From Candidatus Altimarinota bacterium (lineage in GTDB: Bacteria > Patescibacteriota > Gracilibacteria > BD1-5 > UBA6164): DNA of 48,200 bases. Made by a program: the position numbers and the translations under genes. Shown here one piece after another: positions 1-48,200 of this stretch (position 1 is its first letter; each line of letters starts with the position of its first letter). Location of the stretch: positions 1 to 48,200 of the forward strand of contig JAUZRO010000147.1 of NCBI GenBank assembly GCA_030950465.1. Reading direction: 5' to 3'. The notes beneath the pieces are model-generated. The model made no database searches, was not told where the DNA came from, and saw only the letters and a program-made list of their open reading frames with translations.

Positions 1-161
1 AAGTTTCATATTCTACACCTAAAGTATCCTTTTTTTCATAAAATAGGTTTTATATCTAATTGATTAATATTTCAAGAAATAATTTTTTGTATTACTTCAA
101 ATATAATATCTTGTTTTTTATCATCTAATTTTTTGATAAATTTTATCCAATCTAAAACCAT
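1..161 (-). CDS. RelE/ParE-family toxin, partial (C-terminus beyond window)
   Basis: The start ATG is at 161-159 and the frame runs off the left edge, so only about 53 N-terminal residues are visible. The segment reading QLDIKPILGKKGYFRCRIGN matches the family pattern in which a basic loop and a 'gxyRxRxG' strand form the mRNA-interferase core of RelE toxins. It follows the antitoxin gene by three bases, the usual antitoxin-first operon order. One glycine of the core (RCRIG) is encoded by TGA. The catalytic C-terminal strand cannot be checked, so activity is unknown. Confidence 0.75.
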
Positions 162-164
162 ATT

Positions 165-362
165 TTATCTTTTATTAATTATTTCTTTTTTTATAACACT
201 TAAAAAATCATTTGCTTCCATATCAACAACAGTATCATTCCATCATTCTCAATCCATATTAATTAATCTTTCTTCCATAGTTAAATCTTTATATTTTACT
301 ATTTTATAAGAAAGAAATTTTTGTGCTATAATATTAGGAACATCTACACTAATAACAGTCAT
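165..362 (-). CDS. Small antitoxin of the RelBE-like pair
   Basis: A 65-aa protein starting MTVISVDVPNIIAQ, with TAA at 167-165. The first ~12 residues look like the strand of a ribbon-helix-helix DNA-binding antitoxin and the remainder is acidic and helical (MEERLINMDGEGWNDTVVDM), as expected for a toxin-wrapping tail. It sits directly upstream of the RelE-like toxin, three bases apart, and behind a consensus promoter at 395-422. The name rests mainly on position and size; I do not recognise a precise antitoxin family. Confidence 0.7.
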
Positions 363-394
363 AATATTTTTAATTAAATTTTAAATATAGATTT

Positions 395-422
395 ATTATA
401 TTTTTAATTCATATTCTGTCAA
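395..422 (-). promoter_or_regulatory. Sigma-70 type promoter of the toxin-antitoxin operon
   Basis: On the minus strand TTGACA (422-417) is followed after 16 bases by TATAAT (400-395). Both hexamers are perfect consensus. Transcription would start about 25-30 bases before the antitoxin ATG. Confidence 0.75.
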
Positions 423-454
423 AACAATTTTTATTTTAACTTCACCAAATTCTA

Positions 455-500
455 GGTACCGGTCCCTAAACCTAAACAGTTAATTCCTGGGACCGGTACC
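455..500. repeat. REP-like palindrome, copy 1
   Basis: GGTACCGGTCCC (455-466) is the exact reverse complement of GGGACCGGTACC (489-500), with a 22-base loop. The same loop and arms recur at 1118-1163. It stands out as a GC-rich island in A+T-rich DNA, eight bases beyond the transposase stop. Confidence 0.9.
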
Positions 501-507
501 TTTTAAT

Positions 508-1023
508 CTATAATTCTAATTCATTTAATTCTAAATTTATATTTTTCATAATTTTCTGATTTTTTGATAATTGATGGTAACTTGTATAAGGAAAATTTTC
601 TATATTTTTGACTATATTATGTTTTACAGGATTAAAAGAAACATAAGCTAAACATTTGTATAAATAATCTTCATTATCAATATAAATTGATTTAAATCTT
701 CATTCAAAAAACACTTGTTTATATTCAATAGGATATTTAACCCTATGCCAAGTTGCATAAGCTCATTGTAATCTTTTCATAAAATTAGAAATATCATCAC
801 TATTATCTCAGATATTATGAAAAACAAAATGAAAATGGTTTGGCAATAAGCAATATGCAGAAATTTTTATAGAACTGAAATCTTTAAGAATACTAAAGAT
901 ATAATCATAAAATTTTTTATAACATGTTCTATTATTAAATATTATTTCTTTTTTATATCATCTGTTATAAATATGATAATATCAATCTTTTTTGAATAAA
1001 TCTCTTTTATTTCATTTTCACAT
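508..1023 (-). CDS. REP-associated tyrosine transposase (Y1/IS200-like family)
   Basis: A 171-aa protein beginning MGKGNKRDLFKKDGYYHIYN, where the first glycines are TGA codons. The opening 'YYHIYNRG' strand, the HuH motif in LLPNHFHFVF (about residues 72-81), the following helix with a candidate nucleophilic tyrosine (WAYATWHRV) and the terminal FEGRFKSIYIDNEDYLYKCL-like and VSFNPVKHNIV segments are all classic TnpA-REP features. Length suits the family (150-220 aa). It is expected to nick and join single-stranded REP hairpins; the palindromes on both sides support this. The frame is intact under code 25 and would be broken under the standard code, so the element is adapted to this host lineage. 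Confidence 0.9.
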
Positions 1024-1117
1024 TTTTTATTTCAATTATTACTTTAAAATTAAAACTAAGTATATTTTTTTCTATTTTTTAGTCAAACAAAAATTTAAGT
1101 TTTAGGCACATATTCTA

Positions 1118-1163
1118 GGTACCGGTCGCTAAACCTAAACAGTTAATTCCTGGGACCGGTACC
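1118..1163. repeat. REP-like palindrome, copy 2
   Basis: Same sequence as 455-500 apart from GGTCGC in place of GGTCCC in the left arm, which leaves one mismatch in the stem. Same orientation as copy 1, so the two copies form direct repeats around the transposase gene. Confidence 0.9.
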
Positions 1164-1216
1164 TTTTCTAACCCGGTACATTTTAACCTTCTAAGATGAA
1201 AACTTTTCTCTACACG

Positions 1217-1255
1217 AAAAAAAATCCCTTCTCAATTAAGAGAGGGGATTTTTTT
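1217..1255. terminator. Terminator, first copy of a duplicated block
   Basis: AATCCCTTCTC and GAGAGGGGATT pair around AATTAA, flanked by A and T runs on either side, so it can act in both directions. The whole ~62-base block 1213-1274 is repeated almost exactly at 1718-1780. Confidence 0.8.
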
Positions 1256-1284
1256 AAACTTAAGTTAATAAGTTTAATTAAATT

Positions 1285-1312
1285 TTGATTTTATACTAAA
1301 AATACATACAAT
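1285..1312 (+). promoter_or_regulatory. Promoter of the 26-aa peptide transcript
   Basis: TTGATT (1285-1290), 16-base spacer, TACAAT (1307-1312). The predicted start, near 1319, falls at the base of the hairpin at 1318-1339, so the RNA would begin with a stem-loop. Confidence 0.55.
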
Positions 1313-1317
1313 TATTT

Positions 1318-1339
1318 TGTAGTATCACAAAATACTACA
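1318..1339 (+). promoter_or_regulatory. 5' stem-loop of the peptide mRNA
   Basis: TGTAGTAT (1318-1325) and ATACTACA (1332-1339) are perfect inverted repeats around a six-base loop, directly at the predicted 5' end. Such 5' stems stabilise or silence type I toxin mRNAs; that role is inferred here. Confidence 0.6.
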
Positions 1340-1373
1340 GTAATTTATTTTTCTAACCCAATTATCATGGCTA
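1339..1373 (+). repeat. Direct repeat a, over the peptide start codon
   Basis: Begins AGTAATTTAT and continues through TCTAACCC, CAATTAT and the ATG to GGCTA. The same order of blocks (AGTAATTTAT, TTAACC, CAAT, GCTA) recurs at 1522-1550 within the region covered by the convergent RNA. The first ten bases are identical; the rest is gapped. Confidence 0.6.
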
Positions 1374-1447
1374 AATTAATAGCTTTGTTAGTAGATATAC
1401 TAACAAGTGCTATCTATGACATAATAAAACATTTATTATGATTATAG
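1367..1447 (+). CDS. 26-aa hydrophobic peptide, candidate type I toxin
   Basis: ATG at 1367 opens 26 codons ending in TAG: MAKLIALLVDILTSAIYDII then KHLLGL. It is a single amphipathic or membrane-inserting helix with Lys near each end, in the size range of Fst/Ldr-type toxins. No Shine-Dalgarno sequence is seen. It has its own promoter and a 5' hairpin, and its RNA would end at the terminator 1453-1485. Antisense to its 3' end runs a second predicted transcript. I find no homology-level match to a named toxin family; the call rests on size, hydrophobicity and locus architecture. It could also be a chance frame. Confidence 0.4.
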
Positions 1448-1452
1448 GACAC

Positions 1453-1485
1453 AAAAAAACTACTGTTTCAAGCAGTAGTTTTTTT
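1453..1485. terminator. Bidirectional terminator shared by two convergent RNAs
   Basis: AAAAAAACTACTG and CAGTAGTTTTTTT are perfect inverted repeats around a seven-base loop, giving a T-run on both strands. It ends the peptide mRNA (plus) and the small RNA (minus). Confidence 0.85.
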
Positions 1486-1579
1486 CATAATTTAATAAAT
1501 TAAATTATGCACAAAATTTTTAGTAATTTATCCTTAACCAACAATAGCTACAATAATAACTGTGGGTGTATCCACCTAC
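1455..1579 (-). ncRNA. Predicted small RNA, candidate antitoxin RNA
   Basis: A near-perfect promoter on the minus strand (1614-1586) and the terminator at 1485-1453 define a transcript of about 125 nt with no convincing reading frame. Its 5' part folds into GGTG-GATA-CACC. It is complementary to its own direct repeat (1522-1550), and through repeat a (1339-1373) it could pair in trans with the start-codon region of the peptide mRNA; it is also fully complementary to that mRNA over the shared terminator. This copies the RNA I/RNA II arrangement of the Enterococcus par locus. Function is inferred. Confidence 0.5.
1522..1550 (-). repeat. Direct repeat b, inside the small RNA
   Basis: Starts with the same ten bases as repeat a, AGTAATTTAT, followed by CCTTAACC, CAAT and AGCTA. 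Transcribed leftward it gives the complement of repeat a. Confidence 0.6.
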
Positions 1580-1585
1580 AAAACA

Positions 1586-1614
1586 AGTATACTCAATATA
1601 CAACAAAATGTCAA
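1586..1614 (-). promoter_or_regulatory. Strong promoter of the small RNA
   Basis: On the minus strand TTGACA (1614-1609), 17-base spacer, TATACT (1591-1586): perfect -35, five of six at -10, ideal spacing. No gene follows it before the terminator, so an RNA product is the simplest reading. Confidence 0.75.
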
Positions 1615-1640
1615 AAGATTTTTTTTTAAACTTAAGTCTA

Positions 1641-1690
1641 GGAGACCGGTCTCAAAAAAATATTGCCTAAATGTTTAAGACCGGTCTCAG
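1641..1690. repeat. Variant REP-like palindrome
   Basis: Two copies of a self-complementary core, GAGACCGGTCTC at 1642-1653 and AGACCGGTCT at 1678-1687, which also pair with each other into one long hairpin. The ACCGGT centre and the leading CTAGG recall the palindromes at 455 and 1118, but the arms and loop differ, so it is probably a divergent relative. A partial GGTCTC follows at 1695. Confidence 0.75.
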
Positions 1691-1721
1691 GTTTGGTCTC
1701 AGCTTTTTATTTCCTCCCACG

Positions 1722-1760
1722 AAAAAAAATCCCTTCTCAATTAAGAGAGGGGATTTTTTT
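1722..1760 (-). terminator. Terminator of the surface protein gene (second copy)
   Basis: Same hairpin and flanks as 1217-1255. It lies about 45 bases beyond the stop of the leftward surface-protein gene and provides its T-run. Confidence 0.85.
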
Positions 1761-1804
1761 AAAACTTAAATTAATAAGTTAGGAATTATAATCTAAATAA
1801 CTAA

Positions 1805-4800
1805 TTATTTAGAGTAAGAACCTAAAGTAATAATATCATTATTAGAAGATTTGTAAGTAACACCATCAACTTTAAATGATACACCATTTGCTTTAATTTT
1901 TACATTAGAAGCATTAGGAGTTCCAATAATTGCAGCAGTAGTATATAGTGTATAAATATCTCATGAAACAAGTTTATCTTCACCATTATCTTCTACACCA
2001 TCATTATCAGTATCAGTAGTAAGTGTACCAACATTACCATTAACAGTAGTCTCAGCAAGAATACCTGTAGTAAATATAGTTGCATTATTATCATTATCAA
2101 TATTTGCAACACTTGCAACAGCATTATCAAATTCAATACCTGAAATTGTAACATCACTATTATTTAAAACATTATTACCTTTATCAATGTTAAATGTTAA
2201 TTTAGCTTCTGAACCATTAAATCCAAATGATTGAGTAGCAACAACATTAACAATAGCAGGAACAACAGCAACAGCAGTACTATTAACATTTCCAACAAAA
2301 GCAGTAGAAAGAATAACATTATCAGATGAAGCACCTTCAACATCAGCTTCACTTGCTACAGCAGTAACTAAAGCAAGACTAGCAGGAACTGTAAATGCAT
2401 TAACAACAACATCACCTAATACAGCAGAAGTTTCAGAACCATTAGTAGTATATTTTCTAATATCAGCTACAAGAGTACCTTCAATATAGTTTTCACCATC
2501 ATTAACAGTAAAATCTTTAAATTCAATAATAGATTCATTATTAACTGAATCATAAGTAACAACACCTCCATCAGCAATAACAGTTGAACCATCCATTAAT
2601 CTAACATTAGTTAAAGTATCAGAGAAATCTCAAGTAACTGTAGGAGCAACGTTTGTACCAGAAACATTAGTTAATGTAAATGGAGTACCAGGAGTAACAG
2701 CTACAAAACTAATAATATTAGCACCACCTGTAGTTACATTAACAGTAGCATCAACATTAGCAGCAGCAATTAAAGCAGCAATAGTAGTAGTAGAAGTATA
2801 AACAACACCATTAAGAGTTACTGTAGTAATATCTCCAGCAGCCATAGCTCTACCAAAATCTTCATCTTGATCTTGAGCTTGAGCAGCAGTACCAGCATTT
2901 CATTGAGCAATAGCAATACCAACAACAGCATTTGTTCAACCTAAGTTAACACTAGCATCAGTTTCATTAGTATTAGCAGTAGCAGAAGTTGCAACAACAA
3001 CATTTGTAGTTGGAACAGGAGCTGAACTATTACCATCAGCATTGATAGCAGCAGCTATTTTAACAGCAGCTTGAATATCTGTATCAGTTGCAAGAACAGC
3101 AGCAACTACTGTAGCACCATTAATATTTATTTGAATATTTCAAGCAAATACAGGAGCAGTAGAAACTGTTAAAGTAGTAACTTCATTAGCAGCAGGAACA
3201 AGAACAACATTAGCTTGATTTGTTGTTGGAGCAGGAGCCCAAACAGCAGTACCACCAGAAGTAGAAGAAGGAACTTTAATTTTTAATGAATTAACATAAA
3301 TATCTTCTAAATCAGCTTCCATTTTGAATTCAGCAAGAGCAACATCAGTTGTACCAGCTAAAATAACAGAATCTATATCGTCTTTATTATTACCATTATT
3401 AATAATAGCAAATTGGAAAGTACCTTCTGATTTTAAATTAGTTTTAGTTAATTTAGAATTAGCAGAATCTAAAACAACACTATTACCAACAGTAGTAGAA
3501 GCATAAGGAGCAACTTTTAATAAAGCATCTCCATCAGAATTATCAACATCAAAAGTAGTTGTGTCTAATTCAAGAGCTAATATATCATTATTTACAATAT
3601 TATCGTTGTCTTTTAATACAGCAGTAACAATAAGTTCAACATTATCAGAACCAGCAGCAATTGCAGCAGAAATTCCAGTAAAATCAACACTATCATTATC
3701 TATATCAGCAGAAAAAGTTTGACCACCAATATTTAAAGTAGCAGTATCAATAACTTTATCTAAATCTTCATTAGTAGTAGTAGGAGTATCATGAAGACTA
3801 TTATTAGCAGCTAATTTTAAATTAAAATCATTGATAGTAATTGTATCAGCATCTCCTATAGAAATTTTAGCTTTATATAGAACAGTTTCAACACCATTAC
3901 CTATAACTAAATCTCTATCAATAACTGAAACATTAGTAACAGTAATTTTACCAGTTTCAACATCTATGTTTTTATTATCTAAAGCAGTAGAAGAAAGAAT
4001 ACTAGATAATGCAGGTGTTGTAGCACTTGTATAATCTTGATTTTCAATATCATCATTAACCTCAGTAATAGCTACTTGGAAGTTTAATCTAACACCATTT
4101 AATGTATTATCATCTAATATATCAAATGTTAAGTCTAAATCTTTAGCTTCATTAGCTCTTAAAGTAGTATCATCAAAAGTATATACAGCAGTTTGAGTAG
4201 TTTCACCTGTAACTCAATCATCAGATACACCTCCTAATTCAACATTTTCAATTAATTCAGCAATAGTTTTATTTAATGTATTATTACTAGCAGTAACAGT
4301 AACAGTTAATCTTTTAATATCATAATTATCAGTTAAAGCTAATAAGTTTAAAGTACCTGCAACAATATCAGTAGAGTTAGGTCTAGCTTGATCTTGTGTT
4401 CCTTTAGTAAAAGAAACATTAATTTCAGAACCTTCAACTTTCCTAGCTGTAGATAAATCTTCAGAATTATTTGAAAGATCTTGATTATTATCAAAAGCAA
4501 CTGGCATACCAGAAGTAGCACCAATAGCATATACATCATCATTAGATACAAATGTAAAATCTACATCTTTACCAACAGAACCAGCAATAGAACCTTTTAA
4601 TTCAAAAGTAACTCTATCATTAGCAGCTAAAGTATAATCAATAGCCATTACTATTTCTTCATCAAAATTAACAGTAAAAGTAGAATCAACTTTAACACCT
4701 TCAATGTATAATTCTAAGTTAGAAATATCATCTTCATCAATTGTAGAAGTAGATGGTAAATGTAGAGTAATTGTTTTAACAATAATATCTTCATTATCAT

Positions 4801-5995
4801 TTTTTTCTTCAATATCAAATTCAACTAAAGTTTCAGTATCACCAATAGTAATATTTCCACTTTGTTTTTTAGCAGAAACTTTTAATAAAGCAACATTAGC
4901 AAAAACAGCAGGAACTAATAAAGCACCAACTAAGTCTTCACCCATTACATCACTAGAAGCTTGAATATCAACTAATTTAATACCGTAAGTAGAATTATCA
5001 GCACCACCAGTAGTATCTGTAATTTTACCTGCAACAGTTAAAGTCATAGTAGTTCCAGCTTCAACAACAATATTTTTATCAAAAGAAATTTCTCTTTCAA
5101 TTTCAGTAAAGTTTTTAGTTTTAGAAACTTTTTCTCCAATAGAATTATAAATAGAAACTTCATCTAAATTTCTGTAGTCACCTAAACCAATAAAGTTTAA
5201 AGTAGCTTGATTTAGAGTAACATCTTCTGAACCAGCAGTAACATCAAACATTAGTAGAGTAACTCTATTAGTGTTAGCTTGAGCTAATCCATCTGAAGGT
5301 GTTTCTGGGCTTAATGAAACAGTAAGTTCATCATCACCAGAAACAGTAGGTTCGTCTACAGTAGGTTCGTCTACAGTAGGTTCATCTACATCATCTAAAA
5401 GACCATTAAATAATCAACCAAAATCATCATCTTCTTCTTCAATAGTGATAGCTTCAGCAGCCCAAACAAACATAGTTCATCTAGTTGCAGTAGTATCAAA
5501 ATCTGAGAAAACTTCAGCTATACCTGCATCAAATGCAGCAGATACATAACCTGCTTTCCATTCTCCAGAATCTCTAGCTATACCTTTAGCTTGCATAACC
5601 ATTTTTAATGCTTCAATATTAGAAACATTATCATCTGGTCTAAATGTATCATTAGCAGCTATAAAACCAGCTTCCAATGCTACAACAGCATATTTACATG
5701 CCCAATCTGAATCAGCAATATCAGAGAAAGGACTTGTACAAGAACCTTCTGATGCAACTTTATCAGATAATTTAATCATTACTTTCAAAGCTTCTTTTCT
5801 TTGAATAGTGTCAGCTGTTCTATAAGCGCTAGGATTTGTTGAATAATCAACAATAACGTTATTTTCAGCTAATATGTTTGCAGCATTAGTGTTAGACATT
5901 AACGCAGCATTTACTCCAGCAGTAGAACCAGCAGTTGTCAAAACAAGTGCAGAAACTAATACAGCTGAAGTAACTTTTTTAACAAAAGTACTCAT
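1805..5995 (-). CDS. S-layer homology (SLH) domain surface protein, 1396 aa
   Basis: ATG at 5995-5993 and TAA at 1807-1805 enclose one frame whose only interruptions are TGA (glycine). Residues 1-30 form a signal peptide (SAVLVSALVLTTAGS, cleavage near AGVNA-A). Residues ~45-175 are SLH-like: RKEALKVMIKLSD, SPFSDIADSDWACKYAVVAL, NDTFRPDDNVSNIEALKMVM. An acidic linker carries three VDEPT units (5343-5392). The remaining ~1150 residues are Thr/Asn/Ala/Val-rich beta-type sequence with little Lys. Near the C-terminus DTDNDGVEDNGED is a calcium-loop motif. SLH domains bind cell-wall polymer, so it is probably the major surface-layer protein. It stands alone, with its own promoter, a long leader and a terminator. 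Substrate or partner proteins are unknown. Confidence 0.85.
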
Positions 5996-6196
5996 GTATT
6001 ACATAAGTTAGTATATAAAATATTCGCCATCTACCTTTAAAGATGACTAAAACAGTTAAAGCCTTAACCCTTTGTTTTATACAACTCAGGGGAAAAATTT
6101 ATAAATAGTTATATTTATAAACTAATCTCCTACTTTATATAATAAAGTAAAAATATTTATATATAATGTTAAAGAACTTCTTATTTCTAAAATTAT
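5996..6196 (-). promoter_or_regulatory. ~200-nt untranslated leader of the surface protein
   Basis: The stretch between the promoter and ATG has no gene but contains several stems, for example CATCTT...AAGgtAGATG near 6032-6050 and GTTAAaggcTTTAAC near 6054-6070, both separate from the start codon. Long stable leaders are common on S-layer genes; a role in mRNA stability is inferred. Confidence 0.5.
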
Positions 6197-6202
6197 GAAA
6201 TT

Positions 6203-6231
6203 AGTATATTAGTTTTAGTGTCTTATGTCAA
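6203..6231 (-). promoter_or_regulatory. Consensus promoter of the surface protein gene
   Basis: Minus strand TTGACA (6231-6226), exactly 17 bases, TATACT (6208-6203). It is one of the best sigma-70 type promoters in the window and suits a highly expressed surface protein. Confidence 0.8.
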
Positions 6232-6276
6232 TTTAATATAAAATATTTCACACTTTATTCGCATAACTTAAAAAAT

Positions 6277-6300
6277 AAAAAAGCCCCTGATAAGGGGTTG
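6277..6300 (-). terminator. Terminator of the pilus operon
   Basis: CCCCT-TATC-AGGGG followed on the minus strand by CTTTTTTATTTTTT, just beyond the pilC stop codon. Confidence 0.85.
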
Positions 6301-6307
6301 GGGTTAT

Positions 6308-7399
6308 TTATCCTCCACTAACTGTGTCTGCTAAATTCATAATTGGCTGCATTATAGCCATTGCTATAGAACCTACTGCAACTGCTAAAAATACAATGAT
6401 TATTGGTTCAAGTAATTTATTAAGAGTTGTAATCAAATTATCTACTTGTTCATCATAGAAATCAGCTACTTTTAATATTGTAGAATCAATATTCGCAGTT
6501 TCTTCACCTACTTTTATCATTTGCACCATCATTGTTGGAAATAATTTATCTCAATCTATTGATTCCCATATTTTTATTCATTGCTGAATATCTTCTCTAA
6601 TTAATAATATTCTTTGCCTATATACTTCATTACCTACTCAAGTAGCAACAATATCAAAAGCTCAAACAATAGAGACTCATGAACTAATTAAACCTGATAG
6701 TAATCTAGAAAATTTAGATAAAATAAGTTTTTGATTAAGTCATCAAAATATTGGTATTTTAAGCATAAATTTATCAAATAAATATTTTCATCATGCTGTC
6801 TTTTTCCATACTTTTATGAATATTACAAATACTACTACAAGTACAATTAATATTGACCAATATGCTGATAGAAAATCAGAAACTGCTATTAGCGTTTTTG
6901 TTGAAGAAGGAAGAGCTTCTTTATCCTCAAATATTTCTAAAAGTTTTGGAACAACTTCTACCATCATTATTCATATAACAGCAAAAACTACTAAAACAAT
7001 AAATGCTGGATAAATCATTGCTGATTTTAATTTTGAAGAAATAGATGAAATTTTTTCCATTTGATTAGCTAAATCAAGAAGAACAGTATTTAATTTTCAA
7101 GTTTTTTCTCAAGAACTAATAATTCATACTTCTGATTCATCAAATGAATTTGGATATATTTCCAAGCATTCTGACAAAGTTTTACCTCACTTTAATTCTA
7201 CAACAAAAACCCCTAATAAACTTTTCATAACAGGATTTTTTTCTTGCTCTCATAAAACTTGTATAGACTTAACTAAACTCATTCAAGCATTTGTCATTGT
7301 AGCCAAAAGACGATAAAAGATTAATTTTTCTTTTACCTTAATGCTTTGCATCCCAACTAAGGATTCATTTATTTTTTGTATTAAACTTATATTTGACAT
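6308..7399 (-). CDS. pilC: Type IV pilus inner-membrane platform protein PilC/GspF
   Basis: 363 aa. It is the polytopic platform protein that couples the assembly ATPase to pilin polymerisation. The C-terminal domain is diagnostic: MMVQMIKVGEETANID (GE.tG-like signature), then NLITTLNKLLEPIIIVFLAV and an AVGSIAMAIMQPIMNLADTV membrane helix ending the protein. The N-terminal half has a second GspF domain with LSECLEIYPNSFDE (about residue 80-95). It is slightly shorter than the usual ~400 aa. It lies 26 bases after pilB in the same direction and is followed directly by a strong terminator, so it closes the operon. Confidence 0.9.
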
Positions 7400-7425
7400 A
7401 ATCTTTTATTAATTGATTAAATTTT

Positions 7426-8697
7426 TTATCCATTTTGAGTTTTAGCTACTCTATAGACTTCTTCTAGTGAAGTTTCTCAGTTTAGAGCTTTAATTATTCA
7501 ATCTTGTTCTAGAGATATCATTCAATCTTTTATTGCTTGTTTATTGATATTAAAAGCTGATTGTCATGATAATATCATTTCTTTCACTCAACTACTTATT
7601 TGAAGTACCTCATATATTCAGACTCTTCATTTATATCAAGAATCTTCGCATTTATCACAACCAACTGCTTTATAAAAAACTGGTTTCTTTAATTTAGCTC
7701 ATACTCTAGCTATTAGTTCATCTTTTGGAGTAATACTAATAGCTTTTTTAACATTTGTAAGAGTTTGTTCTCAAATATCCTTCATACTGGTTATTTGTTT
7801 ACAATATGGACAAAGTCTTTTAATTAATCTTTGCGCAATAATCGCATTAAGAGAAGCAGGTATCAAAAATGGTTGAACTCACATATTTAATATTCTAGTA
7901 ATTGTTTCAGCTGCACTATTTGTATGTATTGTAGAAAAAACTAAATGTCAAGTAAGTGAAGCTTCAATTGCAATATCGACAGTTTCTTTATCCCTCATTT
8001 CCCCTACCATTATAATATCAGGATCTTGTCTAAGTGCTGTTCTTATACCATAAGCAAAAGTATAACCAATATCTGGATGTACTTGGGACTGATTTATTCC
8101 ATCAACTTGATTTTCAACTGGATCTTCTAAGGTCATTATATTAACATCTGGTTTATTTAACATAATCAAAGATGAATACAACGTTGTAGATTTACCTGAT
8201 CAAGTAGGTCAAGAAGTAAGAATAATACCATTTGGTTGACTAATAGCATGTTTTATAATTTCTAAATTTTTTCATTCAATTCAAAGACTTTCTAATTTTG
8301 GTATTTCTTTAGATTTATCTACAATTCTCATCACAACCTTTTCTCAATGAACAGTTGGAAGAGTAGAAACTCTTAAATCAACTGGTTTTCATCAAATAGT
8401 ATTAGAAATTCTTCAATCTTGTGGAATTCTAGATTCATCTATTTTTAAATCAGACATAATCTTAAACCTTGCAACAATTCATTGATGAAGAAAACTTTGA
8501 TATTCAAGAATTTCTGATAAATCTCAATCTCTTCTATATCTTAATCTAACATAAGAACTAAGAGGTTCTATATGTATATCTGAAGCATCTCAAAGAACTC
8601 AAGCTAAAATCATTTTATCACAAATAAGAGGTATATCATCTCATTTATAAACTAGTTCTTTTAATTCTTCAATTATTGATTTATAAGTATTAGTCAT
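7426..8697 (-). CDS. pilB: Type IV pilus assembly ATPase PilB/GspE
   Basis: 423 aa. It hydrolyses ATP to drive pilus extension at the cytoplasmic face. Visible motifs: [10 protein letters not shown] near residue 30, Walker [13 protein letters not shown] with Lys near 169, the Asp box [13 protein letters not shown], Walker [15 protein letters not shown], the His box [11 protein letters not shown], and the four-cysteine zinc motif CPYC...CDKC. The long N-terminal domain of ~150 residues found in most PilB is missing. A good Shine-Dalgarno AAGGAG lies five bases before the ATG, and the start overlaps the preceding gene's stop by eight bases (ATGACTAA). Confidence 0.93.
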
Positions 8698-10099
8698 TTT
8701 CTCCTTTTTTTAATTTTATTTTACTAAATTTTTTGTTATATTTCTCAACATTTTTTTCTGAAAATTTTTCTACAAGTCTATCTAAAGTACTTGATATATT
8801 AGAAAAAATATCTTTATACATTACTGATTCTTTATATACATTTCATAATTCAGATTCTAATCTTTTACTATCAGATAGATTATCAATATTATTTGATATA
8901 AGGTTCAAATAATTATTAAATTTCTTTAATATTAATAAATCTTTCTTTAATAATTTACTTTGTTTATTTTTTAATTCACTAATTGACTGATTAATTAAAA
9001 AAGGAATTTTTATTTTTAAATCTTTATATTCTAAAAGGATATTATTAATATCTTTTTTTGTTTTAGAACTATCTAATCATTTAACATAAAATTTTAAAAC
9101 TAAATCAACTTCATATTTTTCATTTGTTTGATCTTCTTTTACAAATCCAATAAATGTTGTTTTTCAATCATCATAAGGAATAGGAACAAGTGAAGAATCT
9201 ATATAATCTTTTAATTTTATACTATCAATATCTACTAATAAATTATTAAATATATCTTCTTCTAATGGGAAATATCTAGATATATTATAAAAATCATTTC
9301 TTATAGATTTATTATTTTCATCAATATAATATTTTTCTTTTATAACTTGTTTTATTTCTATATTTTTATTTTCTTTATTTTCTTTATTAAAAGATATATA
9401 TCATACATTTTCTAAATAATATATAAAATCAATTATATTTTTTTTAGGTCAGTCAATATTTAGACTTAATTTAAAGTTATATATTTCTCATTCTTGTTTA
9501 TTTTCAGTTTTAGTTTTAGATTTTTTTGTATTAGAAGAATTATATTCTTCTAATACAAAACTTCAAACTCATATATTTCATTCATATTCAAGTCAAAAGG
9601 CATGTATTATTTTTTCCATATAATTAATAAATTTAAAATCTGTTAATCATTCTTCCTTTAAACTAGCATATTCTTTATAAGAAGGCAATATTTTTGCTAT
9701 TTTATTTTTAATTTGTGAATTATTTAAATTTGTTTCTTTATTTTTTATTTCTTCATTTTTTTCTAATATAAATTCATCATAAGATCAAGGTCAATTATTA
9801 GTTAAATTTTCTTTATAAGTATTATCGATATCTTTAGAAGGATCAGTAATAATATTTTTTAAATAATCATTAATAGAAGAATCTTTTAAATATAATTTTT
9901 TAAATTCACTAAAATTTAATCATTTTATTAATAAATCAGAATTTTCTTTTTGTAAATTATTTAATTCAGTTTTTTTATCTTCTATAACAGAATATTCTGG
10001 AGCAAAATAACTTATTCATAAAAATATAAATAGTATAAATATAGCTATATTAAATAATAATCCTTGTATTATTCACTTTGGGATAGTTGTTTTTTTCAT
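8690..10099 (-). CDS. Membrane-anchored coiled-coil protein of the pilus operon (PilO-like topology)
   Basis: 469 aa. A short cytoplasmic start (MKKTTIPKG) is followed by one membrane helix (LLFNIAIFILFIFLGISYFA, residues ~13-33), then a charged, coiled-coil-prone region and an alpha/beta outer domain, ending with a second long helical stretch rich in Lys and Ser. No family motif is recognisable. The topology and the place upstream of pilB suggest an analogue of the alignment protein PilO, but this is inference. The gene ends inside the pilB start (translational coupling), and begins five bases after its upstream neighbour. Confidence 0.8.
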
Positions 10100-10104
10100 T
10101 TTTT

Positions 10105-10956
10105 TTATTTTTGTAATAAAATATTATTATTTTTATATTTTAATTTTAATTTGAAATTTGTTTTTTTAACATAACCTTCATTATTTACAATTTCAATAAA
10201 AGTAAATTGCTTTGGTTTATCTAAAATAAAAAATTTAGGATTTTCTAGTTTTTCTATAAAATTTATAAAACTACTTGCTACAGATATAGAACTACCCTTA
10301 ACAATATCTTTTCATTTATTATTTCAAGAATATCATAATATTTCATCATCCCATTCTCATGAGTAAGCACTACATTCAATATCTAAAATAAAATCTGAAC
10401 CTATATTTATATTTTCACAAGAAATTCTAGTTTTATTAAGTGGTGAATAATTATTCTTTATTTTATCAAATTCTGACAATATATCTAAGATTTTTAATTT
10501 ATTTTTAGCTTTATTAATTAAAAAAGATACTTCTTTTGAATCTTCAAACTTAATACTTCTATATATTTTTTCAATTAATTTTATATTTTCATTATAATAT
10601 TTTTTTATAATAATATTATTATTATTTTCATAATCAGTTATAAGAGCTGAAACTGAAGAACAGTTTTCATAATTTCAAGAATCTTCTACAAAAACTTCAC
10701 AAATTGGGTTTAAGTAACTAATTTCTTTCATACTTACATTGTTTTGTATATAAATATATCAATATAATATCATAAATATTAATAGAAAAATCATATTTAT
10801 TGATGTAAAAAAATTACTTGTTTTAGATATATAGTATCATGTATTTTTTTCTTTTTCCTTTTCTAATAATTCAACCTCTTCTTTTATTTTTTCATCAGTA
10901 CTAAATTCATCAAAAATATTAGTAGAGTCTATGTTAACATCCTTTTTTTCTCACAT
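10105..10956 (-). CDS. Single-pass membrane protein of the pilus operon, unknown
   Basis: 283 aa. About 60 highly charged cytoplasmic residues (FDEFSTDEKIKEEVELLEKE) lead into one membrane helix (INMIFLLIFMILYGYIYI, ~residues 66-84), followed by an extracytoplasmic domain with CEVFVEDSGNYENCSS and further Cys residues that could form disulfides. I do not recognise a family. First gene of the leftward operon with the 469-aa protein, pilB and pilC; a PilN-like or minor assembly role is plausible from order and topology only. Confidence 0.78.
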
Positions 10957-11015
10957 ATTTTATTATGTTATTAAAATAATATTGCTTATATAATATCATA
11001 TATATTAAAAAAAAC

Positions 11016-11050
11016 AAAAAAAAAAGATAGACATTAGCCTTTCTTTTTTT
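11016..11050 (-). terminator. Weak terminator after dinG
   Basis: AAAAAAAGA and TCTTTTTTT pair around the dinG stop codon, giving a T-run on the minus strand. The stem is A+T-only, so the call is tentative. Confidence 0.4.
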
Positions 11051-13559
11051 GTAATATATGAATTAACTCTTCACTTTTTCATTTTCTTATTTTTATATTA
11101 TCAGGAAAGGCATCATAAAAGACTTTTCACCAAGAAGTTGAATAAATTCTATCATCTAAAAATATAATAATTCATGTATCTTCTTTTGTTCTAATTAATC
11201 TTCAAAATCATTGTTTTAACTTCAAAATAGATTTTGGTACTCCATATTCCATAAAAGCATTTTGAAACAAAGCAGACCTTGCTTGAAAAATTGGATCTGT
11301 TGGTACCATAAAAGGCACTTTATGAATAACTAAATATTTTAAATCAGAACCAGGAATATCTATACCTTCCCAAAAAGTATCTGTTCAGATTAACACAGAA
11401 TTATCTGCATTTTTTTTAAATGCTTCAATTAATTTATGTTTTCATCAACCAACTCCTTGAGCATATATATTCATTTTTTCTTTTTTACAAACACTTCATA
11501 ATTTTGTATAAGTCTCTCTGATAGCATAAAAAGCTGTAAATAATACTAAAATATTTCATCTAGCCACTAGAAATAAATCTTTTAAAGATAATATTTTTGT
11601 AATATAATCAAAGTTTTCTCCAATTTTAAGAGTAGCACTTGTTAAAATAATTGTATTTAATTTTGACCATAATTTATCATTTAAATATTCTCAAACATTT
11701 AATCTAGTATATTCTAAAATAATTCATCACAATCTTTCATTATAACTAACTAACTTTATATATTTATTTTTGTCTTGTTTGTCTAGTAGTATTTTAATAG
11801 TTTTTATTACATCTTCTAAAAAGTTTAATTCCCTTGTAATAGCTAAATATACCTTATCTGGCAGTATAGAAAATTGGTCAATATATTCTGTTATTTTTAA
11901 TAAAAATATATTAGATAATTCTTTTTTGTCTACTGCATCCATATTGTCATCATAAAAGTCATCTTTTATTAATAAATTTTGATATTTTTCATTGTTTCTT
12001 AAGTTTTTATTTAAGTATAATTGAAAGGTATCAAATATTATTCACATTTCAAATATTAAATTATCTGTCTTTTTTTGTAATCCTCAAATTTCAAATTTAT
12101 ATTTTTTTAATATTTTTTCTAAATTTATTATATTTTTTTCAAAATCTCTTAAATTAAATCATTTTTTCAAAGAATTTGTCACAACATCTTCCAAAGTATG
12201 AGCCTCATCTAAAATTAAATTTTCTACTTTTCATAAAATAGAGTTATCTCAATGAATATCTTGAAATAGAATATTATTATTAATAATTACAATATTTGCT
12301 TTTTTTGCATTTTTTCTGGCATTTATAGAAAATTCATATTTTGTATAAATGTTTTCTTTAGAAAAAGTATAAAAATTATTAGCATTAATTTCATTTAATA
12401 AACCATATTCTTTTCAATAATAATCTAATTCATCTAATTCTCATGATTTAGTTTCAAGTAACCAAAATAAAATTTTTAGAACAAAAGAAGCGTCTAATCT
12501 ATTTAGTGTTGATTTTTCAGAAATAAAATTAATAAAAGAAGCTACACTTATATAATTTGACTTTCATTTTAATTTACAATAAGAAAATTCTATATCTAAA
12601 TTTTTTTCTAAAAAAGATAAATCTTTATAAAAAATTTGATCTTGAAGTGCTTTTGTAGAAGTTGATATATAAACCTGTTCTCAAGTTTTAACAGAGTTTA
12701 TAATAGAAGGTAATAAATATGCAAAAGTCTTTCAAACTCAAGTTGGAGCTTCTATTACTATTTTTTCTTCTTTATCAAAAGTCTCTTTTATATAATTAGA
12801 CATTAGGGCTTGATTTTCTCTTAATTCTAATTCAGGATTATTTTTTATAAAATCCTCAATTCAAGAAATTTTAATTTCACTATCAATATTTCTTCTAATA
12901 TTTTTTCTATTTTCAGGAAAACTTTTTAATAATTCTTTTAAAAAAATTTGAGGATCTGTATTACTTTTTTCTAATCCTAAAATATCACTATAGACAAAAT
13001 TAAGATTATTTATTTCTGATACACTAGCTATATATTCAAAAAACATTCTTTGTCTACTAGACATTTTTTCTATTTTGTCTACTAAAATTTTAAATAATTT
13101 AACAGTTGCTAGAGTATCATTTAGAGCTCTATGGGCTCATTCTAATCCAAATTTTAGAGAATTAGCTAAGTATTCTAAACTTAAAGATTTTTCATCTTTT
13201 AGTAAAAAATTAGCATATTCAAAAGTATCAAGTTCTAAATTATTTATTAATTCTATTCAATTAAATCTTAAAAATCATGAATCAAACTTAGTATTATGAC
13301 CTAAAATAGGATAATCTCAAATAAAATCCTCTATTTCAAAAATTAAATCTTTCCATAATGGAGAATCTTTTACATCTTTATTACTTATATTAGTAATATT
13401 CGTAATAAGTTCTGGAATTTCTATTTCTGGATTTACCAAAAAAGACTTTTGCTCTATAATCTCAAAAGTTTTTTTGTCAAATTTTACTAATCATATCTCA
13501 ATAATCTTGTCTATTGTATTGTCTAGTCATGTCGTTTCTAAATCTAAAGCTATTATCAT
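11034..13559 (-). CDS. dinG: DinG-family helicase fused to a DnaQ-type 3'-5' exonuclease
   Basis: 841 aa. Residues 1-165 are a DEDD exonuclease: IALDLETTGLD (ExoI) and LGHNTKFDS (ExoII). The helicase part has Walker A EAPTGVGKTFAYLLP, the DEAH box VENLILDEAHTLEDVV, and C-terminal motifs DTFWEGIDIPG-like and QWFGRLIRTKEDTGII. This DnaQ-DinG fusion is known from Firmicutes-type DinG, which acts as a nuclease rather than an iron-sulfur helicase. In the place of the cluster cysteines the protein reads YCKLKGKSNYIS, so the KGxxNYxC cysteine is a Ser and an iron-sulfur cluster is unlikely. The start ATG overlaps the stop of the GtrA-like gene. Probably repairs or resolves DNA structures. Confidence 0.9.
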
Positions 13560-13963
13560 TTTATGGTATTAATAAAGATAAACCTATTATAAATAAAAAA
13601 TTTCATAATAGACAAAGTAGTTGTTATTATTATTATAATTATATATAAATATTCTTCTCAAAAAAGATTTTTTAAATAAATAGTTATAAAATAATTAAAT
13701 ATAGAAAAACTAAATAATGTAATTAAATATTTAAATAATAAATTATAACTAAAATTAGTTTTAAAAATAAATTTAAAACTCGCAATAAAACTATAAATAA
13801 TAATAAATATCATAGTTATAATATATGCTATATTAATATCAATATTTAAAAATTCAACTAAAAGTATTGTTAATCAAAGATTGATACCATAAATACTTAA
13901 TCATATTCAGAAAAATTTAATTATTTTCTTCGCATTATCTTCAGATTTTATTTTTTTAAACAC
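13553..13963 (-). CDS. GtrA-like small membrane protein
   Basis: 136 aa with four membrane helices: IIKFFGIGLSIYGINLGLTI, IAYIITMIFIIIYSFIASFK, YLITLFSFSIFNYFITIY and IIIIIITTTLSIMKFFIYN, closing with NRFIFIN. The glycine-rich first helix and the basic-aromatic end of the last (RFxF) fit the GtrA/DPMS-associated flippase family, which moves polyprenol-linked sugars across the membrane. The only in-frame initiator after an upstream TAA is GTG at 13963-13961, so a GTG start is assigned. Its end overlaps the dinG start (ATGATAA). Confidence 0.75.
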
Positions 13964-14041
13964 TTTTTATAAAGTTTTAGTTGATATTTTAAAATTAATT
14001 ATTATTCTATATTATATATTAAAATTAATTTTTCAAAAATA

Positions 14042-14728
14042 ATGAAAATTATATCTAAGCTTTTTATAATAATATACTTAATATTAATTATAAATCAATG
14101 ATTTGCAATAGAAAAAAGCTCTATTAATCTTGAAATGTACCCTGAAGTTCAAAATACAGATAAGAATATAGAACAAGCTGAATCTATAGAAAATTGAGTT
14201 GTAGAGTTTAAAAATAAATTACTCATAATTCAAAAAAAATATAAACTAGAAAAGAATACCACAATAAATAATTCTATAAAAGATTTATGAGAAATAATAT
14301 ATATTTTAAGAAAAATTCAAACTACAAAAATTAATAGAAATACTGCTGAAAAAGTAATAAAAATAGTAATCAATGATTTACAAAATATCAGTATTTCAAC
14401 AAAACAATATTTAAAAAATATAAAATCTAATCTTGATAGATCTAAAAATAGATATAATACAATATCAATGGATTTATATTATAAATTAAACAAAATAACA
14501 CTTGCTTTCATAAGATACTATCAAAACAAAGATAAAAATAAAATTAATACAAAAGACAAAGAAATTATTAAAATTGTACAAAATATATATTCAAATTCTT
14601 TAAAAATAAAAAATTTTAAAAATATAGATTTTTATAACAAAGAAGATATGAAAAACTATTTAATAAATATTTTAAATAATATAAAAGATGATTTTAGAAA
14701 AATTAGAGAAATAATAAAAAAGAAGTAG
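14042..14728 (+). CDS. Secreted or anchored helical protein of unknown function
   Basis: 228 aa. A signal peptide or N-terminal anchor (IISKLFIIIYLILIINQGFA) precedes an almost entirely helical, Lys/Asn/Ile-rich body with several potential coiled-coil segments (TINNSIKDLGEIIYILRKIQ; ISTKQYLKNIKSNLDRSKN). No known domain. It stands alone between two convergent transcription units and has its own terminator. Probably an exported protein; nothing more can be said. Confidence 0.8.
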
Positions 14729-14755
14729 AGATGTTTGGCAAAAACATCTTTTTTT
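14729..14755 (+). terminator. Terminator of the 228-aa gene
   Basis: AGATGTTT-ggcaa-AAACATCT followed by T6, directly after the TAG stop. Confidence 0.85.
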
Positions 14756-14764
14756 ATTCATTTA

Positions 14765-14790
14765 AAAAAGACCTTTCAACGAAAGGCCTC
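14765..14790 (-). terminator. Terminator of the pseudouridine synthase gene
   Basis: On the minus strand GGCCTTTC-GTT-GAAAGGTC followed by TTTTTT. It faces the rightward terminator at 14729-14755, isolating two convergent genes. Confidence 0.85.
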
Positions 14791-14824
14791 TACAACTGTA
14801 TTTTAAATAAAAAAACAATATTTC

Positions 14825-15535
14825 TTAATTCCTATCTAAACCTATTGTTTTAAATAAATTATTTAGTTCTTTTTCTGATAAATGTTTATACTCTCATAAT
14901 TCTAGCTTTCCTAATTCTATATTTTCTATTTGAATTCTTTTAAGTTTTTTAACTTTATGTCATAAAAATTCTACCATACGTCTAATTTGTCTATTCCTTC
15001 ATTCTGTTAAAACTATTGAAAAAGTACCAGAAGAAAGCCTTTCTACTTTTGCTTCTTTTGTAATAGAACCTAAAATAAAAATTCATTTTGACATCTTGTC
15101 TAGTGCCTCATCTTCAATTGGTCAAAAAATCTCAACTACATATTTTTTAGAATGTCAATATCTTGGATGCATCAGATAATTAGCTAGACGTCAATCATTT
15201 GTCAATAATAAAAGACCTGTTGTCTCTTTATCTAGCCTACCTATAGGGAAAACTCTTTCTTTTATGTCTATAATGTCTACTATAGCTGTATCTCAATTTC
15301 AAGCACAAGTTGTAACAATTCATCTAGGTTTATTGATTTTATAATAAACTTGTTTTTTTTGTTCTATAACTGCTTCATTTTCTAATTTTATATCTTCTTC
15401 ACCAGTAACTTTTTGTCAAATTATAGCTTTTTTTCAATCAACTGTAATTAACCCCCTTTCTATATAGTCTTCAGCTTTTCTTCTTGAACATATTCAAGCT
15501 TGACTCATATATTTTTGTAATCTCATTTCTTCCAT
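14825..15535 (-). CDS. rluB: rRNA pseudouridine synthase, RsuA/RluB/RluF family
   Basis: 236 aa. Isomerises a specific uridine in rRNA (RluB acts on 23S helix 90 in other bacteria). An S4 RNA-binding domain occupies residues 1-60 (RLQKYMSQAGICSRRKAEDY, VDGKKA). The catalytic motif is IGRLDKETTGLLLLTNDG, with the invariant Asp in GRLD. C-terminal VLTEGRNRQIRRMVEFLGHK is the standard family ending. UGA supplies several conserved glycines. Which of RluB, RluE, RluF or RsuA is meant cannot be settled; the symbol is the closest general choice. Confidence 0.88.
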
Positions 15536-15604
15536 AAATAATTTGATTTAATAATATTTTTATGAATAATAATCTATATTTACAATTAAGCAAATTAATT
15601 ATTT

Positions 15605-17035
15605 ATGAAACAAGAATTTCACCCAGAATTTATATCAAGATATAAAGATATATTCAAAGAAGAGGAGTTTAATACTTTTTTAGAATATTGTAGTAAACCC
15701 TTAAAAAAATCTATAAGAGTTAATATAAGCAAAATTTCTTTAGAAGAATTTGAAAATATTGCTAAAACTAATAACTGGCTATTAGAAAAAATACCTTATT
15801 TAGAAAATGCATATAATATTACAGATTCTGAATTAATATGAAAAAGTATAGAGTATTTTTGTTGACTTTTCTATATTCAAGAAACATCAAGTATGATTCC
15901 ACCAATAATTTTAGATCCACAAGAGTGAGATATAATTCTTGATATGTCAGCTGCTCCTGGAAGTAAAACAACACAGTTAGCTAATCTAATAAACAATAAT
16001 TGATTAATAATTGCTAATGATATTTCTGGTTCAAGAATAAAAGCATTAAAATCAAATATTAATAGCCAATGATCTTATAGTGTAGCAGTATCTAAGCTAG
16101 ATTGAAGAGATTTTTGAAATTATTATTATGAATATTTTGATAAAATATTACTTGATGCTCCTTGTAGTGCTGAATGATCAATGAGAAAAGATAAATTTAA
16201 TTGGTCAATAGACATTATAGACAAGCTGTCTAGTTTACAAATGAAAATGATTTTATCAGCTTTGTTATCATTAAAGGTATGATGAGAACTTGTCTACTCA
16301 ACATGTACAATGACTCCAGAAGAAGATGAAATGATAGTAGATTTTGTTTTAAGTAATTTATGAGATTTTGTTGAAATAGTTGATTGGGAAGTAAAATGAT
16401 TAAAAACTACTCCTTGAATTACAAGCTGGAAATGAGAAGAATTACATCCAGATTGCAAAAAATCAAAAAAAATATGGCCTCATCATAATGATACAGAATG
16501 ATTCTTTATAGCAAAATTTAAAAAGATAGCTAAAATAAATACAGATTTTAATAAAGAATACTTCCCTAAAAAATCTCAAGAAAAAATACTAAAATCAAAA
16601 GATTTAAAAATACTTTTTTCTCAAATTAAAAAAAGATTTAATATAGACAAGACAATATTTAAAAAATTGTCTATAATAAAAAAAGATAGTTCTTTAACTA
16701 TAAGAACTAAATATTGAAATTCTATGTCAACACTTCCTAATATTCATAATATGTGAATCCCTTTTTGAGAAGAAGTTGATAATAAATTTTTATTAAATTT
16801 TTATTCAGCTCAAACTTTTTGAAAGTATGCTGATAAAAATATTATTAAATTAAACAAAAATAATTCTGAAAAATTTATAAAGTGACTAGATATAATTTTA
16901 GATAATATAGAATTAAATAATTCTGAATTATGACAAGTAATAATTAGTTATAACAATATTATATTATGAACTAGTTTATTACAAAAGAATAATAAATTAA
17001 AAAATCAAGTTCCAAGAGAAAATATTAAAATGTAA
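15605..17035 (+). CDS. NOL1/NOP2/Sun-family RNA m5C methyltransferase (RsmF-like)
   Basis: 476 aa. Transfers a methyl group from S-adenosylmethionine to C5 of cytosine in rRNA. Visible motifs: SAM-binding DMSAAPGSKTTQLANLI, motif IV LLDAPCSAEGSMRKD with the releasing Cys, and motif VI LVYSTCTMTPEEDE with the nucleophilic Cys. The first ~75 residues form the N-terminal RNA-binding part, and the ~170 residues after the catalytic core are a PUA-like extension, as in RsmF/YebU rather than RsmB. It is divergent from rluB and convergent with murB, whose stop lies only six bases away. Confidence 0.9.
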
Positions 17036-17040
17036 AAAAA

Positions 17041-17922
17041 TTAATTCTTTATAATTCTAACCTCATTTTCTATCTCAATTCAAAATTTTTCTAATACTTT
17101 ATTTTTAGCTAATTCTATTAAATTTAATAAATCTTTATAAGTAGCAGTTCAATCACTCATTAAAAAATTTGCATGTTTTTCTGAGAAAGAAGCTCATCAT
17201 ATATTATATCATTTTAATCAAACCTGTTCAATTAAAAATCAAGCTGATTGTTCCCTATTTGGATTTTTAAAAAAACTACCACAAGTATTCCCTTTTGGTT
17301 GTTTATTTTCTCTAAAGTCTATAGTGTCTACATCAGAATGATATTTTTCTATTTTAGTAGACAAATCAAATACTGATTTTATTAAAAAATATTTGTTATT
17401 ATTTTGTTTTAAAATAGATGTTCTATAATTAAACAACATTTCTTTTTTAGATAATATTTCTATTTTTCAAGTAGACAAATTATAAACTGTTGCTTCCCTA
17501 AAATTATTTTCTGTTTCTAATCAAAAACAACCTGCATTTCAATATACTGCTCATCAGAAACTTCAAGGTAATCAAATAAACCTATGCCATAAGTTTTGAT
17601 TATAATCTTTTTCTAAATTTTCTGCAATATCAGAAATTAATTCATTAGAATAAGCTTTTAATATTTTAGATTTTTTATTATATTCCCATCAATTTAAATT
17701 ATTTTTAATAATAACTCATTTAAAAAGATCAAAAGCAAAAAGCATATTTGTTCATCAACCAATAAATAATATTTTTAAATTTTCTTTTTCAGAAAAATTA
17801 ATAATTTTACTTAATTTATCTACATCATCTAAATTATTTATTTCGAAATAATATCTAGCAATAGCAGGTGTTTTAAAATTTGAAAGGGAAGTTATGTCTT
17901 TATTTTTTTGTAGGATTTTCAT
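17041..17922 (-). CDS. murB: UDP-N-acetylenolpyruvoylglucosamine reductase MurB
   Basis: 293 aa. FAD-dependent reductase making UDP-N-acetylmuramate, the second committed step of peptidoglycan synthesis. Seen: SNFKTPAIARYYFEI, FAD-binding LFIGGGTNMLF, GLPGSFGGAVYGNAGCFG, and the catalytic region KQPKGNTCGSFFKNP followed by SAGFLIEQVGLKG and GGASFSEKHANFLM. The CGSFFKNP segment carries the proton-donating Ser region. Its start lies inside the last codons of uvrA (23-base overlap, different frame), so the two are co-transcribed. Confidence 0.93.
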
Positions 17923-20842
17923 TTTTATATTTATTTAAATACTTTATTATAGCTTCTCAAGTATAACTTTTTTCACAATTTTTAATATCATCTATGTTTC
18001 AAAAAACCATTAATTCTCATCATTTATCTCATCATTGTGGTCATATGTCTATAATATGATCTGCATTAATTATAACATCCATATTGTGTTCTATAACTAA
18101 AACTGTGTTTCATTTGTCTACTAGTGAGTGTAATATTGTCAACAATCTGTCTATATCTTGAAAGTGAAGTCCTGTTGTAGGCTCATCAAGAATATAGAAT
18201 GTTTTTCAAGTAGACCTTTTAGATAATTCAGTAGACAGTTTAATTCTTTGAGCTTCTCAACCAGATAGTGTAGTAGACGATTGTCAAAGTTTAATATATC
18301 AAAGTCCTACTTCTGTAATTGTATTTAAAATTTTTGAAACTTTTGGATGATTTTTGAAAAAATCAGCTGCTTCTGAAACAGTCATATTCAATACATCTGA
18401 AATAGTTTTTCATTTATATTTTATTTGCATTGTTTCTCTATTATATCTAGATCCACTACAATTTTCACATTTTATATAAACTGGTGGAAGAAAATGCATT
18501 TCTACTTTTTTAACTCAATCTCAATCACAATAATCACATCTTCAAGATTTAGTATTAAAACTAAAGTTTCAACTTGTATATCATCTAATTTTAGATTCTT
18601 CTATTTCAGCAAATATATCTCTAATTGGAGTAAATATTCAAGTATAAGTTGCAGGGTTTGACCTTGGTGTTTTTCAGATAGCAGATTGATCTATTATAAC
18701 TGTTTTATCTAAATGAACTAATCAATTAATACTTATCACTTGTCAAACTTGTCTACTTGCTCTATTTAATTTATTTGATAGATAGGGAGCTAATATACCA
18801 TTAACTAAAGAAGATTTACCTGAACCTGAAACTCCTGTAATTACTACTAAGTTAGACAAAGGTATGTCTACATCAATATTTTTTAAATTGTTTTGTTTTG
18901 CTCATTTTATTTCTAATATTTTACCATTTTTCTTTAAATCTTTAAATGAAGGTCTAAATCCCTTTTTTACCATAACCTGTCTTTCTCAAGTTAAATATGG
19001 TCAAGTAACTGATTTTTTGTCTACAATGATTTCATCTATAGTTCATTCAAAAATAATATTTCACCCTTCAACTCATGCTTTTGGTCAAACATCAATAATA
19101 TGGTCTGCCTCTCTAATAATATCTTCATCATGTTCAACAACTATTAAAGTATTTCAAATATCTCTTAATTTTTTTAAATTTTCTATAAGCATATTATTAT
19201 CTCTTGGATGAAGTCAAATTGATGGTTCATCTAAAACATAAATAATACCTTCTAGTTTAGTTCAAATTTGAGTTGCAAGTCTAATTCTTTGAGCTTCTCA
19301 ACCAGAAAGAGTTCCTGCTTTTCTTGAGATTGTCATATAATTAAGTCAAACTCAAGACAAGAAATCTAATCTTTCTGTTGCATTTTTTAAAACTTTTTTT
19401 GCTATTTTTTCTTCAACAGCAGACAAACTAAAATTTTTAAAAAAGTTAATTGCTTCTGTTACAGACAAGTTAGACAGCTGTCAAATATTAATAAATTCTT
19501 TATTAAAGGGAAGTCTAACAGATAAGCTTTCTAAATTAAGTCTATGTCAATCACATTGTGGACAATCAATATCTACTACAAATTGGTCATAATTTCATTT
19601 AGAAACATCTGCTTCATAATATCTTCTTTCTAAAGTATTTAAAACTCATTCAAATCTAGAGTTATAAGTTTTTTTCTCTCAAGAGTCATTTATAAATGCT
19701 ACATTATATTGTTTATCTCAAGTTCAATGTAATATGATTTCTTTATCTTTTTTAGATAAAAGGGAATAGTTAGTATTTAATTCTATTTTTTTAAATTTTC
19801 AAACTTCTTGCAATAATGCAAAGAAATAATCTCAACCAAATCAAGGAGCAATAACTGCTCATTCTAAAAGAGTTAAATTTGGATTAATAATTTTTTCTTC
19901 TAGAAATATTTTTTTAACTCATAATCAATGACATTGTTGACAAGCTCAACTATGAGAATTAAATGACAGATGTGATATAGTTAACTCTTCTGGAATATAT
20001 GAACAGTTTGAGCATATAAAAATATTTGAAAAAGATTCTGTAACAACCCCCAGCCTCTCCTTTGTAAGGTGGGGAGAATTTATTAATTCAATTTTAAGCT
20101 GTCCATTTCAAATCTTAAATGTCAATAACAAAGAGTCTTTTAATCTTTTAATATGACTACTATTTTCATCTTTATAATCTTCTATTATTAATCTGTCTAC
20201 TATAATATTAATATAGTCTACATTATCGTCTATATTTAAATCTTCTCTAAAATCATCATTTATAGTTAAAACATTATTTCAAATATTAAATCTAATAAAA
20301 CCTAAATCTAAAATATCTCTTTTAATATTTTCAAAAACTTCTTCTTCAGAATAGTCTCTATATTGTTCAATAGATATTGGAGCTTTTACCATAAATTTAG
20401 TTTTTAACTCTTGTTTTTCTAAGAAATCTATTACATCTTTTATCGAATCTTTTTTAACTTTATGATTACATTTTACACAAAATCTAGTTCAAATATTTAA
20501 AAATAATATTCTATAATAATCATAAATTTCTGTAATTGTTCAAACTGTTGATCTAGGATTTTTACTTGTAGTTTTTTGATCAATAGAAATAGTAGGGGAT
20601 AGTCATTTTATTTCATCAACTAAAGCCTCTTCTTTCATTCCACCAATAAACATTCTAGCATAACTAGATAAACTTTCTAAATATTTTTGCTGTCCAACAT
20701 TATAAATTGTATTAAAAGCAAGAGATGATTTTCAAGAACCAGAAACACCTGTGATTACAGTCATTTTATTTTTAGGAATTTTTACATCAATATTTTTAAG
20801 GTTATGTGTTTTTGCTCAATAGACTTCTATAAATTCTGACAT
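17900..20842 (-). CDS. uvrA: Excinuclease ABC subunit A
   Basis: 980 aa, slightly longer than the usual ~940. ATP-binding damage-recognition subunit of nucleotide excision repair. N-terminal [20 protein letters not shown] and Walker [19 protein letters not shown], signature [15 protein letters not shown]-type segments in both halves, zinc-knuckle pairs such as CVKCNH and CQQCHG, and a second ATPase half with [10 protein letters not shown]-type loop near 18810. A palindromic repeat is inserted in frame at 20044-20078, adding [12 protein letters not shown] around residue 258, which accounts for part of the extra length. Co-directional and overlapping with murB. Confidence 0.93.
20044..20078. 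repeat. In-frame palindromic repeat inside uvrA
   Basis: GC-rich CCCC..CCTC / GAGG..GGGG-type palindrome in otherwise A+T-rich coding DNA. Read in the uvrA frame it gives [12 protein letters not shown], nearly the same peptide as the prmC insert at 33241-33277 (TPLLGKEGLGVV). Confidence 0.7.
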
Positions 20843-20889
20843 ATATTTTTTTGATTAAAATTAATATTTTTATTATACTTGAATTATAA

Positions 20890-20922
20890 AAAAAATAAAC
20901 AAAAAATTATTGTTTATTTTTT
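20890..20922 (-). terminator. Terminator of comF
   Basis: AAAAAATAAACA and TGTTTATTTTTT are perfect inverted repeats around nine bases, overlapping the comF stop codon. Confidence 0.75.
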
Positions 20923-21721
20923 AATTACTTGCAACACATACTCCAATAACTTTTTTAGCTCAATTTTGTTTTAAAATTTTAGCTATTTCATTTAGAGTTG
21001 TTCAAGTTGATATTACATCATCTACTAAAAATATAATTTTATTGTCTATAATGTCTACTTTATTTACCTTTATTATAAAAGCATTATCTAAATTTTTTAA
21101 TCTTTCTATCTTATTTAATTTTGATTGTTGTCTAGTATATTTTTTTCTGATTAATACTTTTGTAGAATAATCTATATTTAATATTTTAGAAAAACTTTCT
21201 CCTAAAATTTCTGATTGATTAAATCCTCTTTTTATTTTTTTGAAAAAATGTAAGGGAACTGGAATAACTACAAAATTATTTAATTCAACTGGTCAAAATC
21301 CCTCCCCCTGCGGGTACTCCCTTTTTAAAAGGGAGATATTATTTTTAACAAAAATTCATAATTTTTCTCATAATTCTTTTCATATATCTTTTTTTCCAAA
21401 AAATTTAAAATATTTAATTAATTTTTTGATTACATTATTTTTATAATGAGCCATAACAATCACTCTATCTAGATATATTTTTTTATCATTAAAATTTTTT
21501 CAATTTAATATTTTGTTTTCTATTAGACATTTTTTATGAATTTTAAAATCATCTGATTTTCTTTTACAAATATAACAAAATCATTTAAAATTATCTTGTT
21601 TATTAAAGCAGTCTTCACATAAAAAACTTCATTCTTTTCAGCAGAAAAAACAAATTTTAGGAGCTAATATATTTTTTACAATATTTATAAAAAATATAAA
21701 TATATTTTTTAATATTGACAT
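20921..21721 (-). CDS. comF: ComF-family phosphoribosyltransferase-like competence protein
   Basis: 266 aa. ComF proteins take part in uptake of transforming DNA. An N-terminal zinc-binding region (KICFFCGKEGSFLCEDC and CYICKRK) precedes the PRTase domain: VVIPVPLH, KKIKRGFNQSEILGES, TRQQSKLNKIERLKNL and the PRPP loop IIFLVDDVISTGTTL. All match the family in order. An in-frame palindromic repeat (21297-21340) adds SLLKREYPQGEGFG just before VVIPVPLH. Together with ComEC and the pili in this window it supports natural DNA uptake. Confidence 0.9.
21297..21340. repeat. In-frame palindromic repeat inside comF
   Basis: CCCCCTGCGGGTACTCCC followed by a hairpin CCCTTTTTAAAAGGG. The same element, in the opposite coding orientation, is found in comEC at 27967-28009. 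It remains open in both readings. Confidence 0.75.
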
Positions 21722-21776
21722 TTTTTAAAAAATAATTATTATCATATTATATTTTATTAATATAATTATATTAATT

Positions 21777-22502
21777 ATGAAGTTTTTAGCAATAATTTTA
21801 TTATCATTATTATCTATTTTATGGTATTATATTTCTTGGGAATATCTGAGAATAGAACATATTGATATAAATCAATATAATTCAAATATCATAACAGCAA
21901 TATTAATTGCTGGTACTTTTTTATTTTGATTTTTAATTTCTAAAATAATACATAAAGACAAGTGTATAAAAGTAAAAAGTAGTGCTGATTCTAGTTATGA
22001 AGAAGATTTTTTTATTCCAGAAATAAAAGAAATAAATACAACTGAATATCAGACATTTGAAAATAGTACAGATATAACAAAAGATAGTATAGATATTATC
22101 TTAGATGAAAGAGAAGAAAACTATAAACATAAAATAAATTTAAAAAGAGAAATATTAAAAGAAGAGTTAGAAAATATTGAGAAAAAAACTGATGTAGTAA
22201 ACAATACATTTTTAAATGTAGCAAATAATATAAAAAGAAGTAAAAAACAAGATTTAAAACTTATTGAAGGAATATGACCTAAATTAGAAATATTATTAAA
22301 TAAAAATTGAATATATTCTTATAAAGATTTAGAAAATACAGAAGTTAAAAAACTAGAAAATATTTTAAAAAACTGATGAAAAAGATACTTAAAATTACAT
22401 AATCCGACAACTTGGCCAAAACAAGCAATTTTAGCAAAAGAAAATAAATTTGAAGAATTAAAAAAATACCAAAAAACATTAGTCAAATGAATAGAACAAT
22501 AA
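21777..22502 (+). CDS. Membrane-anchored helix-hairpin-helix protein
   Basis: 241 aa. Two N-terminal membrane helices (FLAIILLSLLSILWYYIS and ITAILIAGTFLFGFLISKII) are followed by ~100 charged, coiled-coil-prone residues and a C-terminal domain: LKLIEGIGPKLEILLNKNGI, SYKDL and TTWPKQAILAKENK. That last part matches the HhH domain described as 'flap endonuclease-1-like' (LxxIxGIGPKxxxLL...GI.ty..L..., TWPeQA.LA), which is often attached to membrane or ribosomal proteins. DNA or nucleic-acid binding near the membrane is likely; no nuclease residues are visible. Divergent from comF. Confidence 0.82.
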
Positions 22503-22595
22503 ATATTTATTAAATATTCAAAATCATTTTTTTTAAATTATATATAATTTAAAAAAAACTACAAGATTTTTACCTTTACAAGTTTTTTTTACTAT

Positions 22596-22627
22596 TTATC
22601 AAATAAAACATATATTTTATTTGATAA
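22596..22627. terminator. Hairpin after the HhH gene, before gatA
   Basis: TTATCAAATAAAA and TTTTATTTGATAA, a perfect 13-bp stem with a six-base loop, followed by AAAAAAGTTTTT. A smaller A/T stem lies just before it at 22552-22590. The stretch 22503-22679 holds no gene. Confidence 0.6.
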
Positions 22628-22641
22628 AAAAAGTTTTTATA

Positions 22642-22647
22642 TATAAT
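22642..22647 (+). promoter_or_regulatory. Possible -10 box of gatA
   Basis: TATAAT 33 bases before the gatA ATG, with TTGATA 15 bases upstream inside the hairpin. The short spacing makes the -35 doubtful. Confidence 0.35.
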
Positions 22648-22679
22648 AAAGTTAAATAATAATTATTAAATAAAAAAGT

Positions 22680-24134
22680 ATGAAACTAAAAGATATGAGC
22701 TTGGAAGAGCTTTTAAAAGTTATAGAGTCTGGTGAAAAAACTAGTGAAGAAATTTATGAATATTTTACAAAAAGAATAGAAAAATATGATTCTAAATTAT
22801 GAAGTTTTTTAACTACTAATTTTAATGGTTTTGAAAAATGACAAGAAGAAACTATTTTGAAATGATTACCAATATCTTTAAAAGATATTTTTTCTAAAAC
22901 TTGAACTATTACAAGTTGAGCATCTAAAATGCTTGAAAATTTTAAACCACCTTTTACATCAACAGTTGTTGAAAGATTAGAAAAAGAAGGAATGAGTTAT
23001 GTTTGAAAAAATAATATGGATGAATTTGCAATGTGAGGTTCATGAGAAAAATCTGCTTTTAAAAATACACTAAATCCATGGGGAGTAGACAGAATTCCTG
23101 GAGGTTCAAGTTCTGGATGAGCAGCTGCAGTAGCTGCTGGATTGGTTCCAGCAAGTTTATGAACAGACACAGGTTGAAGTGTTAGACAACCAGCAAGTCT
23201 ATGTTGAATAGTTTGATTTAAACCAACTTATGGTAGAAATTCTAGGTTTTGAGTACATGCAATGGCTTCAAGTTTGGATTGTCCAGCAACTTTTACAAAA
23301 ACAGTAAAAGATTCAGCTTTGCTTTATAATATAATGAATGGAGCTGATGAAAAAGATATGACTTCAATTCAAGATAAAGATATAATTTCAGATGAAGTTT
23401 TTACAAAAACTAATTTAAAAGGTAAAGTGATATGAGTTCCAAAAGAATATTTTGAAGAAGGATTAGAAGAAAATGTAAGAATAGAAATAAAAAATGCTAT
23501 CAATAAAATGAAAGAACTTTGAGCAGAAATAAAAGAAATTTCTTTACCTATGACAAAGTATTGAGTTACAACTTATTATATTTTAATGCCTGCTGAAGTG
23601 TCTACTAATATTGCTAGACTAGACGGATTAAGATATGGACACAACTCGACAAAAGAATATAGTTCTGTCGATGAAATGTATCAAAATAATAGATGAGAAG
23701 GGCTTTGAGAAGAAGTTAAAAGAAGAACAATAATTTGAAATTATGTCTTGTCTGCTGGTTTCTATGATGCTTATTATAAAAAAGCTAGTCAAATTAGAAC
23801 TTTAATAATACAAGATTTTGATAAAGCATTTGAAGAAGTAAATGCAATAATTTCTCCAGTTTCTCCAGAAGCTGCTTGGAAAATATGAACTAAATCATCT
23901 GATCCTTTAAAAATGTATTTAGCTGATGCCTATACAATCCCACCAAGTTTAGCATGACTTCCAGGTATTTCAGTTCCATGTGGTTTTGTAGAAGAAGATT
24001 GAGAAAAACTTCCAGTATGAATTCAAATTTTAACTCAAAGGCTTAATGAAAAAGAATTATTTGAAATAGCTAATGTTTATGAAAAAGCTATTAATTTAAG
24101 AAGTGAAATGGTTCCAGAAGGTTTTGATGATTAA
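22680..24134 (+). CDS. gatA: Aspartyl/glutamyl-tRNA amidotransferase subunit A
   Basis: 484 aa, normal length. Hydrolyses glutamine and passes ammonia to GatB to convert Glu-tRNA(Gln) to Gln-tRNA(Gln). The amidase triad is complete: Lys68 in LPISLKDIF, cis-Ser143 in IPGGSSSGG and nucleophile Ser167 in [16 protein letters not shown]. Spacing equals that of the well-studied GatA enzymes. Several of the invariant glycines are TGA codons, which makes this gene the clearest internal proof of the code. gatB and gatC are not in the window. Monocistronic between two hairpins. Confidence 0.96.
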
Positions 24135-24135
24135 G

Positions 24136-24184
24136 ATTTAACACTAAATTTTTTCCTAATGTTTAAAATTTAACACTAAATTTT
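24136..24184 (+). repeat. Short direct repeat after gatA
   Basis: ATTTAACACTAAATTTT occurs twice, about 30 bases apart, directly behind the gatA stop. Meaning unknown; it may be a trace of local duplication. Confidence 0.6.
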
Positions 24185-24194
24185 GCTTTTTCTT

Positions 24195-24228
24195 AAAAAA
24201 GTAGTATAATTTTTTATATTACTTTTTT
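24195..24228 (+). terminator. Hairpin terminator of gatA overlapping a promoter
   Basis: AAAAAAGTAGTATAA pairs with TTATATTACTTTTTT (15 bp, one G-U) around four bases. The left arm contains TATAAT (24205-24210), with TTGCTT 16 bases upstream, so the same bases may serve as the -10 box of the next gene. Confidence 0.65.
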
Positions 24229-24241
24229 ATTTATAAAAAAA

Positions 24242-25498
24242 ATGCTATTTAAAAGAAAAAAATATTTAGATAAAATATATAAATATTTAAAAAATTCTAA
24301 ATTAATTATTTTGTATTGAGCTAGACAAGTATGAAAAACTAGTTTATTAAAGATTTTAATAGAAGATACAAATTTAAAGCTGGAAAAATATTATATAAAT
24401 TTTGATGATATTTTTGAAAAAAAATGGAATAATAAACAAAGTTTTATAGATTATATAAATTTTAATTATTGAGTTAATTTTTATAAGGAGTGAATTTTAT
24501 TTTTAGACGAAATTCAAACAATTGAAAATATAGAACAAATTTTAAAATCACTTTATGATGATGAAAAAATAAAATTACAACTAATAGCTACTTGAAGTTG
24601 ATTATGGCAAATTAAAAAATTATGAAGTTCTTTAGTTTGAAGGATTAAAGAAATTTATGTATACCCTTTTTCTTTTTATGAATTTTTAGAATTAAAAAAT
24701 ATTGATATAAAACATCTTTCTATAGAAAAATATAAAGACTTTATGTATGAAAAAATTGAACCTTTATTAAAAGAATTTTATTTATATTGATGATATCCAG
24801 CTGTGCTTTTATCTAAAACTAAAGAAGAAAAAATAGACAAAATTTCAGAAATTCTAGAAATGTACTTAAAAAAAGATATTTATTATTTTTTAACAGAAAA
24901 AGAAGTTATTTCATTTAAAAAATTATTTTCATATTTATCTTATAATATTTCATCATCTGTAAATATTTCAAAACTATCTAGCTATTTATGAATTAATAGA
25001 AAAAAAATAGAATATTATTTAGAAATATTAGAAAAAAGTTTTTTATTATACAAAGTTTATCCTTTCTATAATAATAATAGAAAGGAATACTCAAAACAAT
25101 CAGAATTTTTTTTAAATGATACTTGAATAATAAATTTTTTAAAAAGTAATTTTAATTTAATAGAATTTGAATGAGAATTAATAGAAAATTTTTCATTTTT
25201 AGAACTTTTAAAAAACAAAAAATTAAACTCTGATGAAATAAAAACATATAATAAATTAAATTGAAGCGAAATAGATTTTATTTATTGCTACAAAGAATGA
25301 TGAATTATTCCGATAGAAATAAAATTAAAAAACAATGATATTATTCCAAAAATATTTAATTCTTTTGAAAAGGATTATGAGGATAACATCAGATTATTCA
25401 TAAGAACTTCGACAAATTTTATATGAAATAGAATAATAAAAAATAAAGAAGTAAAGGTAATCCCCTTTTTTATGCTAGAAAAAATAATAAATGACTAA
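24242..25498 (+). CDS. AAA_14/DUF4143-type ATPase
   Basis: 418 aa. Walker A LYGARQVGKTSLLKIL (near residue 25-40), Walker B ILFLDEIQTIENIE, sensor-like LIATGSGLW and the EFYLYGGYPAVLL segment are typical of the DUF4143 ATPases of the STAND/AAA group (PF13173 plus PF13635). C-terminally a GSEIDFIYCYKEGGIIPIEI-type nuclease-like fold (D-x(n)-E-x-K) is visible, as usual in this family. The role of such proteins is poorly known; they are often accessory or mobile genes. Several copies are common in CPR genomes. Own promoter and a downstream hairpin. Confidence 0.9.
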
Positions 25499-25502
25499 AT
25501 AT

Positions 25503-25532
25503 TTGCCAAAAGTAAGTTATTTATGATATAGT
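25503..25532 (+). promoter_or_regulatory. Possible promoter of the 409-aa gene
   Basis: TTGCCA (25503-25508), 18 bases, TATAGT (25527-25532), about 40 bases before the ATG at 25571. It overlaps the hairpin 25508-25555. Confidence 0.4.
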
Positions 25533-25555
25533 TATATTATAAATAACTTACTTTT
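25508..25555 (+). terminator. Long hairpin terminator after the ATPase gene
   Basis: AAAAGTAAGTTATTTAT and ATAAATAACTTACTTTT form a perfect 17-bp stem ending in a T-run. Same design as 24195-24228, where the stem also overlaps a promoter. Confidence 0.75.
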
Positions 25556-25570
25556 TTATTAATAAAAAAA

Positions 25571-26800
25571 ATGGCAACTAATCCAGAAGAAGATATAGAT
25601 TCTCCAGCTAAGGTACAGGCAAGAGCAGAAGAAGCTGAGAAAGAAAGAGGTAAATTAGAACAAGATTTTGAAAAAAATATTGATAGTTCTATTATTAAAG
25701 ATACAGATAAATTATGAGTAAAAGATAAAAAAGATATTATATCAAGACTAATGACTGGATATTGAAAAGATAAAGAGTGATTTAATTTAATAGATAGCCT
25801 AGAAACTGTTTTATTAGATGATTCTTTATCATTAACAGTTTGACCCCAAAGTCCAGAAGAATGAGAAAACTTTCCTGATTTTAAAGAAAGGGTTAAAGAA
25901 TTTAAAAATGAATTATATTGAGATATTATAGAATCAGAAAAAATATCTGGAGAAAGTACAAAAATAGTTGAGGAGACTGCCTCTGATGTTTGAGATATTT
26001 TAGAAACAACTGAGAAAAGTAAAAAATGATGAATTGAATGAACTAAAGATAAAATATCATCTAGGCTAGATTTAGATGAAAAGCAAATTAATGAAAAATT
26101 AAATAATACTTCTGAGAGAGAAAAAAACTTATGACAAGCTAAAGAGATATTTTTTGGAAAAGAGCAAATACTAGAATATTCTGATAATCTAAAGTCTGAA
26201 TCAAGTAATTTTGAAAATTTAAAAGAATTATGAGATAATATTATTAAATCTGATAAAATAGTAGATGAAGACTTAGAAAATATATTATGAAACTTTATTA
26301 TAGAAATTTGAGAAGAAAAAGCTGGAGATTATGCTTTAGAAAATCCTGAAGAAATTAGTGAGGCATTAAATAATGCCTTTGAATTACAAATAGAAAAAGT
26401 AAAAGATTGAAAAGTAAATTATAGGACTGAAACTGTAGAAAATTTAAAAAAAGAAATTTTAAATGATAATTTAAGTAATCCTTTAGAAAAATTAGAAAAA
26501 TTTAAAAAATTAGAAGCAGAAATAAATACTAGTGTTTGATCTATAGTAAAAAAAAGAGAAAAAAATACAACTTGAGTTGAAAATAAAAAACAATTACAAG
26601 AAAAACAAAAACAATTACAAACAGAATATAAAAAATTAAATAAAAACCCTGAGGTAAATAAGAATAAAATTCAAGAAATAATAAAAGAAGCTAAAGAAAT
26701 TGAGAAAAAATTAAAAGAAAAACCTAAATCTTGAGAAGTAATGTGATGAAATGCTTTTGATAAAAATAATTCTTGAGCAGAAAATATTAGGGAAAATTAA
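25571..26800 (+). CDS. Charged coiled-coil protein of unknown function
   Basis: 409 aa, starting MATNPEEDIDSPAKVQARAE. No membrane segment or signal peptide; Lys/Glu-rich with heptad-like stretches, especially the C-terminal NKKQLQEKQKQLQTEYKKLN and EIIKEAKEIEKKLKEK regions. The middle is acidic and poorly conserved in character. No family recognised. It resembles in composition the 421-aa product at 44640. It stands alone between a hairpin and intergenic palindromes. Confidence 0.75.
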
Positions 26801-26813
26801 TGATTTTCAGTTT

Positions 26814-26866
26814 GTCAACAGAGGGCTTTAGCTCTTTGTAAAGATGTTTCAGAGAAACATCTTTAC
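26814..26866. repeat. Two adjacent intergenic palindromes
   Basis: First, AACAGAGGGCTTTAGCTCTTTGT (26816-26838), a member of the AGGGCTTTAGCCCT family also seen near 34880 and 40680 and, in frame, in prmC. Second, GTAAAGATGTTTC-AGA-GAAACATCTTTAC (26838-26866), a perfect 13-bp stem related to the GTAGAGATG...CATCTCTAC insert in fmt. They probably also terminate the converging 409-aa and comEC transcripts. Confidence 0.8.
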
Positions 26867-26869
26867 AAT

Positions 26870-28432
26870 TTAATCCTTTTTTCCTAAATTAACTAAAAAT
26901 ATCAAAACTACAAAATATAATATTTCTAAAGAATATTTATATATTCATAAATCTGCTTTAATAATTGACCAATCAAGTCCACCAAATAGGTGGACTATTT
27001 TTATGTCCCAGGCAAGTAAAACCCAAGTAAAATAAGAAATTAAAACTGCTAAATCATGGTAGACAAAGTCGACACATATAGACAGAAATCATCAAAGCAT
27101 TGCTAATGGAATTGTCCAAGTTACAGCTATATTAGCTATAGGAGACATATATGATATTTGTCAGAAGTTAAATAAAATTATTGGTAGAGCAAAACTCATA
27201 GCTGACAGTGTCAATACAAATGCTTCTCTTATTGCTAAAAACTGTGGAAGAAAGAAAAATATTTTAGTGAAAAATTTTTGAGTGTATAGAATTCATAAAA
27301 CAGCTAAAAAAGAAAGGTGTAAACTAACATCATAATTTATAGATAATGGTGAAATTATAACCATTATAATTCATACAAAAATAATTATTGCTAAATTATG
27401 AGCAGTTCTTCAAAATGTCATAATATAATATCAAATTAATCACATTATAGAAGCTCTGATTACTGATACTGTATCTCAAACTAAAATAACAAAAGCTCAT
27501 ACTGATAATGTAATAATAAATATTCTTATAAAAACTGGAAATATTTTTAATAAATAACTAAGAAAAATTATTAATATTGTTATATTAAAACCTGAAACTG
27601 CAATAAAATGAGTTAGTCAAGAATTATTAAAATCTGTTTTTAATTCTTCACTCATTGTTTCCCTAGCTCATAATAATATTCCTCAAAGAAAAATTCATTC
27701 TTCTTCTGTATAAAGAGTTTTTATTTTATTTAAGAATATTTGTCTAATATTATTTAGTTTTTTTACTATATAATTTTGTTTAACTATTCCTATATTATTT
27801 ATACTTCAAGCATTTACTTTAAAAAATATATTTTGTGAATAAGAATATTTTTCATAATTAAAGTTAATATCAAAATTTTCTATTTTTCTAAGTTTTTCTG
27901 TAAATTGTATAATATCTCACTTTTTTATATCAAAATTTGAAGGAATAGTTATTAATCATTCTATATTTTCTTTCTCTTGTAAAGAGAAAGTACCCGATAG
28001 GGGGATAGAGTTATTATTAAGTTTTCATATTGTTTTTAATTTTATTTTATATTCTGATTCAAATTTTTTTATTTTATTAATTCAAGTAATTTCTCAAGTT
28101 ATTTTATATTTTATATCAAAAAATGGATCAACAATAGTTTGTTTTTCTAAAAGAGTATTATTTGAAAAATAACTAAAAAATATTCATAATATTGCTCAAA
28201 TTATTATAAATAATAAATAAATAAAATATTTCTTAATATAAATATAAAAATTAGTAAAAATAATTATTAATACAACTAATAAGGTGAAATTTAATAAAAT
28301 ATTATTAACTATATTTCATATAAAAATAAATAATAAAAAAAATATACCTGTAAAAATAAATATTTTATTTATAGATATATTTTTTAATGTTCATTTACTT
28401 TTCATAAGATTGTTGATTCTTGTTTTTTTCAT
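26870..28432 (-). CDS. comEC: ComEC/Rec2-family DNA-uptake channel
   Basis: 520 aa. Inner-membrane channel for single-stranded DNA during transformation. Three N-terminal membrane helices, then an OB-fold-like extracytoplasmic region and the Competence domain: GGILLGARETMSEELKTDF, THFIAVSGFNITILIIFLS, DTVSVIRASIMGLIG, SINYDVSLHLSFLAVLGILY, SMSFALPIILFNFG and NIAVTWTIPLAMLGG, the normal order. The C-terminal beta-lactamase-like domain is absent. A palindromic repeat is inserted in frame in the OB region (27967-28009, SIPLSGTFSLQEKEN). The start chosen, ATG at 28432, lies inside the end of lgt (49-base overlap); a later ATG at 28405 is possible. Confidence 0.88.
27967..28009. repeat. In-frame palindromic repeat inside comEC
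   Basis: On the coding strand CCCCCTATCGGGTACTTTCTC then CTTTACAAGAG, closely related to the element in comF but placed in the other orientation relative to the gene. Confidence 0.75.
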
Positions 28433-29190
28433 TTGAATAATAATTTAGATAAACCTCAAAATGAGAAAAATATTAAAATTAATGCAGAGATTTGAGATAT
28501 ATTTATATTATATGCTGTTTGGAAAATATCTGTTTTTCAACTAAAGAAATCTAATCAAAGTACAATAGCTCAAAACATTCATAAACCTATATATCAAAGT
28601 AATCACCTTACTTTTACATACATAGATAAAATATATAAAACAGAAAATAATATAAAAAAGACTATAGAATAGACAAAAGGTAAAGGAAAGAGTTCTCATG
28701 TTAAGGGAACTACAGAAGATGAATTATTGTATGGTATTTCAATTCAATAATCTGTTATTTTTCAATATACTTGTCATCAAAAGAAAGCTCAAATATAACC
28801 AAAAATTGAAACAAATAAAAATGATAATACTGCTCCATCTAAATATGGCTTTATATCTTTATGAAAAAGTCTTGTATTAAATAATAATACTAATAAAAAT
28901 CAAAATATAGCTCAAAAAAGAGAAAAATAGTAATCACTCATAATTACAAAATCAAATGGATTTTTAATATGTTGCATATCTTTCCACCTTGAAATTATAT
29001 AAAATAACCTAGAAAAGAAAAATGTTGATAAAAAATACCATAAAATAGAATTTGTGACAAAACTATCTTCATAAGCAAATCTTATAGATAATTTTTTAAA
29101 CATCCAAAAGAAAAGAAAAAAACAAATAACTATTGTTAAACCAAAAATATATATTTGAAATAATCAATTAACATCAATATATGGAAACAT
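28384..29190 (-). CDS. lgt: Divergent prolipoprotein diacylglyceryl transferase (Lgt-like)
   Basis: 268 aa with about seven membrane helices. Lgt moves diacylglycerol from phosphatidylglycerol to the lipobox Cys of prelipoproteins. The Lgt pattern is followed in order: FPYIDVNGLFQIYIFGLTI at the start, DYYFSLFGAIFGFLLVLL, KPYLDGAVLSFLFVSIFGYI, GAFFGGQVYGKITDYGIEI (the GnFingExxGr.td signature, here GAFFGGQVYG) and FPLPFVYSIVFFIL in the RHPxQLYE position. The canonical Arg-His is not conserved, so the assignment is to the family, and activity is uncertain. Upstream of and overlapping comEC. Confidence 0.65.
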
Positions 29191-29250
29191 AACTTTTTAT
29201 TATTTTAAAAATATTAATTTAATTATAAGACTTTTTAGTAAAATACAAGA

Positions 29251-29277
29251 AAAAAACACTTATAAAAAGTATTTTTT
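29251..29277 (-). terminator. Terminator of efp
   Basis: AAAAAA-C-ACTT / AAGT-A-TTTTTT, immediately beyond the efp stop. Short stem of A-T pairs. Confidence 0.5.
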
Positions 29278-29278
29278 A

Positions 29279-29836
29279 TTATGCTCTAGATTGATAATCT
29301 TTTGTTCTTGTATCTATCTTTAATTTATCTCATACTTTTATAAATAATGGAACTTGAATAACTAATCATGTAGTCAAAGTTGCAGGTTTTTTTCAACCTG
29401 TTGCAGTATCTCATTTTTCCCCTGGTGGAGTTTCAGTAACCTCTAATATTGCAGTTGCATCAAGGTTTACATTTATAGGAATTCCATTATATTCTTGAAG
29501 AGTTACTTTGTCTCAATCTGTTAAAAATAGCTCTGCACCACTTAAAACATCTTTAGATAATTCTACTTGTTCAAATGTTTCTTGATTCATAAACATATAA
29601 TTTATCCCATCATTATATAGGTAATCATAATTTGTCATAGCAATATCTGCCTCTTCAAATTTATCATGATCTGAAAATGTTTTAGTAATTGTTGCTCAAG
29701 TTAATAAATTTTTAGCTTTTACATTAATTATTGAACCACCTCTTCACATTACTTTTTGAGCATATTTAACAGTTTCATAAGGACTTCCATCCATTATAAA
29801 CTTTTTCCCAATTTTTATTTCACTAGAACTGTACAT
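29279..29836 (-). CDS. efp: Translation elongation factor P
   Basis: 185 aa, normal length. Relieves ribosome stalling at polyproline. N-terminal SSSEIKIGKKFIMDGSPYET, the central AIAMTNYDYLYNDGINYMFM-type strand and the C-terminal signature KKPATLTTGLVIQVPLFIKV followed by GDKLKIDTRTKDYQSRA are diagnostic. The domain-I loop reads VMGRGGSIINVKAKNLLTG, so the modified tip position (Lys34 of E. coli, in PGKGQ) is Arg, and the preceding Pro is replaced. Arg tips are rhamnosylated by EarP in some bacteria; whether that occurs here is unknown. Downstream of rny in the same direction. Confidence 0.95.
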
Positions 29837-29852
29837 AGTTTTTTTTTAAATT

Positions 29853-31370
29853 TTATTTAGCATATTGAATTACTCTTGATTCTCTTATTAAATTTACTTT
29901 AACTTCTCAAGGGTAACTTAATTTTTCTTGAATTTCATCTGCTATTTTTTTAGCCATTTCTTGAGCTTGCAAATCTGAAACTGTTATAGCATCTACAAAA
30001 ACTCTAATTTCTCTTCAAGCACTTATTGCAAAGGCTTTACTTACTCATGAAAAACTTTGAACTAAAGATTCCATTTCTTTTATTCTTTGAAAATAATCCT
30101 CAATTGCTTGTCTTCTTGCTCAAGGTCTAACTGAACTTATAGCATCAGCAACTTGAACTATAGCAGCTTCTAATGAAATTGAACCTTGTTCTCAATGATG
30201 ATTTTCAATCATATCAACTAGCTTTGAATTTAATCAATGTTTTCTTGCAACTTTTCATCCAATTTCAGGATGAGTTCATTCAATATCTTGGTCAAGAGCT
30301 TTTCATAAATCATGTAATAATCAACCAATTTTACATAATTGTGGATCTGCTCATAATTCTCTAGCTAAATGCTCAGCTATTAAAGCAACTTCTTTAGAAT
30401 GCTTTAATATATTCTGACCATAACTAGTTCTAAATCTTAATTTTCAAATTATAGGTACAATTTCCTCTGGAAGAGAAGTAATATTTAATTCTCAAAGTAT
30501 TTGATTACCTAATTCCATTAATAATAACTCAGCCTCTTCATGAGTTTGAGCAAAAACTTCTTCAATTCTAGCAGGTTGAATTCTACCATCCTCAATTAAT
30601 TTTTCAAGAGATTTTTTAGCAACGTATCTTCTAAATAAATCAAAACCAGAAATAAATACTGAATCTGGAGTATCATCAATAATCAATGAAACTCAAGCAA
30701 CTTTTTCAAAAGTTGTAATATTTCTACCTTCTTTACCAATTAATTTACCCTTAATATCTTCACTAGGAATTGGTATTAATGTAGTTGTTACTTCACTAGT
30801 AACATCTCAAGCATATTGTTGAATAGATTTTAATATTATTTCTCTAGTTTCTTCAACTTTCTTTTTTTCAACAGATTTTTTATGTTTAGCTATAATAGAT
30901 AAAGCATCACTTTCATATTTTTTAGATATTTCATCTAAAAATATTTCTCTAGCTTCTTTTTCTGTAAGCTTAGAAATTTCAGAAATTTTAGAATTTAATT
31001 CTTCTTCTTTATCTAATAACTTATGTTTTACATTATTTAATTCTTCTTCTTGTTTTAATAAAATTTCTTGTTTTTTAGATACTTTATCAAATTTTTCCTC
31101 AATTTTTCATTCTCTTTCAATTAATTTAGCTTCTTGTTTTTCTACTTTATCTAAAAAATTTTCATATTCTTTTTTAGAAGTTTTTAAAATTGAATCTGCC
31201 TCTTTTCTAGCTTCATCCAAAATTTTATCCTTTTTACTTGTTGCTTTTTCAAGCATATTAACTGATTTATCATTTGCATTAGCTAGTTTTCTATTCTCCC
31301 AAATAAAGAAAAAGACACTTACAAATGCAGCTCATAATAAAGCAGCAAGAATACTTATTCATATATTCAT
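29853..31370 (-). CDS. rny: Ribonuclease Y
   Basis: 505 aa. Membrane-tethered endoribonuclease starting mRNA decay. N-terminal helix ([20 protein letters not shown]), a long coiled coil (residues ~45-170), KH domain with [20 protein letters not shown], and HD domain with GGLLHDLGKALD, followed by HPEIGWKVARKHG and [20 protein letters not shown]. All parts are in the usual order and the length is standard. It is followed after 16 bases by efp, so the two may be co-transcribed. Confidence 0.96.
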
Positions 31371-31645
31371 TTGTTTTTATTTATAAATTAAAGTTATTAA
31401 CTTATAAAATATTTTTCAAAAAATGCGCCCCAAAGGAAGTACTCTTGGGGTGTAGTTTATTAATATATAATTTTAGAATAATTTTTAAGTTTATAGACTT
31501 TTTTTGTCTTGTTTATCTAAAATTATATATATTTAATAGAATTTTTATATTAAAATATTTCACAAGAATCTGTAAATATTTTTATTATTTTTTTAATATT
31601 TATGTTGAATTTATATCAACAAGTTTAGTATATTTTTATTTACAA
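31371..31645. other. Gene-free stretch with one GC-rich hairpin
   Basis: No credible gene in either strand. The one marked feature is CCCCAAAGG...TCTTGGGG at 31428-31450, a GC-rich hairpin followed on the minus strand by ATTTTTT, about 50 bases upstream of rny. It may be a repeat of the kind listed for other genes, or an attenuator. The rest is A+T-rich without motifs I can name. Confidence 0.5.
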
Positions 31646-31680
31646 AAAAAGCAATTTATATTTTTAATAAATTGCTTTTT
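31646..31680 (-). terminator. Terminator of the interrupted pilin gene
   Basis: AAAAAGCAATTTAT and ATAAATTGCTTTTT form a perfect 14-bp stem with a seven-base loop and T-runs on both strands. Confidence 0.85.
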
Positions 31681-31690
31681 ATATAAACTA

Positions 31691-32998
31691 TTAAAAGTTA
31701 ATTAAATTTAAAAATCAATCTAACCCTTTTTTATCAATTCAATTTTTTGAAACATAAAATTTATCTATAATTCATTTTAGCTCATATCATCATGTAGATC
31801 TTGAACATAATCATAAACCGTTAAGTGCATCATCAACTATTACTGAAGAGATAGTTCATTCTTTAATAATATTTCAGTTCCTTACAATAAACCATTTTCA
31901 ATCCTTAGATGATATTAATACATTATTATAATTTCAATAATCAATATCTATTTCATTTCATGTATTAACTCTAATTGCATTTCAATCAACTAATGCTGAA
32001 TCAAACAAAAAAGTAGAATTATCTATATTTGTAAAATTATGTTGTATCCTAAAATTATATCATGAATTTCAGAAAGTTGCAAATGCAATATTATAACTTA
32101 TATTATCTCCTTTTTCAACCTTATAAGATATATATACTAAAAACTCATCTCTTCATCAAAGAAGTTCCAATCAATTTCAAATAACTAATCTTCATAATCA
32201 ATCACACTTTAATCATCTATTCAAATCCGTTTTAACAACCTTTAAATTTCATATATTTTCAACTAAATAATTATTAAATATATTTTTTAATCATTTATCA
32301 AAATCAAAATATGCTATTCAATTAGGATCATTTTTTATAATATTGTCATTTTTAGATATAATACTAAGAAATCATCAAATATATCATCAAGTTCATGATA
32401 AAAAACTGTTATCAAATATTGCTTTAAAGTTATCTGTTGAATTCATTAATTCTAATCAATTTGTTTTAAAATCATCTAATTCTTGTATTGGCCTATTTGT
32501 ACTATCTATTAAAATTCACAATTTCTTCCCTTTTATTTTTGGATATCTTTCTGAATAATCTATTGCTTGAGATTTATTTAACATATTGTTATTTAAAGCT
32601 ACTACATCTTTATTTTCTTCTTCTAAAAAAGTTAATAGTTGAAAATATTTTTTATTTCTTGTTAAATAATAACTGAAATATTGTTTGTCTTTTGGGTCTA
32701 ATCAACTTTCTGTGTATTCTATTGTTTCTAATACATTTTTTCAAATATATCACTGATAAGATATTAATGAACCACTATATAGTATATTAACTTTATCATC
32801 TGGAATTGGAAGAGATTTTTTTGTTCTATACAATTATAAAGCATCAGACATTGATTTTAATTGTGATATTCTATTTACATCTCTTGTTCAAGCTAAATAT
32901 CAAGAAAATGATACAAATCATACTGTTGCTAGAATTGCTAGTATTGTAATTACTACTATTAATTCTACAAGAGTGAAGGCTCTTTTTTTATTTTGCAT
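31691..32998 (-). pseudogene. Type IV pilin-like gene interrupted by an in-frame TAA
   Basis: The prepilin start is complete: MQNKKRAFTLVELIVVITIL, with cleavage before Phe and Glu at +5. The frame runs to codon 54 (...SQLKSMSDAL), meets TAA at 32836-32834, and continues open as LYRTKKSLPIPDDKVNILYS for another 380 codons to TAA at 31693-31691. The interrupted segment reads DAL-stop-LYRTKKSLP, where pilins of this kind have xLELYRTKxxxP, so a single GAA-to-TAA change explains it. The downstream domain is large, Asn/Gly/Trp-rich and not recognised. Without the repair only a 54-aa stub would be made. A sequencing error cannot be excluded. Confidence 0.8.
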
Positions 32999-33076
32999 AC
33001 TTTTTTTATTAATTGTTAAAAACTAATTATAGTTCCCATTATATCAAAAAAAAAAAAAACAGAAATTTATTTCAAA

Positions 33077-33109
33077 GAAAATAGTTTTACATTCAGTAAA
33101 ACTATTTTC
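33077..33109 (-). terminator. Hairpin after prmC
   Basis: GAAAATAGTTTTAC and GTAAAACTATTTTC, a perfect 14-bp stem around ATTCA, just beyond the prmC stop. Confidence 0.75.
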
Positions 33110-33113
33110 TAAT

Positions 33114-34025
33114 TTAAAATTCTATTTTTATACATCTATCTACTCATCAATTATCTTTAAAAATTTTAAAATTTAGTTTCTTTGAATTTAGATAATTAAT
33201 AGCCACTTTTTTTTGATCAAATCATATTTCTATAAATAAAACCACCCCTAGCCCCTCCTTACCAAGAAGGGGAGTAGATAATATTTGTTCAATTAATTTT
33301 TCATATAACTCAAATCATGTTCAGGCTCCTCAATACAGTGCAACTGATGGTTCATGTAAAATTACATCTTTGTCCATATTTAAAAAATCTTCATCTTTTA
33401 TATAGGGAAGGTTAGCTGTAATTATATACTGTGTTATCTCCCCCTTTATAAAAGGGGGATTAAGGGGGATTTTAGATAATAAATCTGATTTTAATAATTT
33501 TATTTTATTTTCTAAATTATGAGTTTTAATATTTTTTCTAGCAACTTTTAATGCATCTTCTGAAATATCTACTGCAAAAGATTTCTTCAAAGGACTAAAA
33601 CCCTCTGTTGACACACTTTTTACAACTGATATTGGAATTGCTCAACTTCATGTTCAAACATCAATATATATAATATTATTCCCCTCTCATGTAAGGGGAA
33701 GGATTAGGGGTGAGGTATTAATTTCTTCAATAGCTTGTTCAACCATCACCTCTGTATCATTTCTTGGAATAAGACATCTTTTGTCTACATAAAAATCTAA
33801 TCCATAAAATTCTGCTTTTTCTAAAACATATTCTATTGGATAACCAAAAACTACTTTTCTGAAAATATTTCTTAATTCTTCTAATTCTTTTTCTGAAATT
33901 TTTAAGTCATCACTTAAAAAAAACTGAGATTTATTTAATCCAGTTTTTTTTAATAAAATTTTTTCTACAATATTAATTTGTAGTCAAAATTTTCTTCATA
34001 TTAATAATAATTCTTGTTTTTTCAT
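33114..34025 (-). CDS. prmC: Peptide chain release factor N5-glutamine methyltransferase PrmC
   Basis: 303 aa. Methylates the GGQ glutamine of release factors. Family landmarks: N-terminal helical domain, YVLEKAEFYGLDFYVDKRCL, LIPRNDTEVMVEQAI, YIDVGTGSGAIPISVV (SAM motif I), FAVDISEDALKVARKNIKTH, ANLPYIKDEDF in the NPPY position, and HEPSVALYGGAGTGFELYEK. Four short repeats are inserted in frame, encoding NTSPLILPLTGEGNN, STEGFSPLKK, KIPLNPPFIKGEITQ and TPLLGKEGLGVV at loop positions between core motifs. The catalytic NPPY reads NLPY here. In a code-25 organism only UAA and UAG need release, so RF1 is the expected substrate. Confidence 0.9.
33241..33277. repeat. In-frame repeat 1 in prmC
   Basis: CCCCTCCTT-acc-AAGAAGGGG palindrome near the C-terminus. 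Its peptide TPLLGKEGLGVV matches the uvrA insert. Confidence 0.75.
33437..33474. repeat. In-frame repeat 2 in prmC
   Basis: CCCCCTTTATAAAAGGGGG followed by ATTAAGGGGGATTTTA. It sits between SDLLS and YIITANLPY, a spot with no extra residues in ordinary PrmC. Confidence 0.8.
33585..33613. repeat. In-frame repeat 3 in prmC
   Basis: On the coding strand TCAACAGAGGGTTTTAGTCC then TTTGAAG, nearly identical to the intergenic palindrome at 26815-26841. Encodes STEGFSPLKK. Confidence 0.75.
33679..33720. repeat. In-frame repeat 4 in prmC
   Basis: CCCCTctcatgtaAGGGG and a neighbouring ATTAGGGGTGAGG, encoding NTSPLILPLTGEGNN just before SAM motif I. Confidence 0.7.
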
Positions 34026-34045
34026 AAATATTAAGATGATAGAGA

Positions 34046-34807
34046 TTATCTTTCAAATTTTTTTCTATTAAATATAATAACTGTTAAAGTTAAAATAATA
34101 GCTAAATAAACTAGTGAATAAAAAGTATTGAATAAAAAGAAATTAAAATGAAAATCTTTAAAACTTCATATTACATCTTTTATATTTAATGCTTCTAGTG
34201 GTGGAAATAATAATTGAAGCCCTTGTGTGAAGTAAACTGTTATTTCATTTTTTGTTCTTTCAGCCATTGTCAATAATAGAGAAAAGCTATGACTAAGGAA
34301 ATAAATCATTATAGACACTAATATAACTAACATATTAGACATAAATGTTGATAAGAAGAATACTATTGAAAGTAATATTTCTAATTTAAAAAATGTAAAA
34401 ATTAAAGACCACATTATTAAATAATTTATCTCTATATCTTTAAAAAATAAAACTCCTAAAAATAAAATTGCTTGGAATAGTACTATTAAAAATATTGTTC
34501 AACTAAAACCTAAAAATTTTCATATTATAAATTCATATCTTTTTATAGGTTTTGATAAAATTAAAAAAATTGTTTTTCATTCTATTTCTTTAAAAAGTAA
34601 CTGACTTCAAACAAATAAAACTCCTATTATTCAAAATATTTCTATCATTGCTAAACCAAAATCAACAATAACTTTATTATCATCTCAAATTGTTAATTGT
34701 CATAATAAAATTGAAAAAATTATAAAAACAAAAGCAAAAAATAAAATTAAATATAAAAATTTATTTCTTACTATTTCTTTAAAAGTGTTAAATGCAATAT
34801 TAAACAT
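34046..34807 (-). CDS. ABC-2 type transporter permease
   Basis: 253 aa, six predicted membrane helices. The opening FNIAFNTFKEIVRNKFLYLI, the loop QLLFKEIEGKTIFLILSKPI with KRYEFIIGKFLGF, and the later LALLTM-like pair of helices follow the ABC-2 membrane family (multidrug, polysaccharide or gliding-type exporters). The ATPase subunit is not beside it, so the substrate cannot be guessed. It is upstream of and co-directional with prmC (20-base gap). Confidence 0.82.
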
Positions 34808-34832
34808 AATTATTTATTTTATTTAATTAAAT

Positions 34833-34905
34833 ACAGAAAGCTAAAGCATTCTGTTAATTTGTTTGAAAACCAATATATCAACAGTGAGGCTTTAGCCCTC
34901 TGTTA
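34833..34905. repeat. Intergenic palindromes between fmt and the ABC permease
   Basis: ACAGAAAGCTAAAGCATTCTGT (34833-34854) and ACAGTGAGGCTTTAGCCCTCTGT (34881-34903). The second belongs to the family seen at 26816 and 40680. May terminate fmt. Confidence 0.7.
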
Positions 34906-34932
34906 AAATATAGTACTTAGTAATAATGGAAT

Positions 34933-35919
34933 CTAAAATTCATAATCTAAAAAACCTTTATTTCCATTAATAAAAGAGATTATATCCATACTCTTCTTTC
35001 CTGCAAGTTTTACTTGTCTTAAAATTAATATTTTTTTATCAAAACATATTATTCAAATTGTTTTTTTATTTATTTTTATTACTTTTCAAGGAATGTAGAG
35101 ATGTCCATTTATGGCATCTTTTTCTAAGACACCATAAATGGGTATCTCTACATTTTCATCAAATATTTCACAAGTTTCTATATTTAATTTAACATTATTG
35201 TAAAAAACATAAATTCAAGGCCAATTATGATATGCTCTATATTTATTATAAATTTCACTAGAAGTTTGATTTGAAAAATTTACTTCTCAATCTTCTTTAG
35301 ATATTTTAGAACAATATGTTGCTTTTTCATTATTTTGAGGAGTTGCTTTTATTTTTCACAACTTAATTTCTTCTAAAGTAGATACTGCTAATTCTGCTCA
35401 AAAACTTTCAAATTTATCAAAAATATCTTGAGTTTTGTCATCTTTGTCTATATCAATTTCCTCTATTTTAAGGATATCTCACTCATCCATTCATTTTGAC
35501 ATAAACATAACTGTCAATCCTGTTTTTTTGTCTCAATTTTTTACTGCTTCTTGAATAGGTGATGCTCATCTATAATCTGGCAAAATACTTCAATGTAAAT
35601 TAATACATCAATATTTAGCAGAATTTAAAACTCTTTTTGGAACAATTTTTCAATATGCTACTACTAAAATAAAATCTAACTCTAAACTATCAAGATAATC
35701 TAAAAAATCTATATTTTTTAAAAGTTTTTCAGGTTGTAAAACTTCAATATTATTTTCTTCAGCTAAAATTTTAACAGGAGTTTTTTCTAATATTTTTTTC
35801 CTTCAAACTGGTTTATCTGGTTGAGAAACAACTAATTTTAAATCAACTCTAGAGTCTTTTAATAAATCATCTAAAATATTTTTAGAAAATTCTCATGTTC
35901 CAAAAAATGCTATTTTCAT
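34933..35919 (-). CDS. fmt: Methionyl-tRNA formyltransferase
   Basis: 328 aa. Formylates initiator Met-tRNA. N-terminal KIAFFGTGEFSKNILDDLL, QPDKPVGRKK, the catalytic block GCINLHGSILPDYRGASPIQ (Asn-His-Asp triad with KNGDKKTGLTVM following) and C-terminal KSMDIISFINGNKGFLDYE are all present. About 20 residues (VEIPIYGVLEKDAINGHLYI) in the C-terminal domain are encoded by an inserted palindrome at 35094-35153. Upstream of the permease, with intergenic palindromes between. Confidence 0.95.
35094..35153. repeat. In-frame palindromic repeat inside fmt
   Basis: TGTAGAGATGTCCATTTATGG and, after a short loop, CCATAAATGGGTATCTCTACA: a ~24-bp imperfect stem that is wholly translated. The outer arm resembles the intergenic stem at 26838-26866. 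Confidence 0.8.
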
Positions 35920-35935
35920 TGTTTTTATTTTATTA

Positions 35936-36115
35936 TTAAGGTCTAATCATACATGATACTCATAAATCTATTTCTTCATCAGATAAATTATCACAATAAT
36001 ATGAACATAATCCTTTTATATAAGGATTACAATCATTTACTTTTATTTTATAGAAAACATATCATCAAAAAATTAATAAAATGAATATAATTAAACTAAT
36101 TACTATCTTTTTCAT
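35936..36115 (-). CDS. Small single-pass membrane protein with Cys-rich tail
   Basis: 59 aa: a membrane helix (IVISLIIFILLIFGGYVFY) and a short outer tail with four Cys (NDCNPYIKGLCSYYCDN and VSCMIRP). The Cys could form disulfides or bind metal. It ends a leftward group with the 38-aa protein and the pilin at 36264. Unrecognised. Confidence 0.65.
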
Positions 36116-36142
36116 ATTTTATTGTTTTATAAACTATAACTC

Positions 36143-36259
36143 TTAAAATTTAATTTTAGATATTGTTTCATCTAATTTTTTATTTTCTTTAGAATTTACT
36201 AAAAGTTTAAGTTGTTTTTCAGTAAAATAACTAATTTTAATTTCTTCTATATTTAACAT
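36143..36259 (-). CDS. Small hypothetical protein, 38 aa
   Basis: MLNIEEIKISYFTEKQLKLL followed by a Lys-rich tail ending in KIKF. Begins four bases after the pilin stop and precedes the small membrane protein, so position and spacing suggest an operon. No domain; could be spurious. Confidence 0.45.
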   Translation of the reverse strand: MLNIEEIKISYFTEKQLKLLVNSKENKKLDETISKIKF

Positions 36260-36263
36260 TTAT

Positions 36264-36950
36264 TTATTTTTTAATTTCTATAAATTTTTCTACTCATTCT
36301 CTTTCAAAGAATAAATAAATTTTACTAACATCTCATCAATCTGGAGTTATACTTTTTTTTCAATTTAAGTTTTTAATTTCTACTGAAATATATCAAGTTC
36401 AAGTTTTATCAGATTCAGAATTTATATTAATTAATTCTAATTTGTTTTCATTATTTTCTATTATATTATCTGGAGAATAATAGTTAATAAAAATTTCATT
36501 TAGAGTAGATCAAGAATAACTAGATAAAATTTTAGATTCAATATTTTTTGAAAAATTATAATTATAAATTAGACTACTATTTAATAATTTAGTTTCTTGA
36601 AATTTAATTCAAGAATATATTTTTAAAATAGCTCAAGAATTACTATTTATAATTCAAGTTCCTGTTTCGAAATCCATATTTAATTTTTGTTTATAATCAA
36701 GTCATATATTATTAATACTTCCTGTAAATCAAAAACTATTTTTATTTATAAATATATTATAATCTAATATTTTTTTATTATCTATTTCAGAATCTAATTT
36801 TTCTATTGTATCTACTACTTTTTCTATTTCAGAAGATATTTTTAAACTAGACACTTGTCTAAAAAAATAAATAACTCCAGTAGAGCTTATAATAGTAATT
36901 ATAGTTATTACTATTAACAATTCAATTAATGTAAATGCTTTTTTATTCAT
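36264..36950 (-). CDS. Type IV pilin-like protein
   Basis: 228 aa. Classic prepilin start MNKKAFTLIELLIVITIITI with Glu at +5 after the cleavage site, followed by a long hydrophobic helix and a Ser/Asn/Ile-rich globular part with many TGA-encoded glycines. It is shorter than the interrupted pilin at 31.7 kb and unlike it beyond the helix. Likely a minor or pseudopilin assembled by the PilB/PilC machinery. The downstream neighbour begins four bases after its stop, and it follows the 613-aa gene by two bases. Confidence 0.88.
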
Positions 36951-36952
36951 AT

Positions 36953-38794
36953 TTAGAAAATTAATGGTAAATTAATTAATTTTTTCTTTATTTCTTTGCT
37001 ATCATTAATTTTTGATATTCATTTTTCATTTTGAAAACTATTATAAGTTTTTTCTATTGAAATAAATAATTGCTCAATATTTTCAAATCTATTATTAGCT
37101 GAAAACCTATTTAAAATAACATCTAATAAATTTGTATAGTAAGTTTCTAAATCTGATATCAACATTTCTATAGGCAATCCTAAAGATTCAATATTTCATC
37201 TATGTACAATTGCATTTCTTACTCTATATAATCTATAAAGATTCCGCTTAATTTTATTTTTATTTTTTTCTACAAACTTTTGTGGAGATTTAAATTGTTC
37301 ATGTAATCTAAATAATTTTACCTTTACTAAATCATTCTTATCTAAAAAATTACATTTAAACAAATTATCCCAGCTATCTCATTTTTCTTTTAATATTTTA
37401 TAAAGATTTGTTACAATATATGTATCATCATCTGTTAATATTTTATTTAATTCTATTTTATTATTTGAACGATTTAATTGAACCTGAACCATATCTTTTA
37501 ATATATCCTTAACTAATGATAAAGAATCAATTAATGGATAAAAAGAGTGAATATTTTTCCAAGTTTGTGATTCTTTTTTAAAATTTAAAGAAAAAATATG
37601 CTCCCATCATATCCATAAATTTAAAAATTTATGTTCTAATGTATCTGATTCTAAAAAATATCTATAGAATCTAAAAATTGTTTTTATTTTTTCTTTAGTT
37701 GAATTATCAATTTCTTTTGATTCATAAATTTCTTTAACCTTTTTATTCTTTTCATTAAAGAAATATATAGAGCTTCATTTTCTATGTATATTTAATGAAT
37801 CAGAAATATTAATAAAATTAATATTTCATTCTTCATCTTTTCAAATAACATTATTATATACTAATAGTCTATTATTAGTATATTCAAATCTAACTTCATC
37901 TAAAAATGTATTTATTTCTTTTAAAATTATATTTCAAGTAGAAATATAATCTATTCCTTTTTTATTTATTCTTAACCAAAAACTATTTTGTCACTCCTTA
38001 TTTTTTTGAAAAAATCTTCAAATAGATTTATTTACTCAATTTTTATTAGAGAAATCTTCACTTAAGAGAAATGGAAATTCTTCAATAAAAATATTCTCTT
38101 CTCAATACTTATTTTTAAATATATCTATAATGTCTTTATTTCTATTTATTACTTTAAAATAAATAGAAAAATCATTAATTTCTTCACTAAACAAATCAAT
38201 AAAACAATTAAAATCAACTTTATTGCAAATAAGAAAATTATTTATATTTTCATATATATAATACCTAGAATAACCTATTCTTAATATTTCTGTTGAAAAT
38301 GAATAACATATTTTTTTTATTGAGGTAAAGTCTCACGGTTTAATTTCTTCTTCTTTTTTATTAAGTATATCTAAAAGTTGCTTTTTAGATTTTTCAAAAT
38401 AACTATTTTTTAAATTTCTTATAATAGGATTTATTCTATTTTTTAGTTCATCAATAAAATAAACAAAGTCTTTATTCTTAGACATTGAATTAATAAAATT
38501 ATTTTCTTTTCATAATGAATCTCTTAAAAAAGTATGAAATTCTTTAAATATATTATTATATTGTTTATAAATAATATCTTTTGAAGAACGATATAAATAC
38601 TCTTCAATAAGATATGTTATATGTTCAGATTGAATATAACTACCTCATTCAGTTGTATTTATATAATCTATAAGTTCTTCTAATAACCTTTTAGGATTAG
38701 AGATACTTACTTTATAATATTTTGGAGTTCCTACATTGAAATACTCTCTCATAATTTCTCAAAAATATTTTTTTATTTGTTTTTTATTTGACAT
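36953..38794 (-). CDS. Large protein with HEPN-like C-terminal motif
   Basis: 613 aa, no membrane segment. The body is helical and Lys/Asn/Phe-rich without a recognised domain. Near the C-terminus RLYRVRNAIVHRGNIESLGL carries R-x4-H, the motif of HEPN ribonucleases, in the RNxxxHRG form typical of Apea-like and abortive-infection proteins. This suggests an RNase effector in defence, but the rest gives no support. It starts behind the WecA-like gene's terminator and runs into the pilin start with two bases between, an odd partner for it. Confidence 0.7.
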
Positions 38795-38896
38795 ATAAAC
38801 TTTTTTAGAATATAATAGCTATGTTAATTAAGTTGAATGTATTTAGATATTAAATCTTTTTACTGGCTTAATTATTGAGAAAAACTCTCAATCTTT

Positions 38897-38924
38897 AAAA
38901 AGTGTGCTCAAGGCATGCTTTTTT
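38897..38924 (-). terminator. Terminator of the WecA-like gene
   Basis: AAAAAGTGTGC-tcaag-GCATGCTTTTT with two mismatches, at the end of the leftward transferase gene. Confidence 0.55.
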
Positions 38925-39975
38925 ATTTTTTTAAATAAATCTTTTCAACTATTTTATTTATAAAAACTACTATAAAAACTATTATAATAAAAACTATTAT
39001 TTTACCTAATCTATCTAAAAAAAGTGCTGTTAATCAGAATACAAATGATAGACAATATATTAAAATTAGAACTTCTTTTTTAGATAGTCATAATTTTAAA
39101 AGTCTATGATGTAGATGAGTTAAATCTCATTTTAATGGGCTTTTTCAAGACATTAGTCTATTAAGGACAACATAGACAGTGTCGACAGCATATATTCAAA
39201 ATACTACTAAAACTGTTGCTACTTTTCAACCTGAAATTATTGCAATAGTAGCAAGCATAAATCATAAAAACATTGTACCAGAATCTCACATTAATATTTT
39301 TTCTCTAACTTCAAAGTACCAATATGGAATTAAAATTCAAATTAAAATAATAGTAATATGCATTATAAATTCTGCATTTCTTATTCATCAATCATAATTA
39401 TCTTTCAAAAATAATATATATCAAAGTAAGAATAATATTAAAAATGAAATTATTGATAATCAACTTGTATTTCAAGTTATTCAATCCGTCCAATTAACTG
39501 TATTAAATATAAAAACATACCAAAATATAGTAAAAATAACTGGAATAATAAATATTTTAAAATTTAATATTTCTATAAAATAAGTTTCTAAATCTAATAT
39601 TCAACCAAAAATATTACTAACATATCATATTTTAATTGAAGTTATTCAAATAACTGCTCAAATAATTATTTGAATAATTAATCTTTTTTTAGCACTTACA
39701 TTAAATAAATCATCTACAAAACTTATAACTGTAATAATAAATCAAAATCACCAAATTAAATATAATTTTTGATTATGTTCAACTCAAAAATAAGATAATA
39801 TAAAAAAACATATAAATAATATTATTCCTGTTGAATAAGGTACAGGTTTCCTTTTTTTATTATATTTTTTAGGATTATCTAAAATATTTAATTTATAGAA
39901 TAATTTTTTTATTAATAAGGTTATTATTAAAGAAAAAATTATAGATATAATAAATAATGTGAAAATATTTAGCAT
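38923..39975 (-). CDS. Polyprenyl-phosphate sugar-1-phosphate transferase (WecA/MraY/TagO family)
   Basis: 350 aa, about ten membrane helices. Transfers a sugar phosphate from a UDP-sugar to undecaprenyl phosphate, starting a glycan chain. Seen: start MLNIFTLFIISIIFSLIITL, NKKRKPVPYSTGIILF, Asp pair FVDDLF, catalytic FNTVNGTDGITGNTSGL, MGDSGTMFLGF, and KGDLTHLHHRLLKLGLS. The HLHHRL motif and absence of MraY-specific residues favour WecA/TagO over MraY. Exact sugar unknown. It follows a frameshifted membrane gene with three bases between. Confidence 0.9.
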
Positions 39976-39977
39976 TA

Positions 39978-40660
39978 TTATTTTTTTATTTTTTTATTAA
40001 TATATTTTGGTAAAAGCTTTAAAAAATATATTAGTGCAGTTGTAGTTAAAAGCATATATCATAGAGAAATTCAATCAATACTTCAGTTATTATAACTCAA
40101 ATAGACTCAAATTATTGATCATCATATTATAAAAAATGTTCAACCTAAATTCAGGAAATATCTAAAACTATCTTTTGTACTAACTAATCAGATTGTAACT
40201 AAAGAAAAACCTATAACTTGTAATAAACTAAATAATTGTGGATTAAAATAATTTATAAACAATATAAGTAATAATATATTACCATTGATTTTTCATTAAA
40301 TATTTTAATGTCTTTTTTATAATTATAGTATGTAAATGCTTTTATTCAAGTTATTATAAATGATATTTGAAATAATATATATTGATAAAAATCTTGAAAA
40401 ATTAATCAGTATAATCATAAAACTACAAACAAGAATGTTCCTGCAACATGATAAAAAGATCAAATTTTATTATTTTTTTCAGAATAATTTCACATTGCAA
40501 CCATAATAAAAAGATTTGCTGTAAAATTAAGAAAAAATAATAAAATTATTTCTAATAAATTTCATTTTCAAGTAAAAAAAACTATTGCTAATATTATAAT
40601 TAATATTAAATATACCCACCAATTTTGTCTACTAAAATTTTTTAGTTCTTGTAAAAACAT
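39978..40660 (-). pseudogene. Frameshifted polytopic membrane protein
   Basis: Starts MFLQELKNFSRQNWWVYLIL and runs 135 codons to TAA at 40255-40253. From about 40290 a second frame continues as NGNILLLILFINYFNPQLFS to TAA at 39980-39978. Adding one A to the A5 run at 40293-40289 (minus strand) gives a single 227-aa protein with about seven membrane helices, so one base seems lost. No family recognised. It may be a recent pseudogene, a sequencing error at a homopolymer, or a slippage site. Confidence 0.78.
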
Positions 40661-40679
40661 TTTTTTAAATTATTAATTT

Positions 40680-40705
40680 CAACAAGGTGGCTTTAGCCCC
40701 TTGTA
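40680..40705. repeat. Intergenic palindrome, AGGGCTTTAGCCCT family
   Basis: AACAAGGTGGCTTTAGCCCCTTGT, related to 26816-26838 and 34881-34903. It sits directly after the glyA stop codon. Confidence 0.75.
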
Positions 40706-40711
40706 TATTTT

Positions 40712-42037
40712 TTATTTATAAATAGGAAATTGCTCACACATTTCTTTTACTTCTAATCTAATTTCTTTAATTCTAGAATTATTTGAAATAAATTCTCTAA
40801 ATTCTTTTTTCTGAATTTTTCTTTCTTCTCTTGTTTCCTTGTAATTAAACTCTGAAATTATTTCTTTTATTTCATTCATCCAAGAAGCTAGTTTTATAAC
40901 TTGTGGTTCTTTCATTCATCTATGAGATAAAATTGGAGTTCACATTCTTATTCCACTTGGAAAAAATGCTGTTCACTCATCATTTGGAATTGTATTTTTA
41001 TTTAAAGTAATTCATGCTTTGTCTAGTGCTTTTTGCATAAATTCTCATCTTCATTTACCAACTCAAGCTAAAACTAAATGATTATCTGTTCAATTTGTTG
41101 CTACATCAAATCAGTAAGTAGACAATTCACTTGCCAATTTTTTGGCATTAATTACTATTTGTCTATTTAGTTGTCTATATTTTTCAGTTTGTGTTTCTCA
41201 AAGTGCAACTGCAATAGCCAAAGTTTGATGGTTATGTGGTCAACCTTGTAGTCCTGGAAAAATAGATTTGTCTATCTTTTTTGATAATTCTGAATCAAAT
41301 TCTAATCATTTCTCTGTAACCATTATTAATGCTCCTCTCGGACCTTTCAAAGTTTTATGAGTAGTTGTCATAATTACATCACAAAAAGGTGCTGGCGAAG
41401 TATGAACTCCTGAAATAACTAAACCTGAAATATGTGAAATATCTGCCATTAAATATGCTCAAACTTTTTTAGCTATTTTACTAAATTCATCAAAAGGGAA
41501 TTCTCTAGAATATGCAGTAAAACCTACAACTATAACTTTTGGTTTATGTTCTATTGCCAATTTTTCAACTTCTTCTAAATCAATAAATCAATCTTCTTTT
41601 AATCAATATTGTACAGCATTGAAAAATTTAGAAGTAGCAGACACAGAATGCCCATGTGTCAAATGTCCACCTTGAGATAAAGCAAGTCATAAAATTGTAT
41701 CTCAAACATTACATAAAGCATTATAAATTGCCATATTTGCTGGGCTACCTGAATAAGCTTGAACATTTACATGAGCAACACCAGGAAAAGCAATTTTAGC
41801 TCTTTCTATTGCAAGAGTTTCTACTTTGTCTACAACTTCATTTCCTCAATAATATCTTTTTTTGGCATATCATTCACTATATTTATTAGTAAATGGACTT
41901 CATAATGCCTCTATAACAGACACACTTGCTAGACATTCACTTGGAATAATATCAAGAGAAGTTTCTTGTCTGTTCATCTCTGCCATAATTAAATCATATG
42001 CAACTTTATCTGTTCTTTTTAGGTTTTCAAAATTCAT
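40712..42037 (-). CDS. glyA: Serine hydroxymethyltransferase
   Basis: 441 aa. PLP enzyme interconverting serine and glycine, feeding tetrahydrofolate C1 units. Seen: [72 protein letters not shown] and the PLP-lysine block [16 protein letters not shown], ending with a typical dimerisation domain. The usual active-site SEN is SEC. It stands alone, followed by an intergenic palindrome. Confidence 0.95.
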
Positions 42038-42068
42038 AGTTTTTTTGGTTAGGTTTTTAAATTATTTG

Positions 42069-42178
42069 TTTCCTTATTTTTATGAAAGTGTCCCTTAATT
42101 TTATAAAAGCCTTATTTTAAAGGATTTATTAAAGTAAAAATAGGTTCCCTTATTTTTATTAAATTTCCCTTAATTATT
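42069..42178. repeat. Spaced CCCTTAwTTT motifs
   Basis: CCTTATTTT or CCCTTAATTT occurs five times between glyA and the AlbA_2 gene, the first pair (42071-42101) and last pair (42147-42176) forming an imperfect direct repeat. They could be operator sites of the neighbouring regulator. No gene fits here. Confidence 0.5.
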
Positions 42179-43649
42179 TTTTTAATTTATATAAAGCATT
42201 AATATCTCTAATTTTTATACTATCTCTAAATAAAAAATCATCTTGTATAAATTTTAATAAATAATTTCTTAGCATTTTTTCTGAAATCATCAATTTTTCT
42301 TTCATTTCTAAAATTGTAGATTTTTTATTTATTATTATATAATTTAATATTTTCTGTTGATTTTTATTTAAATTATTAAATTCTTTTTCAATTTTTTCCA
42401 TAGTTTTTTCTGATATTGTATCTTCACTTTTTGAAATATTATTTCTTAAAATTAAAGTTACAATTTCATTTTTATCAATATATTCTGGTTCAGAAAGTAA
42501 AGATTTTTTCATTGAATCATAAATTCTATTTACTCATTCATTTAATTCTCTAACATATCACATTTCTGATAAAACTTTTACTATTCTTGGATTTCTAGAA
42601 TATCTTTTTTCTTTAATATTTTCAACTGTAACTCAACCAGGAAGTGGTCAGGAGTTTGAAATCTCTAATCTATCATCAAAATGTTTAATATAAATTAAAT
42701 TTCATTGTAAATTATATGATCTGTGAACTAAAGCATTAACAATTCACTCAAGCCAAGCTTCTTCAGGATATTCTGGAACTTTTACAAATTTTCAAGATTT
42801 TATATCTAAATAATAATAGTCTCTAAAAATATTATTTAAAAATCTTTTTACAAGTTCTATAATTCTTGGTATATTTCATTCAAATCTCTCATCTTTTACT
42901 ATATTTAAATTTACTCAAGTTTCTTGTTTATTTCAAATATATCTTATATATCTTAAAGATGATGATGCAATATATGTTTCAGGATTTTCTGCAAAAAGTA
43001 ATATTGCTGAATTTTTAAAAATATAATTTCAATCCTTTTTTATAGCTAAATTTCTATAAACAAGTAAATCATTATAATCTCATTTAAAATTAATTTTATT
43101 TTTATAAAAATCTAAAACACTTTTTCTAAAATCAATTTCTTCAAAATCTTTTCTTTTTTCTTCCTCAAAGTTTCTAATAAATTTATTATATTCTAAAAAT
43201 TTTACTCATTCTCTATCTAATTTAATTGTTTCATCTCAATTTCTAAAATAAACTTCTTCATTATCTTTTCTAAAAAAAGTTCTTTCTCTATCTGCTTCAA
43301 TATTATAAATTAATATTAATTTTCAATCTATAGTTACTTCTTCTATTTGAATTAAAGCAGGTGGTGAAATAAAATCAAAAACTACTTGTTTATAGTCATT
43401 TAATTCTGTATTATTCAATTTATTTAAATCTTGTATTTTTCAACTATTAATTCAAAGAACAAAAGTACCTCAATCTGCATTTAACATTCAAATTATTACA
43501 TTTGCTACTTTTATTGGCTTCAGTCAAATTTTTCAATTAGGTTCAAAAAGTCATTTTCTTTCAAAAATAACTGATTCATTTTTATTTAAAATATAATCTA
43601 GTGTTATTTTTGAATCATATCTTGATATTATTTTAACTTCCTCATTCAT
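42174..43649 (-). CDS. AlbA_2/Schlafen-domain regulator with HATPase_c_4 (COG2865)
   Basis: 491 aa. Residues ~20-150 form the AlbA_2 domain (ESVIFERKGLFEPNGKIGLK, KVANVIIGMLNADGGTFVLG, YFRNGDETIKL). Then EEAWLEGIVNALVHRSYNLQ, FDDRLEISNSGPLPGGVTVE and SRNPRIVKVLSEMGYVRELN are the standard HATPase_c_4 block; the last ~110 residues form a winged helix (QQKILNYIIINKKSTILEMK). Such proteins are putative transcription regulators in accessory regions. Next to a HEPN/MNT pair. Confidence 0.9.
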
Positions 43650-43768
43650 AAACTTTCTAAATTAATTAAATATCTTCTCATAAATTATCTATAACTCTTC
43701 AAATAAATAAAATTATTTATAAATAATTAATTTTGTAGTTTTTTTATAATTCATAATTTTTTTGATTA

Positions 43769-44167
43769 TTAAATAAATTTTTTCTTCAATATTTCAATAG
43801 TTTCAGTTATCTTTCAAGCATTTAATTTTATAAAATCAAAATTATCTTTTGAATAAAAATCTGAATAAACATGGCTCATTTGATTTCTAATATCTAAAAA
43901 TTCATCCCATAAATCTAATGAATCAATATAATCTAATTTATAAGATTCTCTAATAATTTCTTTTGGCGCAGGGCTAAAATTTAATTGATTATATTCTAGA
44001 ACTTTTTTTAAAGTTTTCCAGGAAATTTCAACTGTATATTCAAACCTTTGGATAACTCAATCTTTTTCTAATTCTGAAAAAATATCTTGTTCTACAAATA
44101 CTTTTTGTAAGCTTTTATTTGCTTTTTCACAAAGTAATATTTGTTTCTGTAATCTTTTTAATTCCAT
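43769..44167 (-). CDS. hepT: HEPN toxin, HepT/HI0074-like nucleotidyltransferase-binding protein
   Basis: 132 aa, all-helical. ELKRLQKQILLCEKANKSLQ and RFEYTVEISWKTLKKVLEYN are family hallmarks, and DEFLDIRNQMSHVYSDFYSK contains the R-x4-H-x-Y motif of the HEPN RNase active site. It overlaps the end of the nucleotidyltransferase gene by ten bases, so the two are translationally coupled. Paired members form a type VII toxin-antitoxin complex in which the Tyr is AMPylated by the partner. It is closest to the HI0074 substrate-binding branch. Confidence 0.9.
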
Positions 44168-44445
44168 TTTATTATTTTATTAAGTGCTATTTCTTTAAAA
44201 TCATTATCTACTGCATTAAAATCAACTAAATCTATTAAATATGGTAATTCTCTTAATTTATTTTTTATTTTCATTAATTCCTGAAAGCTTAATCTTTTTT
44301 CTCAAATTATTCAAATATCATAATCTGAATTTTTTTTATAATTTCACATAGCTCTACTTCAAAAAAGAAAAGCCTTAAATTTATTTTTATCTAAATTATC
44401 AAAAATAATTTCTTTCATTTTATTTTCTGGAGATATATTATTCAC
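44158..44445 (-). CDS. mntA: Minimal nucleotidyltransferase, MntA/HI0073-like antitoxin
   Basis: 95 aa with a GTG start (44445-44443), the first possible initiator after an upstream TAA; an ATG at 44418 would lose nine residues. KAFLFGSRAMGNYKKNSDYD contains GS-x10-D-x-D, the signature of MNT antitoxins, and DLVDFNAVDN gives the third catalytic Asp region. It adds AMP to the HEPN partner's Tyr in known pairs. Here it is first in the operon, as in HI0073-HI0074, in contrast to Shewanella hepT-mntA. Three conserved glycines are TGA. Confidence 0.9.
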
Positions 44446-44639
44446 AATTTAAATAATTAAAAAATATTTATCTAATAATATAATTTTTTTACTATATATA
44501 ATATAACTTTTTTTATTAAAATTTCAATAAAAAAGTTAAAACAAAAAAAAAAGAGCAAAAAAATTGACCTTTCTAATATAATATAATTATTATGATAAAT
44601 TAAATTTTATCAAAATATTTTATTAATAAATTAAAAAAT
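44446..44639. promoter_or_regulatory. Divergent intergenic region
   Basis: Very A-rich. TTGACC at 44562-44567 on the plus strand is followed by TAATATAATATAAT, a possible promoter of the 421-aa gene, though the spacing is short or the exact -10 unclear. Nothing convincing for the minus strand. Confidence 0.3.
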
Positions 44640-45905
44640 ATGTGAGAAAAAATAGAATTTAGTGATTCTATGCTTGATTTTAGAAGTGATGCTAAAAAAT
44701 TAGAATTATTTGATAAAAAAATTGATAAATTAAAAAAGTCTTGATTCAAAAAGAAAAAATTATTATCTGTTTTAAATTCAGAATTAGAAAACACAAAAAC
44801 TGAAGAGTCTTTTTACATAAATTATAAAGAAACAAACAAAGAGGAAATTGAAAAAGATATTAAAGATATTTCTTCTTACAAAGAAAGATTGAAAAATCTT
44901 ATTAATGATATTGAAGAATGAGAGGAAATTGAAAATGAAATTATAGATAAATCATTTTTAGAAACAGCTTTTTCATTTGATACTGAAAAAATGTTTAAAA
45001 ATATTAAAATCTCTTTCAATGAATTAAAAGAAAATATATTTTTTAAAAAATGAAGTGATTTTGAAAAAAGAAAGTTTGAAGTTTCTTCATTTATTCAAGT
45101 TTGAGAAGACAGCATTACTATTGTTGACCAAAAAGTTTTTGATTTAATTGATTGAAAAGATTGAATTGAATTAATTGAATCTGAAAAATATAAATTATCT
45201 GATAAAGAAGATAGTATTTATATTGAGAAAATAGAAAATTCAGATAAAGGTAAAAAAAATAGTGTTGATGAAAAAGAAAAAGTAGTTAATAAAAAATTAG
45301 AAGAAAAAGATATTGATTTTTCAAAACTATCACCAAAAGATTTTATGATAAAAATATTAGAAAAATTATATGATAGTAAAGATATAAAAGCATATTTTGC
45401 TTCAATGGAATGAAAAGGAACTATGTTATCAATTTCATATAGAAGTGAACTTTGAAACCAAATATGAAAAAAAATTAAAAGTAATGAGCAATTTTTTAAT
45501 ATTTTAGATTATAAAAATGAATTATTTAATGATGTTGATGGTTCAAATTTTGCTTCAGAAATAACAACAGATAGTATGATTTCATCATATTCAAATAATT
45601 TAGAATATAGAGATTTAGATAAATTTATTGACTGATTAGAAAATGAAAAATTATTAAATCATGAAATGAAAAATAATTTAATTAATGGTGTTTCTAAAAA
45701 TTTAACTGAAGAAAATGTTGTAAAATATTTAAATAATTATGATAGTTTAAATGATAATACTTATTTAGAATTATGAAGATTTTCTGAGATTAAAGAAGTA
45801 AAAACTAGAATTGATAATTATTATGACACATTAGATTGAGAAGATAAAAAATGGTTTGAAACAAATTATAAAACAACTAATTCTAAAGAATATAAATATG
45901 ACTAA
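44640..45905 (+). CDS. Charged coiled-coil protein of unknown function
   Basis: 421 aa, starting MGEKIEFSDSMLDFRSDAKK. No signal or membrane segment. Residues ~10-130 are Lys/Glu-rich and coiled-coil prone (KDISSYKERLKNLINDIEEG); a central globular piece (FEVSSFIQVGEDSITIVDQK) may be a small beta domain; the C-terminal half is acidic and helical. No domain recognised. First of four co-directional genes; its stop overlaps the next start (ATGACTAA). Confidence 0.8.
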
Positions 45906-46017
45906 AAAAGAAAATTTGAAGCAGAAGGAAACTAGAAATAATCTTCTTTATGGTAAACTTGTAAAAGTTTGAAAAATAGAGCTGATGATTGAACAAATAA
46001 AGGATTGAGAATTATAA
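45898..46017 (+). CDS. Small overlapping ORF, 39 aa
   Basis: ATG at 45898 overlaps the previous stop by eight bases. Product MTKKENLKQKETRNNLLYGK then LVKVGKIELMIEQIKDGEL. The ATGACTAA overlap is the same as between pilB and its predecessor, suggesting coupled translation; otherwise there is little support. Confidence 0.45.
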
Positions 46018-46062
46018 AAAATTCTTGATAAAAATAATTTAAATTAATAATAATACAACAAA

Positions 46063-46290
46063 ATGACTGAAACACTTAAAAATGTAGAAAATACAGAAAT
46101 AAAAAGTTTAGTTGAACAAATGGATAAACTAGACTTAGAATTTGATAAAAAATCTTCTCAATTATCTAGAAAAGTTGCAGATATAGAGGAAGGAATTGAG
46201 GAGTTAAAAAATAATACTACTATTAAAGAAAAATATTCTTCTTTAATATTTGAGTTAGAACAAATGTTAGAAGATTTAAGAGTAGATTAA
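46063..46290 (+). CDS. Small coiled-coil protein, 75 aa
   Basis: MTETLKNVENTEIKSLVEQM with heptad-like Leu/Ile spacing through nearly its whole length (DKLDLEFDKKSSQLSRKVAD, EELKNN, SSLIFELEQMLEDL). A dimerising helix seems likely. Third gene of the rightward group. Unrecognised. Confidence 0.75.
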   Translation: MTETLKNVENTEIKSLVEQMDKLDLEFDKKSSQLSRKVADIEEGIEELKNNTTIKEKYSSLIFELEQMLEDLRVD

Positions 46291-46302
46291 AATATTGATA
46301 AT

Positions 46303-46641
46303 ATGTATACAAATAATAAAATTATTGAAAAACTAAATAATATATCTTGAACAGAATTATTTACAACAAATAGAGAATTATTTTTTAATATTTATAATAA
46401 TTTTAATAATGCTAGTATTATAACTTCAGAAGTGAAACAGCTTTTTAGGAAAAAATTTGCTGAGTATGCTAAAACTTGAAATTATGAATTTAAAGATTGA
46501 GCAGAAATACTAATTAGAAGTGGTAATGTAGAATGAGCTTGAGGAAGAAAATATTTTTATATAAAACAAGAAGATCTTACTAAAGTTCCAGGAAATTATA
46601 ATTGGAATTTAGAAACATGACTTGCAGGATATTTTTGATAA
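46303..46641 (+). CDS. Hypothetical protein, 112 aa
   Basis: MYTNNKIIEKLNNISGTELF onward; mixed alpha/beta with a Gly-rich end (NVEGAGGRKYFYIKQEDL; NWNLETGLAGYFG) in which most glycines are TGA. The last codon before TAA is TGA. It follows the 75-aa gene by twelve bases and ends the group at a strong terminator. No family recognised. Confidence 0.75.
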
Positions 46642-46672
46642 AAAAATAAATTACATTCGTAATTTATTTTTT
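46641..46672. terminator. Bidirectional terminator
   Basis: AAAAAATAAATTAC-attc-GTAATTTATTTTTT, perfect 14-bp stem between the converging 112-aa gene and ctpA; it includes the stop codons of both. Confidence 0.85.
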
Positions 46673-48046
46673 TTCTTCAATATTTTTTTCTTCAACAACA
46701 TTCCCCAACCTTTCATTTTCCTCATCAATTACAACTTGAAGTGTTCATTTTTTTATGAAACTTTTTAGAATAGTTTTTGCTTCCTCTAGTTGTCTATCAT
46801 AAATTTCAAAATCTTTTTGTTCTAAATTTTCATCACATTTTCATACTTTAATACATTCTTCTAAATCATAATCTTGTTTTTCTATTTTTACTTTTATATC
46901 TGCTTCTATTCATTCTCAATCTATATTTTTATCTTTTGGGGTGAACCATTTTGCAATTGTAAGTTTTACCATACTTCAATCATCTAAATTAAATGGTTTT
47001 TGAACTGACCCTTTTCAGTATGTTTTTTCTCAAACTAAAATGGCTTTATCATATTCTCTTAAGGCTCCTGCTGTAATTTCGCTTGCACTTGCTGAACTTT
47101 CATTTATTAAAATTATTATTTTTTTATCAAATACTCATCAAATATTTGTACTAAAATAAGGTTCATTAAAAATTTTATTTTTATATTTTGTAGTAACTAA
47201 TAAATCTCATCTTTTTATAAATTCTGATAAAATTTCAACTGCACTAAGTAGATAACCTCCTCAATTATTTCTTAAATCAATAATTAATCAATCAATTTTT
47301 TTTTCAGATAAATTATTTAAAGATTTTTTAAATTCACTTGCTGTTTCTTCACCAAAAATATTTAATGCAATATAACCTATATTTTCTTTTTCAAAATATT
47401 TTTCTTCAACAGAGGGTATTTTAATTTTTCATCTAATTACCTCTATTTCTAAAGCTTCTTTTTCTCAAGTTCTTAAAATTTTTAATAAAACTTTTGTTCC
47501 TGCTGGACCTTTTATTTTAGAAACAGCTTCAACTAAAGTTAATTTATCTAATTTTTCATTATTAGCTTCAGTAATTACATCTTCATTTCTAAGTCAAAAT
47601 TTTTCTGCTGGAGAACCTTTTAAAACTCTTTCAATTTTTACTCAAAAGTCTAGTTTATCAACAACTGCTCATATTCATTCAAAATCTCATGATAACATTT
47701 TTTCAAATTCTTCATTGTCTTTTTTAGAAAAATACTCAGAATGTTTATCTCATAATGATTCTACTAATCATTTTGTTGCTCAAGTTATTAAACTTTGTTT
47801 TTTTATTCAATCTAAATCATAATAATCTTTTTTTATTATTGAATATGTTTTCCATAAATTCTCTAAATCTAAGTCTTTTTCATCTCAAAAAATTCAAATT
47901 CTAGAAATATTTTTATCTAAACTATTTTGAGTTTTTAATATTTTATTAACATATATTTCCTTTACTTTATCAGACAAATAGATTCATAGTAAAAAACTTG
48001 TTAAAATAAATGTTAAAACTAATACAACTTTTGAACTTTTTCTCAT
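46664..48046 (-). CDS. ctpA: Carboxy-terminal processing protease (S41, CtpA)
   Basis: 460 aa. Exported serine protease that trims C-termini of envelope proteins. N-terminal anchor KVVLVLTFILTSFLL, a PDZ domain (about residues 115-200, with RVLKGSPAEKFGLRNEDVIT), then the S41 core: GYIALNIFGEETASEFKKSL, IIDLRNNGGGYLLSAVEI, the Ser region NESSASASEITAGALREYDK and the Lys region LVGEKTYGKGSVQKPF. The Ser-Lys dyad is complete. The C-terminal ~60 residues are charged. The 154 bases upstream hold no gene. Confidence 0.94.
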
Positions 48047-48200
48047 TATTCTTTTTTAAATAGTAAAATTTTTAATAAAAACTTTTAAACAAAAAAATTA
48101 TATCTTTTATAGAAAAAAGGCAAGTCAATATCTATTTTAATTATATATAAGAAAAATGTTAAAAAAATTTTATTACTTATAAATAGCATTTTTTTTTATA

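What the first reader, a model, noticed from the sequence alone, without database searches (positions are those of the whole stretch)
1285..1614. Candidate Fst/par-type type I toxin-antitoxin in a code-25 CPR bacterium
A rightward unit (promoter 1285-1312, 5' stem-loop 1318-1339, 26-codon hydrophobic peptide 1367-1447) and a leftward unit (perfect -35 with TATACT, 1614-1586, no ORF) converge on one perfect bidirectional terminator (1453-1485). A direct repeat is present at 1339-1373, over the peptide start codon, and at 1522-1550, inside the leftward RNA, so the small RNA is complementary to the toxin initiation region in trans. These are the defining parts of the Enterococcus par locus (Fst), here seen together without protein homology. 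I know of no described type I system in Gracilibacteria.
Basis: partly seen in the sequence, partly recalled or inferred. Interest (0 to 1): 0.9.

Follow-up and report, generated by a model that had tools for sequence, protein, structure and literature searches.

The report
Possible RNA-silenced hydrophobic peptide gene
A short stretch of DNA in an uncultured bacterium with a changed genetic code appears to make a 26-residue membrane-type peptide from one strand and, from the other, a small RNA able to cover the peptide's start site; this resembles known 'type I' toxin-antitoxin pairs, but only one copy was found and nothing shows yet that it is expressed or toxic.

Summary
The repeat exceeds chance (p about 0.002-0.02). 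The ORF's combined hydrophobicity and amphipathicity is unique among 684 small ORFs sampled, and the rightward RNA is strongly folded with a mostly open start region. In 504 kb of the same genome no other locus matches the composite. Against it: the rightward promoter (9/12) is at chance level, coding and start-context signals are neutral, there is no expression evidence, and no relative turned up in 147-380 related genomes, plasmids, phages or Rfam, so conservation cannot be tested. It is not an Fst family member: no PXXXG motif, charged tail or SD sequestration, no Pfam or Rfam match. Best reading: a par-like (works like, not a member of) antisense-controlled membrane peptide, probably a type I toxin-antitoxin cassette, in accessory DNA beside a REP-associated transposase, in a TGA=Gly bacterium. 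Confidence about 0.4; main rival: an independent sRNA beside a chance ORF.

The parts
1285..1312 (+). putative rightward promoter TTGATT-16-TACAAT
   Evidence: 9/12 match; such sites are expected about 2.3 times per 330 bp, so unproven
1318..1339 (+). 5' stem-loop of the rightward RNA (TGTAGTAT-CACAAA-ATACTACA)
   Evidence: perfect 8-bp stem; only copy in the own genome within 3 mismatches, though other TGTAG...CTACA palindromes are dispersed there
1323..1387 (+). repeat copy a, across the peptide start codon
   Evidence: aligns to 1506-1564, 47 of 66 columns identical; mostly single-stranded in the predicted rightward RNA (1341-1378 mean unpaired probability 0.73)
1367..1447 (+). 26-codon hydrophobic, amphipathic ORF MAKLIALLVDILTSAIYDIIKHLLGL (TGA=Gly at codon 25), candidate toxin
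   Evidence: GRAVY 1.52 and helical moment 0.46, the combination unique among 684 small ORFs; coding score weakly positive (21st of 116 small intergenic ORFs); start context neutral
1379..1447 (+). two strong hairpins inside the ORF RNA
   Evidence: ORF-only fold -24.6 kcal/mol, z -5.2; more stable on + than - but not beyond background asymmetry
1453..1485 (.). shared bidirectional intrinsic terminator AAAAAAACTACTGTTTCAAGCAGTAGTTTTTTT
   Evidence: the + strand loop holds UUCA (YUNR)
1486..1579 (-). body of the putative small antisense RNA (about 127 nt with the terminator), no ORF beyond 13 codons
   Evidence: z of the whole RNA -4.0
1506..1564 (-). repeat copy b inside the leftward RNA, complementary in trans to the peptide start region
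1586..1614 (-). leftward promoter TTGACA-17-TATACT
   Evidence: 11/12; 0.036 expected per 330 bp; same TTTTGACA context as the 12/12 promoter at 422-395

Best explanation
A one-copy, par-like antisense-controlled small-peptide locus, most likely a type I toxin-antitoxin cassette. Inferred working: the rightward RNA (about 1318 to 1485) encodes a 26-residue amphipathic membrane helix and is heavily folded apart from its start region; the leftward RNA (about 1579 to 1453), made from the stronger promoter, is unstable and in excess. It pairs first through the complementary terminator loops, then through the repeat, covering the AUG and blocking ribosome access (this genome hardly uses Shine-Dalgarno sequences, so the start codon region itself is the target). 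If the locus is lost or the small RNA falls, the peptide is made and inserts in the membrane. Shown here: the sequence parts, predicted folds and above-chance complementarity. Inferred: both transcripts, translation, repression, toxicity and role.
For: Parts at the coordinates. Trans complementarity over the start codon above chance. Rightward RNA fold z -8.4 with a mostly open start region. Peptide hydrophobic and amphipathic beyond all other small ORFs sampled. Strong leftward promoter with no real ORF behind it. Composite unique in 504 kb of the genome. Accessory setting: relatives have other genes, mostly FKBP/cyclophilin-like, right after the S-layer-like gene, while here a Y1/RAYT transposase unit and a duplicated terminator lie beside the unit.
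Against: Rightward promoter at chance level. Coding score and start context neutral. No relative of the peptide or of either RNA in 147-380 related genomes, plasmids, phages, Rfam, Pfam, NCBIfam, PHROGs or PDB, so no selection or covariation can be shown. Strand asymmetry of folding is not significant. The genome is rich in dispersed palindromes. All tests are post hoc. No transcript data.
Confidence: 0.4

Rival explanations
1. The leftward unit is an independent small RNA gene (strong promoter, terminator, no ORF) and the rightward ORF is a chance open frame; the similarity of the two flanks is an old partial duplication without function.
For: Leftward promoter 11/12 while the rightward one is at chance; neutral coding score and start context; 10 of 42 bidirectional hairpins have converging promoter-like sites anyway.
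Against: Peptide composition extreme for the genome; complementarity lies over the start codon; strongly folded rightward RNA.
Confidence: 0.35
2. A cluster of palindromes left by REP/RAYT-type or other mobile elements between duplicated terminators; the hairpins are DNA-level debris and the RNA-like anatomy is incidental.
For: RAYT with flanking 59-nt REP copies at 446-504 and 1109-1167; 46-nt terminator duplicated exactly at 1213-1258 and 1718-1763; TGTAG...CTACA palindromes dispersed in the genome, also inside genes.
Against: The hairpins of this unit have no other copy in the genome; the strong promoter, open start region and complementarity are not explained.
Confidence: 0.15
3. An antisense-regulated small membrane peptide that is not a toxin of its own cell (a stress-regulated small membrane protein, or a secreted amphipathic peptide).
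For: Amphipathic 26-residue helix; same anatomy.
Against: No known family match; the accessory, single-copy setting suits an addiction or defence cassette better.
Confidence: 0.1

Closest known systems
par of plasmid pAD1, Enterococcus faecalis (Fst / RNA I / RNA II), and the Fst family
   Same: Convergent RNAs sharing only a bidirectional terminator; repeats that give trans complementarity over the toxin start; small hydrophobic peptide; YUNR in the toxin-RNA terminator loop (features from PMC7472228).
   Different: No PXXXG motif, no charged C-terminal tail, no SD and no SD sequestration by the 5' hairpin; one long degenerate repeat instead of two short ones; no sequence relatedness; TGA=Gly host; longer small RNA (about 127 nt against about 40 nt in PMC7472228).
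TisB/IstR-1 of Escherichia coli
   Same: Short amphipathic, charge-spaced hydrophobic peptide (resemblance from memory, not a test); antitoxin acts in trans from a neighbouring gene without overlapping the ORF.
   Different: IstR-1 is not arranged convergently on a shared terminator (from general knowledge); no family match found.
Bacillus txpA/RatA, bsrG/SR4, yonT/SR6
   Same: Toxin mRNA and antisense RNA overlapping at the 3' end (general knowledge; yonT/SR6 in the abstract of PMC5848175).
   Different: Longer overlap there; here only the 33-bp terminator overlaps, and pairing at the start region is by a repeat.
msoT1/msoA1 of Microcystis aeruginosa (PMC12390103)
   Same: Candidate type I locus outside the phyla in which these systems were known; found de novo without homology.
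   Different: Cis-overlapping antisense search design; different phylum; toxicity of the peptide tested there, not here.

Membership tests
par/Fst family | convergent promoters for toxin RNA and small RNA | tested here: inconclusive
   Leftward 11/12 is above chance, rightward 9/12 is at chance
par/Fst family | shared bidirectional intrinsic terminator | tested here: met
   Perfect A7...T7 hairpin 1453-1485
par/Fst family | direct repeats giving complementarity at the toxin start | tested here: met
   One degenerate repeat, 47/66 columns, p 0.002-0.024; not a pair of short repeats as in par pAD1
par/Fst family | 5' stem-loop sequestering the Shine-Dalgarno sequence | tested here: not met
   No SD; hairpin ends 27 nt before the ATG; start region mostly unpaired
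par/Fst family | toxin with PXXXG(C) motif and charged C-terminal tail | tested here: not met
   Peptide has no proline and ends ...KHLLGL; motif from PMC7472228
par/Fst family | sequence match to Pfam Fst_toxin or an Rfam family | tested here: not met
   No Pfam match; PF13955 has no match in this genome and none over cut-off in 147 relatives, though it was over cut-off in none of the 14 control genomes either; no Rfam family near its gathering score
type I toxin-antitoxin system (general) | small hydrophobic peptide whose expression is toxic | not testable with these tools
   Hydrophobic and amphipathic; toxicity needs an experiment
type I toxin-antitoxin system (general) | antisense RNA from its own promoter, complementary to the toxin mRNA | tested here: inconclusive
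   Predicted promoter, terminator and complementarity; no transcript data
type I toxin-antitoxin system (general) | small RNA prevents toxin translation or destabilises the mRNA | not testable with these tools
   Only predicted pairing over the AUG

The most novel reading that the evidence does not exclude
A functional type I toxin-antitoxin system with a new toxin family in a TGA=Gly bacterium of the candidate phyla radiation, which reached a par-like architecture independently of Fst and works without a Shine-Dalgarno sequence, by covering the bare start-codon region.
Probability: 0.3. Interest if true: 0.78.

Novelty: new variant of a known kind. Interest (0 to 1): 0.5.

Why it matters
A 2025 paper (PMC12390103) states that type I systems were known only from Proteobacteria, Firmicutes and Tenericutes, with its own cyanobacterial locus the first exception, and it blames homology-based searching for the gap. 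A par-like locus without protein homology in a code-25, candidate-phyla bacterium would extend the range a great deal and suggest that the par layout can arise independently. It would also be an example of antisense control of initiation where Shine-Dalgarno sequences are hardly used.

Tried and rejected
Covariance models of both RNAs (R1, R2): only matches within the locus itself, plus hits elsewhere that rest on terminator hairpins.

Idea that the two RNAs share a homologous leader (both start TTTTGTAG + hairpin + ACAGT): p 0.002 by anchored shuffle, but other promoter-like sites in the genome match the rightward leader better, and free local alignment gives p 0.24-0.26: not claimed. Idea that strand asymmetry of folding shows the transcribed strands: 16.5% of background windows are as asymmetric: not claimed. 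Idea that the 5' hairpin belongs to a conserved leader family: the other TGTAG...CTACA sites are dispersed palindromes, some apparently within coding sequence. The 83-codon frame 1196-1447 containing the peptide runs through a terminator and the 5' hairpin and is taken as chance. Naming the organism by genome contigs failed.

Full report
What was checked. The window is the whole of contig 54 of a genome of 1.48 Mb in 278 contigs. TGA is read as glycine there: 117 ORFs of at least 150 codons hold 1882 TGA against 977 GGN codons. The finding lies between an S-layer-like gene on the - strand (1805-5995) and a Y1 transposase gene (508-1023, Pfam Y1_Tnp E 9.5e-9) flanked by two 97% identical 59-nt REP-like copies at 446-504 and 1109-1167, which is the layout of a REP-associated (RAYT) unit.

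The parts. The direct repeat is longer and more degenerate than described: 1323-1387 against 1506-1564, 47 of 66 columns with gaps.

Chance. Promoters of 9/12 are everywhere in this 22% GC sequence (2.3 per 330 bp, both strands), so the rightward promoter is no evidence; 11/12 or better is expected 0.036 times. Of 42 bidirectional hairpins in 504 kb (34% of the genome), 10 have converging promoter-like sites, so that part of the anatomy is common; only the candidate combines an 11/12 promoter, a strongly hydrophobic ATG-started ORF (GRAVY 1.52) and a flank-to-flank duplex of -46 kcal/mol, the one comparable duplex having much longer flanks. The repeat beats dinucleotide shuffles (p 0.012-0.024 by alignment, 0.002 by duplex energy) and random intergenic DNA of the same genome (p 0.003-0.012; duplex 0 of 600; cofold gain -14.4 against -5.6 +/- 2.8, p about 0.007). 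The predicted duplex without the terminators covers the AUG. These are post hoc tests on a chosen locus and should be read as moderate support.

The rightward RNA. It folds at -48.5 kcal/mol, z -8.4; without the terminator z -6.7, below all but 2 of 318 background windows. The structure is a 5' hairpin, a mostly open stretch over the start codon (1341-1378, mean unpaired probability 0.73), two long hairpins within the ORF, and the terminator. The peptide is hydrophobic and amphipathic together, which no other of 684 small ORFs matches. Its codon score is only weakly positive (21st of 116 small intergenic ORFs, several of the best looking like pieces of real genes) and its start context is neutral (20th percentile of genes, 79th of all ATGs). 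Shine-Dalgarno-like sequences are near-absent in this genome (3 of 117 starts), so their lack here is normal, and any antisense block must act on the start region itself.

The leftward RNA. It has a strong promoter, a terminator, a fold of z -4.0 and no ORF apart from a 13-codon GTG frame. As a small RNA candidate it stands on its own.

Relatives. None found. DNA of the unit in 147 relatives, the peptide in 147 relatives and 380 genomes of the phylum, both RNAs as covariance models in 242 and 147 genomes, plasmids and phages, exact patterns in genome and viral contigs, Pfam, NCBIfam, PHROGs, PDB and Rfam gave only the locus itself or terminator hairpins and weak chance-level hits. Searches with a 26-residue query have little power, so absence means only that no close copy exists in what was searched. 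In four relatives of the S-layer-like gene the following DNA holds other genes, mostly FKBP- or cyclophilin-like by eye, and no such unit. Here the S-layer gene's terminator at 1718-1763 is repeated exactly at 1213-1258, so 1-1717 looks like accessory, rearranged DNA, a usual place for toxin-antitoxin cassettes.

Reading. The best explanation is a par-like antisense-controlled membrane peptide, most likely a type I toxin-antitoxin cassette. Shown: parts, predicted folds, complementarity. Inferred: transcription, translation, repression and toxicity. The nearest rival is an independent small RNA next to a chance ORF. Membership in the Fst family fails on tested features: no PXXXG motif, no charged tail, no SD sequestration, no model match; the PF13955 genome search was over cut-off in none of its control genomes, so that one is a weak negative. 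'Works like par' and 'is an Fst locus' must be kept apart.

Novelty. In the open-licence literature searched here no paper joins Gracilibacteria with type I toxin-antitoxin systems, and a 2025 paper describes a cyanobacterial locus as the first outside Proteobacteria, Firmicutes and Tenericutes. If confirmed this would be a new phylum and a new toxin family; as it stands it is a plausible single-copy candidate.

Noticed in passing
508-1023 (-), 446-504, 1109-1167: A complete RAYT-like unit: Y1 transposase gene flanked by two 97% identical 59-nt palindromic REP copies, with a leftward promoter-like site at 1086-1059.
   Followed up: partly
1213-1258 and 1718-1763: The S-layer gene's terminator is duplicated exactly (46 nt), bounding about 460 bp that hold the candidate unit; a related copy occurs elsewhere in the genome (C256). 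Suggests a cassette inserted or duplicated by recombination between terminators.
   Followed up: partly
3-161 (-, near the contig end) and 165-362 (-): Two small adjacent genes behind a perfect TTGACA-16-TATAAT promoter (422-395); their layout and the RelE-like look of the first suggest a type II toxin-antitoxin pair, but neither matches Pfam or NCBIfam.
   Followed up: partly
33114-34025 (-): A PrmC-like methyltransferase gene (by eye) holds three GC-rich palindromes (near 33250, 33440, 33690) that are read in frame as peptides such as IPLNPPFIKGE and STPLLGKEGLGVV, like the in-frame palindromic elements of Rickettsia; one motif (GGGGTGAGG) recurs 17 times in 504 kb.
   Followed up: partly
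own genome: C53:1254-1286, C190:249-281 and 1887-1919, C226:360-392 (L088, L094, L095): A dispersed palindrome family of the form TTTTGTAG-arm-AAAAT(A/T)TT-arm-CTACA with compensating changes in the arms.
   Followed up: no
1640-1700: Palindromes of the form AGACCGGTCTC, a second REP-like family beside the unit.
   Followed up: no
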